Shown here one piece after another: positions 1 to 58,451 of a stretch of DNA of 58,451 nt. Source of the DNA: Acidobacteriota bacterium. GTDB lineage: Bacteria > Acidobacteriota > Thermoanaerobaculia > Multivoradales > JAHEKO01. Below the pieces are notes generated by a model. It was not told the origin of the DNA. It worked only from the letters and a program-made list of their open reading frames with translations, and ran no database searches. Each line of letters starts with the position of its first letter. The first letter of the stretch is position 1. The position numbers and the translations under genes were made by a program. The DNA is taken from assembly GCA_022561975.1 (NCBI GenBank), contig JADFQD010000004.1, forward strand, positions 1 to 58,451, in the 5' to 3' direction.

Positions 1-17
1 ACTGCGTTCGTTGTCCC

Positions 18-53
18 CATCGATAGACATCGTGATACAGTGATGTCTCGATG
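18..53. promoter_or_regulatory. Inverted repeat over the vapB start codon, candidate autoregulatory operator
   Basis: catcgatagacatc (18-31) versus gatgtctcgatg (42-53; reverse complement catcgagacatc); outer pair cgttcg (5-10)/cgaacg (54-59); overlaps ATG at 51. Confidence 0.5.
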
Positions 54-275
54 CGAACGACTCTCTCAATAGACGAGGACGTTCTCCGAGCCGCCAAGGC
101 GCTCGCGGCTGCCCAGGGGCGATCGATTGGTTCGGTCGTGTCCGAGCTCGCTCGCAAGGGGCTGAAGCCATCGGCGCCGATTGCCTATCGAGACGATTTT
201 CCGGTGTTCGAGGTCCACGGAGACTCGACGGTGTTCGGCCCGGAAGAGGTCCGTCGGGCTCTCGACGACGAGTAG
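51..275 (+). CDS. Ribbon-helix-helix (CopG/VapB-type) antitoxin
   Basis: MRTTLSIDEDVLRAAKALAAAQGRSIGSVVSELARKGL; immediately followed by a PIN-domain gene. Confidence 0.8.
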   Translation: MRTTLSIDEDVLRAAKALAAAQGRSIGSVVSELARKGLKPSAPIAYRDDFPVFEVHGDSTVFGPEEVRRALDDE

Positions 276-758
276 ATGATCGCCTTACTCGACGTCAACA
301 CGCTGGTCGCTCTCGCCTGGCCGAATCACATTCATCATGAGGCCGCACACCGCTGGTTCGCCGAGTATCGGGAGCAGCCGGAGCGGGGGCAGCAGGCGGA
401 GCAGGGGGATCAAGGGGAGCAGAGCTGGGCGACCTGCCCGATCATCGAAAGCGGCTTCGTCCGGGTTTCGTCGAACCCGGTGACGACTCCGGAGGCCCGA
501 AGTCCGGTCGAGGCCATCGAACTGCTCCGGACAATGGTGGACCAGCCCGGACATGTTTTTTGGTCGGACGACATATCGCTCGCCACCGACGAGCTGGTCT
601 CGCGGCAACGACTTGTGGGCTACCGTCAGGTGACCGACGTTCACCTTCTGAGTTTGGCGGTCCACCGCGGAGGCCGGCTGGTGACCTTCGACCGGGGCAT
701 TGTGCAGCTCGTTGGGGAGGGTAGGGACCCTCGGTCTGTGGTGGAGTTGATCGGCTGA
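276..758 (+). CDS. PIN-domain ribonuclease toxin, VapC-type
   Basis: MIALLDVNTLVALAWPNHIHHEAAHRWF...CPIIESGFVRVSSNP...TDVHLLSLAVHRGGRLVTFDRGI; stop/start adjacent to the antitoxin gene. Confidence 0.85.
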   Translation: MIALLDVNTLVALAWPNHIHHEAAHRWFAEYREQPERGQQAEQGDQGEQSWATCPIIESGFVRVSSNPVTTPEARSPVEAIELLRTMVDQPGHVFWSDDISLATDELVSRQRLVGYRQVTDVHLLSLAVHRGGRLVTFDRGIVQLVGEGRDPRSVVELIG

Positions 759-780
759 TCTCCCCCGCTACAATCATGCC

Positions 781-1656
781 GTGCTCCGATTCCTGGTCAA
801 CCCGACCTCCGGCGGCGGCAAAGCCAAGAAATGGTTGCCCGCGCTGCGACGGAAGGCCGCGGAGTTCGGTGCGGATTTTCATGTCACCTGCAGCGGCGCG
901 GATCTGATCGCGCAGGCGCGCCGAGCGGCTGCCGACGGCTGCGAGCGGTTGATCGTCGCCGGCGGCGACGGGTCGATGCATCTCGCGGTGCAGGGGCTGG
1001 CCGAATCATCTTGTGCACTGGGAGTCCTGCCCTTTGGTCGGGGAGATGACCTTGCGTGTTCGATGGGTGTTCCGCTGCGCTTCGAGGAGGCGCTCGAACT
1101 CGCGACCACCGGCGAGCCGCATTCGATCGATCTGGGCCGAGCGGGGGAACTCTGGTTCGTGCTCTACGGCGGTGCCGGCTTCGACAGTGCCTGTTCGGTG
1201 ACCGCCGACCGCCAACCGCGCTGGTGGCCGGACAAGATCACCTACATCGTTTCGGTGTTGCGCACGGTTGTCGGTTTCGTGCCGCCACGGGCACGAGTCG
1301 AGTGGCAGGGGGGCTCGTTCGAGGACGAGGTGATGTTCGTCACGATCTGCAACGCGCCCCGTTTCGGTGGCGGGATGTACATTGCTCCCGAGGCCGAGAT
1401 GGACGACGGGCTGTTCGACCTGGTCGTGATCCGGTCGATGTCGAAGCTCCACCTGCTGCTCAGGCTCTTCCCCAAGGTCTTCAAGGGCAACCACGTCGGT
1501 CACCCGGCGGTCTCCATTCACCGCACGCCCTGGGCGCGGGTGTCGTTCGATCGTGAGCAGGTGCTGGGCTGTGACGGCGAACTCGTGGGGAGGGTGGGGG
1601 CCGAGCCGATGGAGTTTTCGATCGTGCCGGAGGCGCTCCGAGTAGTGGGCGGGTGA
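781..1656 (+). CDS. Diacylglycerol/sphingosine kinase-family lipid kinase (YegS/DagK-like), GTG start
   Basis: LVNPTSGGGKAKKWLP, VAGGDGSMHLAVQGL, LPFGRGDDLACSMGVP motifs. Confidence 0.85.
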   Translation: MLRFLVNPTSGGGKAKKWLPALRRKAAEFGADFHVTCSGADLIAQARRAAADGCERLIVAGGDGSMHLAVQGLAESSCALGVLPFGRGDDLACSMGVPLRFEEALELATTGEPHSIDLGRAGELWFVLYGGAGFDSACSVTADRQPRWWPDKITYIVSVLRTVVGFVPPRARVEWQGGSFEDEVMFVTICNAPRFGGGMYIAPEAEMDDGLFDLVVIRSMSKLHLLLRLFPKVFKGNHVGHPAVSIHRTPWARVSFDREQVLGCDGELVGRVGAEPMEFSIVPEALRVVGG

Positions 1657-1660
1657 AGCG

Positions 1661-1771
1661 AAGACGGTCGAGACGGGGCTCGACCGCTACAACCATCGAA
1701 GGCTTCGGAGCCCGGAACCGCTCTGCGGGCACCGCTTCTCTGTAGCGGTCGAACTCCGTGTCGACCGTCTT
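1661..1771. repeat. REP-like inverted-repeat doublet (31-nt arms, 28/31 matching) between convergent genes
   Basis: aagacggtcgagacggggctcgaccgctaca (1661-1691) versus reverse complement of 1741-1771; each arm is itself palindromic (ggtcgag...ctcgacc; ggtcga...tcgacc). Confidence 0.7.
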
Positions 1772-1774
1772 TTC

Positions 1775-3313
1775 CTACACCTTGAACTCGACGCCTTGCG
1801 CCAGTGGCAGTTCTTCGCCGTAGTTCAAGGTGCAGGTCTGGCGGCGCATGTAGGCTTTCCAGGAGTCGGAGCCGGCTTCGCGGCCGCCGCCGGTTTCCTT
1901 TTCACCGCCGAAGGCGCCGCCGATCTCGGCGCCCGAGGTGCCGATGTTGACGTTCGCGATCCCGCAATCGGAGCCGGCCACCGACAGGAATCGTTCCGCC
2001 GAGCGCATATTGAGAGTGAAAATGGCTGAGGACAGCCCCTGTGGCACCGCATTGTGGCGCTCGATGGCTTCGTCGAGAGTGTCGAATTCGAACAGATAGA
2101 GGATCGGCGCGAAGGTCTCGTCGCAGGTAATCGGCATGTCCGGCGTCGCCTCGACCAACGTCGGCTCGACGAAGAATCCGTCGCGATCCGTCTTGGCATG
2201 ACCACCGCAAACAACCCGGCCGCCCTGTTCGCGGATCGTATCGAGGGCCGCCATCATGTCGTCGACGGCACGCTGGTCCACCAGTGGCCCCATCAAGATC
2301 GAGGGGTCCATCGGATCGCCGATCGAGATCGACGAGTAGGCCGAGATCAAACTCTCCTTCATTTCCGCGGCGATGCCCTTCTGTAGGAACAGTCGCCGGG
2401 TGGACGTGCAGCGCTGCCCGGCGGTGCCCACGGCACCGAACAGGACGGCCCGCAAGGTCAGGTCGAGGTCGGCGTCGTCCATTACGACGATGGCGTTGTT
2501 GCCGCCGAGTTCGAGTAGGCTGCGGCCGATCCGCTGGGCGACGGTCTGGCCGACGGCGCGTCCCATGCCGGTCGATCCGGTGGCCGAAATCAGGGGGATC
2601 CTCTTGTCCTGGGTCATCGGTTCGCCGACCTGATGTCGATCTCCGATGAGCAGGTTGAAGATCGGCGGCGCGCTGTTCTCCTTCAGAACTCTGCCGGCGA
2701 TGCGGGTTACGGCAACCGCGGTCAGCGGCGTCTTCTCGGATGGTTTCCAGATGTTCGAGTCGCCGCAGACGGCGGCCACGAAAGCGTTCCACGCCCAGAC
2801 CGCTACGGGGAAGTTGAAGGCGCTGATGATGCCGACCGGGCCCAACGGGTGCCATTGCTCGTACATCCGATGCTTGGCTCGCTCGGAGTGCATCGAAAGC
2901 CCGTAGAGCTGCCGCGACAGGCCGACCGAGAAGTCGGCCATGTCGATCATCTCCTGAACCTCGCCCAGGCCCTCGGAGAGAATCTTGCCCATCTCCAGGG
3001 TAACCAAACGGCCGAGTTCGTCCTTGTGCTTGCGCAACTCGTCGGCGACCAGACGGACGATCTCGCCGCGCCGGGGCGCAGGCCAGGTTCGCCACTCGTG
3101 AAAAGCCTCGACCGAGACCGAAACGACGCGTTCGTAGTCCTCCGAGGTTGCGGTCTTGACCCGCGCGATCTCGTTGCCGGTCGACGGATCGATGGAGATC
3201 ACCTCGGGGCCGTTGGTGGAGAGCCACTCGCCGCAGTACGCGCCGTTGTTGACCGGTTCGACACCCAGCGCGGACAGCAAATCCGAGTGAGTCGTCAGGG
3301 TTTGGACAGTCAT
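1775..3313 (-). CDS. ALDH7-type aldehyde dehydrogenase (alpha-aminoadipate semialdehyde / piperideine-6-carboxylate dehydrogenase)
   Basis: ALDH motifs FNFPVAVWAWN, GSTGMGRAVGQ, LELGGNNAIVV, GQRCTSTRR; adjacent to lysine aminotransferase. Confidence 0.85.
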   Translation of the reverse strand: MTVQTLTTHSDLLSALGVEPVNNGAYCGEWLSTNGPEVISIDPSTGNEIARVKTATSEDYERVVSVSVEAFHEWRTWPAPRRGEIVRLVADELRKHKDELGRLVTLEMGKILSEGLGEVQEMIDMADFSVGLSRQLYGLSMHSERAKHRMYEQWHPLGPVGIISAFNFPVAVWAWNAFVAAVCGDSNIWKPSEKTPLTAVAVTRIAGRVLKENSAPPIFNLLIGDRHQVGEPMTQDKRIPLISATGSTGMGRAVGQTVAQRIGRSLLELGGNNAIVVMDDADLDLTLRAVLFGAVGTAGQRCTSTRRLFLQKGIAAEMKESLISAYSSISIGDPMDPSILMGPLVDQRAVDDMMAALDTIREQGGRVVCGGHAKTDRDGFFVEPTLVEATPDMPITCDETFAPILYLFEFDTLDEAIERHNAVPQGLSSAIFTLNMRSAERFLSVAGSDCGIANVNIGTSGAEIGGAFGGEKETGGGREAGSDSWKAYMRRQTCTLNYGEELPLAQGVEFKV

Positions 3314-3363
3314 TCAGTTCTCCTCAGGGCGGTTCTTCTCAGGGCAGTTCTCCTCAGAACTAC

Positions 3364-4725
3364 TCAGGCGATTTGGTCGAGGGCACGCTCGAGCCGGGTC
3401 AAGCCGTCGTCGGCCTCGGATATTTGTAAATTGAGTGGCGGCCGAAAGCGAATTGCCCGGGGACCGCCTCGCAATCCGAGAAAGTCGTTCGCGATCATGT
3501 TCTCGAGCAGTGCCTCGCGCTGCTCTTCGGTGGGCAGATCAAACGCCACGAACGCGCCACGGCCGCGGACGTTCGAAATGAGGCTCGGCCTCGAGGCGGC
3601 CAGCCGGCGCAAACCCTCCAGGAGGTGGTCTCCAAGAGTCACGGTGTTTGCCAGGAGGTCTTCTTCCTCGATGATTTCGATGTAGCGCTGGCTGCGCACC
3701 ATGTCGACCAGGTTGCCGCCCCAGGTCGAGTTGATCCTGCCCGATACCTTGAAGACCGAGTCGATCTCGTCGATGCGGGCGTTGGCGCAAATGCCGCAGA
3801 CTTGGCTTTTCTTGCCAAATGCGAAGACGTCGGGCTCGACCCCGAAGTGTTCGAAGCACCACCAGCGGCCGGTGGTTCCGAACCCGGTCTGGACCTCGTC
3901 GAAGATCAGCAGGAACTCGGCCTCGTCGGCAAGTTCACGAAGCGCTTGGAAATACTCGCGCCTGAAGTGGTTGTCGCCGCCTTCGCCTTGAATCGGCTCG
4001 AGGATGAGTCCCGCGATGTCGTTTGGGTGATCGACGAGCGCCTGCTTGATTTGAGTGATCGATTCTCTTTCGGCCGCCTCGACGTTCTCGATGCCTCGGA
4101 GCGGGGCATCGGTCAGCGGGAAGTGCAGCTTCGGGTTGGTGATCCTGGGCCAGTCGAACTGGGGGTAGTAATCGGTCTTGACAGGGTCGGTGTTGGTCAT
4201 CGACATGGTGTAGCCGCTACGGCCGTGGAAGGCCTCGCGAAGATGAATCACGCGATGTCCGTTGGCGCTGCGTCCAGCGGCCATATTCTTGCGGACCTTC
4301 CAGTCGAAAGCGGTCTTGAGCGCGTTCTCGACCGCCAAGGCCCCTCCGGAGATAAAGAACATGCGCTCCGAGAGCGAGGCCGGTACCGTGCGGGAGAAGG
4401 CCTCGACGAAGTCCGCCATGTATTCGGTGTAGAAATCCGAATTGGATGGCTTGTTCAGTGCCGAGGGCAGGATGCGTTGGGCGAAATCGGGGTCGCTCAG
4501 CCTCGGGTGGTTGTAGCCAAGGGGCGTGGTGGCGAAGGACATGAAGAAGTCGAGAATCTCGCGGCCGCTCGACTGATCGACGAGATACGGGCCGTGGCTG
4601 CGCACGAGGTCCATGACGTAGGGGAGGCCATCTGCGAGGATGTGACGGGAGAGGCGCTCATGCACTGCGCTTGCCGGAGATGAGACTTCGTTTGCTGAGC
4701 CGGGGCTTGGTTCGACGAGCGTCAT
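3364..4725 (-). CDS. lat: L-lysine 6-transaminase (class III PLP aminotransferase)
   Basis: Class III aminotransferase: FISGGALAVENALKTAFDWK, EPIQGEGGDNHFR, LIFDEVQTGFGTTGRWW, FGKKSQVCGI. Confidence 0.85.
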   Translation of the reverse strand: MTLVEPSPGSANEVSSPASAVHERLSRHILADGLPYVMDLVRSHGPYLVDQSSGREILDFFMSFATTPLGYNHPRLSDPDFAQRILPSALNKPSNSDFYTEYMADFVEAFSRTVPASLSERMFFISGGALAVENALKTAFDWKVRKNMAAGRSANGHRVIHLREAFHGRSGYTMSMTNTDPVKTDYYPQFDWPRITNPKLHFPLTDAPLRGIENVEAAERESITQIKQALVDHPNDIAGLILEPIQGEGGDNHFRREYFQALRELADEAEFLLIFDEVQTGFGTTGRWWCFEHFGVEPDVFAFGKKSQVCGICANARIDEIDSVFKVSGRINSTWGGNLVDMVRSQRYIEIIEEEDLLANTVTLGDHLLEGLRRLAASRPSLISNVRGRGAFVAFDLPTEEQREALLENMIANDFLGLRGGPRAIRFRPPLNLQISEADDGLTRLERALDQIA

Positions 4726-4851
4726 CGTTTCTCCGTCGCCATAGGTTGGCTGTGAACGCTATGTTTCGAGCTGTAAACGGTGTACCGGATATGTCGAGTC
4801 CGGGATCTCGGAGCCAATAGGCGGAATGCTAGCAGCGGCGTCTTGGCCGGG

Positions 4852-6075
4852 TCAATCGGAATCCAGGGCTGAGTCTCGGGCGGAATCCAGGGCTGAGCCT
4901 TGGGCGGAGTCCCGGGCTGGGTTCCGGGATGAGTCTAGGGTTTTTCGGCGAGCTTCGAGGCGGCGGACGGGCTCGCCCGCGGTCGCGGTTCGGTTGCGCC
5001 CGGTTTCTTTGGCGACGTACATGGCGGAGTCGGCCAGCCGGAGTAGGGTCGACTTGGTGCGTTCGACCGACTCGGTATCCTGCAGGTGCCGATGGAGTGT
5101 GGCCACGCCGACCGAGCAGGTGAGCCCGGTCAGATGAATCGGATCAGGCTGAATCTCGCCCGGCTTGTCGCAGAAGGTCGTGGTCACTATCTGGTGGCGC
5201 AAGTCCTCCGCGACCTTGATGGCCTCCAGCAGATCCCGCTCTGGAAGCGCGACCACGAATTCGTCGCCGCCATAGCGGGCGGCGATCGCGTTTTCGAACT
5301 GCATCGCCGTCTTGATCAGTATTCCGACTTCGCGCAGTACCTGGCTACCTGCCAGGTGTCCATGCGAGTCATTGACCCGCTTGAAGAAGTCGAGGTCCAT
5401 GAACAGTAGGGCCAGGTCCAAGTTTTCGCGACGGCACTTGGCAATCGACTTCGAAAGCGCGATGTGCAGGTAGCGGTCGTTGTAGAGACCGGTCAGATTG
5501 TCGCGCTTGGCGATTTCCTGAGCCTGGCGACCGTCGAGAACATTCTGGATCGAGATTGAAATGTACTCGGCAAAGATCTCGAGGAGATGAACGTCGCGCT
5601 CGCTGTAATAACCGGTCTCCGATCGGTTCACGAGTTCGAGCACACCGCATACTTCTTGCTCGATTCGAACCGGAATGGCCACCAGCGACTCGGCCGGATA
5701 GTCGTTCGCTTGGTCGAACATCAGGTGGTGCAGCTTGTCGGTGGAGAGATCCCGGGTGACGTAGGATGTTCCGGTCAAGTACACATGACCCGCGATTCCC
5801 TTGTTGGCCGGAATAGTCTGCCGGAGCAACTCCCGGGCTTTGTCGCCGAAGGTGGCGATGAAGGTCAGAGAATTTTCTTCGCGCTCCTTGTTTTTCTTCA
5901 GGGGGTTGTCGAGGAGGAGGGAGCCGGCCAGCGAGGGCACGAACTCGTTGGCCTTGCGGAGTACGGCCGCCAGATTCTCGGCGAGGCTCATGTCGAGAGC
6001 AAACGAGGGAATGGCTCGCCGGCGCTCGAGAAAAACCTCGAGATCCTGGGGCTCCAGACAGTGGTACTCAGTCAC
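4852..6075 (-). CDS. GAF-domain diguanylate cyclase (GGDEF)
   Basis: GAF-like N-terminus (IPANKGIAGHVYLTG...VCGVLELVNR) and DNLTGLYNDRYL...FMDLDFFKRVNDSHGH...RYGGDEFVVAL. Confidence 0.9.
   Translation of the reverse strand: MTEYHCLEPQDLEVFLERRRAIPSFALDMSLAENLAAVLRKANEFVPSLAGSLLLDNPLKKNKEREENSLTFIATFGDKARELLRQTIPANKGIAGHVYLTGTSYVTRDLSTDKLHHLMFDQANDYPAESLVAIPVRIEQEVCGVLELVNRSETGYYSERDVHLLEIFAEYISISIQNVLDGRQAQEIAKRDNLTGLYNDRYLHIALSKSIAKCRRENLDLALLFMDLDFFKRVNDSHGHLAGSQVLREVGILIKTAMQFENAIAARYGGDEFVVALPERDLLEAIKVAEDLRHQIVTTTFCDKPGEIQPDPIHLTGLTCSVGVATLHRHLQDTESVERTKSTLLRLADSAMYVAKETGRNRTATAGEPVRRLEARRKTLDSSRNPARDSAQGSALDSARDSALDSD
4859..4940. repeat. 24-bp tandem repeat (about 3.3 copies) encoding the C-terminal tail of the GGDEF protein
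   Basis: gaatccagggctgagtctcgggcg / gaatccagggctgagccttgggcg / gagtcccgggctgggttccgggat / gagtct...; tail SRNPARDSAQGSALDSARDSALDSD. Confidence 0.8.
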
Positions 6076-6184
6076 GATGGAGTTCGGTTCCTAGGATAAA
6101 GTAATGTAGCAGAAGCCCTGTTCCCGAACAGTTGTCTAGGCCACAGAGGCGGAAACCGGACCCAATGGCCGGCCTTGTCGTCGC

Positions 6185-8002
6185 CTATCGCAGGGTGCGA
6201 GCCAGCTTGAGCGAGCGCGCCACCAGCTCGGCGATCAAGGACTCCGAGGCTGACAGCTCAGGTGCACAGCGCAAATATTCGAGATCCTCCACCAGTCCAC
6301 CCAGTTCGGCGAGGCCCGCCGGCCTCAGGCCAGCGGTCCGGAGTCGCTGGGGCCATTGCTCTGCGGCGCTTTCCGCCGGTATTTCGAAGCGCTCCTCGAG
6401 AAAGTCACGCCAGGCGCTCTCGAGAGCGTCCGCGGCCCGGCGACCGTGTTGCATGGTGCTGGCACGCCTCAGCCGCTCGCACAGCCGTCTACGGCTCTGA
6501 CTTCGACTGCGCAGTAGCCGCGCCACAGGGAAGACCAACATCGCCGCGACCAGCACAGCCGTACCGCCCAGAAAAAGCGGCTTGCGATGCCACCCCGGCG
6601 AAGGTTCCTGGGGTTCGGTGGCGGCGACCAGGTCTGGGATCGGGCCTGGCGCCGACCTCGGGACATCAGAAAGCCCGATAGTCGGAATCGAGTCGAGCGG
6701 GGCGAGCGCAGTCAAGGTGATCGGCTTCGCCTCGGCCGCGCGAAACGCCGGCTCGTAGGGATCGAAGTAGTCGATCGAGAGAGGGGGAATCTCCCAGCTG
6801 CCGGCGCGGTCGGGAACCAGCACGTATTTCCAGCTCTTCTCGCCGTGGACCCACGTGCCCGAAATTCGGCTCCGGCTCGATTGCTCCGGAGGGTAGACGC
6901 GGACCCCCTCGAGTACCGGCAACTCCGGCTCGAGGACGCCCTGAATGTTGCCTCGCCCCTCGAGCGTAACCGTCAGAGTCGCCGCTTCGCCTACCCGAAG
7001 CTCCTGCGGCTCGAGCTGAGCGGAGAGTTCGAGCTTGCCGACGGCGCCTCGAAAGCCGGCGGGAGTCTCGGGCAGCGGCTTGACGTCGATGGTTACCGCG
7101 TTGCTCGTGCGGTAGAGTTCGCGCCTGCGATAGATGACCGATCCGAGCCAACCGTAGTCGGGCATGTTGGCGACCAAGCGCGTCCGCACGGGCTCTAGCT
7201 CGACCCGGCCCGGACGCCTCGGGAAGATGGCCTTGCGCAGCAGAACCACGCGTCCGTAGCGCTTTCCCTGGATCTCCACCATCTCAGGCTCGAGATTCGC
7301 TGGCTGCGGGATGTCCTCGACCCAGAAGCCCTCGAAGCCGGGCACTTGCTCTGGATTGATCGCGCCGACGTCTGCTTGGGTGAAGAGGTAGAGCGTGTAG
7401 AGAACCTGTTGGCCGACAAAAGGCTTTCGAGGTGTCGCCTCCGCCCGCAAGAAAAGATCGGGATCGGTTTCCAACCTCTGTGCCCGCCGGCGGCGGGAGA
7501 AGGGGAGATCCTCGAAGGGGTCGGGGAACCGCCGCCGGCCATACCTGTCGAAGCTTTCGATCGGATCCTTCTGAACCTGGAGAGTCTGGTCGGGCAGCTC
7601 GAATACCGAGTCGTTGACCTTCAAAGTGATCTGGCTGACCTGGGCTGTACCGGCTTCGTTGGCTCGCAGCCGCCAGATCAGGCTCTCTGATCTCGACGTG
7701 CGCCCGTTTACGAACTGCCATCTTTGAGACTGTATCGGCCCCGACACGATCTCGAAGTTCTCTAGAGAAAACTGAGGATCGAGCTGGAGGTCTTTGAGAC
7801 CCGAGCCCTGGGCTTCGAGCGTGAGCGTCGCGATCTGCCCGACGCCGATGAGGCCCGGCTCGAGCTTGGCGGTGGCCGACTCCGCTTCTTGCGCTGGGGC
7901 CGCCCCGGCGGCGAGCCAACCGATCACGGCCGTGGTCACTATTGCCGCCAGCGCCGCCGGCGTCGGCAGCGAAAGCCCGGTCGGACGCCCACAGGTGATC
8001 AC
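6185..8002 (-). CDS. batD: BatD-like protein (oxygen tolerance family)
   Basis: Signal peptide, repeated beta domains (GQIATLTLEAQGSGL; VGEAATLTVTLEGRGNIQGV), C-terminal TM; last gene of moxR/Bat operon. Confidence 0.8.
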   Translation of the reverse strand: MITCGRPTGLSLPTPAALAAIVTTAVIGWLAAGAAPAQEAESATAKLEPGLIGVGQIATLTLEAQGSGLKDLQLDPQFSLENFEIVSGPIQSQRWQFVNGRTSRSESLIWRLRANEAGTAQVSQITLKVNDSVFELPDQTLQVQKDPIESFDRYGRRRFPDPFEDLPFSRRRRAQRLETDPDLFLRAEATPRKPFVGQQVLYTLYLFTQADVGAINPEQVPGFEGFWVEDIPQPANLEPEMVEIQGKRYGRVVLLRKAIFPRRPGRVELEPVRTRLVANMPDYGWLGSVIYRRRELYRTSNAVTIDVKPLPETPAGFRGAVGKLELSAQLEPQELRVGEAATLTVTLEGRGNIQGVLEPELPVLEGVRVYPPEQSSRSRISGTWVHGEKSWKYVLVPDRAGSWEIPPLSIDYFDPYEPAFRAAEAKPITLTALAPLDSIPTIGLSDVPRSAPGPIPDLVAATEPQEPSPGWHRKPLFLGGTAVLVAAMLVFPVARLLRSRSQSRRRLCERLRRASTMQHGRRAADALESAWRDFLEERFEIPAESAAEQWPQRLRTAGLRPAGLAELGGLVEDLEYLRCAPELSASESLIAELVARSLKLARTLR

Positions 8003-8775
8003 CAGTCTTTGCCTTTGCGTGCGCGCTTCTTCATCTGCTCCTCGGCTTGTTTGCGACGCTGCGCGCGCTCGAGATTCTCTACCGCTTCGAGGATCGCCGC
8101 GGCCTGCTCGGCGGTCATATCCGGCTGCTCCTCGAATTGCGGCAACTGCCGGCTGCGTTCGCTTTCGTCCTGCTCCTGATCCTGACCGTCCTGGCCGTTC
8201 TGTTCTGGCTCGTTCGAGTCTTGTTGTTGCTCTTGCTCTTTGTCGTTGTCCCGGTTGTCGGATGGCTGTTGGTTTTGCGGCTTCCGATCGTCGGGCTTGT
8301 CGTCTTGCCCCTTCCGATCTTTCTTATCCTGCTCTTGCTGTTGCTGCTTCAGCGCCAGCTCGAGGTTGAACTTCGCGGCCTGGTGATCGGGCGAAAGCCG
8401 CAAGGTCTGTTCATAGGCCGCAATCGCTCCGGCGGTGTCGTCCGCACCGAGCCGGGCGTTGGCCAAATTGTAGTTGGCCGGCGCGCGCAGTTCATCGGGC
8501 GCAAATTCGGCCGCACGTTCGAGGTGCTCGAGCGCGCCGTCGGTTCCCGCGACCAGATGGGCGGAGCCGGCGTTAAAGCGCAGGATCGGATCTTCGGGGT
8601 CGAGACGCGCCGCCGTTTCGAAGGCCTCGATTCCTTCCCGTCCTGGATGGGTTTCCAAAGCCTCGATGCCGGCAGCCGTCCTTTCCCGCGCGTTCCAGCG
8701 CAGGTGATCGAGGCTCAGGTCGGTGAACGACCAGCCCGCGGCCAGAGTCAAGATGGCTGCCAGGGAACGGATCAC
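7999..8775 (-). CDS. batC: BatC-like TPR protein with Q/E/D-rich tail; likely GTG start at 8775
   Basis: TPR (IEAFETAARLDPEDPILRFNAGSAHL; ANYNLANARLGADDTAGAIAAYEQTLRLSPDH) then KQQQQEQDKKDRKGQDD...; overlaps batB stop. Confidence 0.75.
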   Translation of the reverse strand: MIRSLAAILTLAAGWSFTDLSLDHLRWNARERTAAGIEALETHPGREGIEAFETAARLDPEDPILRFNAGSAHLVAGTDGALEHLERAAEFAPDELRAPANYNLANARLGADDTAGAIAAYEQTLRLSPDHQAAKFNLELALKQQQQEQDKKDRKGQDDKPDDRKPQNQQPSDNRDNDKEQEQQQDSNEPEQNGQDGQDQEQDESERSRQLPQFEEQPDMTAEQAAAILEAVENLERAQRRKQAEEQMKKRARKGKDW

Positions 8776-9815
8776 TCGATGTCCTCTAGGTCGGAGGGGC
8801 GGCCGGGGGCTCTGTCGGAGACTCTGATGGATCGAAGAGGAGACGCGATGAGGTGCAAGACGAGGGCGAGCGCGGCCAGCGCCAGTGGCCATTGAAAGCG
8901 CTCGGCGCGAATGTCGAGAGTCTGGTTCTCGAAGGTGCGCCGTTCCATTGCCGAAATCGCTCGAATGATCTCGGCCGGATCGACGCCGGGGCTCGAGACC
9001 GGCAGGTAAATGCCACCGGTGTCGGCGGCAAGCCGCTCGAGGACTGCCTCGTTGACCTTGGAGACCACGACGCGACCGTCCTGGTCTCGCTTGAAACGCT
9101 GCTTTTCCTCGAGCAGAGGGATCGGGCTCCCTCGAGTGGTGCCGACCCCGAGGGTGTGCACGACGACGCCTGCGTCCGCGAGTGAGCGAAGTGACTGCTC
9201 CCAGCCGCTGCCGTGGTCCTCACCGTCTGAAATCAGGATCAGCGCTCGATGCTTCTCGCCATCCGGAGGGTAAAGTTTGAGTGCCTCCTCGAGCGCCGAG
9301 CCAAGATGAGTGCCGGGTCGAGGCAAGCTGCCCGGGCCGATTGTGTCGAGCAGCAGGTCGAGTATGGCGATGTCTACCGTAAGCGGCGCCAGAACCAGGC
9401 CTTCACCTTCCGCCTGTACCAAAGCCACCCGGTGGCCTGGAAGTGCGGCGGCCAGGCGCCGCACCAGGGTCTTGGCTATGTCCAGCCGAGATGGGGCAAC
9501 GTCTCGAGCCGCCATCGACAGTGAGGAGTCGAGAACGAAAACAACGTCGACTCCCTGGCGTTCGACGGTCTGTTCGCTGGTACCCCAGCGCGGTCGCGCC
9601 AGGGCCAGAGCGATGCCGAGGACCGCTATCGACAGGCACAGCAGTGAAGTCCACAGGTGCTTTCTACGGAAACCGACGCCCAGGCTTTCCCATACGCCGG
9701 CTTTCGCCCAGGCGTTCAGATTGCGCAGATAGTCCTGCCAGAAGAGCGCCGCCAGCAGAAGCGTGATCGGCGCCGCCAGAGCCAGCCACAGTGCCTTGGG
9801 CGCGGCGAAGATCAT
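8772..9815 (-). CDS. batB: VWA-domain membrane protein, BatB-like
   Basis: VDVVFVLDSSLSMAARDVAPSRL MIDAS (DxSxS), N-terminal TM segments; start at MIFAAPKALW. Confidence 0.85.
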   Translation of the reverse strand: MIFAAPKALWLALAAPITLLLAALFWQDYLRNLNAWAKAGVWESLGVGFRRKHLWTSLLCLSIAVLGIALALARPRWGTSEQTVERQGVDVVFVLDSSLSMAARDVAPSRLDIAKTLVRRLAAALPGHRVALVQAEGEGLVLAPLTVDIAILDLLLDTIGPGSLPRPGTHLGSALEEALKLYPPDGEKHRALILISDGEDHGSGWEQSLRSLADAGVVVHTLGVGTTRGSPIPLLEEKQRFKRDQDGRVVVSKVNEAVLERLAADTGGIYLPVSSPGVDPAEIIRAISAMERRTFENQTLDIRAERFQWPLALAALALVLHLIASPLRSIRVSDRAPGRPSDLEDIE

Positions 9816-10807
9816 GGTTCGAGAGTACCCCTGGTAAGCCGAATGACGAGTGGCAGGCACAGTAGCGCCAAGGCGGATTGAGCCCATGGTTCGAAGACTT
9901 CATCGTAACGGGTGTATTTCTTGATTTGCAGTGGGGTGGTTTCGAGCCGATCGATTTCAGCGAAAACGTCGCGCAGGCCCTGGGGGTTCGTGGCTTTGAA
10001 GAATCGCCCCGAAGTCTTTTCGGCGATTCTCCGAAGCAGTTGCTCGTCTACTTCGACGTTCATGAGCGCTCGGCGAATCTCCTCGCGTCCGGTGACTGGA
10101 TTGCGAAACGGCATCGGCACCGGTACCCGGCCATCGGTCCCGACGCCGATCGTGTAGACCCGAAGCCCAAGGCCTTTGCAGATGGCCGCCGCCGACATCG
10201 GATCGACCGCACCGGCATTGTTGACCCCGTCGGTAACCAGCACGATGATCCGCGACTCGGCTTCGCTGTCCTTCAAGCGCGAGGCGGCGTTGGCCAACGC
10301 GACCCCGATGGCGGTGCCGTCCGGCAGCGAGTTGAGTTCCACCGAGTCGATCAAGAAGCGGAGCATTTCGCGATCGCCGGTCAGCGGCGCGCGAGTCAAT
10401 GCTGTGCCGGAGAAGACGACCAGCCCCATTCGATCGGCCGGCCGGCCCTGAATGAAGTCGTTGATAACCGACTTGGCGACCGCAAGGCGGTTCTCGGGTC
10501 GGAAGTCTTCGGCGCCCATGCTGCCGGAGATGTCGAGTACGATTTCGATGTCGATGCCCTCGGTAAGGCTCTCTTCCCAGGCATAGCCGAGTTGTGGCCG
10601 GGCGAGTGCGATGAAGACGAGTCCCAGTGCCACCAGGCGCAGATAGAACGGTAGGTGCAATCTCCAGGCGCCCGTTGGCGGTACCGGTAGCCGGCTCACG
10701 GCGAGGGCTCCGATCCCGGAGCCGCGGTGTCGCCACAGGGCCAGGGCCGGCAGCAGCAGCAAGCCGGTCAGCCAGGCGGGGTGGGCCAGATGCGGAAAGA
10801 CGGTCAA
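9812..10807 (-). CDS. batA: VWA-domain membrane protein, BatA-like; likely TTG start overlapping upstream stop
   Basis: IDIEIVLDISGSMGAEDFRPENRL, IIVLVTDGVNNAG; N- and C-terminal TM segments. Confidence 0.85.
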   Translation of the reverse strand: MTVFPHLAHPAWLTGLLLLPALALWRHRGSGIGALAVSRLPVPPTGAWRLHLPFYLRLVALGLVFIALARPQLGYAWEESLTEGIDIEIVLDISGSMGAEDFRPENRLAVAKSVINDFIQGRPADRMGLVVFSGTALTRAPLTGDREMLRFLIDSVELNSLPDGTAIGVALANAASRLKDSEAESRIIVLVTDGVNNAGAVDPMSAAAICKGLGLRVYTIGVGTDGRVPVPMPFRNPVTGREEIRRALMNVEVDEQLLRRIAEKTSGRFFKATNPQGLRDVFAEIDRLETTPLQIKKYTRYDEVFEPWAQSALALLCLPLVIRLTRGTLEP

Positions 10808-11796
10808 GCCGCCTCCTCTCCTTCCTTGCCTGGCTTCGAAACTTCTTCTGGTCGAAGGAAGTTGCGGACCTCGGTTGCGGTGACGCGCGTTTGCTCGAGA
10901 CATTCCAGGACCCGGCCCGGCGCGGGTATTCTCTTGGCGAACTTGACGGCATCTGCTTCGACCAGCAGCCGAACGACATCGCCACAGACACTCGACGGAA
11001 GTCCCGAGCGCAGCAGCCGGCGCCGTAACTCGGTGGTCGTACTCTCCGCTGCCGGGAAGGCGAGCGAGCGTCCCAGGTATCTGCGCAATTCGAGGCTCAA
11101 TCCGGTAAACACCGTCTCGGCGTCCCTAGCCGTCGCCAGTTGGTCGAGGGCCGACTTCAAGGCATCCCATGGATCGATAGGTTTTCCGGCATAGGCGGCG
11201 TCGGCGGCATCGGCTCGGCGGCGCATCAGAAGGAGTGCCGATAGACCGACTGCCAGAGCGGCCAGCAGACCCGCCGTCCACCAGAAGCGGCTTCCGACTG
11301 GCAGCGATCTTGGCGGCGCCGGTGGCTTGGGCTCGAGCGGTTGGTCGCCAACCGGCAGGACCGAACCGACCTCGAAGGTCGCCGGCTCGGTGAGATACTC
11401 GATCGCAGTCTCGCCACCGCCCAGGGTTACGGCCTCTGGAGGCAAGGTGACGCTACCGGGACGAAACGACGTCAGCAGGAGGGTTTGTGAGTAGCGGGCG
11501 CGAAGGCCCGAGACGGCGTCGCTATCTCCATCGCCGGCGCTTCGGGTCACCTTGCCGATATCTCGTATCTCGGCGCTCCCCCAGTGACTCTGCCAGTTCG
11601 GGAATGTCGGGAATTGGGGCTCGCCGGCGCCGGCGTCGAGTTCGATCGTGAGCACGGCCTCGACCAGATCGCCGACTTTAATTTCTCGCGGAGACAGGGT
11701 GAGGGTCAGCGTCGGGAGCTCGCCGGCTGCGCTGGCCGCGAACCCTCCGAGGATCATTGCCACTCCGGCGGCAGACAGGGTCAAGACTCGGCTCAT
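10804..11796 (-). CDS. BatD/DUF4381-like membrane protein within the Bat operon
   Basis: Signal peptide, beta-rich domain (PTLTLTLSPREIKVGDLVEAVLTIELDAG), TM, cytosolic tail; operon position. Confidence 0.6.
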   Translation of the reverse strand: MSRVLTLSAAGVAMILGGFAASAAGELPTLTLTLSPREIKVGDLVEAVLTIELDAGAGEPQFPTFPNWQSHWGSAEIRDIGKVTRSAGDGDSDAVSGLRARYSQTLLLTSFRPGSVTLPPEAVTLGGGETAIEYLTEPATFEVGSVLPVGDQPLEPKPPAPPRSLPVGSRFWWTAGLLAALAVGLSALLLMRRRADAADAAYAGKPIDPWDALKSALDQLATARDAETVFTGLSLELRRYLGRSLAFPAAESTTTELRRRLLRSGLPSSVCGDVVRLLVEADAVKFAKRIPAPGRVLECLEQTRVTATEVRNFLRPEEVSKPGKEGEEAA

Positions 11797-12731
11797 CTCG
11801 ACAGCCGCTTGCGACGTTTCTCGAAGAACGACACCAGCTCGGGCAGATAGGGTCGGTCCGTGGAGATATGGATCAGGTCCGCGCCGACTTGCCGGGTGAG
11901 TTCGTGCAGCTGTTTGCGCTCGACGCCGCGGCGGCGGAGGAACTCGGCTTCGAGCTTGCGGCCATTGATCAATCCGATGCGTCCGGTTTCGGCGTCGCGC
12001 AAGGGCACGGTTGCCACCGGCGGCAGTGTCAGGTCGCGCGGATCGGTGATTTCGATCACCACCAGATCGTGGCGACTGCCGGCCCGTTTGATCGCGTTGG
12101 CGAAGGGTGTTTCTTGAAAGTCGGAAATCAAAAACAGCACCGAACGTTGCTTGAGGTTGCGCAGTGTCTGCGTAACCGCTCGATCGAGATCGGTGAGACC
12201 ACCGCCGGTTCGGGCCAGGATCTCGCGCACCATACGCAGCACGTGGCTCTTCCGCCGGCGGGGCTGGAGAAATAACTCGAGTCGATCCGACACCAGGGCG
12301 GCGCCGACCCGGTCGCGATTGCGCAGCGCGGCGAAACTCAGAAGCGCGCCGATCTCGGCTGCCAGCTCACGCTTGAGCGTCGAGCGCGAGCCGAAGTTCA
12401 AGCTGCCTGAGACATCGACGATGATGAAGACGGTCAGGTCTCGCTCCTCGACGAATTGCTTGACGAACGGAGCACCCATTCGTGCCGTGACGTTCCAATC
12501 GATCGAGCGGATGTCGTCGCCCGGCTGGTAGGGTCTGACCTCGGAGAACTCGACGCCCCGGCCCTTGAATACCGAGTGATAGCCACCCGCTATTCCCTCG
12601 TCGACGAGTTTCTTGGTCGAGATCTCGATGCGCCGCACCTTGCGCATCAACTCCGCTGGCACCGCCGGTCGCGACGGCGCCGGAGCCGTCTGAGAACGGC
12701 CCGCCTTCTTCTTGCGCGCGAATCCGAGCAC
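11793..12731 (-). CDS. DUF58 domain protein
   Basis: GGYHSVFKGRGVEFSEVRPYQPGDDIRSIDWNVTARMGAPFVKQFVEERDLTVFIIVDVSGS. Confidence 0.9.
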   Translation of the reverse strand: MLGFARKKKAGRSQTAPAPSRPAVPAELMRKVRRIEISTKKLVDEGIAGGYHSVFKGRGVEFSEVRPYQPGDDIRSIDWNVTARMGAPFVKQFVEERDLTVFIIVDVSGSLNFGSRSTLKRELAAEIGALLSFAALRNRDRVGAALVSDRLELFLQPRRRKSHVLRMVREILARTGGGLTDLDRAVTQTLRNLKQRSVLFLISDFQETPFANAIKRAGSRHDLVVIEITDPRDLTLPPVATVPLRDAETGRIGLINGRKLEAEFLRRRGVERKQLHELTRQVGADLIHISTDRPYLPELVSFFEKRRKRLSR

Positions 12732-12754
12732 GGTTTTCTCTACGACTCGCTCTT

Positions 12755-13744
12755 CTATGGAACCTCGATGCGATCCAGCAGTCGTTGTGCCAGATCGTCG
12801 CTGGTGATCTCTTCGGCTTCGGCTTCGTAGGTGGCTACGATGCGGTGGCGCAGCACGTCGACCGCGATCTCCTTGACGTCCTCCGGGATCACGAAACCGC
12901 GACCCCGTAACAGGGCCAACGCCTTGGCAGCGCGGGCCAGGAAAAGAGTCGCACGCGGCGACGCACCGAAAGAGATCAGGCTCTTCAGGTCAGGCAGGCC
13001 GGCGCTTTCCGGATCACGGGTCGCGCGCACGAGATCAAGAATGTAGTTCTTGATTTTGTGGTCGAGGTAGATCGCGTCGCAGGTAGCTCTCAGCGCGGCC
13101 AGTCGAGGGCCGTCGAGGATGGGTTTGATGTCTCCGGGCGTCTCCACCAGCATGCGGTTCAGGATGTCCATCTCTTCGTTGCGATTCGGATAGTCGAGAC
13201 GCAGCTTCATCATGAATCGGTCGACTTGTGCCTCGGCGAGGGGGTAGGTGCCTTCCTGCTCGATCGGGTTCTGGGTGGCGAGCACCATGAACGGCTCCTC
13301 GAGCGGGTAGGTGGTCTCGCCCAGGGTTACCTGACGCTCCTCCATGCTCTCGAGAAGGGCGGACTGGACCTTGGCGGGAGCGCGATTGATTTCGTCGGCG
13401 AGTAGGAGATTGGTGAAAAGCGGTCCTTTGCGCGGCAGAAACTCGCCGTGGCGCTGGTCGTAGATGAGTGTGCCAAGAAGATCGGCGGGTAGCAGATCCG
13501 GCGTGAACTGGATCCGGCGAAACTCGATGTCGAGGGTTTGGGCCAGAGTCTTCACGGCCAGTGTCTTGGCGAGACCTGGCACGCCCTCGATCAGAATGTG
13601 CCCGCGGGCCAGAAGTCCGACCAGAAGGCGGTCGAGCAGATAGTCCTGCCCGACAATGACCTTGCGGAGTTCTGTCTCGACCTCCCTGAGCGTGAGTGTC
13701 TCCCTCTCGACTTGTTCGCTCAGACTGGAAAGATCAGGTTGCAT
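12755..13744 (-). CDS. moxR: MoxR-family AAA+ ATPase
   Basis: VIVGQDYLLDRLLVGLLARGHILIEGVPGLAKT, LLADEINRAPAKVQSALLESMEERQVT; start taken at MQPDLSSL, not the ORF start inside the palindrome. Confidence 0.92.
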   Translation of the reverse strand: MQPDLSSLSEQVERETLTLREVETELRKVIVGQDYLLDRLLVGLLARGHILIEGVPGLAKTLAVKTLAQTLDIEFRRIQFTPDLLPADLLGTLIYDQRHGEFLPRKGPLFTNLLLADEINRAPAKVQSALLESMEERQVTLGETTYPLEEPFMVLATQNPIEQEGTYPLAEAQVDRFMMKLRLDYPNRNEEMDILNRMLVETPGDIKPILDGPRLAALRATCDAIYLDHKIKNYILDLVRATRDPESAGLPDLKSLISFGASPRATLFLARAAKALALLRGRGFVIPEDVKEIAVDVLRHRIVATYEAEAEEITSDDLAQRLLDRIEVP

Positions 13745-13896
13745 CGCCTTTTTCTCCTTGAGAGTGACTGAAAGTGCAAGCGAAGTGCCAGAAAACGAGG
13801 CGAGAAAGGCCGGGGAGTCGGGTGGGCGGCGGTCGCCAGCGGCCTGGGCGCGCGCCGAAGTGGCGCTATTCTGACATTTTCTTCCCGATCTCGAGT

Positions 13897-13960
13897 TAGC
13901 AGCCCGTGGTAGAAGTCCTGTGGGTCGCGCGACCCGCAGGACTTCTACCACGGGCTGCTA
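13897..13960. repeat. 64-bp near-perfect palindrome (32-nt arms, 31/32), REP-like
   Basis: tagcagcccgtggtagaagtcctgtgggtcgc|gcgacccgcaggacttctaccacgggctgcta between divergent moxR and rsmA. Confidence 0.85.
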
Positions 13961-13974
13961 GGGTTCGAGGAGTG

Positions 13975-14787
13975 ATGTCCGATCCTCGTCTCAAGAAGCG
14001 CTTCGGTCAGCACCACCTGACTCGACCGGAACTGTGCCGGCCCCTGCTGCGCTTTCTTCGGCCCGACGGACGGCCGGTGGTCGAGGTCGGTCCGGGGGGC
14101 GGGATCTTGACCAAACTTCTGTTGCAAGAGGGCGGCAAGGTCCTGGCTCTCGAGCTCGACCCGGAATGGGCGTTCGCGCTGGGCGATTGCGTGGAAGAAG
14201 GCGGCCTGGCTCTCGCGGTCGCGGACGCAATGCAGGTCTGTTGGAGGAGGGTGCCGACCGGCGCGCTGGTCGCCGGGAATCTGCCCTACGAAATTGCCAG
14301 CGCTCTGATCCGCAGATTGCTTCCATTGCATGGACGGATTGCGCGTTTGGGATTTCTGGTTCAGCGAGAGGTCGCCGAGCGCTTCGTTGCGAGACCCGGC
14401 AGCAAGTCCTATGGGTTGCTTTCCGTGCTCGCCGCGGCTTGGAGCGATGTCGAACTCCTCGGCACCGTGGCGCGTGGCAGCTTCCGACCGCTGCCCAAAG
14501 TGCAGGGCGCCTTTATCGGTTTCCGGCTGAAGCCTCCGCCGATTCCAGAAGCCGAGATGCCGGCTTTCGTCGAGACTGTCGAGCTGGCTTTCTCGCAAAG
14601 GCGCAAGACGTTACGTAACGCTCTGGCTTCCAGGTGGGGGAGAGAAAGAGCCGAGGAGGTTCTCGCGGCCGTAGGCGTGGACAAGCTCACGCGCGCCGAA
14701 CAGATACCGCTCGAGACGTTGCTTCGGATCGAAGGCGCCCGAAGGTCGGCCGAAAGATCGGCCCGAAAATGGGATGACGGCGAGTGA
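13975..14787 (+). CDS. rsmA: 16S rRNA (adenine1518-N6/adenine1519-N6)-dimethyltransferase
   Basis: LKKRFGQHHL, VVEVGPGGGILTKLLL, VAGNLPYEIASALIRRLL, FSQRRKTLRNAL. Confidence 0.92.
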   Translation: MSDPRLKKRFGQHHLTRPELCRPLLRFLRPDGRPVVEVGPGGGILTKLLLQEGGKVLALELDPEWAFALGDCVEEGGLALAVADAMQVCWRRVPTGALVAGNLPYEIASALIRRLLPLHGRIARLGFLVQREVAERFVARPGSKSYGLLSVLAAAWSDVELLGTVARGSFRPLPKVQGAFIGFRLKPPPIPEAEMPAFVETVELAFSQRRKTLRNALASRWGRERAEEVLAAVGVDKLTRAEQIPLETLLRIEGARRSAERSARKWDDGE

Positions 14788-16634
14788 AACGACCGCTAGC
14801 GCTACTGGCCGTGTGTTTCCTCGCCGTCAGCTGCGAATCCCCCAAAGAGGAGGCGACCGTGGTTCGGCTGCTCGACCTGGCGACATCGGCTCAGTCGAAA
14901 TGGCCGCCAAAACGGCAACGGTTCCTGCCGGAACAGCTCAGAAGTCTGCGAGGTTACCGAGGGCTTCGCAAGAAGAAGCTGGCCCGCGTCGCCATGTTTC
15001 CGAAGAGTGGCGGCGATAGCCGGAGAGCCCTGTTGGCTCCAACCGGCACCAGCCACAGGTTCCGGCTGCGGCTGCCGGCGGACGCGATAATGCGTGTGGG
15101 TCTGGGCTACTTGCCCTCGGCGGAGGCCGAGGGGGTCCGAGTACGCTTTGTCGTGCGCATCGCGGGCCTTGGCGCGGAAGCGGTGGAGGAGGTGGACGAT
15201 CTCGTGGTTACGACCCGGGTCGATGGCGGTTGGAGAGATGTCGAGTTCGACCTGTCGAATTGGTCGGGCCAGGAAGTCGAACTCAGCTTGGTGACGATCG
15301 GAGCCGAATCCGACCCGCTGGTCTGGGCCGCGTGGTCCGCGCCCGAGATCGTAAGCCGTGAGGGCTCGCAGGCCGGCCCCGACGTGATCCTGATCATCCT
15401 CGATACGCTCCGAGCCGATCGGCTGGGCTGTTATGGCTATCCCCTCAATACCAGCCCCAACCTGGACAAGCTGGCGTCGAGCGGCATCCGGTTCGCGCGT
15501 GCCATTAGCCAGGCGCCGTGGACCTATCCGTCCCATCGCGCGCTCTTCAGCGGCCTCTATCCTACGGCGCGCTCGCTCAAGGGTTCTCCCAAGCTGGCGC
15601 AGGTGCTTCTCGAGGCAGGCTTCCGCACGGAAGCTCTCACCGGCGGGGGACAGATGGACTTCCGGATGGGTTTCTCACAGGGTTTCGAGGGCTACCGCGT
15701 GTTCGATTGGATTCGCAACCTGACCTGGCTCGAGGAATGGCTCGGGCGCTCGAGCGGGCGGAGGCGTTTTCTCTTTCTGCACACCTATGAAATTCACGAC
15801 CCCTACATCCACACCGAGTTCACCGAAGGCCGAGAGGGCGGACGGATTCAGGGCCGTTTCGGCAAGCGCAAGTGGTGGGGTCTGCGTCCACCTCCTACGC
15901 GGGAGGAGAAGGACTACATCGGGAGTCTCTATGACGGCGGCATCGCCTATACCGATGCACAGCTCGGAGCTGTTTTCGGTCTTCTCGACAAGTCCGGCGC
16001 GCTCGAACGCTCGATCGTCATCGTGACCAGCGACCATGGCGAGCAGTTCTGGGAGCATGGTTCCTGGCGTCACGGCATGAATCTTTACGATCATCAGCTC
16101 TTGGTGCCGTTGATCATTCACCTACCGGATAGCCTCAAGAAATCTCTGGCGAGCATCAAAGACTTGAGCGGTAGGGTCTTCGATCGGCAGGTCCGTCTGG
16201 TCGACCTTTTTCCGACAATCCTCGATCTCTTGGGGATACCCGTGGAGCACAGGATCAACGGCAGGTCGCTGAAGCCGCTTCTTCAAGGAGATGAACTCGC
16301 ACCAATAGACGCGTTCGCCGAGAGGCTCAATGTCGAGCATCGCGAGAGCAAGGCGCTGCGTACCGAGCGCTTCAAGTTGATCTACTCGTTTCCCAAGGCC
16401 AAGGGCCGGAAACAGGGCTTGCAGGAAAACTGGGAGCTCTTCGATCTCGTCCGGGATCCAGGCGAGCAAATCAACCTGGCCGATCGCCATCCCGAGAAGG
16501 TCGCCGAACTGGACGCGAGGTTGCGGACCCTGCTGGATCAGCTTGCCGATCCGCGGGATCTCGACGAAGGCGACCAGGAGTTGGACCCGGATCTCGAAGA
16601 GAGACTCCTGGCGTTGGGATACCTGGGCGACTAG
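14784..16634 (+). CDS. Sulfatase-like (alkaline phosphatase superfamily) lipoprotein
   Basis: Lipobox LAVSC; DVILIILDTLRADRLGCYGYPLNTSPNLDKLA; IVTSDHGEQFWEHG; ends ALGYLGD. Confidence 0.85.
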   Translation: MKRPLALLAVCFLAVSCESPKEEATVVRLLDLATSAQSKWPPKRQRFLPEQLRSLRGYRGLRKKKLARVAMFPKSGGDSRRALLAPTGTSHRFRLRLPADAIMRVGLGYLPSAEAEGVRVRFVVRIAGLGAEAVEEVDDLVVTTRVDGGWRDVEFDLSNWSGQEVELSLVTIGAESDPLVWAAWSAPEIVSREGSQAGPDVILIILDTLRADRLGCYGYPLNTSPNLDKLASSGIRFARAISQAPWTYPSHRALFSGLYPTARSLKGSPKLAQVLLEAGFRTEALTGGGQMDFRMGFSQGFEGYRVFDWIRNLTWLEEWLGRSSGRRRFLFLHTYEIHDPYIHTEFTEGREGGRIQGRFGKRKWWGLRPPPTREEKDYIGSLYDGGIAYTDAQLGAVFGLLDKSGALERSIVIVTSDHGEQFWEHGSWRHGMNLYDHQLLVPLIIHLPDSLKKSLASIKDLSGRVFDRQVRLVDLFPTILDLLGIPVEHRINGRSLKPLLQGDELAPIDAFAERLNVEHRESKALRTERFKLIYSFPKAKGRKQGLQENWELFDLVRDPGEQINLADRHPEKVAELDARLRTLLDQLADPRDLDEGDQELDPDLEERLLALGYLGD

Positions 16635-16686
16635 TTCGATGTAAACACCCTCCATAGTTGAGGAATTCAGCATCGACTCTGCTAGA

Positions 16687-19146
16687 GTGAGAGCCCGAAA
16701 CGGGACGTTTCGGGAGGAAACCCTGGCCCTGACAAAACCTAAGACGCCGGCCCGAAAGCTGCCACCCGGCAAGGGCTCGGAGCTTCTGGGGATTGCGGCT
16801 CTGCTGGCGGCTGTGCTGCTGCTGACCAGCTTCGTGAGTCATCGGCCGAGCGACCCGAGCATTCTTCATCAGGTTTCGGCCGAAGTCCCGATTCGAAACT
16901 GGATCGGATTGGTCGGGGCCGAGCTGTCGGCGCTCGGCTTCGGTTTTCTGGGTCTGGCGACGTTTCTCATTCCCCTGCTTCTGGCGGCCGCCGCCTATCG
17001 GCGCCTCAAGCGTCAGAACCGCCCCATGGTGTTCGGTCGTGGCCTGGGCGGCTTGTTGCTTATCGCCGCAGTGCCCGGTCTGCTGCAGCTCGCTCTCGGA
17101 ACCGTTCGCTGGCGGGGTCTCGAGATCGCGGCGGGCGGCGGCATGGGAGTGATCACCGTCAACAATCTCGAGCGTGCTCTCGGGTTCGTCGGGACGACGT
17201 TCGTTCTGCTGGCGATGGTGATGGCGGGCTCGGCACTGGCGATTCAGTCGACTCTGGGAGAATTGCTCTCGAGCTGGGCGAACAAGTTAAAATCCACGCT
17301 CGATGACTTGCGTTTCGGCTGGGTGCGACGCCGCCAACGGCGCGAGAAGGACAGATCTCGCGAGCGCGTTGTTACCAAGCACCTGAAGCGAGCCGAGGCC
17401 AAACGCTTGGCCGAGATGGAGAAGATGGCCCAGACGACCGCGAGCGGCACAGCGCCGGCGCCGGCCGCGCGATTGGACTTGCCGATGCGAGTCACCGAGA
17501 AGACGGGGCGCCAGGGCTTTTCGATTCGGAAGGTGAGCCCGGTATCGGGATCGGCTCCGGCGTCGCTGTCGCCGACGTCGCCCGAGTCCTTGAAGTCGGC
17601 GGCGAACGCGCAATCGAATATCCCGTTCCCGGAGCCGGTCGAAGAGCTGGGGGCCTTGCCGCCGATCAACCTGCTCTCGGTGGAGGAGGTCAAGGCGAAG
17701 GTCGATCCCGACGAACTGGTGCGGCTGGGTGAGCTCATCCGCGCGCGCTGCGCCGAGTTCGGAGTCGAAGGCAGCGTCGAAGCGATTACTCCGGGGCCGG
17801 TGATCACTACCTATGAGTTTCAGCCGGCGCCCGGTGTGAAGGTGAGCCAGATCGTTAATCTCCAGGACGACCTGGCCCTGGCCTTGAAGGCCGAAGCGAT
17901 TCGAATCGATCGGCTGCCTGGACGCTCGACGCTCGGCATCGAAGTGCCGAACAAAGAGCGGGCGATTCTCCGGCTCGGCCATTTTCTGAGTCAGGATGCA
18001 TTTCGTCGCGCGCCTTCCGTTCTGACCATGGCTCTGGGTACGACGATTCACGGCGAGCCCTACTACGCCGACCTCGCCACGATGCCCCATTTGCTGGTTG
18101 CCGGCGCTACCGGGTCGGGTAAAAGCGTGGGGCTTCAGACCATGATCACTTCGATCGTCTACAAGGCGCGTCATGATGAGGTGCAGTTCATCTTCATAGA
18201 TCCGAAGCGCATCGAGCTCGGCGTCTACAAGGATATTCCGCATCTCAAGACCGAGGTCGTGGTCGAGCCCAAGAAGGCCTCGAACGCTCTTCGGTGGGCG
18301 GTCGCCGAGATGGAACGCCGCTACCGCATGCTGGCGGAAGTGCACGTGCGATCGATCGCGTTTTACAACCAAGCGATCGCGGATCCTAAAGTTCGCGAGC
18401 GTCTGGCGCTCTCGGAGCGAGTGGAAGGCGAGATCGAGCGCAGCATGGAAGATCTCAAGCCGCTGCCGTACTACGTGGTCGTGATCGACGAGTTGGCGGA
18501 TCTGATGATGGTGTGTTCGGCCGAGGTCGAAGCCTCGATCGCCCGGCTCGCGCAGATGGCCCGCGCGGTGGGCATCCATCTGATTGTCTCGACGCAGCGT
18601 CCGTCCGTGGATGTTCTGACCGGAACGATCAAGGCCAACTTCCCTTGCCGCATGGCATTCGCCACGGCAACCGGGCACGATTCGCGGACCATTCTCGATC
18701 AGATCGGAGCCGAGAAGCTGTTGGGCAAGGGCGACATGTTGCTGATGCTGCCGGGGACCTCGCGGGTCATGCGTCTCCACGGCGCCTACGTATCGGAGCA
18801 GGAAACCGCGGCGCTGGTGCGCTGGCTCAAGAAGCAGGGGCCGCCGCAGCTCGATCCGGCGGTGCTCGAAGCGCCAGCGGAAGAGACCAAGAGGAGGGGC
18901 GGCGGGTCGGGAGACGATGAGCTTTTCGACGAGGCGGCGCGGCTGGTGGTCGCCGAGCGTCAGGCTTCGGCGAGTTTTCTTCAGCGCCGAATGCGGGTGG
19001 GATTCTCACGCGCCGCTCGGCTGATCGACATCATGGAGCAGGACGGCCTGCTGGGCCCGCCGCAGGGCTCGAAGCCGCGCGAGGTGCTGGTGCCGGTCGA
19101 TTACTTCGAGGAGATCGACGGCGCCAGGCGCGAGTGGGAAGCCTGA
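16687..19146 (+). CDS. ftsK: DNA translocase FtsK/SpoIIIE
   Basis: N-terminal TM helices, GPVITTYEFQPAPGVKVSQI, PHLLVAGATGSGKSVGL, C-terminal gamma-like domain SASFLQRRMRVGFSRAARLIDIMEQDGLLGPPQGSKPREVL. Confidence 0.93.
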   Translation: MRARNGTFREETLALTKPKTPARKLPPGKGSELLGIAALLAAVLLLTSFVSHRPSDPSILHQVSAEVPIRNWIGLVGAELSALGFGFLGLATFLIPLLLAAAAYRRLKRQNRPMVFGRGLGGLLLIAAVPGLLQLALGTVRWRGLEIAAGGGMGVITVNNLERALGFVGTTFVLLAMVMAGSALAIQSTLGELLSSWANKLKSTLDDLRFGWVRRRQRREKDRSRERVVTKHLKRAEAKRLAEMEKMAQTTASGTAPAPAARLDLPMRVTEKTGRQGFSIRKVSPVSGSAPASLSPTSPESLKSAANAQSNIPFPEPVEELGALPPINLLSVEEVKAKVDPDELVRLGELIRARCAEFGVEGSVEAITPGPVITTYEFQPAPGVKVSQIVNLQDDLALALKAEAIRIDRLPGRSTLGIEVPNKERAILRLGHFLSQDAFRRAPSVLTMALGTTIHGEPYYADLATMPHLLVAGATGSGKSVGLQTMITSIVYKARHDEVQFIFIDPKRIELGVYKDIPHLKTEVVVEPKKASNALRWAVAEMERRYRMLAEVHVRSIAFYNQAIADPKVRERLALSERVEGEIERSMEDLKPLPYYVVVIDELADLMMVCSAEVEASIARLAQMARAVGIHLIVSTQRPSVDVLTGTIKANFPCRMAFATATGHDSRTILDQIGAEKLLGKGDMLLMLPGTSRVMRLHGAYVSEQETAALVRWLKKQGPPQLDPAVLEAPAEETKRRGGGSGDDELFDEAARLVVAERQASASFLQRRMRVGFSRAARLIDIMEQDGLLGPPQGSKPREVLVPVDYFEEIDGARREWEA

Positions 19147-19214
19147 GGGCGGCGACCGTCTCTCAGCCAACGAGCCGAAGAATCCGCGGTCGGGGTTCGG
19201 GATACGATTCGGCC

Positions 19215-20183
19215 ATGAGTGCCCCCGGTCCGGTCGTCTTTTTTGGTACGCCGCAGTTTGCGGTGCCTTGCTTGGAGAAATTGGCCGGTTCAGAGTTTTG
19301 TCCCGACCTCGTGGTCTCTCAGCCGTCACGGCCAGCCGGACGAGGACGTGAGATCAGGATGCCGCCGGTCGCGGAACGAGCCGGAGCGCTGAATTTGTAC
19401 TGCGAACAGGTGTCGAGCGTGCGTTCGGAGGCCTTTCTCGAGAGACTCGAAGCGTTGGAGCCGTGGATCGCGGTGGTCGTTGCCTTTGGCCAGATCTTTC
19501 CCGAGAGGCTGCTCGAGATTCCGGTCGAAGGGTGTGTCAACGTTCACGCTTCGCTGTTGCCTCGGTACCGAGGGGCGGCGCCGATTCAGGCGGCGATCGC
19601 GTCGGGAGATTCGGTGACCGGGGTCACTACCATGCGTATGGAAGCCGGGCTCGACTCCGGCCCCATTCTGCTCGAACGCGAAGTCGGAATCGGGGACCAC
19701 GACATGTCGGCGGACGTAGCCGCTGCGCTGGCTACGGCAGGTGCGGAGCTGTTGCTGGAGACGCTGCACGGGCTCGCATCCGAGGCGCTCGTGGCGCAGC
19801 CGCAGGATGAGCGCGAGGTGACCTGGGCACCTCGTCTCGAGAAGAGCGACGGTCATGTCGATTGGCGTCTGTCTGCTCGTGTGCTCTACGATCGGTATCG
19901 CGCCTATACGCCCTGGCCCGGAATGACCACTTCGTTTCGCGGGGCACCGATCAAGATTCTGGGCTGTGCGCCCGGTAAGCAAGATGAGGAGGGTGGGGAG
20001 GAGGCATCGGATGCGGAGCCCGGAACAGTTGTCGCCCGATCGTCTGGCCTTCACGTCGCCTGTGGCGATGGCCGGATTCTCGACTTGACCTCTCTACAGC
20101 GACCCGGTCGGAAGGCGTTGTCGGGCTCCGATTTCGCCAATGGGGAGCGGGTCGAGGTCGGGGACCGCTTCGGGGCGCCGTGA
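19215..20183 (+). CDS. fmt: Methionyl-tRNA formyltransferase
   Basis: VVFFGTPQFAVPCLEKL, NVHASLLPRYRGAAPIQAAIASGDSVTGVTTMRMEAGLDSGPIL. Confidence 0.92.
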   Translation: MSAPGPVVFFGTPQFAVPCLEKLAGSEFCPDLVVSQPSRPAGRGREIRMPPVAERAGALNLYCEQVSSVRSEAFLERLEALEPWIAVVVAFGQIFPERLLEIPVEGCVNVHASLLPRYRGAAPIQAAIASGDSVTGVTTMRMEAGLDSGPILLEREVGIGDHDMSADVAAALATAGAELLLETLHGLASEALVAQPQDEREVTWAPRLEKSDGHVDWRLSARVLYDRYRAYTPWPGMTTSFRGAPIKILGCAPGKQDEEGGEEASDAEPGTVVARSSGLHVACGDGRILDLTSLQRPGRKALSGSDFANGERVEVGDRFGAP

Positions 20184-21532
20184 GCGCCGCGAGCACCGCG
20201 AATACCGCGAGCCGGGACGGAGTCCGCACAGTCGCCGCGCGAGTGTTGGCGACCGCGCTCGAAGCCAAGTCACCGGTCGGTGCGCTTCTCGAGACGGCGC
20301 GAGTCGGTCTCTCATCGCGCGACCAGGGGCTGCTGCACGAACTGGTATTGGGGACGCTTCGTTGGCTGCGGTTTGTCGACTTCGTACTCGAAACCGCCGC
20401 GGCCAGGCCGCTTTCGAAGATCGATGCCGACCTTGTACCGACGCTCCGGGTCGCGGTCTACCAGCTGCTGTATCTGGATCGCCTTCCGTCGCACGCGGTG
20501 GTGCATGCGGCGGTGGAGGACATCAAGCGCAGAAGCCACCGGGGCGCCGCGGGCTTTGCCAACGCCATCCTGCGTAAGGTGGCGCAGCGTCGGGATCCGA
20601 CGAAACGGTCGATCGAATGGCCGATCGATACGGGAGACCCGATCGAGGACCTGGCCACGGAGACGAGTTACCCGACGTTTCTGGTGCGCCGTTGGGTGGA
20701 GCGCTTCGGGAAGGAGCGGGCGGCCTCGGCTCTCGCCGCCGGGAATCGGCGTGCTGGGTTTCAGTTGACCTGCCTCCTCGATCGCGACGAACTGGCGGCC
20801 GAACTTGCAATAGAAGGCGTCGAGACGCAGCCGGCGGAGATCTCGGCCCGGGGCCTCTACGTCCTCGCGGGTGACCCCCGCAAGACAGGGGCGTTTCGAG
20901 TGGGCAAGTTCTACATTCAGGACCAGGCCAGCCAGGCGGCCGCGTTGATCCCGATGCCGGCAGCTGGAGACCGGATCCTCGATGTCGCTGCGGCGCCGGG
21001 CGGTAAGTCTTTTTCGCTTCTGGCGGCCGAACCGGGCGTGAGTCTGGTAGCCGCCGACGTATCGTTGGCGAGAGTCCTACGCTTGCGGTCCAACCGAGAG
21101 CGGCTGCGGTGCGGCTTCGGCGTAGTGGTCTCTTCCGGGGAGCAGCCGGGTTTTGGAGGTGGATTCGACCGGGTGATCGTCGACCTGCCCTGCACCGGCA
21201 CGGGCACCTTTGCCCGGCATCCCGAACTCAAGTGGCGGATTTCTGAAGGTGAACTCTCTCGTTTGGCGGGTCGTAGCCTCGAGATGCTGATCCCGTCGGC
21301 GGACCTCGTGGCGGTCGGCGGACGCCTGTGCGCGATCACCTGTTCGCTCGAGCGCGAAGAGAACGAGGATGTTGTTGCCGAGTTTCTGGATCGCAGGCCC
21401 GATTTCGAGCTCGAAACCCTCGAACTGACTCCCGAGCACGCATCGTTCGTCGCGGGGCCGGGCCACTGGCGGGTCCTGCCGTCCGCCAAGCATGACGGCT
21501 TTACGGTACACGTGGTCAGGCGCCGACGGTAG
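20180..21532 (+). CDS. rsmB: 16S rRNA (cytosine967-C5)-methyltransferase
   Basis: NusB-like N-terminus plus YIQDQASQAAAL, ILDVAAAPGGKSF, VIVDLPCTGTGTFARHPELKWR, ITCSLEREENEDVV. Confidence 0.9.
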   Translation: MSAASTANTASRDGVRTVAARVLATALEAKSPVGALLETARVGLSSRDQGLLHELVLGTLRWLRFVDFVLETAAARPLSKIDADLVPTLRVAVYQLLYLDRLPSHAVVHAAVEDIKRRSHRGAAGFANAILRKVAQRRDPTKRSIEWPIDTGDPIEDLATETSYPTFLVRRWVERFGKERAASALAAGNRRAGFQLTCLLDRDELAAELAIEGVETQPAEISARGLYVLAGDPRKTGAFRVGKFYIQDQASQAAALIPMPAAGDRILDVAAAPGGKSFSLLAAEPGVSLVAADVSLARVLRLRSNRERLRCGFGVVVSSGEQPGFGGGFDRVIVDLPCTGTGTFARHPELKWRISEGELSRLAGRSLEMLIPSADLVAVGGRLCAITCSLEREENEDVVAEFLDRRPDFELETLELTPEHASFVAGPGHWRVLPSAKHDGFTVHVVRRRR

Positions 21533-21554
21533 GCGCTATCAGGGGGCAGAAATA

Positions 21555-21670
21555 AGGTCGTCTTGGCCGCGGGTCGGAGATTCGTAGCGCCGAGCAAAGC
21601 GGCGCCGAAGCTCGGCACGGTTTGCTTTCGAAAGGCGCCGTCGACCGAAGACCCGCGGCCAAGACGACCT
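21555..21670. repeat. Inverted repeat with 21-bp perfect arms between convergent rsmB and glycosyltransferase genes
   Basis: aggtcgtcttggccgcgggtc (21555-21575) and gacccgcggccaagacgacct (21650-21670). Confidence 0.75.
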
Positions 21671-21706
21671 CTCGTATGTCGCGATTTCCATCGGACGTCG
21701 CGCCTG

Positions 21707-22387
21707 CTATCGGACGTCGTGATAGAAGCGCGCGAGCCGCTCCGGCGAGACACCGGCGAAGTAGAGCGCGAAGATTAACCAGTTGAACGCGATCGTCCGG
21801 GTGATGCCACGATCCTCGAAGCGCCTTGTCGAGGTGACCACCGGGGGCTCCAGAATGGTTACCTTGCCCAGGCGCTTCAAGCGGCGCATGAACTCGAGGT
21901 CTTCGAGAATCGGCCAGTCGGGAAAACCGCCGAGTTCCTCGAACGCCGTTCGGCTGACGAACTGGGCTTGATCTCCCAGCGGGGATTGGAACCAGTGGGT
22001 GCGCAGGTTGACTATGCTCGACCCGAGCCGGTAGATCGGTCGCGAAGAGGCGAAGCGAATCTGAAAGCCACCGCCGACGGAGCCGTTGGCGAGAGCGTTG
22101 GCGACCGATCGAACGGCGCCCTCCGGAAGCACCGTGTCGGCGTGGAGGAAAAGCAGACCGTCGCCGCGCGCGGCCCGGGCGCCGCGATTGAGTTGCGGCC
22201 CCCGCCCGGGGGGTCCGCTGACGACTCGTGCGCCGCAGTTCGCGGCAATCTGTCGAGTGAGATCCTCGCTTCCGCCGTCGCTGACCAGAACCTCTTCGGA
22301 GGCCGCGACGATCTCGGGGAGGTTGCTCGCCAAGGCTGACGCCTCGTTGAGCGTGGGAATCACAACGGCAATCGATTGGCGCTTCAA
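21707..22387 (-). CDS. Family 2 glycosyltransferase (TIGR04283-like)
   Basis: IAVVIPTLNEASALASNLPEI, VLVSDGGSEDLT, GRGPQLNRGARAARGDGLLFLHADT, DQAQFVSRTAFEELGGFPDWPILEDLEFMRRLKR. Confidence 0.85.
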   Translation of the reverse strand: MKRQSIAVVIPTLNEASALASNLPEIVAASEEVLVSDGGSEDLTRQIAANCGARVVSGPPGRGPQLNRGARAARGDGLLFLHADTVLPEGAVRSVANALANGSVGGGFQIRFASSRPIYRLGSSIVNLRTHWFQSPLGDQAQFVSRTAFEELGGFPDWPILEDLEFMRRLKRLGKVTILEPPVVTSTRRFEDRGITRTIAFNWLIFALYFAGVSPERLARFYHDVR

Positions 22388-22464
22388 GTCGGCCGAATGC
22401 TAGCAGGAGCAACTCCCTGACAATGGCAGTACGATAGCGGCGGGAGATCGGAGATCGGAGATCG

Positions 22465-22956
22465 ATGAGTCGCGACCACAGCTTCAGCCATTTGGATTCG
22501 GCAGGGCGCGCCACCATGGTCGATGTTTCCGAAAAGCCGGTGACCCGCCGCATCGCCGAGGCCTCGTGCAGGGTCTTGCTTCAACCTTCGACCCTCGAGC
22601 GCCTGAGCGACCTGCCCAAGGGTGACGCGCTGGCGGTGGCACGAATTGCCGGGATCCAGGCGGCCAAACGTACCGGTGAGTTGATTCCGCTGGCGCATCC
22701 GCTGACGCCGGAGGACGTTCAGGTGGAGTTCGAGCCGGGAGACGGTGAAGTGACCATTCGCAGCCGAGTCGTGGTCACGGCTCGCACCGGCGCCGAAATG
22801 GAGGCGCTCACCGCCTGTGCCCTGGCCGCGCTCACGCTCTACGACATGGTCAAGGCGGTGGACAGGGCGGCGACGGTGACGGATCTTCGGCTGGATTCGA
22901 AGTCGGGCGGGGTTTCCGGGGATTTTCGGCGGTCGGGTGACCGCTCGAGCAACTGA
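22465..22956 (+). CDS. moaC: Cyclic pyranopterin monophosphate synthase (molybdenum cofactor)
   Basis: FSHLDSAGRATMVDVSEKPVTRRIAEA, GIQAAKRTGELIPLAHPL, MEALTACALAALTLYDMVKAVDR. Confidence 0.93.
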   Translation: MSRDHSFSHLDSAGRATMVDVSEKPVTRRIAEASCRVLLQPSTLERLSDLPKGDALAVARIAGIQAAKRTGELIPLAHPLTPEDVQVEFEPGDGEVTIRSRVVVTARTGAEMEALTACALAALTLYDMVKAVDRAATVTDLRLDSKSGGVSGDFRRSGDRSSN

Positions 22957-22958
22957 GA

Positions 22959-24173
22959 GTGCCGGATTCGGAACTGCGGACCGGCCTCGATCGGCTGCTC
23001 GAACGGACTGAACAGCTCCGCGGCCGGCGCTACGGACTGCTCAGCCACAGCGCGGCGGTGTCTCACGAACTGCTGCCGATTCACCTGGCGTTGGCCAAGA
23101 CCGGCGCCGAGGCTCCGAGGCGGCTGTTCGGACCGGAGCACGGTTTCTACAGCATTGAGCAGGACATGGTCGCCTCGGTGAACACTGTCGATCCTTTGAC
23201 CGGCGTGCCGATCGTTTCGCTTTACGGTGACTCGAAGGACTCGCTCAAACCCGAGAAGCGAGCCTTCGAGGGGCTGGATCTGGTGATCATCGATCTTCAG
23301 GACGTCGGGAGTCGTTACTACACCTATGCCGCGACCGGAGTCTGGACGGCGGAAGCCGCACTGGCGGCGGGTTGTGAAGTTTGGCTGCTGGACCGCCCGA
23401 ATCCGCTGGGTGGAGCGGTGATCGAGGGGAACCGCCGGCAGCCCGGTTTCGAGTCCTTTGTTGGCGCTTTCGAAATGCCGGTGCGCCATGGCCTGACCAT
23501 GGCCGAGTTGGTCTTGATGGCTCTGGAGAGAGCAACTGGGGACGAAGCCCTGCGGGTTTGGTCGCTCGAAGGGTGGAGCCGCTCGGACGACTGGGAGGCC
23601 ACCGGCAGGACCTGGGTAGCGCCCTCGCCGAACATCCCCACGCCGCAAACAGCTCGGGTCTATCCGGGTAGTTGTCTGCTCGAAGCGACCGAGTTTTCCG
23701 AAGGCCGCGGCACGACGAGTCCGTTCGAGCTCATCGGGGCTCCGGGTCTCGACGCCGTGGCTCTGGCCGACGAGCTCAACGCCCGCAATCTCGCGGGAGC
23801 CCGTTTTTCGCCGGCGCTCTTCAAGCCGCAGTATCAGAAACATTCGGGCCGAGCCTGTGCCGGCGTGCGCTGGTTTGTCGAGGACTTCTCGCGGCTGCAG
23901 CCCTATCGCTGTGGCGTCGAGATTCTTCGTGTGCTCCACCGGACGGCGGCAGGCGTTTTTTCCTGGCGCCGACGGCCGTACGAGTTCGAGAGCGATCGGC
24001 CCGCCATCGACCTGCTGACCGGTGACTCCAAGCTGCGCGAGGCGCTCGAGGGGGATGACGACATCGAGGAGTGGATCGCCGGCTGGTCCGACGACGAAGC
24101 CGACTTTCGCGAGGCGCGTCGACCATTCTTGCTGTACCCCGGAGCCGAAGCCGAAAGTAGGGGCCGGGAATAG
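22959..24173 (+). CDS. DUF1343 / NamZ-like exo-beta-N-acetylmuramidase family protein
   Basis: RRLFGPEHGFYSIEQDM, LVIIDLQDVGSRYYTYAATG, VWLLDRPNPLGGAVIEGN, PVRHGLTMAELVLM. Confidence 0.88.
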   Translation: MPDSELRTGLDRLLERTEQLRGRRYGLLSHSAAVSHELLPIHLALAKTGAEAPRRLFGPEHGFYSIEQDMVASVNTVDPLTGVPIVSLYGDSKDSLKPEKRAFEGLDLVIIDLQDVGSRYYTYAATGVWTAEAALAAGCEVWLLDRPNPLGGAVIEGNRRQPGFESFVGAFEMPVRHGLTMAELVLMALERATGDEALRVWSLEGWSRSDDWEATGRTWVAPSPNIPTPQTARVYPGSCLLEATEFSEGRGTTSPFELIGAPGLDAVALADELNARNLAGARFSPALFKPQYQKHSGRACAGVRWFVEDFSRLQPYRCGVEILRVLHRTAAGVFSWRRRPYEFESDRPAIDLLTGDSKLREALEGDDDIEEWIAGWSDDEADFREARRPFLLYPGAEAESRGRE

Positions 24174-24198
24174 AGGCCGAGGGGAGAGAATAAACCGG

Positions 24199-24615
24199 AT
24201 GAAGCATATTCACGTTCTCAGGACCACTTGCGCCGCTGCGGATTTTCGGCCCCTTTTTGCGGCGCTGGCGGCTCTAGGCCTGCGGGTCGGATGGTTGGAT
24301 ATGGAGAGCACGGCCGGCGCTCCTGCCGAGTTGGAGCAGGCGGCCGCGCAGGGAGCGTTTCGATCCGTTGGCGTGACCGCGGATCGGGTGCTCACGGTCA
24401 AGCCCGTGCATGGAGCGACTGTGTTGAAGGATCTGCTCCGGGAGTATTTCGCGGGTTGCCGGCTGGTGGTGATTCGAGGAGGTCTCGACGCGCCCGAACT
24501 CCTGGTTGCCCCGGAGGGCTACAGGGTGCGCTTCGAGGACGGAACCGAGAAAGACTTCTCGTCCGAGGCGCTGGCAAAAGCGTTGCGCAAACCCCTCCTG
24601 CGGAGGGCAAGATAG
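24199..24615 (+). CDS. Hypothetical protein
   Basis: 139-aa ORF co-directional between namZ-like and serA genes, start MKHIHVLRTTC. Confidence 0.55.
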   Translation: MKHIHVLRTTCAAADFRPLFAALAALGLRVGWLDMESTAGAPAELEQAAAQGAFRSVGVTADRVLTVKPVHGATVLKDLLREYFAGCRLVVIRGGLDAPELLVAPEGYRVRFEDGTEKDFSSEALAKALRKPLLRRAR

Positions 24616-24673
24616 CCAAGAATGGAAACGGGCAAGATAGCCCAAGCGAGCAGCGGAAAAGATAAACTACTCA

Positions 24674-26266
24674 ATGCACAGAATTCTTCTTTGCGATCCT
24701 CTCGACGAATCCGGTCTCGAGATTTTTCGTGACGCCGGTGTCGAGCTTCGTCAACTCGGTGATGGCGATAGCGAGCGCGAGCAGTTGCCTGAGATCGTCG
24801 CGGACTTCGACGCCATTGTGGTCCGCAGCCGCACCCAGGTGACCGCCGATCTGCTTCGCCGCGGTCGGAACCTGAAAGTCGTGGGCCGAGCCGGAATCGG
24901 CGTAGACAACGTCGACATCCCCGCAGCCACGGATTTGGGCATCCTGGTGGTCAACGCGCCGACGGCGAATCTGATCTCGGCAACCGAACACACCTTCGCG
25001 CTGTTGCTGGCCCTCGCTCGCAACGTGCCGGCCGCGGAGCGCTCGCTGCGTGCGGGCGAGTGGGACCGCAAGAGATTTATCGGGCTCGAGCTGGACGGCA
25101 AGACTCTGGGCGTCGTCGGCCTTGGCCGGATCGGTCAGGCCGTCGCCCACCGGGCTCGTGCCTTTGGCATGAAGGTTGTGGCCTACGATCCCTATTTGGA
25201 TCCGCTGGTAGCCAAGCGCCTGGAGATCGAGATGGCACCCTTGGAAGCCGTGCTGGCGGTTGCCGACGTGGTCACGCTGCATCTGCCGCTCACCGACGAG
25301 ACCCGCCATCTGATTTCGGCGGAGCGCATTGCTCGGATGAAGCCAGGCTCCATGCTGGTCAACTGCGCTCGTGGCGGAATCGTCGACGACAGGGCGTTGC
25401 TCGAAGCGCTCGAGTCCGAGCACCTGGCGGGGGCGGCGCTGGACGTTTTCGAGGTCGAGCCACCCGTGGACCGGAGACTGATTGACCACCCCCGCGTTGT
25501 GAGCACTCCCCACATCGGGGCCCAGACTCGCGAGGCGCAAGAGCGGGTCGCGACGCAGACGGCGCGCATGGTGCTGGCGGCTCTCGACGGCTCTCTGGCC
25601 GTTACCGCGGTCAACCTTCCTTTTCGAGCTGCCGGGCCGGGCGGCGAACCCTACCTGCGGTTGAGCGAGCAACTTGGGCGCCTGGCGAGTTCGCTCCTGG
25701 GTGGGAGTTTGAAGAAACTGCAGGTAGACCTTTGGGGCGTCGACGAAGAGCTCCATGGTGCGGTCTCGATTGCGGCGGTCCGCGGCGTACTGCGCCCGTT
25801 CCTGGGCGAGGCGGTCAACTTCGTCAATGCCGAGAAGCTGGCGGAGGACCGCGGGGTCGAGGTGGTGCGGGCGACTCATCGGCAAGCCGCCGAGTACTCG
25901 TCTCTGATCGGAGTCACCGTGACCGGAGCGCGAGGAACCGTCGAGCTGGCGGGCACCGTCTTCGGAGAGTCCGACCTGCGAGTTGTGCGCTACGACGACT
26001 ACCGGCTCGAGTTTCGGCCCGAGGGCAGGCTGCTGGTACTCAGCAACCGCGATGTCCCCGGTGTTGTCGGTAAGCTGGGTTCGCTTCTTGGCGAGGCCGG
26101 AGTGAATATCGCCGATATCCACCTGGCTCGCGGCAGCGCGAACCGTGAGGGCGAAGTCGACGCTGTGGCGGTTCTGCGTTTGGATCAACGCCCGGCGGAG
26201 GCGGTGCTCGATAGGCTGCGTGCCCTGCCCGAGGTGAGCAAGGCCCAGCTGGTGGATCTGGAATGA
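24674..26266 (+). CDS. serA: D-3-phosphoglycerate dehydrogenase (ACT-containing)
   Basis: VVRSRTQVTADLL, VGRAGIGVDNVDIPAAT, LGVVGLGRIGQAVAHRA, NCARGGIVDD, C-terminal ACT SNRDVPGVVGKLGSLLGEAGVNIADIHLAR. Confidence 0.93.
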   Translation: MHRILLCDPLDESGLEIFRDAGVELRQLGDGDSEREQLPEIVADFDAIVVRSRTQVTADLLRRGRNLKVVGRAGIGVDNVDIPAATDLGILVVNAPTANLISATEHTFALLLALARNVPAAERSLRAGEWDRKRFIGLELDGKTLGVVGLGRIGQAVAHRARAFGMKVVAYDPYLDPLVAKRLEIEMAPLEAVLAVADVVTLHLPLTDETRHLISAERIARMKPGSMLVNCARGGIVDDRALLEALESEHLAGAALDVFEVEPPVDRRLIDHPRVVSTPHIGAQTREAQERVATQTARMVLAALDGSLAVTAVNLPFRAAGPGGEPYLRLSEQLGRLASSLLGGSLKKLQVDLWGVDEELHGAVSIAAVRGVLRPFLGEAVNFVNAEKLAEDRGVEVVRATHRQAAEYSSLIGVTVTGARGTVELAGTVFGESDLRVVRYDDYRLEFRPEGRLLVLSNRDVPGVVGKLGSLLGEAGVNIADIHLARGSANREGEVDAVAVLRLDQRPAEAVLDRLRALPEVSKAQLVDLE

Positions 26267-27339
26267 AGGTCGGTCTGATCTTCGGCGGTCGGAGCGTCGA
26301 ACATCAGGTTTCGATTCGATCGGCGCGGACGGTCGCGGCTGCTTTGGAAGAGGCCGGGCATGAGGTCCTTCCGATCGGCATCGCCCAGGACGGTTGCTGG
26401 CTGCCTCCAAGTGCAGCCGCACGCGCGTTGCGCGGTGAAGCCGACTCTCTCGAGGCGCAGGGTGAGGCGATCGCGCCCACATTGCGCGTGCTTCTCGACG
26501 CTGCCGCCGACATCGAGGTCGTTTTTCCGCTTGTGCACGGCACCTGGGGTGAAGACGGATCGCTACAGGGGCTGTGCGAGATGGCGGATCTTGCCTACGT
26601 CGGTGCCGGTGTCACGGCGAGCGCCGTGGCCATGGACAAGCTCTTGACCAAGCGGCTGCTCGAAGCCGCGGGTATTCCGGTGGTCGCGTACGAGGTGGTC
26701 ACGCGACTGGATCTCATCCATGACCGCAGCGAAACCCTGGAGCGGGTGTGTCGTTTCGGCTTTCCGCAATTCATCAAACCCGCGGTTGGCGGCTCGAGCG
26801 TCGGGGTGAGCAAGGTCGAGGATGATTCGTGTGTCGAGACCTCGCTCGCGTTGGCGCTTGGGCTCGATGACGCGGCCATCGTGGAGCGTGCCATGACCGG
26901 CCGTGAACTCGAGTGCTCGGTGATCGGGTATCCGAACCTGGAGGCTTCCGCGGTCGGAGAGATTCGCCCCGGCCGGGAGTTCTACGACTACGCCGACAAG
27001 TACCTCGAGGACGACGCCGAGTTGTTGGTTCCTGCGCAGTTGGATCCGGAGGGGGAGGCGCTGATCCGGAGCCTGGCCGTGCGCTCCTTCGACGCCATTG
27101 GCGGCACCGGCATGGCGCGCGTCGATTTCTTCCTCGACGGCGACACGGCTTGGGTCAACGAGATCAACACCCTGCCGGGTTTCACCTCGATTTCGATGTA
27201 TCCCAAACTGTGGGAGGAAGCGGGAGTATCGCTTGTCGACCTGGTCGGGCGCTTGGTCGATGAAGGGGTCGCGCGTCATCACGATCGTGTGGCAATCGGT
27301 AGGGAGATCAAGGCCTTCCTGGCGGACCTCGAGCGTTAG
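26263..27339 (+). CDS. ddl: D-alanine--D-alanine ligase
   Basis: VGLIFGGRSVEHQVSIRSA, VFPLVHGTWGEDGSLQGL, FIKPAVGGSSVGVSKV, VNEINTLPGFTSISMYPKLWEEAG. Confidence 0.94.
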   Translation: MKVGLIFGGRSVEHQVSIRSARTVAAALEEAGHEVLPIGIAQDGCWLPPSAAARALRGEADSLEAQGEAIAPTLRVLLDAAADIEVVFPLVHGTWGEDGSLQGLCEMADLAYVGAGVTASAVAMDKLLTKRLLEAAGIPVVAYEVVTRLDLIHDRSETLERVCRFGFPQFIKPAVGGSSVGVSKVEDDSCVETSLALALGLDDAAIVERAMTGRELECSVIGYPNLEASAVGEIRPGREFYDYADKYLEDDAELLVPAQLDPEGEALIRSLAVRSFDAIGGTGMARVDFFLDGDTAWVNEINTLPGFTSISMYPKLWEEAGVSLVDLVGRLVDEGVARHHDRVAIGREIKAFLADLER

Positions 27340-27733
27340 TGGGTCACGGTTGGCGCAGGCTGGCGACGAGCCGTTGGGCACAGCTTTTGGAAAAAAATCG
27401 GCGGTTTCGTGAAGAAAGCAGCCGAAATTTGTCCAAAAAGGCGCCGGCCTTCGCTCCGTCTCTCCCGCTTGGCTGCGGTTCGCGAAATCCTACGGTGATT
27501 TTCCTTATGGATCTTGTTAAGAACGGCTGCTGCGAGGCGTCTCACCTGCCATGGATCTTCTCTTCAAGTAACTGAAAACAATATGTTTGTGTCGTTCGGT
27601 TATCGAACTCTCGGGGCGTCGATCGATTCAGGCCCAGTGACTGGTCATAGCTCGAAAGCAATGGCATCACTGTTGCGGTTATGGGCTGCGTCCGTCGGAC
27701 TGATCCGCCGATTCTTATTACCGAAAGCACGGC

Positions 27734-29470
27734 ATGAGCAAACCAGCCTACTCGAAAAAGAAGACAGCCTTCGGGGCCGTCTTCGCTGTTCTTGGCCTGG
27801 CCCTGATTCTCCTGCTGCCGGCACCTACGCTGGCTCGCGAACGTTCTCAAAACGAGCCGGTCGAGAATGTGGAGAGCGTCATCGTCAAGGCCGCGAGCGT
27901 CGGGCACGCGGAGGTGCTCGTGCGCGAAGTAGGAGGTAGGGTCACCCATAAGCTCGGGATCATCAAAGCGGTCGCGGCCAACGTCACGGCGAAACAGCGC
28001 GCCGAGCTCGAAGCGATGAAGGGTGGGATCCGAATCCACGCCAACCACACCGCAACCCTGGACGGGAAGCCCACCAAGGGTGGTAACGGCCAGGTAGTCG
28101 AGACCTACTACCCGACTCATCTCGGCGCCGATCAGCTGCACATCGCTGGAATCTACGGCACCGGGGTAACCATAGCGGTTCTGGATTCAGGCGCGTTCGG
28201 CTCCGGCTCTGGCGGACTAAAACTGAACATCTCCGGATCCAACCGGGTGCTCGCCCACTACGATCCGGTCACCGACTACCTGCTCGAAGGCAAGTCTATG
28301 CCTGAAGACGAGTTCGGCCACGGCTCGCACGTGACCAGTGTCGCGGTTTCCAGCCGGCAGACCGAGACCGGCACCTTCAACGGCATGGCTCCCGACGCCG
28401 ATCTCGTGGTCGTTCAAGCCTTCGGCGCGACCGGGAGCTCGACCTACGCCGACGTTATCCGCGGTATCGACTGGGTGGTGACCAACAAGGACACCTACGG
28501 CATCCGAGTCCTCAACTGCTCCTTCTCCGCCGAGCCCCAGTCCTACTACTGGGACGATCCATTGAACCAGGCGGTGATGGAGGCCTGGCGCTCGGGTATC
28601 GTAGTGGTGGCCTCGGCCGGCAACCGCGGCCCGAGCGCGATGACCATCGGTGTGCCGGGGAACGTTCCCTACATTGTCACCGTCGGCGCCATGACCGACA
28701 ACTACACCCCGGCGGATGCCGCCGACGATTTCCTGGCGACGTTCTCCTCGGCCGGTCCGACGGTCGAGGGATTCGTCAAGCCGGAGATGGTGGCCCCCGG
28801 CGGCCACGTCAAGGCGGTCATGAAAGACACCGCCCGGATCGCCCTAGATCACCCCGAGTTCCACGACGGCGGCTACTACATGAATCTCTCCGGCACCTCG
28901 CAGGCCACGGCGTTCGTCACCGGTATCGTGGCCCTGATGCTCCAGCAGTCGCCCCAGCTGACGCCCGATGAGGTCAAGTACCGGTTGATGGATACGGCCC
29001 GCGTAGCGGTGGATCCCTCGACCGGCGGCCTTGCCTATGGTGTCTTTCAGCAGGGAGCTGGGCTGGTGAATGCCTACGATGCGGCGCACTCCCTGGCCAC
29101 GGGAACCGCCAACAGGGGTCTCGACATCGACGCCGACCTCGCAGGCACCCTGCGCTTCAAAGGCCCGGCCAATGCCTACCAAGAAGAGGACGGTAGATAC
29201 GTCTACTACGTAACCGACGGCAACGGCAATCTCCTGGGTGATGGCTTCCTGTGGAGTGACGGCTTCCTGTGGAGCGATGGTTTCCTGTGGAGCGACGGCT
29301 TTCTGTGGAGTGACGGTTTCCTGTGGAGCGACGGCTTTCTTTGGAGCGACGGGTTCCTCTGGAGCGATGGTTTCCTGTGGAGTGACGGTTTCCTGTGGAG
29401 CGATGGCTTCCTCTGGAGCGACCTCACCACCGAGGCCCTCTTCACCGAGAGCTGGATTCCCCAGGAGTGA
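27734..29470 (+). CDS. Secreted S8 (subtilisin-like) serine peptidase with I9-like propeptide and C-terminal (DGFLWS)10 repeats
   Basis: Catalytic motifs TIAVLDSGAFG (Asp), DEFGHGSHVTSVA (His), NLSGTSQATAFVTG (Ser); N-terminal signal. Confidence 0.93.
   Translation: MSKPAYSKKKTAFGAVFAVLGLALILLLPAPTLARERSQNEPVENVESVIVKAASVGHAEVLVREVGGRVTHKLGIIKAVAANVTAKQRAELEAMKGGIRIHANHTATLDGKPTKGGNGQVVETYYPTHLGADQLHIAGIYGTGVTIAVLDSGAFGSGSGGLKLNISGSNRVLAHYDPVTDYLLEGKSMPEDEFGHGSHVTSVAVSSRQTETGTFNGMAPDADLVVVQAFGATGSSTYADVIRGIDWVVTNKDTYGIRVLNCSFSAEPQSYYWDDPLNQAVMEAWRSGIVVVASAGNRGPSAMTIGVPGNVPYIVTVGAMTDNYTPADAADDFLATFSSAGPTVEGFVKPEMVAPGGHVKAVMKDTARIALDHPEFHDGGYYMNLSGTSQATAFVTGIVALMLQQSPQLTPDEVKYRLMDTARVAVDPSTGGLAYGVFQQGAGLVNAYDAAHSLATGTANRGLDIDADLAGTLRFKGPANAYQEEDGRYVYYVTDGNGNLLGDGFLWSDGFLWSDGFLWSDGFLWSDGFLWSDGFLWSDGFLWSDGFLWSDGFLWSDGFLWSDLTTEALFTESWIPQE
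29240..29419 (+). repeat. Ten tandem 18-bp units encoding DGFLWS
   Basis: 10 x 18 bp in frame; all nucleotide differences between units are synonymous. Confidence 0.97.
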
Positions 29471-29475
29471 AGAGA

Positions 29476-29688
29476 ATGCGAGTGAACCCAGCCCCCAGAA
29501 CTCGAGAAACGCTGACAGCGGGAACGAATGCGCAGCTACCCACTACGGAAGTATCCGATTCGATGAAATCAGAGCAACGACGACGATTCTTGCCGGCGGT
29601 GTTCACGTTGGGTTTCTTGTGGACTGACATCGGCCCAATCAGCTACTTCCTCAAATGGATCGACTCGATTCCCTGGATCGTGACCTAG
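29476..29688 (+). CDS. Small 70-aa ORF of unknown function containing GFLWTD
   Basis: ATG 5 bp after the S8 stop; MRVNPAPRTRETLTAGTNAQLPTTEVSDSMKSEQRRRFLPAVFTLGFLWTDIGPISYFLKWIDSIPWIVT; alternative start at 29563. Confidence 0.4.
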   Translation: MRVNPAPRTRETLTAGTNAQLPTTEVSDSMKSEQRRRFLPAVFTLGFLWTDIGPISYFLKWIDSIPWIVT

Positions 29689-29706
29689 CCTAGCAGCCCG
29701 TTGAGT

Positions 29707-31062
29707 TCATGATCTTCGGATCGAGCTGGCGCACCACGGGCAGCATTGCCAGAATCCGGGCAGCACCCCCCATCGACACTTTCGACAGGCGCTTTTCTCT
29801 CCTGGGATTTCCCAGCTCCGGCGCACCTTGCGCCGGCACCACGGGCAGTAGCGCATGAAGGGCATCAGGTCTTTTCGGGAACAGGACCGGTTGTCGCAAC
29901 GCGCGGTGTATCGTCGATCCGGATAGCTACGGTTGCCATGAATCTCGAAGCCCGGCCCGTAACACCAGGGGCAGTAGCGCCAGTCGAGCTTCATCCCCCG
30001 GTGACAGCGCGGGCACATGGCTGGGAAGGTGGTCCTGCCTCGGTGTTTTGCCCGGCCGGCGCGACACCAAGGACACGTTGTCATGGCCTCAGACACCGGC
30101 CCGTGGCACCGCGGGCAAGCATGGCGGGTTTCCAGTGCGCGGCCGTAATGTCTGATGAATTCACGCCGCTGGACCTCCGGCCAGACCGGGTCGGCGTTGG
30201 TGGCTCGGAGCTGCGAACCGTTTGCGGCGGCGCGATCGAGCGATCGTCGCCGGGCGCGGCGAAAGGCGGCCAGCATCTTTCCGGCGTCGGCAAAACGCCG
30301 TCGAGGCTCGAGGGAAATGGCCTTGGCCAATACTTCGGTCATGGGATCGCCGACCTTGCGGCGAAGTCTCCGATAGCCGGCCGGCGGCCAGGCAAAAGGC
30401 CACTCGGGGAGCTGGCCCGAGAGCATGCGGTAGATCAAGAGTCCGAGGGCGAAGACGTCCGATCTCGGTGAAGGTTTCCCCATCGCCTGTTCGGGGGCGA
30501 AATAGCCGAGGGTTCCGGACCCGGATGCTTGGACTGTCCGCATGGCTACTTTGGCGATGCCGAAGTCGGTAAGCCGCAAGAGGTCACCGCCAAAGAGAAT
30601 GAAGTTCTCGGGTTTGATGTCACAGTGGATGACCCCTTCCTGGTGCGCAAAAGCGACCGCCGACAGCGCCTGCTCGGCGAAATTGAGTGCCTTGGCGGTA
30701 GCAATTCGCCGCGTCAGGCGCTCACCCAGGGTCTCTTCTCCGAGGGCGGTTACCGCCACGAAGCGACCTTCGATGAAGTCCGCGTTCTTGAGCGACAGGA
30801 TGTGGGGATGGGCCAGGCGTGCGGCCAGGCGGGCCTCGCGATAGAAGTCATCGAGCACTTCAGGGGTGACCAGCGACGGGTGGGGTATTTTGAGCGCTAC
30901 CTTGACGCCCTCGATGGTGTCCTGGGCCGCGAAGACGGAGGCGAATCCGCCTTCCCCGAGGTGGCGCAGAATCTTGTACTTGCCCAACCTTTGGCCGCGA
31001 CGGAGACGCCGGCCGGCAGCTTGGAGATCAGAGATTTTGGGTCGATCGCGTGGATCGCGCAT
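29707..31062 (-). CDS. Ser/Thr protein kinase with C-terminal zinc-ribbon-like repeats
   Basis: ILRHLGEGGFASVFAAQD, VIHCDIKPENFILF, LTDFGIAK, YFAPEQAMG; C-terminus with repeated CPRC/CPWC pairs. Confidence 0.9.
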   Translation of the reverse strand: MRDPRDRPKISDLQAAGRRLRRGQRLGKYKILRHLGEGGFASVFAAQDTIEGVKVALKIPHPSLVTPEVLDDFYREARLAARLAHPHILSLKNADFIEGRFVAVTALGEETLGERLTRRIATAKALNFAEQALSAVAFAHQEGVIHCDIKPENFILFGGDLLRLTDFGIAKVAMRTVQASGSGTLGYFAPEQAMGKPSPRSDVFALGLLIYRMLSGQLPEWPFAWPPAGYRRLRRKVGDPMTEVLAKAISLEPRRRFADAGKMLAAFRRARRRSLDRAAANGSQLRATNADPVWPEVQRREFIRHYGRALETRHACPRCHGPVSEAMTTCPWCRAGRAKHRGRTTFPAMCPRCHRGMKLDWRYCPWCYGPGFEIHGNRSYPDRRYTARCDNRSCSRKDLMPFMRYCPWCRRKVRRSWEIPGEKSACRKCRWGVLPGFWQCCPWCASSIRRS

Positions 31063-31729
31063 GGGGTTTTCGGAGGACCGCGTCGATTCCGTGCCGATCG
31101 AGTTTGCCGGCGGCTTGCTTGGCGGCTTGCTCGGAGAGGTTCCTCAAGATGACCCGATGGAGGCCGCCCGAGGACTCGATTCGGGCATTTGGGTAGTAAA
31201 CGCGCACGGTGGCCAGTCTTGCTTCGGCGCGCTCTCGATTCCGGAACGCGCCGGCCTGCACGGTGTAGCGGGCGGTTGTGGTGTGACGTGCGCCGACTTG
31301 CGACCGGCTGGAGGCGCGAACCGATGGGCCGGCAACCCGGATCCGGACCCGGGCCGTGCCCGAACCGAGCATGCCGAGGTCGCGCGCCGCGGCCCTCGAA
31401 AGATCGATGATCCGGCCGCGTACGAAGGGGCCGCGGTCGTTGATGCGAACTCGTGTTTTGCGACCATTGTCGCGGTTATGGACTTCGACAATGGAACCGA
31501 AGGGCAGCTGTCTGTGAGCCGCGGTCATGGCTTCCATGTCGTAGGTTTCGCCGTTGGCGGTGGTCTTGCCGTGGAAGCCGGGGCCGTACCAGGAGGCGAT
31601 GCCGGACTGTTCGAAGCCGCGGCGCCCCTCGCTGGCGCGCCTGGAGCTGACGCAGGCCGAAGTGAGCAGGCCGACGATTAGGCCAACGATCAGAGGAGCG
31701 CCGACAGGCACAGCGGGGCTCGAGCGCAT
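31028..31729 (-). CDS. rlpA: RlpA-like septal ring lytic transglycosylase (DPBB plus SPOR)
   Basis: Lipobox LLTSAC; GIASWYGPGFHGKTTANGETYDMEAMTAAHRQLPFGSIVEVHN...VRINDRGPFVRGRIIDLSRAAA; SPOR-like C-terminus. Confidence 0.9.
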   Translation of the reverse strand: MRSSPAVPVGAPLIVGLIVGLLTSACVSSRRASEGRRGFEQSGIASWYGPGFHGKTTANGETYDMEAMTAAHRQLPFGSIVEVHNRDNGRKTRVRINDRGPFVRGRIIDLSRAAARDLGMLGSGTARVRIRVAGPSVRASSRSQVGARHTTTARYTVQAGAFRNRERAEARLATVRVYYPNARIESSGGLHRVILRNLSEQAAKQAAGKLDRHGIDAVLRKPHARSTRSTQNL

Positions 31730-33192
31730 CAGACGCGGAGGACTTCGGGCTCGAAAGCCGGACGACCCTGGGGTAGCTTGGTCCGAAGAGCCGCGAGGAA
31801 TTCCTCGACCTGCTCGACCGAGCGTCCGACGAAGTGCTCAGGCGCGAGGAAAGTTTCGACTTCGGAGCGCTCGAGCGGGAAATCGGGATCCTCCAGGAGG
31901 CTCTCGACGAGGGGGTTCTCTTCGCCGCGCTCGAGGGCGGCGTAGGCGTTCATCGAGTACTCGCGAATCCGCTCGTGAAGGAGCTGGCGATCCCCTCCCG
32001 CTCGAGCCGCCTGCATGAGCAGATTCTCGGTGGCCATGAAAGGCAGCTCGCGCCGGACCAGGGTTGCGGCGGCTTGGTGTCTTACCTGTAGCCCACCGCC
32101 GATGTTAGCGGCCAGCACCAGGATGGCGTCGGCGGTGAGGAAGGCGTCGGGGAGCACCAGACGGCGATTGGCCGAGTCGTCGAGGCTGCGCTCGAGCCAT
32201 TGCGTGGCGGCATTGAGCGGTCCGTTCCAGGAATCGGTGAGCAGCCTTCTTGCCAGCGCGCACATTCTCTCCGAGCGAATTGGATTGCGCTTGTAGGCCA
32301 TCGCCGAAGAGCCGACTTGCTCGGACTCGAAGGGCTCGGAGAGCACACCCAAGCCCTGCAGCAACCGAACATCGGTACCAAATTTGTGAAGCGTCTCGGC
32401 GATGCCGGCAAGCCCGGCCAACACTCTGGAATCCTGCTTGCGGGGATAGGTCTGACCGGTAAGGGGCCAGCTCGACTCGAAACCCAGCTTCTCGGCGACC
32501 GAGCGATCGAGCCGGCGCACTTTGTCGTGATCGCCGTCAAAGAGCGACAGGTAGCTGGCCTGCGTCCCGGTGGTGCCCTTGACGCCGCGGCATTTGAGAG
32601 TCGCCAGTAGGTTGCCGATTGATTCGCGATCGGAGTCCAGGTCCTGCAGCCACAGGCACGCCCGCTTGCCGAAGGTGGTCAGCTGAGCAGGTTGAAGGTG
32701 GGTGTAGGCGAGAGTCGGAGTGGCGCGCGTCGACTCGGCGAATTCGGCCAGATTCTCGATCGCCGCGATCAGCCGTTGTTCGACGATTCCCAGCGCTTCG
32801 CGGATGAGCAGAACGTCTGTGTTGTCGGTCAGAAACGCACTGGTCGCTCCAAGATGCAGCACGCCGCCGGCGCCGGGAGCCCGGCAATCGGCAAGCTCGG
32901 CGAAGTGGCGCAGGTGGGCGACGACGTCGTGGCGGGTCTGTTGCTCGATTTCGGCGACTCGCTCGAAGTTGATCTCGTCGCGAACCGCGCGCAGTGCGGC
33001 GACCTGATCTTCGGAGATGGGCAATCCCAAGTCGCGCTGTGATTCGGCCAGTGCGATCCAGAGCGTTCGCCAGAGCCCGTAGCGATGCTCCCGGGTGAAC
33101 ACCTCGGCCATTCGACGCGAGGCGTAGCGCTCGTGGAGGGCGTTTTGAGGGGATCCGGGAGTGTCTGAAGGCGGGGAAGGCGCGGAAGGCAT
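31729..33192 (-). CDS. purB: Adenylosuccinate lyase
   Basis: GATSAFLTDNTD, AYTHLQPAQLTTFGKRACLWLQDL, GTTGTQASYLSLFDGD, GSSAMAYKRNPIRSERM; start set at MPSAPSPP. Confidence 0.9.
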   Translation of the reverse strand: MPSAPSPPSDTPGSPQNALHERYASRRMAEVFTREHRYGLWRTLWIALAESQRDLGLPISEDQVAALRAVRDEINFERVAEIEQQTRHDVVAHLRHFAELADCRAPGAGGVLHLGATSAFLTDNTDVLLIREALGIVEQRLIAAIENLAEFAESTRATPTLAYTHLQPAQLTTFGKRACLWLQDLDSDRESIGNLLATLKCRGVKGTTGTQASYLSLFDGDHDKVRRLDRSVAEKLGFESSWPLTGQTYPRKQDSRVLAGLAGIAETLHKFGTDVRLLQGLGVLSEPFESEQVGSSAMAYKRNPIRSERMCALARRLLTDSWNGPLNAATQWLERSLDDSANRRLVLPDAFLTADAILVLAANIGGGLQVRHQAAATLVRRELPFMATENLLMQAARAGGDRQLLHERIREYSMNAYAALERGEENPLVESLLEDPDFPLERSEVETFLAPEHFVGRSVEQVEEFLAALRTKLPQGRPAFEPEVLRV

Positions 33193-33265
33193 GGTTGGAC
33201 CGAGTTTAGCAACTTGGCTGTGTCTGCAGCAGTGGCAGCGGCAGCTCGCCCGATATGATCTGGCG

Positions 33266-33763
33266 ATGGGTCGGTGGGCGACTTTGGCCGTGTCTCTCGT
33301 GCTGGGGTCGGTCTGGGCCTGCGGCTCGGTCCCGACCACTCCAACCCGAGGTCGAGGTTCTTCGGGCGAGACGGCGCGGGACTCCGCGCGCGTGGTCGCC
33401 ATCGCCCGTTCGCTGCTGTCGACCCCGTACCTTTACGCGGGCTCAGACCCCGCGGGTTTCGACTGCTCGGGTCTGACCTCATACCTATTCTCGCAAGTGG
33501 GTCTCCGGTTGCCAAGAACGGCGCAGGACCAGGCCTCGGCGGGGGGCTGGATCGCGCCGGATGAGCTGTCGGGCGGCGACCTGATCTTCTTCGGCGACCA
33601 CCGCGCCAAGCCCTATCACGTCGGACTCGTGGTCTCGAGCCCGGGCGAGCCGCTCACCATGATCCATTCCTCGACCTCGCGCGGCGTTATCGAGATCGCG
33701 GTTCTGACCAATTCGTATTGGCTGTCACGGCTCCGCTTCGGGCGGAGGGTTCTGGCGGACTGA
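33266..33763 (+). CDS. NlpC/P60-family cysteine peptidase lipoprotein
   Basis: Lipobox GSVWAC; STPYLYAGSDPAGFDCSGLTSYLFSQVGLRLPRTAQDQA; YHVGLVV. Confidence 0.9.
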   Translation: MGRWATLAVSLVLGSVWACGSVPTTPTRGRGSSGETARDSARVVAIARSLLSTPYLYAGSDPAGFDCSGLTSYLFSQVGLRLPRTAQDQASAGGWIAPDELSGGDLIFFGDHRAKPYHVGLVVSSPGEPLTMIHSSTSRGVIEIAVLTNSYWLSRLRFGRRVLAD

Positions 33764-33793
33764 GTCGCATCCCGATTCTCAGCGCCGGGTTTG

Positions 33794-33985
33794 CTCTCGC
33801 AAGACCAGTTGGGAGGGGACACGAAGGAAGGTGCGTCCCGTACGACAGGGGGGGTAGCAACTCGTGCAAAACCAGTTGGGAGGGGACACCAAGGAAGGTG
33901 CGTCCCGTACGGCAGGGGCGGCAGCAACTCGTGAAGAACCAGTTGGGAGGGGACACCAAGGAATGGTGTCCCCGATAGAATGCCG
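33794..33985. repeat. 67-bp direct repeat (about 2.7 copies) with terminal GGGGACACC...GGTGTCCCC hairpin
   Basis: accagttgggaggggacac begins at 33804, 33871 and 33938 (period 67); last copy has a perfect 9-bp stem ggggacacc-aaggaat-ggtgtcccc. Confidence 0.85.
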
Positions 33986-34031
33986 GGGCTCGCCTCGTCT
34001 CGAGCAAAACGACGCGCGGCAATCACACCTC

Positions 34032-35309
34032 ATGACCATTCGCGTTGATTCTGAAATCGGCAAGCTGCGCCGCGTTCTCGTGCATCGTCCCGATCGCGAG
34101 ATCGACTGGATGGTGCCTCGGATGATGGAGCAGCTGCTCTTCGACGACATCCTCTACGCCAAGGAGGCGCGGGCCGAGCACGAGGATTTCTGCAGCGTCC
34201 TCCAAAGAGCCGGCGTCGAGACGCTGGAGGCGCAGGACCTGCTCGTCGAAGTTCTAGCCGAGCCTATGGCAAGAGAAGAACTGTTCGAGGACCTGGGGCG
34301 GAACGGCGAGCTTCCCAGGCAGGGGCGCAGCGTCCTCGAAGATCTCGAACCTGCCGCACTGGCGGCCGCGCTGATCGCGGGACTTCGCCACGAGGACGGT
34401 TACCACAGCGCCGAAAGCGTGCTCTTCGACCTGACGCCGATCCCGAACTACTTCTTCCAGCGCGATCCGCAATCGGTCCTCGGCGACCGGGTGATGATCT
34501 CCTCGATGGCCACCGCTGCGCGGCGCCGGGAAGCCCTCCTCGCGAAATCCATTTTCAGCCATCATCGCTTGCTTTCCGGACATTCGGGTCTTTTCCCGAT
34601 GGCGGACGGCGAGACCGGCGCCGGCTTTCTCTCCGGCGGTGAGCCCCCGACAATCGAGGGCGGCGATGTGCTCGTCGCCAGCTCCGAGATTCTTCTGGTC
34701 GGCATCAGCCAGCGCACCAACCGGCGTGGCGCCGAGAGGTTGGTCGAGTACCTGCGCCGGAATGCCGGCAGCTTCCGCCACCTGATCATGGTCGATCTGC
34801 CGGCGCGGCGCTCGTACATGCACCTGGACACGGTGTTCACGCTGATCGACGATGGGCTCTGCCTGGCGTATCCGCCGGTCATCGAACCCGGCCACCAGCT
34901 CACCGGCCGCGCCTTCTACGTGGATCTGAGAGCCGAGGAGTTCTCTTTGATGCTTCGCCCCTCGCTGCTCGAGGCGCTCGACCAACTGGGCATGAGCCTC
35001 GATGTGGTTCCCTGTGGAGGCGCCGGCGACATTCTTTTTCAGGAGCGCGAGCAGTGGACCGACGGTGCCAACGCGTTCGCGATCGAGCCCGGCGTGATCC
35101 TGCTCTATCGCCGCAACCGGCGCACGATCGACGAGCTGGCCAAGCGCGGCTGGCGAGTGGTCTCCGAGGAGGATGTAATAGCCGGCCGTGAAGCGGTGGT
35201 GGGCCGGGGACCCACGGTGGTCACGGTGGAAGGCGACGAGCTGTCGCGAGCGCGCGGCGGTCCGCGTTGTATGACCATGCCGCTCGAGCGCGAGCCAATG
35301 TCAGCTTGA
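34032..35309 (+). CDS. arcA: Arginine deiminase family protein
   Basis: SEIGKLRRVLVHRPDREIDWM, LLFDDILYAKEARAEHEDF, NYFFQRDPQSVLGDRVMIS, EGGDVL, MHLDTVFTLI, GGPRCMTMPLER. Confidence 0.9.
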   Translation: MTIRVDSEIGKLRRVLVHRPDREIDWMVPRMMEQLLFDDILYAKEARAEHEDFCSVLQRAGVETLEAQDLLVEVLAEPMAREELFEDLGRNGELPRQGRSVLEDLEPAALAAALIAGLRHEDGYHSAESVLFDLTPIPNYFFQRDPQSVLGDRVMISSMATAARRREALLAKSIFSHHRLLSGHSGLFPMADGETGAGFLSGGEPPTIEGGDVLVASSEILLVGISQRTNRRGAERLVEYLRRNAGSFRHLIMVDLPARRSYMHLDTVFTLIDDGLCLAYPPVIEPGHQLTGRAFYVDLRAEEFSLMLRPSLLEALDQLGMSLDVVPCGGAGDILFQEREQWTDGANAFAIEPGVILLYRRNRRTIDELAKRGWRVVSEEDVIAGREAVVGRGPTVVTVEGDELSRARGGPRCMTMPLEREPMSA

Positions 35310-35328
35310 TGAGCGGGGAGTTTCTTGG

Positions 35329-36276
35329 ATGATGTCCAAAGATCTGATCTCGATCCACGACCTGTCCGCTAGCGCGGTGAGCGCGCTGCTCGACCTTGCG
35401 GCCGAAGTCAAGGCCGACCCGCGGCGGTTCGCCACCGCGCTTTCCGGCAAGAGCCTGGCAATGCTGTTCGAGAAATCCTCGACTCGCACGCGGGTCAGCT
35501 TCGAGGTCGGCATGTTCCAACTCGGTGGCCAGGCTCTCTTTCTGTCCGCGCGGGATATCCAGCTCGGTCGCGGCGAGCCGATCTCCGATACCGCGGCGGT
35601 CCTTTCGCGCTACGTCGATGGCGTCATGGCACGTACCTTTGCCCATCAGACGGTGCTGGATCTGGCCGCTCACGGCTCTATTCCGGTGATCAACGGCCTG
35701 ACCGACGATCTTCATCCCTGCCAGGCGCTGACTGACTACTTCAGCCTCGGCGAGGTCTTCGGAGGGCTGGATAGGCTTGCGGGGCGCAAGATCGCCTACG
35801 TGGGTGATGGCAACAACATGGCGCATTCTCTTCTTCACGGCGCGCCCAAGGTGGGCATGAACGTTGCTGTGGCGACACCGAAGGGGTACGAGGTCCAGGA
35901 CGCCTATCTGGACAACGCCCGCCGGGATGCCGAAGCTGCCGGCACCTCGGTCGAGACCACCCACGATCCGAGAGCGGCGGTGGCCGGAGCGAGTTGCGTC
36001 TACACCGACGTCTGGGCTTCCATGGGTCAGGAAGAAGAGGCGGAGGAGCGTTTGAAGGCGTTCGAGGGGTTTACCGTGGATGCCGAGCTGATGGCCGCTG
36101 CGGCTCCGGAGGCCGTTTTCTTGCACTGCCTTCCGGCCCACCGCGGCGAAGAAGTTGCGGCCGCCGTCGCGGACGGTCCACAGAGCCGCATTTTCGACCA
36201 GGCCGAGAATCGACTGCATGTTCAAAAGGCGATCATGGTCGAGCTGATGGGCGATCGAAGACGATCGGATTCGTGA
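35329..36276 (+). CDS. argF: Ornithine carbamoyltransferase
   Basis: FEKSSTRTRVSFEVGMFQLGG, DDLHPCQALTDYF, VGDGNNMAHSLL, VFLHCLPAHRGEEV. Confidence 0.93.
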   Translation: MMSKDLISIHDLSASAVSALLDLAAEVKADPRRFATALSGKSLAMLFEKSSTRTRVSFEVGMFQLGGQALFLSARDIQLGRGEPISDTAAVLSRYVDGVMARTFAHQTVLDLAAHGSIPVINGLTDDLHPCQALTDYFSLGEVFGGLDRLAGRKIAYVGDGNNMAHSLLHGAPKVGMNVAVATPKGYEVQDAYLDNARRDAEAAGTSVETTHDPRAAVAGASCVYTDVWASMGQEEEAEERLKAFEGFTVDAELMAAAAPEAVFLHCLPAHRGEEVAAAVADGPQSRIFDQAENRLHVQKAIMVELMGDRRRSDS

Positions 36277-36322
36277 ATCGCAAGGGCAAGATCAAGCCGC
36301 GATTGTCTGGCAAGGCGTCTTG

Positions 36323-36349
36323 GCCTGACCCGTGATGAGAAGGTCAGGC
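36323..36349. terminator. Stem-loop between convergent genes, candidate bidirectional terminator
   Basis: gcctgacc-cgtgatgagaa-ggtcaggc, 8-bp stem. Confidence 0.4.
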
Positions 36350-36370
36350 TAGCGATTGCTTCCCTTGTGC

Positions 36371-37843
36371 TCAGTTCAAATAGCCGAGCGCCTTCAGAGC
36401 TTCGATCGTCGCGTCGCTTTGGTTCGCCGCTTCGCCGCCTTCCACGATGCGCTTCGGTTGCTTCATCCAGGCGAAGAGTTCGGTGCGTAGGGCCCTGGCC
36501 TCGCTCCGTCTGCGGTCGATGAGATCGCGGGTCTCACCGGGGTCGGCGTCGAGATCGAACAGCTGGTAGGACATTGGCAGGCCCCGCCCGCTCCGCTTCG
36601 GATGATAGATGAGCTTCCACTCGAGGCTTTGAACGCTCCGGTAGTGCATCCAGCCTTGCTCTCCGGACTCAGAGAAGGCGTAACGAAAGCGATCGGAATC
36701 GATGGCCGAATCCACGGCTGAAGCCTTGGTAGGTGGGTGCAGAAAGTCGATGAGACTGGAGCCCTCGAGCCCTTCGACATCACGCTCCGGAGCCACGAGA
36801 TCGCGGAAGGTCGGATACAGATCAATCAGCTCGACCGGCCGCTCGACACGACGCTCGCCATCGATGGCCGCCGGGTACCAAAAAAAGAGCGGCACCCGAG
36901 ACGTGCTGTTGTACGGCAGGCGACCGTGCTTCAACTCGTCGTGCTGCCCGAGACCCTCGCCGTGATCTGACGTGAAGACCACCAGCGCGTTCTCCAGCAG
37001 ACCCAGATCTCGGGCGCGGTCGAGAAACGACCGGATCGCACGATCGACCAGGAGAATATTGGCATCGTATTGCGCGATGTAGTAGTCGAGCTCCTGCCTC
37101 CCGTCGAGGATCTCTTGTCGCGGAAACCAGCTGCCGATTTTCCGCTCGCCGGTGTAGTAGGGGTCCCCTAGAAAGGGGTTCTCGACGCCTTCGGGCTGCA
37201 CATAGGGTGAGTGAGGCTCGAGGTAATGGAGCCAGACGAAGAGCTTTGGATCCTCCAGGTGCGCCTCGAGCAGACGTATTCCGGCGGCCGTGATTCTTTC
37301 GCCGCTCAGGACCTTTCTCCACTGGAGCGGCGTCTTTGGCGGCACCTTTTCCAGTTTCCAGGGCTCGACAAACTCGTCGAACCCCTGGTTCCAACCCAGC
37401 TCCGACGACAACACGGCGTTGCCGATCACGGCCAGGGTCGTGTACCCACTGTCTTGGAATAGCTCCGGAAGCGTCTCGTACTCCCCCGGCAATCGGATGG
37501 CCGCCCGGTGCGTCAGGCTTGTTGTCTGGGGATAGCGCCCCGTGAACATCGAGGCCATCGAGGCGCCGGTCTTGGGCCACTGGGCGATGGCGCGGTCGAA
37601 GACGACACCTTCGGCCGCCAGCGAATCCAGGGACGGTGACGTGGCACGAGGATAGCCGTAGGTGCCGAGATGATCGGCTCGCAGAGTGTCGACGACGATC
37701 AGGAACACTCGGGCCGGTGGCTCGATCGCGGTGTCTTCTCCGCCAGTGCCACCGCCGCAGCCGCTGACCCAGGTCAGCGCCAGGCAGCCGAGCAGGGAAG
37801 AGGCGCCGGCCAGTGGCCGGCAAGGTCGCACCCGGAGCGTCAT
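36371..37843 (-). CDS. Sulfatase-like (alkaline phosphatase superfamily) lipoprotein
   Basis: Lipobox-like WVSGC; VFLIVVDTLRADHLGTYGYPRATSPSLDSLA; VFTSDHGEGLGQHDELKHGRLPY; ends ALGYLN. Confidence 0.87.
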   Translation of the reverse strand: MTLRVRPCRPLAGASSLLGCLALTWVSGCGGGTGGEDTAIEPPARVFLIVVDTLRADHLGTYGYPRATSPSLDSLAAEGVVFDRAIAQWPKTGASMASMFTGRYPQTTSLTHRAAIRLPGEYETLPELFQDSGYTTLAVIGNAVLSSELGWNQGFDEFVEPWKLEKVPPKTPLQWRKVLSGERITAAGIRLLEAHLEDPKLFVWLHYLEPHSPYVQPEGVENPFLGDPYYTGERKIGSWFPRQEILDGRQELDYYIAQYDANILLVDRAIRSFLDRARDLGLLENALVVFTSDHGEGLGQHDELKHGRLPYNSTSRVPLFFWYPAAIDGERRVERPVELIDLYPTFRDLVAPERDVEGLEGSSLIDFLHPPTKASAVDSAIDSDRFRYAFSESGEQGWMHYRSVQSLEWKLIYHPKRSGRGLPMSYQLFDLDADPGETRDLIDRRRSEARALRTELFAWMKQPKRIVEGGEAANQSDATIEALKALGYLN

Positions 37844-37914
37844 GGCTCGGAATCTATCCCAATCGGTGTAGGTGCCCGTCGGGCTGCTAGCCGGGCCGCT
37901 CGAGACGCGTTGCG

Positions 37915-39084
37915 CTACAGCGACGATTTGCCGAAGTTGGCCGACAGGGTTTCGAGGTCGATCTCGTCGATGACCCCGTCACGATTCAAATCCCAGATCA
38001 AGCCGTAACCGGGGTCCGCGCTGTCGAGTCCGAATCGGAGCGCGAGACCCACCAGGTCGACTCCGTCGACTGCACAGTCGAAGTTCACATCGCCCGGCAG
38101 CACCGTGCGCCCGGTGATGGCGTAGATCGCGATCCCGCGATTGAGGATATTGGGTGGTTCCGCTAGGTCCTGGGCGATTACCCGCAGCACCGCCCGGCAC
38201 CCAAGGGCCTTGCTGCCCCTATGGGTCAGCACCACTTTTGTGGCGTCGCCGTCGCTCTCGGTGCCGTCGGTAACTACGTTGCCGTTGATCAGGAGCTGGG
38301 TCTTCCGCAGGTCGAGCCCGGATCCGTTCTTGAAGTCGTAGACAGGAATCGTGATTTTGCTGCTGCCGGAAATTTCATTGGGCAGCGGTCCGGGCTCGAA
38401 GTTGCCAATGACCGGCGGCTGCGAGTCGATCCCGTTCAGAAGGTCGGCGAAAGCGTCCGTTAGTTTTTCGTAGCCGGCGGCGTTGAGGTGCCCGACCACG
38501 TCCTTTGGATCCTGGTCATAGTAGTCGGCGAAGTAGCCGGGCACGATCTCGGGATCGAAGATATCGTAGGCGTCGGCGAAGCTGAGGTCGCGGCCGACGG
38601 CCAACTCTCGGAGCTCGCCGACGAAGGTGGCCGTGGTCCTGTTGTGCCGGTCGCGCTTAGCCTGCGGTGACCTCGGAATAATCGAAGACAGTACGGCTTC
38701 GATTCCGGCGTCGCGAGTCTTGGAGATCATTGCATCGAGGTTGGCGAGCGTGCTCTCGATCGACAGCTCGCCGGTGAAGATGGCGCTGACGTCGTTGGTG
38801 CCTTCCATCAACAGCAGCACGTCACCACCCACACGGAGGGCCGATTCGATGCGCGACAGGCCGATGGCGGTTCTCTCGCCGGGCTCGCCGAGATTGACCA
38901 CCTCCGAGCCCTCGTCGAGTTTCTTCTCGAGTCTTCGGGGATAGCCCAGCCCCTCCTCGTCGCCGGTTCCGGCCGTGAGTGAGTCTCCAAAGGCCAGGAC
39001 CTTGACCGCCGCCGTGGGACCTGCCATCGCGCAGCCGACAAGCAACGCGGTCATGAGAACAGCTGCCGGCGAAGGTCTCGTCAT
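37915..39084 (-). CDS. SGNH/GDSL hydrolase with C-terminal type I dockerin-like repeats
   Basis: VLAFGDSLTAGTG, MEGTNDVS, GHLNAAGYEKL; C-term GDVNFDCAVDGVDLVGLALRFG...WDLNRDGVIDEIDLETLSANFG. Confidence 0.85.
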   Translation of the reverse strand: MTRPSPAAVLMTALLVGCAMAGPTAAVKVLAFGDSLTAGTGDEEGLGYPRRLEKKLDEGSEVVNLGEPGERTAIGLSRIESALRVGGDVLLLMEGTNDVSAIFTGELSIESTLANLDAMISKTRDAGIEAVLSSIIPRSPQAKRDRHNRTTATFVGELRELAVGRDLSFADAYDIFDPEIVPGYFADYYDQDPKDVVGHLNAAGYEKLTDAFADLLNGIDSQPPVIGNFEPGPLPNEISGSSKITIPVYDFKNGSGLDLRKTQLLINGNVVTDGTESDGDATKVVLTHRGSKALGCRAVLRVIAQDLAEPPNILNRGIAIYAITGRTVLPGDVNFDCAVDGVDLVGLALRFGLDSADPGYGLIWDLNRDGVIDEIDLETLSANFGKSSL

Positions 39085-40160
39085 CAGCGCACCGTGTTCC
39101 ATCGGAGCGCCGCAGATCGGCCCGGACGGGTCCACTGCAGAACGGGTCCGGTCGGGGTCAGCTTGGCGAGGACGGGTCGAAGATCGCCGGCGTCCTCGAG
39201 CCGAGCCCGTCGAAGAACGGGCGAGTCGCCGTCCAAGTCGGTCACCGCCCAGCCTCTGGGCCGAGCGGTGCGGTAGATCACCAAGAGCCTGCCGTCAGAA
39301 CGCGCCAGGGTCGGGAAGACCGATCCGTGAGGGGTCACAGCTCGTTCGCGCCGCCATTCGCCCGAACGAAACTCGCGCGCCAGCAGTCGGTATTCGCCAT
39401 CGTCCATTCGGCCCCAGACCAGGGTCGCCCCGCGGCCCGAACCGGCGAGCACGGGGGTGATGTCCGGCGTTGTGTTGTCGGCACCAACGCGGGCGGGCGA
39501 GGACCAGGTCGCGCCCTCGCGGAGAGTCCAAAAGATCTCGTCGTCCGAGCCGTCGTAGCGACTCCAAGCGAGTAGGATTTCACCGCCCGCGAGCGTGACT
39601 CCGCTGAGACCCGTCTGACTGCCCGGACCGGGTCGGGAGACCGTTTGTGTCGGCCCCCAATCCACCCCGGTCCACTCGGCGAATCGCACCGCCATTGTGC
39701 GCTGGCTCTCGCCCTCGAGCCAAGCAGCGCCGGCCAGCTGACCTTGGTGGACCAGGAGCACGGGCCGCAGCTGGAGCGCCTCACGCTGCTCGAGCGCCGG
39801 CAGCCGGGTGCCGTTGTGTCCGGTGGAGGCCACCAGGAACACGGAGGTTTCGGAGCCAGAGGAGCCGGCGATCTCGGATCTGCGCACGCCGACGGCCACC
39901 CAGCCCAAACCGGTCTCGGCGATGCCGGTCAGGGTCTCCTCGGGGCGGAGGGAGACGCGGCTGCGACCCCGATCACTCTTGACCCGGGCCCAACCCGACC
40001 GCGACAGGAGCACCAAATGGCTCGAGCTGTCGGTGGGCTGGATCGCGGTGACCGGTCCTCGATTCCTGTGGGTTCGGGCCGCGGTCGGCGCGGCGAACAA
40101 CAGGAGGATGACCGGAATCGCGCAAAGCTCGGTGGGCAAGCGGCGCATGGCGGACCGCAA
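39084..40160 (-). CDS. Secreted hypothetical protein, possibly beta-propeller-like
   Basis: Signal peptide; WARVKSDRGRSRVSLRPEETLTG, repeated W-containing blade-like segments; stop/start overlap with SGNH gene. Confidence 0.55.
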   Translation of the reverse strand: MRSAMRRLPTELCAIPVILLLFAAPTAARTHRNRGPVTAIQPTDSSSHLVLLSRSGWARVKSDRGRSRVSLRPEETLTGIAETGLGWVAVGVRRSEIAGSSGSETSVFLVASTGHNGTRLPALEQREALQLRPVLLVHQGQLAGAAWLEGESQRTMAVRFAEWTGVDWGPTQTVSRPGPGSQTGLSGVTLAGGEILLAWSRYDGSDDEIFWTLREGATWSSPARVGADNTTPDITPVLAGSGRGATLVWGRMDDGEYRLLAREFRSGEWRRERAVTPHGSVFPTLARSDGRLLVIYRTARPRGWAVTDLDGDSPVLRRARLEDAGDLRPVLAKLTPTGPVLQWTRPGRSAALRWNTVR

Positions 40161-40252
40161 GATCCTACGGTGGCGGGACGGGGGCTGTCAACGGCGGCCC
40201 TTGGGCTACAATCCCGGGGCGATTCCGGCACTCGCCGGATGAAAGTCCTCCC

Positions 40253-41887
40253 ATGAAGCCCCTTATTCGAAGTCACTCCGCCGCGGGTGTGCTCACTGCT
40301 TGGTTCCTGATCGCGGCCTGCGCAGCGCCGGACCTCGGTCCGGTGCCCGAAAATACCTCGCATCTCTGGGGCAAGGACGGCGAGCGCTGGCGCCCGGCCG
40401 AGCGGCTGCCGGACTTCTCACATGCCGGCTATCGCGCCGGCGACGAGCCGATTCCGAAGGTCCCGGTGGTGGCCAATGTCAAGGATTTCGGGGCGACGGG
40501 AGACGGTGTGACCGACGACAGCCGGGCATTCCTCGAGGCGATCAAGACGACGTCGAACGGGGCGATTCTGATTCCCGCGGGCCGCTATCTGATCACCAGA
40601 CCGCTCCTGATCGGCAAGAGCAACCTGGTGTTGCGCGGCGAGAGCCGGGACTCGACGGTGCTCTACTTCCCGAGGACTCTCAAGCAGGCCTTCAAGAAGG
40701 GCAAGGACGGGGGGCCGACCGGGTGGTCCTGGGGTGGTGCTTGGATCTGGGCCAATCCGGACCTGCGCCGCGGTGATTCGAACGCCCCGGTCTGGCATCG
40801 AGGCGAGAGGCTCGCCGAGGTGACCAAGATCGCGCTCAAGGGCCAGACCTGGATCAAGGTCTCGGATACCCGCGGGATTGAGCCGGGGCAGATGGTGAGG
40901 CTGATTCAGCACGAAAGCGACGGCTCGCTGGCGCTCTCGATGCACGCCGGTCATCCGCTGAGGGGCAGGTGCATCATCGACATCCCAGGTTTCCAGACCA
41001 TCAATTGGCTGCTCGAGGTGACTCGTATCGAGGGCAAGAAAGTGCATTTCGACCGTCCCCTTCGGCTCGATGTCAAGCCCGAGTGGAAAGCCCAGCTCTT
41101 CGAGGCCGTGATCGAGATCGAAGAAGTCGGCATCGAGCACCTGACGATAGAGTTTCCCGTGCGGCCGTATCCCGGCCACCATAACGAGCCCGGGGCGAAC
41201 GCCATAAGCCTCGGGCACGCCTACAACAGCTGGGTGCGCGATGTGGCGATCCTGAACGCGGACAACGGCATCTTCTTCTGGTACGCACGCTACTGCACGG
41301 CCCAGAACGTAGTGATTGCCGGTCGTGCCGGGCACTACGGTTTCAATCTGGGCGGCGCCCAGGACAGCCTCGTGACGCGGTTCCGGATCGAGAATCGCAA
41401 CATCCACGACACCTCGCTGAGCAACATGGCCAATGGCAATGTCTACTCCTGGGGCAAGGGACGCAACATCAATTTCGACCACCACCGAGGAGCGGCCTTT
41501 CAGAACTTGAGCTCTAGAATCCACGTCGGCCTTCCCAACCGCCTGTGGGTATCGAGCGCCACGAAGACCGGACATTACACGGCAGCGCACGAGACCTACT
41601 GGAACATCCGTCCCCGGGCGGAGATCCGGAGGCTCGAAACCTGGCCGGCCCAGAACATCATCGGTCGGATAGGCAGGTCCGAGAAGGCTAGGTCGGATCA
41701 GCTCGATCGCTGGCTCGAGCACGTCGATAAGCTCGAGCCCGAGGATCTGCACCTCGCGCAGTGGCACCGTCGCACGAGCCGCCCCATGCCGAAACGGCCC
41801 AGGTTTCCGAAGGCCTTGCCGGAGGGATTGGTCACTAATACCAGCGTCGGGGGCGGAGTTCCTCCGCGCGATCTGGCGCGGAAATGA
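40253..41887 (+). CDS. Pectate-lyase-superfamily / right-handed beta-helix lipoprotein
   Basis: NVKDFGATGDGVTDDSRAFLEAIKTTSNGAILIPAGRYLITRPLLIGKSNLVLRGES. Confidence 0.85.
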   Translation: MKPLIRSHSAAGVLTAWFLIAACAAPDLGPVPENTSHLWGKDGERWRPAERLPDFSHAGYRAGDEPIPKVPVVANVKDFGATGDGVTDDSRAFLEAIKTTSNGAILIPAGRYLITRPLLIGKSNLVLRGESRDSTVLYFPRTLKQAFKKGKDGGPTGWSWGGAWIWANPDLRRGDSNAPVWHRGERLAEVTKIALKGQTWIKVSDTRGIEPGQMVRLIQHESDGSLALSMHAGHPLRGRCIIDIPGFQTINWLLEVTRIEGKKVHFDRPLRLDVKPEWKAQLFEAVIEIEEVGIEHLTIEFPVRPYPGHHNEPGANAISLGHAYNSWVRDVAILNADNGIFFWYARYCTAQNVVIAGRAGHYGFNLGGAQDSLVTRFRIENRNIHDTSLSNMANGNVYSWGKGRNINFDHHRGAAFQNLSSRIHVGLPNRLWVSSATKTGHYTAAHETYWNIRPRAEIRRLETWPAQNIIGRIGRSEKARSDQLDRWLEHVDKLEPEDLHLAQWHRRTSRPMPKRPRFPKALPEGLVTNTSVGGGVPPRDLARK

Positions 41888-43296
41888 GCCGCTTTCCGAA
41901 ACTCACGCGAAGGGCTGCGATCGAGTTCTCCGTCTCGGCCGCCCTCTTGTCGATGCTGGCCTGCGGCGAGAGTGGCGGCGAGAGTGGTCACAGGGGTTTC
42001 CCGGACTTCTCGGCCGAGTCCGGCCTCGATCGTCCCAACGTGCTTCTGGTGTTGATTGACGCCCTGCGTCGGGATCACCTCGGCACGTATGGCTACCCGT
42101 TGCCGACCACGCCCGGTATCGACATCCTCGCGGCCGAGAGCACCGTTTTTACACGTGGCTACAGTCACTCTACTTGGACCAAGCCGTCGGTCGCTACGCT
42201 CTTTACTTCCCTCTATCCGGATCAGCACGGGCAGGGTCGGGTGGGATTCGAAGGTGAGGCGGGTTTTCAAACCGATGTCTTGCCCAAACGGCTCACCACT
42301 CTTGCCGAACGGTTCAAGCGGGCCGGATACCGCACCGGTTCTATCGGGACCAACGTCCATATCCAGAAGAAGACCGGTTTCGCGCAAGGCTTCGACCACT
42401 TCTATAACAAACGGCTGACGGTCGCCTACCGGGTCAACGAGCTCGTGAAGGAGTGGTTCGAGTCCGGAGATCAACAAGTGCCGTTCTTCGCCTACGTTCA
42501 TTACATGGACGTCCATTTCCCGTACAACCGGCAGCTGCCGGATGAGACCGGCCGTTTCGGCAGTGTTCGCACCACACCGCCGGTGCCGATGCATTGGACG
42601 CAGGTCTCCAAATGGGCCGAGAAGCATCTAAATCCGAGCAATCTCGCCGCTCTGATCGCGCGCTACGATCGAGAGATCGCCTACACCGACCGCGCCTTCG
42701 GCGAGCTCTGGGCCTGGCTCGGTGAGACCGGACGACTGGAGAACACGATCGTGGTCCTGGTCGCCGATCACGGCGAGGGCTTCAACGAGCACGGCGAACT
42801 CCAGCACGGCTACGCTCCTCACGAGGAAGTGACCGCGATCCCGTTCATGATTCGGCTGCCGCCGGTCTACCGGCTCGAGCCGGGAAGGAGCCACGAGATG
42901 GTCGGGCTCGTAGATGTCATGCCCACCCTGCTCGACCTGGTCGGCCTGAGCGTGCCAAAGAATGCTCAGGGGCGAAGCCTCGTGCCGCTACTAGCGGGCG
43001 AGCCACTCCGGGAGCGCCCGATCTACATCGAAGGTCCAGGCATCCGCGGTCTGCGCGGCTCGACTCACGCCCTGTTCTCACCCGAAGAGGGCGAAGACCA
43101 GTGCTTCGACAACCAGGCCGATCCACTGGAGCAATCGCCGCTCGAAGCTCCCTTGCCCGAGATCTGCGCCCGCATGGCTGCTGCGCTCGAGGGGCTGGCT
43201 GCCCAGTTCGAGCTCATTGCCGAGGGAGAGGAGTCTCCGGTGACCCTCGATGCCGAGGAGGTCGAGACGCTACGAGCGCTCGGGTACCTGGACTAG
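41884..43296 (+). CDS. Sulfatase-like (alkaline phosphatase superfamily) protein
   Basis: PNVLLVLIDALRRDHLGTYGYPLPTTPGIDILA; VVLVADHGEGFNEHGELQHG; ends ALGYLD. Confidence 0.88.
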   Translation: MSRFPKLTRRAAIEFSVSAALLSMLACGESGGESGHRGFPDFSAESGLDRPNVLLVLIDALRRDHLGTYGYPLPTTPGIDILAAESTVFTRGYSHSTWTKPSVATLFTSLYPDQHGQGRVGFEGEAGFQTDVLPKRLTTLAERFKRAGYRTGSIGTNVHIQKKTGFAQGFDHFYNKRLTVAYRVNELVKEWFESGDQQVPFFAYVHYMDVHFPYNRQLPDETGRFGSVRTTPPVPMHWTQVSKWAEKHLNPSNLAALIARYDREIAYTDRAFGELWAWLGETGRLENTIVVLVADHGEGFNEHGELQHGYAPHEEVTAIPFMIRLPPVYRLEPGRSHEMVGLVDVMPTLLDLVGLSVPKNAQGRSLVPLLAGEPLRERPIYIEGPGIRGLRGSTHALFSPEEGEDQCFDNQADPLEQSPLEAPLPEICARMAAALEGLAAQFELIAEGEESPVTLDAEEVETLRALGYLD

Positions 43297-43371
43297 CCTG
43301 CTGAACACAAATACGGTCACGTATTGAAGCGCGCTGCAACATCGTGGGCGGCGTGGCGTTCCCTCTTGGCA

Positions 43372-44430
43372 TCACCCGACGAGGTGCGACCAACCTCGGT
43401 AGGCCGAGATGTGGTCGGGAACGTTGTGCACGCGGAGGATATCGATGGCGCCCTCGCAGAGCCGTAGCGAGGCCCCAATCGTAGCCAGGTCTTGGTCACG
43501 AACGCCGGATGTGAACCCCTTCATGAACGACTTGCGCGAGTGACCGATGAGCGTACGCAGTCCGTGTCGCCGGAAGCGCCCGGCATGGCGAAGCAGCTCG
43601 AGCGACTGAAGCGGGTTCTTGCCGAAACCGATGCCGGGATCGACGATGAGCCGGTTGAGATCCAGACCGGCGGACTCCCAGGCCACGAGCCGCTCTTCCA
43701 GCCATTTTTCGACCTCGTCCACCGGGTCGCAATCGGGCGGCAACGTGACCTTGGGATCCACGGGCAGCGTCAACTGGTGCAGGGCGACCCAGTCTGCGCC
43801 GCTCGACCTGGCGAGGTCGATCATTCGAGACGACGTGAGCCCGCTGACGTCGTTGACGATGTCGATGCCAAGCTCGAGGGCTCGCTCGGCGACTTCCGGG
43901 TGGTAGGTATCGACGCTGACCAGGGGACGCACCAGAGCTTGCGAGGAGTTACCGTACTTGGCGACCAAAGGCTCGAGGACGGGAGCGAGTCGTGACCATT
44001 CGACCTCGGGTCCGATCGGTTGCGCGCCGGGGCGTGTGGACTCGGCACCGACGTCGATGATCTGGGCTCCGGCTCTGACCATCTCTTCGACCTGCGGCTC
44101 GACCCGGTTCCAGTCCGTATGAAGGCCGCCATCCGAAAACGAGTCCGGCGTCACGTTGACAATGCCCATCCAGAGCGGAATGTGATGCCGTAGCTCGGTG
44201 GACCAGTCGAGCAGCGTCTTCGGACCCCGACCGGGAATCGTCAGCCGTGGCTGGAGAGAGATCAGGGGCGTTAGAACGAAACCGCGCAGGTGGAGGTCAC
44301 GGTGGGGGATCGTCAGTTCCGGCGTCAAGATGATCTCGTCGCCCCAGAGCAGGATGTCGATGTCGATAGGCCGGGGCGACCAGCGCTGTCCTTCTTCGGC
44401 TCGGGCGGCTCGCCCACGAGACCCTTCCAT
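43372..44430 (-). CDS. folP: Dihydropteroate synthase with N-terminal FolK C-terminal fragment
   Basis: WSPRPIDIDILLWGDEIILTPELTIPHRDLHLRGFVLTPL (HPPK C-terminal part) then MGIVNVTPDSFSDGG...IIDVGAESTRPGA...DPGIGFGK (DHPS). Confidence 0.85.
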   Translation of the reverse strand: MEGSRGRAARAEEGQRWSPRPIDIDILLWGDEIILTPELTIPHRDLHLRGFVLTPLISLQPRLTIPGRGPKTLLDWSTELRHHIPLWMGIVNVTPDSFSDGGLHTDWNRVEPQVEEMVRAGAQIIDVGAESTRPGAQPIGPEVEWSRLAPVLEPLVAKYGNSSQALVRPLVSVDTYHPEVAERALELGIDIVNDVSGLTSSRMIDLARSSGADWVALHQLTLPVDPKVTLPPDCDPVDEVEKWLEERLVAWESAGLDLNRLIVDPGIGFGKNPLQSLELLRHAGRFRRHGLRTLIGHSRKSFMKGFTSGVRDQDLATIGASLRLCEGAIDILRVHNVPDHISAYRGWSHLVG

Positions 44431-44514
44431 GGATGACTTCCCTGGATGGGCAAAAGCACCGCTTGACAGAAATGAGGGTCGGCACGAGAATGGGACCCAT
44501 CGACGGAGGGAATC

Positions 44515-45015
44515 ATGAAATCCAAGTATTTGCCCATGATGGCTACGGTCCTTCTCGGCTTCGGCTGCGCACCGCCGGTGGAGGAGCCAACGGCCGCAGC
44601 TCCAGCGGTGGATTTGGAAGCGACGCGGGACGCGCTGATGGCGGCAGACAAGGCGTGGTCCGAGTCGGTCGGTGAGACGGACGAATTCCTCTCGTACATC
44701 GCGGACGACGCTCACTTTATGCCCTTCGGCGCTCCCCTCGCCCGGGGTGACGCGATTCGCACGACCTGGGAACACCTCGTTTCGATGCCCGGTTTCGCCC
44801 TCGAGTGGGAGGCGACGGGTGCCGACGTCGCGGAGTCCGGCGAACTCGGTTACACCCTCGGCACGTTCGAGCTCACTAGCGAGCAGGACGGGGCCTCCAT
44901 GGTGACCGTTGGCAAGTATGTGACCGTCTGGAGCAAGCAGGCCGATGGCTCCTGGAAAGTTCAGGTCGATTGCTTCAACGCCGACGGACCTCCGATGGCC
45001 GCCGAAGAATCGTAA
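44515..45015 (+). CDS. DUF4440/SnoaL-like lipoprotein
   Basis: Lipobox LLGFGC; LMAADKAWSESVGETDEFLSYIADDAHFMPFGAPLARG...GKYVTVWSKQADGSWKVQVDCFNADG. Confidence 0.8.
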   Translation: MKSKYLPMMATVLLGFGCAPPVEEPTAAAPAVDLEATRDALMAADKAWSESVGETDEFLSYIADDAHFMPFGAPLARGDAIRTTWEHLVSMPGFALEWEATGADVAESGELGYTLGTFELTSEQDGASMVTVGKYVTVWSKQADGSWKVQVDCFNADGPPMAAEES

Positions 45016-45195
45016 GCGGGTGTATCTCGTCGCCGGGCTGACGTAAGCAGCACAAAAGAGGTGTCAGCCTGGACCCTATATGGATCCTTGTTAATTCCTG
45101 CGAACACCACGCTTCCAAAACATGGCATCCGGGGCAGGAGTATGTGCACTGTTCGGGTCAACGTCGAGTAGTAGTTGTTCGGGGACCTGCTTGGG

Positions 45196-47136
45196 TCACC
45201 GAGGCTGTCGTCGGGTTTGAGTTGGCCGGGCCCTCTCACCAGTCTTCGTAGTGAGCCGCGCCGGAATCCAGCCTCGAACCGAGTTGAGCAGCGCCAGCGA
45301 GTCTGCCCGATCGAGATCGTCGAGAGTGAGAACTCTCTCGGTGAGGCGGCCGTGGGCGAGCAGTTCGGCGCGCTGGGTTCCGGCGAGCAGGCCGCAAGCC
45401 ACCGGCGGCGTGACCCAGCGCCCCTCCAATTGTAGTGCGATGTTGGCGACCGTCGCTTCGGTCAGCTCGCCCGCAGGGTTCCACAGCAAAACGTCGTCGG
45501 CATTCGGCGCGCGGCGCCGGAAAGAGTCGTAGACCTCGCGCTCGGTGGTCTTGTGGTAGAGGAACTGACTGTCGGGGTCGATTGGCTCTTGGGCCAACTC
45601 GATCGTCCAGGGGCGGTTTTCCTCATCGATTCGCTCATGCTCGAGTCGGACCGAGCCGGCGCGCGATAGCAGCAACCGGATGCGCTGGATGAGGGGGATC
45701 GGACCGCGCAGGCGTCGTGCGGGGTGCTCGGCCAGGCGCTCCGCCAAGCGTTCCGAAAGCCTGCGGAGTTTGCTGCGCACGTGCGATTCATCGTAATCGA
45801 AGCCGAGAAAGTCGGCCGAGTCCGCCAAGCGGTCCAGATGGCGGCGCAGCAGGTGGTATTCTCCGTTCTCCCACCGCAGGGTTTCGAGCAGGGAAAAGTT
45901 CGGCGGCCCGGGCGCCAGTACGAGGGCCTTGGTGCGACCTTCGAGGTACTCGGCTTCGGGCTCTGAATCCCAGACGATGCCGCCGCCGGTGCCGTATTCG
46001 GCGCAGCCGGCGTCTCGGTCGAGGTGTACCGTCCGGATTGCCACGTTGAACAGCGCCTGGCGATTGGGCCCGACGTACCCGATCGCGCCCGTATAGATAC
46101 CGCGCGGTCGGTCTTCGAGTTCGGCGATGATCTTCATCGTCTCGACCTTTGGAGCTCCGGTGATGGAGGCGCAGGGAAAGAGAGCCGTCATGATCTCGAC
46201 CAGAGAACTGTCGGTGGCGGCTTCGACGGTCGAGGTCATCTGCAGTACGGTGGGATAGGTTTCGACCTCGAAAAGACGAGTCGTTTCGACACTGCCGGGG
46301 CGCGCGATCTTGCCGAGATCGTTACGTACCATGTCCACGATCATCACGTTCTCGGCCCGGTTCTTGGCGGATTCGCGAAGCTCTCGGGAGCGCTCGTCGT
46401 CTTGTGCGCGATAGAGGCCTCGGCGTGAGGTACCTTTCATCGGCCGGCAGACCAACTTGCTGCCGTCGAGACGGAAGAACAACTCCGGTGACAACGAGCA
46501 GATCGCGTGCCCGCTGGCTCCGCTAGCCGCTCCGAATTCGACAAACGCCGCGTAGCGGCTCGGGCTCTTGTCGGCAAGGGCCAGGAAGAAAGTCCACGGG
46601 TTGCCATCGAACGGCGCCTTCAAACGCCAAGTGAAGTTGACCTGGTAGGTATCGCCGAGGGCGATCCGCTCTCGTATCCGATCGACCGAGCTTCGGTGTT
46701 CGTCGAGAGTGAGTGACGGCTCCCACTGCGGGGCCGCGTCTGCCGGACGGGATCCGTCGGGTGGCCGGAGAGGCCGGGGAAGCTCCACGAATTCACAGGT
46801 CTCATAGATTCCGAACCAGAGCAACGGCAGTGCACCCGCCGGACGAGTCACCAGAGCGGCGTCGAAGGCGGATGCCGCCTCGTAGGAGAGAAACCCGGCG
46901 GCGTAGAGGCCCTTCTGAGTCGCCGATTCGATCTCGTCGAGCGCCGGCCGAACCTCGGCCGCGGACTCGGCTCTGAGGGTGCGGACAGGATCTGAAAATC
47001 GGCGCCAACCCTCTTGCCCGCATTGCAGAAAGACCGGGGAGATTCTCGAATCGGACCTGCTCGACGCCACCGATGGATCATACGTCGCCGCCGCAGTGCT
47101 ACGATTCACGCTCGCAATGAGTCTGAGCGTCCGCAC
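45196..47136 (-). CDS. Aminodeoxychorismate synthase component I fused to aminodeoxychorismate lyase (PabB-PabC)
   Basis: GDTYQVNFTWRLKAPF, SLSPELFFRLDGSKLVCRPMKGTSRRG, MTALFPCASITGAPKVETMKII; C-terminal class IV PLP lyase: NPAGELTEATVANIALQLEGRWVTPPVACGLLAGTQRAELLAHG. Confidence 0.88.
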   Translation of the reverse strand: MRTLRLIASVNRSTAAATYDPSVASSRSDSRISPVFLQCGQEGWRRFSDPVRTLRAESAAEVRPALDEIESATQKGLYAAGFLSYEAASAFDAALVTRPAGALPLLWFGIYETCEFVELPRPLRPPDGSRPADAAPQWEPSLTLDEHRSSVDRIRERIALGDTYQVNFTWRLKAPFDGNPWTFFLALADKSPSRYAAFVEFGAASGASGHAICSLSPELFFRLDGSKLVCRPMKGTSRRGLYRAQDDERSRELRESAKNRAENVMIVDMVRNDLGKIARPGSVETTRLFEVETYPTVLQMTSTVEAATDSSLVEIMTALFPCASITGAPKVETMKIIAELEDRPRGIYTGAIGYVGPNRQALFNVAIRTVHLDRDAGCAEYGTGGGIVWDSEPEAEYLEGRTKALVLAPGPPNFSLLETLRWENGEYHLLRRHLDRLADSADFLGFDYDESHVRSKLRRLSERLAERLAEHPARRLRGPIPLIQRIRLLLSRAGSVRLEHERIDEENRPWTIELAQEPIDPDSQFLYHKTTEREVYDSFRRRAPNADDVLLWNPAGELTEATVANIALQLEGRWVTPPVACGLLAGTQRAELLAHGRLTERVLTLDDLDRADSLALLNSVRGWIPARLTTKTGERARPTQTRRQPR

Positions 47137-48313
47137 TGTGCTTGCAACAGCCGGTCTCGTCAGTATCGCAGCCAGCGCAGCCAGCGCCGTCGCGGCTACT
47201 TCGTTGTCGACCTCGGCGCCATCCTCGGTGACCGCGGTACCGGGTTCTGAATCCGCGGCTCGTGTCGAGCGTTCGAAGGAGTTTCCTGGAGCGAGCGTCC
47301 AGAGGTCGCAGCCTTTTTACTCCACGTTTTCGATCTGCGCGATCGATCCCGAGACCGGCGAAAGCGGGGCCGCGGTCACGACCCGGGTGCCGTTCGTGGG
47401 TCGGGCGGTGCCCTGGGCGCGAGCCGGTGTCGGCGCCGTGGCGACCCAAGCGTGGACGGTGGTCGAATATGGGAGCGACGGTCTCGATCTGTTGGCCGAG
47501 GGTATGTCGCCTGAGGATGCGCTCGAGAAGCTGCTCGCGGACGACGCCGGTCGCGAATCGAGGCAGATCGGCATGATCGATATGCAGGGCCGGAGCGCCG
47601 CCCACACCGGGTTGAAGAACGGCAACTGGGCGGGCAGCCGGCAGGGAGTGAACTACACCGTCCAGGCCAACATCATGGTCGGGCCGGAAGTCGTCGATGC
47701 GGTAGCCGAGCATCTGGACTCGACCGCGGGCTCCGGCATGCCACTCGCGGAGCGGTTGATCCTGGCGCTCGAAGCGGGCCAGAAAACCGGCGGCGACAAG
47801 CGCTGGGGGCGGCTGCAGTCGGCGGCGATTCGAGTCGCCGATCCAAACAACCCCGGCCGCGGTGGCGACCACTTGAGCGTTTCGATCGACGTCGGCGAAC
47901 ACGCGCATCCCGTCGCGGAGCTCAAGCGGATCTACTACAAGACCCAGGGCGCTCTCGGGCACCGGGAGTTCTCCGAGATCGCGGGCAGCGACGTGGTCGA
48001 GCTCAAGCGGATGCTCCACGCTCTCGGCTACTGGTGCCAGGAGTTCGAAGAGTTCCCGACCGCGCCCGAGTTCGACGCCGACCGAGGCCTTATGCGCACC
48101 GACCCCGACGCTTTTCAGGTGAAGATCGACGAGTACCGCAAACTGGCGAGGGCGTTCGATGACGCGTACGGTATCTACGACGGCGAGGCCATGGACGCGG
48201 TCGACGCGTTTCGCGCGCAGCACGAACTCGACTACAGCGGCAACGCACGCGGACTCGTAGACGCCCGGTTCGTGGCGGCGCTCAAAGACGCTTACTACAC
48301 GCGGCCGCGCTGA
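47117..48313 (+). CDS. DUF1028 protein with C-terminal peptidoglycan-binding-like region
   Basis: FYSTFSICAIDPETGESGAAVTTRVPFVGRAVPWARAGVGAVATQAW; signal peptide at MSLSVRTVLATAGL. Confidence 0.85.
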   Translation: MSLSVRTVLATAGLVSIAASAASAVAATSLSTSAPSSVTAVPGSESAARVERSKEFPGASVQRSQPFYSTFSICAIDPETGESGAAVTTRVPFVGRAVPWARAGVGAVATQAWTVVEYGSDGLDLLAEGMSPEDALEKLLADDAGRESRQIGMIDMQGRSAAHTGLKNGNWAGSRQGVNYTVQANIMVGPEVVDAVAEHLDSTAGSGMPLAERLILALEAGQKTGGDKRWGRLQSAAIRVADPNNPGRGGDHLSVSIDVGEHAHPVAELKRIYYKTQGALGHREFSEIAGSDVVELKRMLHALGYWCQEFEEFPTAPEFDADRGLMRTDPDAFQVKIDEYRKLARAFDDAYGIYDGEAMDAVDAFRAQHELDYSGNARGLVDARFVAALKDAYYTRPR

Positions 48314-48370
48314 GCCGGCGAACTCGGTGCATCGCGCGAGCGTGGCCTCAGTACCGGATCAGCTACCGGA

Positions 48371-50890
48371 TCAGCCCTCGGTGATCTCGCGCATCTCGTT
48401 CGTCGGAATCGGTCCCGGGACGGTCTGATGTTTCCCCGAAGGCCAGGTAATCTCGATCCGGTCCACCTTCGACGCTGTGCCGAGGCCGAAGTAGAGTGGG
48501 TACGAACTCTGCGAGAGATATCCGGACTTGCCGTCGTGGACCTTGGTGTATGCGTTGTCCCCAGCGAACACCGTGACCCGAGCGCCCAGTCCGTCGCGAT
48601 TGGACTCGGTGCCGATCAGGCGGACCTCGAGAAAGTTGATATCGGCGATCTCGGACAGGTTGCTGATCAGCACCAACGGTTCTGAATTGAAGTCATTGGT
48701 GACGATATCGAGGTCGCCGTCCCGATCGAGGTCGAAGATGACCGAGGACCGGGAGCCGAGCGCGCCCTGGAACTCTACCCAGCCGGCCTGGCCGGCACAG
48801 ATCCGGGGGTACAACATCGGGTGCTTGGTCAGATCCCCCGAGCAATCGAGTTCGAACCAGGGTGTTGTGGTGCGACCGCCTCTTCGGGGCTCGACGCCGA
48901 GAATGAACTCGGCGTCGTGGAATCTCTCGCCACCGTCATTGAGCAGCACCGTGTTGACCCCGTAGCGCCACGGGAAATTCATGCTGCTGGTTAGGAACAC
49001 GTCGTCGAAGCCGTCGGCGTTGAGGTCGCCGACACTGAATCCCCAGGGCCAGTAGTTCTCGCTGCCCATTTTGTCGGAGACGTCCTCAAAGCGGCCCTCG
49101 CCGAGATTCCGGAATAGGGCGTTGCCGAAGATGCTCCTGGCGTCCTCTCCCAGCGCTGCTTGCGACCATTGCATGCGCGACTTCAGCTTCTCGCGCTCCG
49201 GGCCGACCATTTCGCTCATGTCCGAGTGCATGTCGCTCAAGAAGATGTCCATGCGGCCGTCGTTGTCGACGTCGAAAACCTTGATGCTCATGGAGCCCCA
49301 GGGAGTCAGCGGGAAGACCTCACGGCTCTTTCTCTTGAAGTACTCACCTCCCACGTTTTCGAAGTACTCGTCGTTGCCCTGCATGTCGAGAACGTAGAGA
49401 TCGGGGTAGCCATCGGTGTTGAGGTCGATCGGGCTGGCGTCTCCGGTCCAGCTGTCGTCGAGGAGGCGCGCCTGAGCGGTGACGTCCTTAAATCGGTTCT
49501 CCCCCAGGTTCTCGTAGAGGATGCTGCGCTCGGTGCGATCGGCGTGCAGGTGACCGGCAAAGGCGTCTTCGAATCCGATGTGATAGCCACCTCGGCCGCG
49601 ATCGTCGCCGGTGTAGACACCGACGTTGCTCAGGAAGATGTCGAGACGGCCGTCCAGGTTGTAGTCGAAGAAGACGATACCCGAGGAGTGCCCGGAGTAG
49701 TCGACCCCGGCGCTGGCGCTGATGTCCTTGAACCTCCCGGTCCCGTCGTTCTCGAACAGCACGTTGCCATCCCTGACGGTGGTGACCATGAGATCGGGAT
49801 CGCCGTCATTGTCGGTGTCGGCGAACGAGGCCGTCACGCTGATACGCTCGCCCAGCCCGACTCCCGCTTGGCTCGTGATGTCGGCAAAGCGTCCGCCCCC
49901 CAGGTTCTTCCAGAGACCGTTGCGTCCCAGCTGAGTGGTGAAGTAGAGGTCGTACAACCCGTCGCCATCGACGTCCGCGACGGCTATGCCATTGCCGTGA
50001 TCGTAGTGAACACCCTTGTAGCTGATGCCGCCGTCGTCCACCACCCGGTTCAGGAAGGAAATGCCGGACTCCGCGATTCGGTCGCTGAATCGGAACCCAT
50101 GAAACACCCCGATCTCGCCTGCCGCGGCCAGCTGAGCCTGCCTGCGCGGCTCGAGCCAGGCGGGATCGGCAGCGTCGAGCCAGGGCTTCTCGGGAGACGA
50201 CGTGGGGTAGGACACCTTGGGGAGATCTGGTGCGGGCTTCGCTCTGGCCTCCGAGGGCTCCTCGAGCACATCCTCGATGTCGGCCATCAGATCGTGCCAT
50301 CCTGCCGGTTCGAGAACTTCGTAGTGTCCTCGCAGGACGCCATTTCGATCGACCAAGACGAACATTTGGGTATGAGCGATGGGACCAAGAGCGTCTGCGC
50401 CTTCCGCCAATTCCAGCTGGAGTCCGGCCTCGAAAAGCCCGGATAGCTGGTCGCGCGCCCCGGTCAGGAAACGCCAATGGCTATCGTAGGCGTAGGCTGT
50501 CTCTCGAGAAAAGTCGAGCAAACGGTCGGTCGTGTCGCCTTCCGGGTCGGTGGTGAAGGTGACCAGACGAATGTCCTCCCAGCGGGGGTGGTTGAACAGC
50601 TCGTTCTGCAGTCGTGTCATGCGCCTGGTCAGCTCGGCGCAGGTTCCTCTGCAGCGAGTGAAGACGAGATTCGCGATCCACACCCGGCCCCGCAGCTCGC
50701 GAGTGCCATAGGCCGTTCCGGTCTGGTCACGGAGCTCGAAGTCGGGCAACCTGTGAGTGGATTCTGCATCGCCTGTGGCGCTCGCCGAAGAACTCGCCAA
50801 AGAAATCGACAATGCCGCCGAAACAACGAGCAAGGTGAATGTCAGCCGGAGCAATTTCGTGCCGTCGGATCTTTTCTTCATGATAGTCAT
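48371..50890 (-). CDS. SCO1/SenC-like domain fused to FG-GAP/VCBS repeats and ASPIC/UnbV (CRTAC1-like) domain
   Basis: LPDFELRDQTG...VFTRCRGTCAELTRRM...HTQMFVLVDRNGVLRGHYE (SCO-like); many DxDxDGxxD repeats; C-term VRLIGTESNRDGLGARVTVFAGDNAYTKVHDGKSGYLSQSSYPLYFGLGTASKVDRIEITWPSG. Confidence 0.9.
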   Translation of the reverse strand: MTIMKKRSDGTKLLRLTFTLLVVSAALSISLASSSASATGDAESTHRLPDFELRDQTGTAYGTRELRGRVWIANLVFTRCRGTCAELTRRMTRLQNELFNHPRWEDIRLVTFTTDPEGDTTDRLLDFSRETAYAYDSHWRFLTGARDQLSGLFEAGLQLELAEGADALGPIAHTQMFVLVDRNGVLRGHYEVLEPAGWHDLMADIEDVLEEPSEARAKPAPDLPKVSYPTSSPEKPWLDAADPAWLEPRRQAQLAAAGEIGVFHGFRFSDRIAESGISFLNRVVDDGGISYKGVHYDHGNGIAVADVDGDGLYDLYFTTQLGRNGLWKNLGGGRFADITSQAGVGLGERISVTASFADTDNDGDPDLMVTTVRDGNVLFENDGTGRFKDISASAGVDYSGHSSGIVFFDYNLDGRLDIFLSNVGVYTGDDRGRGGYHIGFEDAFAGHLHADRTERSILYENLGENRFKDVTAQARLLDDSWTGDASPIDLNTDGYPDLYVLDMQGNDEYFENVGGEYFKRKSREVFPLTPWGSMSIKVFDVDNDGRMDIFLSDMHSDMSEMVGPEREKLKSRMQWSQAALGEDARSIFGNALFRNLGEGRFEDVSDKMGSENYWPWGFSVGDLNADGFDDVFLTSSMNFPWRYGVNTVLLNDGGERFHDAEFILGVEPRRGGRTTTPWFELDCSGDLTKHPMLYPRICAGQAGWVEFQGALGSRSSVIFDLDRDGDLDIVTNDFNSEPLVLISNLSEIADINFLEVRLIGTESNRDGLGARVTVFAGDNAYTKVHDGKSGYLSQSSYPLYFGLGTASKVDRIEITWPSGKHQTVPGPIPTNEMREITEG

Positions 50891-51056
50891 CCTCGATAGG
50901 GAACGTCTCGACGTATCCGCGCGTCTGCAATGATACCCGCGTTCCGTTCGGCGATCCGGCCGGAGTTCCGGCCGGTGATCCGGATGGAGGCTGTGTTAGC
51001 GTCATCGGGGTGACAGGGATTCCTGTCATGAAGTTCCCCAGGGGGGGTCCCAACAA

Positions 51057-52844
51057 ATGATTGCGAGTCGATGTTCCGCAAAGGCACTGTCCTTATTTTT
51101 CTGTGGCAGCCTGCTCGGTGCGGTGACCGTGACCTCGTCCGAGGCCTCGTCTGAGGGTGCTCAGACCGACCAGATCTTCCTGGAGCAGGTCGAGGTCAGC
51201 GTGGTCAACGTCGAGGTTTTCGTTACCGACAAGCGGGGGAATCGGGTTCCCAATCTCACCCAAGAGGACTTTCAGATCTTCGAGGACGGCAAGCCTGTCG
51301 AGATCACCAACTTCTACGTAGTCGAGGGTGGCGGCGTGCGCCCCTCGGAAGTGGGTGATGCCGCCGAGGGGGAGGGCGAGAATCTCGCGCCGATCGAGCC
51401 CAAGCAGCTCCATCTGGTGGTCTACGTCGACGATCGGAACCTCTCGCCGGCCAATCGCAACCGGGCCCTGGCTCTTCTGCAGGACTTCGTGCGCGAGCAG
51501 CTGCGGCCGACGGATCGTATCATGCTGGTGACCTCGGATGGCGGGCTCCTGATCCAGCAGGAAATGACCGCCGACCCGGATCTTCTTGTCGCGGCGTTGC
51601 AGGACATGAGTAAGCGCGGAGGCAAGGGCGCCCTATTGGAACTCGAACGCCGTTCCATTGTGCGGGACATCCAGTTCGTGCAGATGCCGGACGGTGGCAC
51701 CGGCGCTGGGACAGCCTCCAGCCTGGGGGAGGATACGACCGGCGACGAAGCCCTGATCGTTTTGGAGGCGATCCGCAACTTCGCGCAACGTGAGCACAAC
51801 CTGGTGCGGGACACAATCGCCGGGCTGAGGCAGTTCATCGGTTCGCTTTCCGGAGTTCCGGGACGTAAGGCGGTGCTCTATGTGAGCGACGGTCTTTCGA
51901 TGCGGCCCGGTGAGGAACTCTATTACGCCTGGGACAACAAGTTTCGTGAATACGCCAGGGACCTCGGCATTGGTTCCATCACCATGGACGCTACCGAGTT
52001 GCGAACCGACGAATACTTCGAGGAGCTCGTCGATGCGGCCAACGCCAGCGAGGTGACGTTCTATGCCTTGCGTGCCGCCGGTGGCGGCCCGGGCGCGGCG
52101 GTGACGGGAGAGACGCCGGCCTTCGTGGACATGGGCGGCAGTCCGGTCTGGACACCCGCGCTCGACACGATCGCGAGCGCCAACACCGGCAGCCCCCTGC
52201 GATTCATGTCCGACGCGACCGGCGGCTTCGCCCTGGTCAACAGCCGCAACTTCGACGGCATGCTCGATCGCATGCGCGAGGACTTCGACTCCTATTATTC
52301 GCTCGGCTATACCATCGATCACACCGACGATCAACAGATTCACCGCATCCGGGTCGTGGTTCCGGACGAGAAGTGGAACGTGCGGCACCGCGAGCGCTAC
52401 CGCCACAAGACGCGAGAAGAGCGGACCGCGGACCTCACGCTGTCGGCACTGCTGCTCGACATCGAGTCGAATCCCCTGCAGATCGCGGTCGAGTTCGGGG
52501 AGGCCGAACCTGCCGAGAAGCGCGGTCAGATCGTGGTTCCAGTGATCGTGAAGGTGCCGATCGCCAATCTCGTATTGTTGCCCCAAGGTGATTTCCACGT
52601 CGGTCAGATCAAGATCGCGGTGGCGGCAAAGGACGGCGACGGACGCTCTTCGCCAGTGCAGACGATCCAGGTTCCGGTGCGAATCCCCAACGACAAGCTC
52701 TTGACCGCGCTCGGTCAGGTGGCCGGCTACCGGGTCAAGCTGGGATTGCGAAGGGCCAAGGCCACCGTCGCCGTAGGCGTGCACGACTCTCTGGCCAACG
52801 TGGACTCGGCGGTCCGTGTGACCTATGAGCCGCCGGCAAGCTAA
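51057..52844 (+). CDS. VWFA-related acidobacterial-type domain protein (TIGR03436-like)
   Basis: VSVVNVEVFVTDKRGNRVPNLTQEDFQIFEDGKPVEITNFYV; GRKAVLYVSDGLSMRPGEELYYAW; YYSLGYTI. Confidence 0.87.
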   Translation: MIASRCSAKALSLFFCGSLLGAVTVTSSEASSEGAQTDQIFLEQVEVSVVNVEVFVTDKRGNRVPNLTQEDFQIFEDGKPVEITNFYVVEGGGVRPSEVGDAAEGEGENLAPIEPKQLHLVVYVDDRNLSPANRNRALALLQDFVREQLRPTDRIMLVTSDGGLLIQQEMTADPDLLVAALQDMSKRGGKGALLELERRSIVRDIQFVQMPDGGTGAGTASSLGEDTTGDEALIVLEAIRNFAQREHNLVRDTIAGLRQFIGSLSGVPGRKAVLYVSDGLSMRPGEELYYAWDNKFREYARDLGIGSITMDATELRTDEYFEELVDAANASEVTFYALRAAGGGPGAAVTGETPAFVDMGGSPVWTPALDTIASANTGSPLRFMSDATGGFALVNSRNFDGMLDRMREDFDSYYSLGYTIDHTDDQQIHRIRVVVPDEKWNVRHRERYRHKTREERTADLTLSALLLDIESNPLQIAVEFGEAEPAEKRGQIVVPVIVKVPIANLVLLPQGDFHVGQIKIAVAAKDGDGRSSPVQTIQVPVRIPNDKLLTALGQVAGYRVKLGLRRAKATVAVGVHDSLANVDSAVRVTYEPPAS

Positions 52845-52870
52845 TAGTTCTACCACGGGCTGCGAGACTC

Positions 52871-55018
52871 ATGGAGATGAAGCGACGCCGGGGCTCACTC
52901 CGGACGGCGTTCGCCTACCTGGCCGCCGTGGTCCTGTCCTGGCCGCTCGAGTCAACGATTATCGTCCGCGATCCGGGAGGCCTCACGGCCGAGACCGCCG
53001 CGCTCATCCTGAGCGGCCAGCAGGGTGGCGACCTGGCCATAGAGGCGATCGCGGCGCCTCTGGCCTGGGCGAGCGGTTCCGTAACGGTGGGGTTGTTCGT
53101 TGAGGTCAACGGCTGCGATCTGATCTCCGGACAGCAGGAGGAGGAGCTTCGAGTCGAAATCCTCGTCTACGCCATCGCAGGTGAGGCCAACGTGCGCGGC
53201 TACGTCCTGCAGGCCTTCGAACTGGACCTCGGCCGGTACGGCGAGGCCTTGGCCGCGGGGGGTTTCAAGTTCAACGGGCAGCTGGATCTGCCGCCGGGAG
53301 ATTATTCGTTAGCGATCATGGTTCGGAGCCCAGGAGAGGCGACGCAGAGTCTGGGCCTGCGCCGCGTCGCGCTCTCGGTGCCAACACCGGACACCCAACC
53401 GGTGCTCCTTCAGCCTCGTTTCTCGGTGGCGGAAGGACTTTGGATCAATGGTTTTCAGGTTCTCGCGGCAGCGAAAGAGGGTGGCCTCTCGCGGGCTCGA
53501 CTGCAGGAAGCGGCCCGTTGGTCGGCGGCGAAGCCGCTCCTGCCGATCGGCGGTCGTGTCGAGGTCTTGCTCCCGGTATTCGGCCTGCCAGGATCTTTCC
53601 GGGATATTTCATTCGAGCTCCTCGATGGGCGAGGTCATGTTGTCGGGGAAGCAGAGTTCGAGGTCGAAGGGCCTGCCGAGGCCGCCGCGGGATGGATTGT
53701 TGATCGGGCTGTGCCGGCGTTCTTGACCGGGTCGTTCCAGCTCTCGGGCGAGCCGTCCGGCGTTCCGGCCGGTGAATACGTCATTCGTGCCAAGGCTCGA
53801 GGGCCGGCGGGGGAGCCGATCTACTCACCGGTGCTGCCGGTGATCGTTGCCGCCGAGAGCGACGAGCCGGGGTCGTGGGCCACGGCGAATCGTCGTGAGC
53901 AGGTTCCCGCGCCGATCGGCAACCCCGAGTTGCCGACCCGGACGCGACGCACCAAGGTACAGGCGAAAGACGTCGAACTCTTGAAGCGTCGATATGCGGC
54001 GATTCTGGATCTCAGTACCGGCGACGACCGCGCCGGTGCCGCCAGCGCCCTGCGACTTTTCGAGCAGGAGGCGGTTGCCGAATTCGGCGAGCGAGGCATC
54101 CCTTCTCTGGTCGCAGCCGAGATGGGCCTGATCAAGGCGCTGGGCAAGGAGTCCCCTGACTCGCTGGTGCCGGTCGCTCGACTCCATCACCAGGCCTATC
54201 GGGAACATCGCTCCAGCAGGGCGTTTCTGCTCGCCACCCATGCGCGCAACCTCGCGCTCGCCATTGTCGAACTCTACATCGCCGGTGGTACCACCGAGGA
54301 GTCGGCGCGGTTCATGGTCCTGCGGCACAAAGAATCGCGCGGGTTGGTGGGATCGCGGTTGCTCGCGAGCTTCGGCGGCGATCTGCAGCGAGGCGGACTG
54401 CGCCGATTCAGCGAGCGGCTGTTCCGCCGGGCTCTCGAGTGCGATGACACGAACGAGGCCGCTTTGCTCGGTATGGGAGCCAGCTTCGAGAAGTACAGCG
54501 AGTACGCGGAGGCGGTGAGCTACTTCGAGAGGCTGGTTGCGGCGCAGCCGCAAAGTGGTGAAGGCCGCTTGCGTCTGGGAATCAACCAGAGGCGATTGGG
54601 TCGAAAGGCCAAAGCCCGAAAGCAGCTGGAACGGGTCATCAAGGGCAACTACCTACGCTGGGTGCAGTCGCTGGCCTATCAAGAGCTCGCCCAGATGGAT
54701 CTCGAGGCCGGAGATTTGAAACGGTCCGCGGATCTTCTCGAGCGGGGCTTGGAGCGCTTTCCGAACGAACCGAAGTTCTATCTGCAGCTGGCCTACCTGC
54801 GCAACGCCGCGGGTGAGCCTTGGCGCGCCCAGGCCGAGCTGGATCGGCTGAGCCGGGTGCGAGAGCCGGACTCGGAGGACTCGCCACGCTACACCTACAG
54901 CAACTGGCCTGCCGATGCGCTGGACCGCGCCTGGGACCAGACCGACGAAGACGTCGACTCCCGGCTCGAGGCTCTGGCCGCGGTATTAGCGGCGGCCGCG
55001 GAGGGCTTTGCGCCTTGA
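52871..55018 (+). CDS. Secreted TPR-containing protein of unknown function
   Basis: N-terminal signal-like region; C-terminal TPRs (LLGMGASFEKYSEYAEAVSYFERLVAAQPQSGEGRLRLGINQRRLGRKAKARKQLERVIKG). Confidence 0.7.
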   Translation: MEMKRRRGSLRTAFAYLAAVVLSWPLESTIIVRDPGGLTAETAALILSGQQGGDLAIEAIAAPLAWASGSVTVGLFVEVNGCDLISGQQEEELRVEILVYAIAGEANVRGYVLQAFELDLGRYGEALAAGGFKFNGQLDLPPGDYSLAIMVRSPGEATQSLGLRRVALSVPTPDTQPVLLQPRFSVAEGLWINGFQVLAAAKEGGLSRARLQEAARWSAAKPLLPIGGRVEVLLPVFGLPGSFRDISFELLDGRGHVVGEAEFEVEGPAEAAAGWIVDRAVPAFLTGSFQLSGEPSGVPAGEYVIRAKARGPAGEPIYSPVLPVIVAAESDEPGSWATANRREQVPAPIGNPELPTRTRRTKVQAKDVELLKRRYAAILDLSTGDDRAGAASALRLFEQEAVAEFGERGIPSLVAAEMGLIKALGKESPDSLVPVARLHHQAYREHRSSRAFLLATHARNLALAIVELYIAGGTTEESARFMVLRHKESRGLVGSRLLASFGGDLQRGGLRRFSERLFRRALECDDTNEAALLGMGASFEKYSEYAEAVSYFERLVAAQPQSGEGRLRLGINQRRLGRKAKARKQLERVIKGNYLRWVQSLAYQELAQMDLEAGDLKRSADLLERGLERFPNEPKFYLQLAYLRNAAGEPWRAQAELDRLSRVREPDSEDSPRYTYSNWPADALDRAWDQTDEDVDSRLEALAAVLAAAAEGFAP

Positions 55019-56229
55019 GCCGCTCCGCTGCGGGCGCTCTAGCGCTGTTTCTGCTGGTTTGCGGGGGTGGGCGTGCGGCGGCCATGGAGGTGGTGATCTC
55101 CCGGCCGGAGCTGGGAGTCCCGATCTTCGGCAAGGTCGACGTGAGGGTCGAGGTCTATCCTGCTTCCGCAGAAGTCGATCGCGTCGAGCTCTTTCTGGAC
55201 GGAGAGTTCATCGGGGCGGCCACCGGCTCATCGCCCTTCGTGATCTCGATCGACGTCGGTGAGGAGAATAGGGCTCATGAGATCCTGGCGGTCGCGTACG
55301 CGGCCTCGGGTGACAGCGTTCACTCGAGTCTGCAGACGCCACCGATTCACGTCGACGGCGAGTTCAAGGTCGAGCTGCAGCAGTTGTACGTGACGCCGGA
55401 GTTCGAGGGCGGCGCTCAGGCTCTGACGCGAGCGGATTTCGAGATCTATGATCGCGATGTTCGCCAGGAGATCGTCACCTTCGAGCGCGGCGATGTACCG
55501 TTCACGGCCGTGCTCTTGGTGGATTCCAGCCGTAGCATGATCGGCGGGCCGCTGCGCACCGCGCTCCACGGCGCCCGGGTCTTTTTCGACGGCATGAAGG
55601 CCCTCGATGAGGCCAAGCTGCTTTTGTTTTCCGATCGGATTCTCTATGAAACCCCGTTTACCAGTTTCTCGAGCGTGCTCTCGCTCGGGCTCTCACAGGT
55701 GAAGGCTGCGGGGGGTACGGCGATCAACGACTATCTCTATCTGGGGATCGAAAGAGTCCAAGCGAGGCAGGGGCGCAGAGTCGTTGTGTTGCTCTCCGAC
55801 GGCATCGACGTGACCAGCGTGCTGCGCATGGAGCAGGTGCGCCAGGCGATTCGCATGAACCAGGCGGTTCTCTACTGGATCGTGCCGCCGTTGGGCGAGG
55901 GCGGTGGCGGCGCCGGACATCGCTCGGCCTGGCGCGATCCCGAGGAGCACGAGAGGCAACGCGAGCTGCTCGCGCAAACCGTGCTCGAAAGCGGCGGCCG
56001 GATCGTCGAACTCGAAAGTCTGGAGCAAACCTCGGGGGCTTTCGAGACCGTGTTGCAGGAGTTGCGGGGCCAGTACGTGCTGGGCTACTACCCTCCGGTG
56101 ACCGGCCGAGCCGGGACCTGGCACCCGACCGAAGTCAGGACCCGAGGCGGCCGGTTGAAGATTCGAAGCCGAGTCGGCTACTATGAGCGTCCTCAGGAAT
56201 TCACGTCCCGGGACTCTCGACAGCCGTGA
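55015..56229 (+). CDS. VWFA-related acidobacterial-type domain protein (TIGR03436-like), probable TTG start
   Basis: LYVTPEFEGGAQALTRADFEIYDRDVRQEIVTFERGDVPFTAVLLVDSSRSMIGGPL; VVVLLSDGIDVTSVL; YVLGYYPP; start overlaps upstream stop. Confidence 0.85.
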   Translation: MSRSAAGALALFLLVCGGGRAAAMEVVISRPELGVPIFGKVDVRVEVYPASAEVDRVELFLDGEFIGAATGSSPFVISIDVGEENRAHEILAVAYAASGDSVHSSLQTPPIHVDGEFKVELQQLYVTPEFEGGAQALTRADFEIYDRDVRQEIVTFERGDVPFTAVLLVDSSRSMIGGPLRTALHGARVFFDGMKALDEAKLLLFSDRILYETPFTSFSSVLSLGLSQVKAAGGTAINDYLYLGIERVQARQGRRVVVLLSDGIDVTSVLRMEQVRQAIRMNQAVLYWIVPPLGEGGGGAGHRSAWRDPEEHERQRELLAQTVLESGGRIVELESLEQTSGAFETVLQELRGQYVLGYYPPVTGRAGTWHPTEVRTRGGRLKIRSRVGYYERPQEFTSRDSRQP

Positions 56230-56255
56230 GCCGGGGCGCGACAGGAGAAAGATCG

Positions 56256-57524
56256 ATGAACGCAACAAGCAGGGCGATGCTTTGTGCTTTGGTCGCGTCG
56301 GTGCTTTGCACGGGTGCGCTTTTGGCGGGAGCCGAAGGCCGTATCTCGGGCCGGGTCCTGGACGCCAGCGGTGATCCGATGCAGGGAGTTGAGGTCGTGC
56401 TGGTCAGCCCACAGACCGGAGGAGAGCAGAGCAAGACCACCGACAAGAAGGGCAAGGTGGTTTTTCTGGTCCTCGATGCGACCGCGCGCTACGCGGTCAG
56501 GATCACGAAGGAGGGCTATCAACCGATTCAAGAACGCATCCGTCCGGTCGTCGGAAGCACCCTACGCAAGGAATGGAAGCTGGTACCTGTGTCGCCGTCC
56601 GGTGGCGGGGGTGGGGGAGTCGTGGAGGGCGGAGAGGTTCGCGGCAAGGCGGGTGCCATCAGGCTTTACAACGCCGGCGCTACCGCCAGCAACGAGGGCG
56701 ACCGTGCCACCGCCATCGAAAAGTTCCGAGAGGCGATCGAGGTGGATCCCGGGTTCGTTCCCGGACACCAGGCGCTACTCGGTCTCTACATCCAGGCGCG
56801 CGATCACACCAACGCGCTGGCGGTCGCCGAGAAGTTGCTCGACCTTGCCCCCACCGACACCACGGCCCTCGGGGCTCGCTACGACGCGTTGGTCGAGTTG
56901 CAGCGGAGCGAGGAGGCCGAGGCCGCCCTCGAGGGGATGATTCTGTCGGCTCCCGGGCCGGCCGCCGCCATTCGGCTATTCAATCGAGGAGCCACCTCGC
57001 TTCGAGAGAGCAAGGTCGAGGAGGCGATCCCGGATCTGAAGAGGGCGTTGGCAATGGACCCGAATCTGGCGGTTGCCCGGTCGGCCTTGGCCAAGGTCTA
57101 TCTGAACCGGAAGGAGTATCGGCTGGCGGCTGACAACGCCCGGATTCTCAGCGATTCGAACCCGGAGGATGCGGTGGCCCTATCGATCCTCTACGATGCC
57201 TTCAAGGGTCTCGGAGAAGCGGAGAAGGCCGAAGAGGCGTTCGCCGCCCTGGAGAAGATCAGCCCGGAAAGGGCGGCCGAGGCCTTCTACCGTCAGGGCG
57301 TGGCTCTCCTCGACCAGGCCAGGCACCGAGACGCCCTGGCTTCTTTCGAGAGGGTTCTGGCGTCGTATCCCGGGCACCTGAGGGTCCACTACATGTTGGG
57401 TTTGTGTTACCTGAATACCGGCGATATGGCACTGGCGAAGACTTCTCTCCGGAAGTTCCTGGGGCTCGCCCCGGACGACCGGGACGCCCCGAGTGCCAGA
57501 GAAATGCTCGCCGCCCTGGAGTAG
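56256..57524 (+). CDS. Carboxypeptidase-regulatory-like domain plus TPR protein
   Basis: GRISGRVLDASGDPMQGVEVVLVSPQTGG...; TPR (ATAIEKFREAIEVDPGFVPGHQALLGLYIQA); AGGAGAAAG upstream of ATG 56256. Confidence 0.85.
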   Translation: MNATSRAMLCALVASVLCTGALLAGAEGRISGRVLDASGDPMQGVEVVLVSPQTGGEQSKTTDKKGKVVFLVLDATARYAVRITKEGYQPIQERIRPVVGSTLRKEWKLVPVSPSGGGGGGVVEGGEVRGKAGAIRLYNAGATASNEGDRATAIEKFREAIEVDPGFVPGHQALLGLYIQARDHTNALAVAEKLLDLAPTDTTALGARYDALVELQRSEEAEAALEGMILSAPGPAAAIRLFNRGATSLRESKVEEAIPDLKRALAMDPNLAVARSALAKVYLNRKEYRLAADNARILSDSNPEDAVALSILYDAFKGLGEAEKAEEAFAALEKISPERAAEAFYRQGVALLDQARHRDALASFERVLASYPGHLRVHYMLGLCYLNTGDMALAKTSLRKFLGLAPDDRDAPSAREMLAALE

Positions 57525-57810
57525 TTGCGAAAGAGTCAAAGCTTTGGATTCAAACCCCTGAATAACATTCGGAATCTCGGTCCGGCTTAGAATGTTCGAG
57601 AGGCATGTAAGTGCTTTGTTTTCAGGGCTGTACGTCCAGTTTTTGCGACCCGGAGAAGGTCTCGAAAAAGGCGGCATCGGCCTTGCACATTCCGGTGCCA
57701 TTGAGTGAGACCATTGAGTGAGAGTCGATCAACCGATTTGCAGCCCACAGCTTCGCGGGCTGCCTGTGAAAGAAGCCAAAAGCAATCGACGACCAACAAC
57801 CAAAGGAGTG

Positions 57811-58451
57811 ATGAGTATGTCGAGACGATTTGTCAACGTGGGCCTCGCCCTGCTGCTGGGAGTGGCTCTGACCCTTCCGGCGTTCGCGCAGGGGGTCCAA
57901 ACCGCAACCCTCAACGGGACGGTCAAGGCCAATGACGGCTCGGTGCTTCCCGGCGTTACCGTCACCGCGACCTCCCCGTCCTTGCAGGGCAGTCGCACGG
58001 TCATCAGCGGCGGCACCGGTTCGGGCAAGACGACGCTGCTGAATACCTTGTCCAGCTTCATCCCCGGCGATCAGCGAGTGATCACCATCGAGGATGCTGC
58101 GGAATTGCAATTGCAGCAGGAGCACGTGCTGCGGCTGGAGACGCGCCCAGCCAACATCGAGGGCAAGGGCCGCATCGACGCCACCGATCTGGTCAAGAAC
58201 GCGCTGAGAATGCGACCGGACCGGATCATCATTGGCGAATGCCGCGGCTCTGAGGCGCTTGACATGTTACAGGCGATGAACACCGGCCACGAGGGTTCAA
58301 TGACGACCATTCACGCCAACTCGCCCCGCGACGCCGTCTCCCGACTGGAAACGATGATTGCCATGGGGGGGGTCGAGCTGCCGGTCAAGGCGCTCAGGCA
58401 GCAGTTCGCGGCAGCGGTCGATCTGATCATACAAGTCAACCGCTTGCAGGG
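57811..58451 (+). CDS. Partial ORF: carboxypeptidase-regulatory-like N-terminus joined in frame to CpaF/TadA secretion ATPase core (runs off window)
   Basis: [64 protein letters not shown] | [56 protein letters not shown]...[53 protein letters not shown]; absent from ORF track because no stop in window. Confidence 0.85.

Follow-up and report, generated by a model that had tools for sequence, protein, structure and literature searches.

The S8 subtilase encoded in the window (the whole 58,451-nucleotide stretch of Acidobacteriota DNA that was analysed) ends in an array of tryptophan-containing hexapeptides. It belongs to a subfamily whose genes are often paired with genes for Reg_prop/Y_Y_Y β-propeller sensors, and the peptide of its array is kept by purifying selection. 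An odd repeat is thus turned into a recognizable module, a tailed protease gene that often stands just before a β-propeller sensor gene, in Acidobacteriota and in at least one gammaproteobacterial MAG. The protease and the sensor may form one signalling module, in which, we infer, the tail would be a multivalent aromatic anchor or docking element. Taken whole, this reading is put forward tentatively, at somewhat less than an even chance.

The features of the gene are listed in Table 1. The PF00082 profile matched residues 142-427 with an E value of 6e-47 and 160.7 bits, against a curated cut-off of 21.8. The Asp/His/Ser triad that an earlier note on this DNA had pointed out is kept; D151, H196 and S389, and also N297, showed no variation among 57 aligned homologues. 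In the AF2 model pLDDT mostly exceeds 90 in the propeptide and in the catalytic domain, and it is about 30 at residues 503-572. By Foldseek the closest solved structure is pro-Tk-SP (3afg). At the extreme C-terminus the columns W574, V575 and E578 are at least 90% conserved in the subfamily alignment, and the window protein has I575. The window protein is a predicted secreted, propeptide-bearing member of family S8.

Table 1. Features of the W-tailed S8 gene, in window coordinates
Feature	Position	Strand	Basis or remark
S8 subtilase gene, 578 aa	27734..29470	+	ATG-start ORF; PF00082 profile match
Predicted signal peptide: KKK n-region, hydrophobic core, A-x-A-like site at about residue 35	27734..27838	+	Sequence reading; AF2 helix 14-26
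Propeptide-like domain, residues 46-108	27869..28057	+	AF2 pLDDT mostly >90; Foldseek matches to pro-subtilisins including 3afg, 3whi and 2e1p
S8 catalytic domain	28157..29014	+	PF00082 profile; invariant alignment columns
D151	28184-28186	+	Triad Asp
H196	28319-28321	+	Triad His
N297	28622-28624	+	Oxyanion Asn
S389	28898-28900	+	Triad Ser
β-hairpin preceding the array, residues 479-494	29168..29215	+	AF2 strands 479-483 and 489-494
W-hexad array, ten perfect DGFLWS units, residues 503-562	29240..29419	+	Translation; Tandem Repeats Finder
C-terminal cap DLTTEALFTESWIPQE, 16 residues	29420..29467	+	W-[VI]-x-x-E end nearly invariant across the subfamily

The ten perfect DGFLWS units described in the earlier note were confirmed in frame with the protease. 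Tandem Repeats Finder reported a period of 18, 10 copies and 83% DNA matches. As the note had also stated, the units differ only synonymously: five of the 18 positions vary, and each is a third position. The array requires at least seven changes by parsimony and has 17 differences from its consensus. The synonymous share expected without constraint is 19-29%, and the chance that seven of seven changes are synonymous is below 1e-3. The array has a pS of 0.78 and a pN of 0. Codons for the same residue in different units are identical at a frequency of 0.50, compared with 0.48 for independent draws from the codon usage of the genome's S8 genes, which places the array at synonymous saturation. The regions preceding the arrays in the window gene and its paralogue differ with a pS of 0.35. 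High pS, zero pN and near-random codons together indicate that the units have long been separated while the peptide stayed unchanged. An alternative reading of the saturation is that the scrambled codons are themselves selected to stabilise the repeat. Such arrays provide a good test case for how a peptide repeat can remain perfect over DNA scrambled to saturation.

The same statistics were determined for 97 homologous arrays of at least three units. The median pS is 0.45 and the median pN 0.12, and in no array is pS zero. In most arrays the units are still somewhat alike in DNA, at 0.69 against an expected 0.53, showing that unit turnover occurs; the window array is one of 21 out of 95 at or near synonymous saturation. 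The purifying selection on the peptide that the earlier note had proposed is thus seen in the window and across the homologues. Passive DNA slippage, producing an array that has no selected role, would fit the wide spread in unit number and the local DNA duplicates that persist in some arrays, for example three GACGGGTTCCTGTGGAGC-like units in paralogue L002. It is, however, hardly credible against a pN well under pS in most arrays, a nonzero pS in all 97 and the saturation of the window array. Recent slippage or assembly duplication was rejected in view of the saturation and the independent arrays. The assembly artefact that the note had named as a possible refutation is unlikely, because a non-identical second array is present in an 84%-identical paralogue on a different contig and homologous arrays are found in dozens more genomes. 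In the L013 array (G001) and the arrays of G009, TCN and AGY serine codons are mixed at one repeat position over a constant peptide, which hints at exchange between arrays or at repeated two-step codon switches.

About 110 homologous S8 genes, mostly from Acidobacteriota, have D-G-[aromatic/aliphatic]-x-W-s arrays of 2 to more than 30 units, so that the other S8 peptidases with W-S-D tails mentioned in the earlier note prove to be a large family. The hosts are Thermoanaerobaculia, other Acidobacteriota, Gammaproteobacteria and Chloroflexota, nearly all of them MAGs, and arrays are present in nearly all of the homologues found. The average unit across arrays reads D(80%)-G(63%)/A(21%)-F/Y/I/N/V-L/I/A/P/V-W-S/N/G/T/A, with W necessarily at 100% because the units were located by W spacing. 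That spacing is six residues in the great majority and seven in the Chloroflexota homologues. The note had regarded amino acid variation among homologues with the same catalytic domain as evidence against its proposal. Such variation exists (DGFAWN, DGYIWP, GGYMWS, DANPWT and others), and the proposal is to that extent refuted. What is under selection is therefore not the particular peptide DGFLWS but a W at every sixth position, combined with an Asp/Gly turn and a partner residue that is aromatic or aliphatic. In one homologue (L153, G011:C170) the array is out of frame with the catalytic domain, by a real frameshift or a sequencing indel.

The unit "dialect" is common to a genus and changes from lineage to lineage. 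At 35-45% catalytic identity, unit similarity is 0.55 within a genome, 0.60 within a genus, 0.44 within a family and 0.30 between families. A genome-specific dialect was rejected, as pairs from one genome score about the same as pairs from one genus once catalytic divergence is matched; the dialect is a genus-level property. The paralogue on contig C19 of the window's genome encodes DGFLWS with TCN serine codons and the window copy with AGY codons. Unit sharing is thus not simply recent DNA copying.

A loose D-xxx-W DNA pattern was present in 41 of 297 Acidobacteriota genomes and a reversed control pattern in none; in the subset of matches inspected, the arrays were in S8 genes in every case. 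The strict array pattern had no match in viral_contigs. In the plasmid collection all S8 matches were below 60% identity and none spanned 80% of the protein; matches to the tail alone were repeats 43-60% identical to it in differently annotated proteins. No corresponding Pfam or NCBIfam entry was found. No description of the W-tails or of the sensor pairing was found in the open-access literature searched. The subtilisin-like protease with a periodic repeat in PMC6344855 was set aside as unrelated, its period being 32 aa. The W-hexad-tailed subfamily is defined in the present analysis by a C-terminal array with W at every sixth residue, an adjacent Reg_prop sensor gene being frequent but no part of the definition; the enzyme itself is of the known family S8.

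The AF2 model of the window tail has no confident fold, with a pLDDT of about 30. No lag-2 or lag-3 signal was found in the arrays. The stacked fibre suggested in the earlier note is not supported, given these two results and the shift in spacing from six to seven in Chloroflexota. Stacking as an eighteen-residue solenoid was rejected for want of any lag-3 excess of like with like. A regular β-solenoid with three hexads per turn, acting as a spacer or assembly module, would be hinted at weakly by the model of a 32-unit homologue, in which EEE--- recurs with a six-residue period from residue 1 to residue 72 (pLDDT 50-70). Bactofilin and MinC β-helices are also among its best Foldseek matches. 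But the E value of those matches is 0.39 at best, pLDDT is below 50 in the window tail and in the remainder of the 32-unit model, like residues show no lag-3 excess, the period is seven in Chloroflexota and homologue L028 has only two units. Such a solenoid appears improbable. In a sequence search of solved chains none matched the W-hexad tail, and the fold matches were to the enzyme part. Neither the window tail nor the long arrays matched the Reg_prop profile PF07494. Derivation of the tail from Reg_prop repeats was rejected, there being no profile match and no covariation with the motif of the adjacent propeller.

Reg_prop proteins recurred when the flanks of the homologues were compared. 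The pairing with sensor genes was then counted in 60 regions around W-tailed S8 genes, where a Reg_prop gene was an ORF carrying three or more G-x-[LIVMF]-W-x-G-[TS] motifs. In 27 regions such a gene is present at a distance of up to about 5 kb; 19 of these have it immediately after the protease gene and in the same orientation, and the reading frames of protease and downstream sensor often overlap or abut. Untailed S8 regions of the same genomes had none in 20 (Fisher p = 6e-5, uncorrected for phylogeny; regions of one genome are only partly independent, and the untailed S8 genes belong to other branches than the tailed ones). These control regions were picked by PF00082 coordinates; a simple S8 motif missed the S8 ORF in some, and none of the 20 has a W array. 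Some 16 genomes from many genera show the pairing, as do a gammaproteobacterial MAG (L018) and locus L019. It is present in two distinct S8 branches, one with C-termini ending W-V-x-Q-E and one with others. Among relative genomes, the 20 that contain the subfamily all contain Reg_prop, and the subfamily is absent from each of the 13 in which Reg_prop is missing (p = 0.002, with no correction for phylogeny). For roughly half of the tailed genes the DNA examined contains no sensor, and some of these regions stop at a contig end.

A Pfam scan of 14 sensor ORFs showed Reg_prop in all 14; 11 of them also have Y_Y_Y and a histidine kinase, receiver or GGDEF domain. The output domains are HisKA/HATPase_c/receiver, GGDEF or sigma-54; the L018 sensor has a sigma-54 output and the L019 sensor GGDEF. 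At L209 and L219 a receiver-PAS-GGDEF-EAL gene lies between protease and sensor. At L185, L254 and L257 the Reg_prop ORF beside the W-tailed S8 gene ends after the propeller, with no output domain; these are possibly secreted propellers or broken genes. In the marine gammaproteobacterium HTCC2080 (L027), a named non-MAG record, an untailed S8 homologue at 4001-5104 has a Reg_prop-like ORF downstream from about 6180. The tail is thus not required for pairing, and this locus is a natural point of comparison for what the tail does.

The window copy has no sensor gene near its locus. Upstream is Ddl, and downstream, convergent with the protease gene, is a Ser/Thr protein kinase with C-terminal zinc ribbon motifs (29707-31062, minus strand). 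None of the window neighbours tested recurs at high identity at the other loci compared; kinase matches also occur near S8 loci L015, L042 and L045. A 67-bp tandem repeat of 2.5 copies with 92% matches lies at 33799-33968, between NlpC/P60 and arginine deiminase genes. Three Reg_prop genes were found in the window's genome, and one of them directly follows the closest paralogue of the protease (L185, G000:C210; 84% identity). A third W-tailed S8 copy (L112, G000:C19:32500-37500; array at about G000:C19:35430-35560) looks broken, a pseudogene or an assembly error. The sequence of its catalytic domain changes from one frame to another near C19:34672/34680, and a stop codon immediately precedes the array, whose own reading frame remains open.

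If protease and sensor form one module, they would meet in the periplasm or at the cell surface. The tail would be a mostly extended, multivalent aromatic "sticker" holding the protease at the propeller sensor or at the cell surface, and the sensor would read out protease activity, processing state or peptide products. The window copy would be a duplicate without a sensor gene of its own, whether through loss or from the outset, and it may act with the paralogue's sensor, or freely. A more specific form, that the tail docks on the propeller as a multivalent ligand and that proteolysis switches the histidine kinase, c-di-GMP or sigma-54 output, is conceivable but unlikely. Direct docking is opposed by the untailed S8 gene near a Reg_prop-like gene in HTCC2080 and by units that do not track the propeller motif, and a plain surface anchor is therefore nearly as likely as the main reading.

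The tail could instead be adhesive in a general way: a disordered acidic chain, in which two of every six residues are aromatic, would hold a scavenging protease on the cell surface, in the biofilm matrix or on an insoluble substrate. The adjacent Reg_prop sensor would then only regulate the protease, as Bacteroides hybrid sensors do polysaccharide-use genes. The low pLDDT of the tail points this way, as do arrays where no sensor is seen, and a sticker-spacer chain could tolerate a period shifting from six to seven and 2 to more than 30 units. The Bacteroides hybrid two-component sensors with Reg_prop and Y_Y_Y domains recognise oligosaccharides as their signals (PMC3243724), which also agrees with it. 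Adhesion alone does not, however, explain unit sharing across diverged paralogues of one genus, and we regard it as possible, with some doubt. Finally, the repeats might be a multi-copy peptide signal, cut out by the protease itself and read by the sensor. Identical tandem hexapeptides in one gene, lineage-specific units and an adjacent sensor speak for released peptides; the units, however, have no spacer or recognition sequence between them, and no conserved peptide-modifying neighbour was seen in the flanks compared, leaving this idea very improbable.

Reg_prop sensors are numerous, and outside Bacteroides few inputs are known for them; a protease whose gene is linked to theirs is a concrete candidate. 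The known ligands of this sensor class are mainly sugars; the docking and proteolysis reading, if true, would give it a protease-gated input.

With peptidase S8 (PF00082), e.g. Tk-SP of Thermococcus kodakarensis (3afg), the protein shares the catalytic fold, the triad and the N-terminal propeptide; the tail sets it apart, matching no solved chain in sequence. The Pfam family LED_rpt (PF20854) weakly matched two long arrays of distant homologues (E 6e-6 and 0.0025), at 26.5 and 18.1 bits, well under the curated cut-off of 59 bits, and did not match the window tail. The Bacteroidetes hybrid two-component sensors have the same Reg_prop/Y_Y_Y domain order as the subfamily's neighbours, many with histidine kinase and receiver outputs (PMC3243724), a likeness that concerns the neighbour genes of the subfamily and not the window gene. 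Unlike the Bacteroides sensors, those described here have a W-tailed S8 protease as their neighbour, and GGDEF or sigma-54 outputs also occur.
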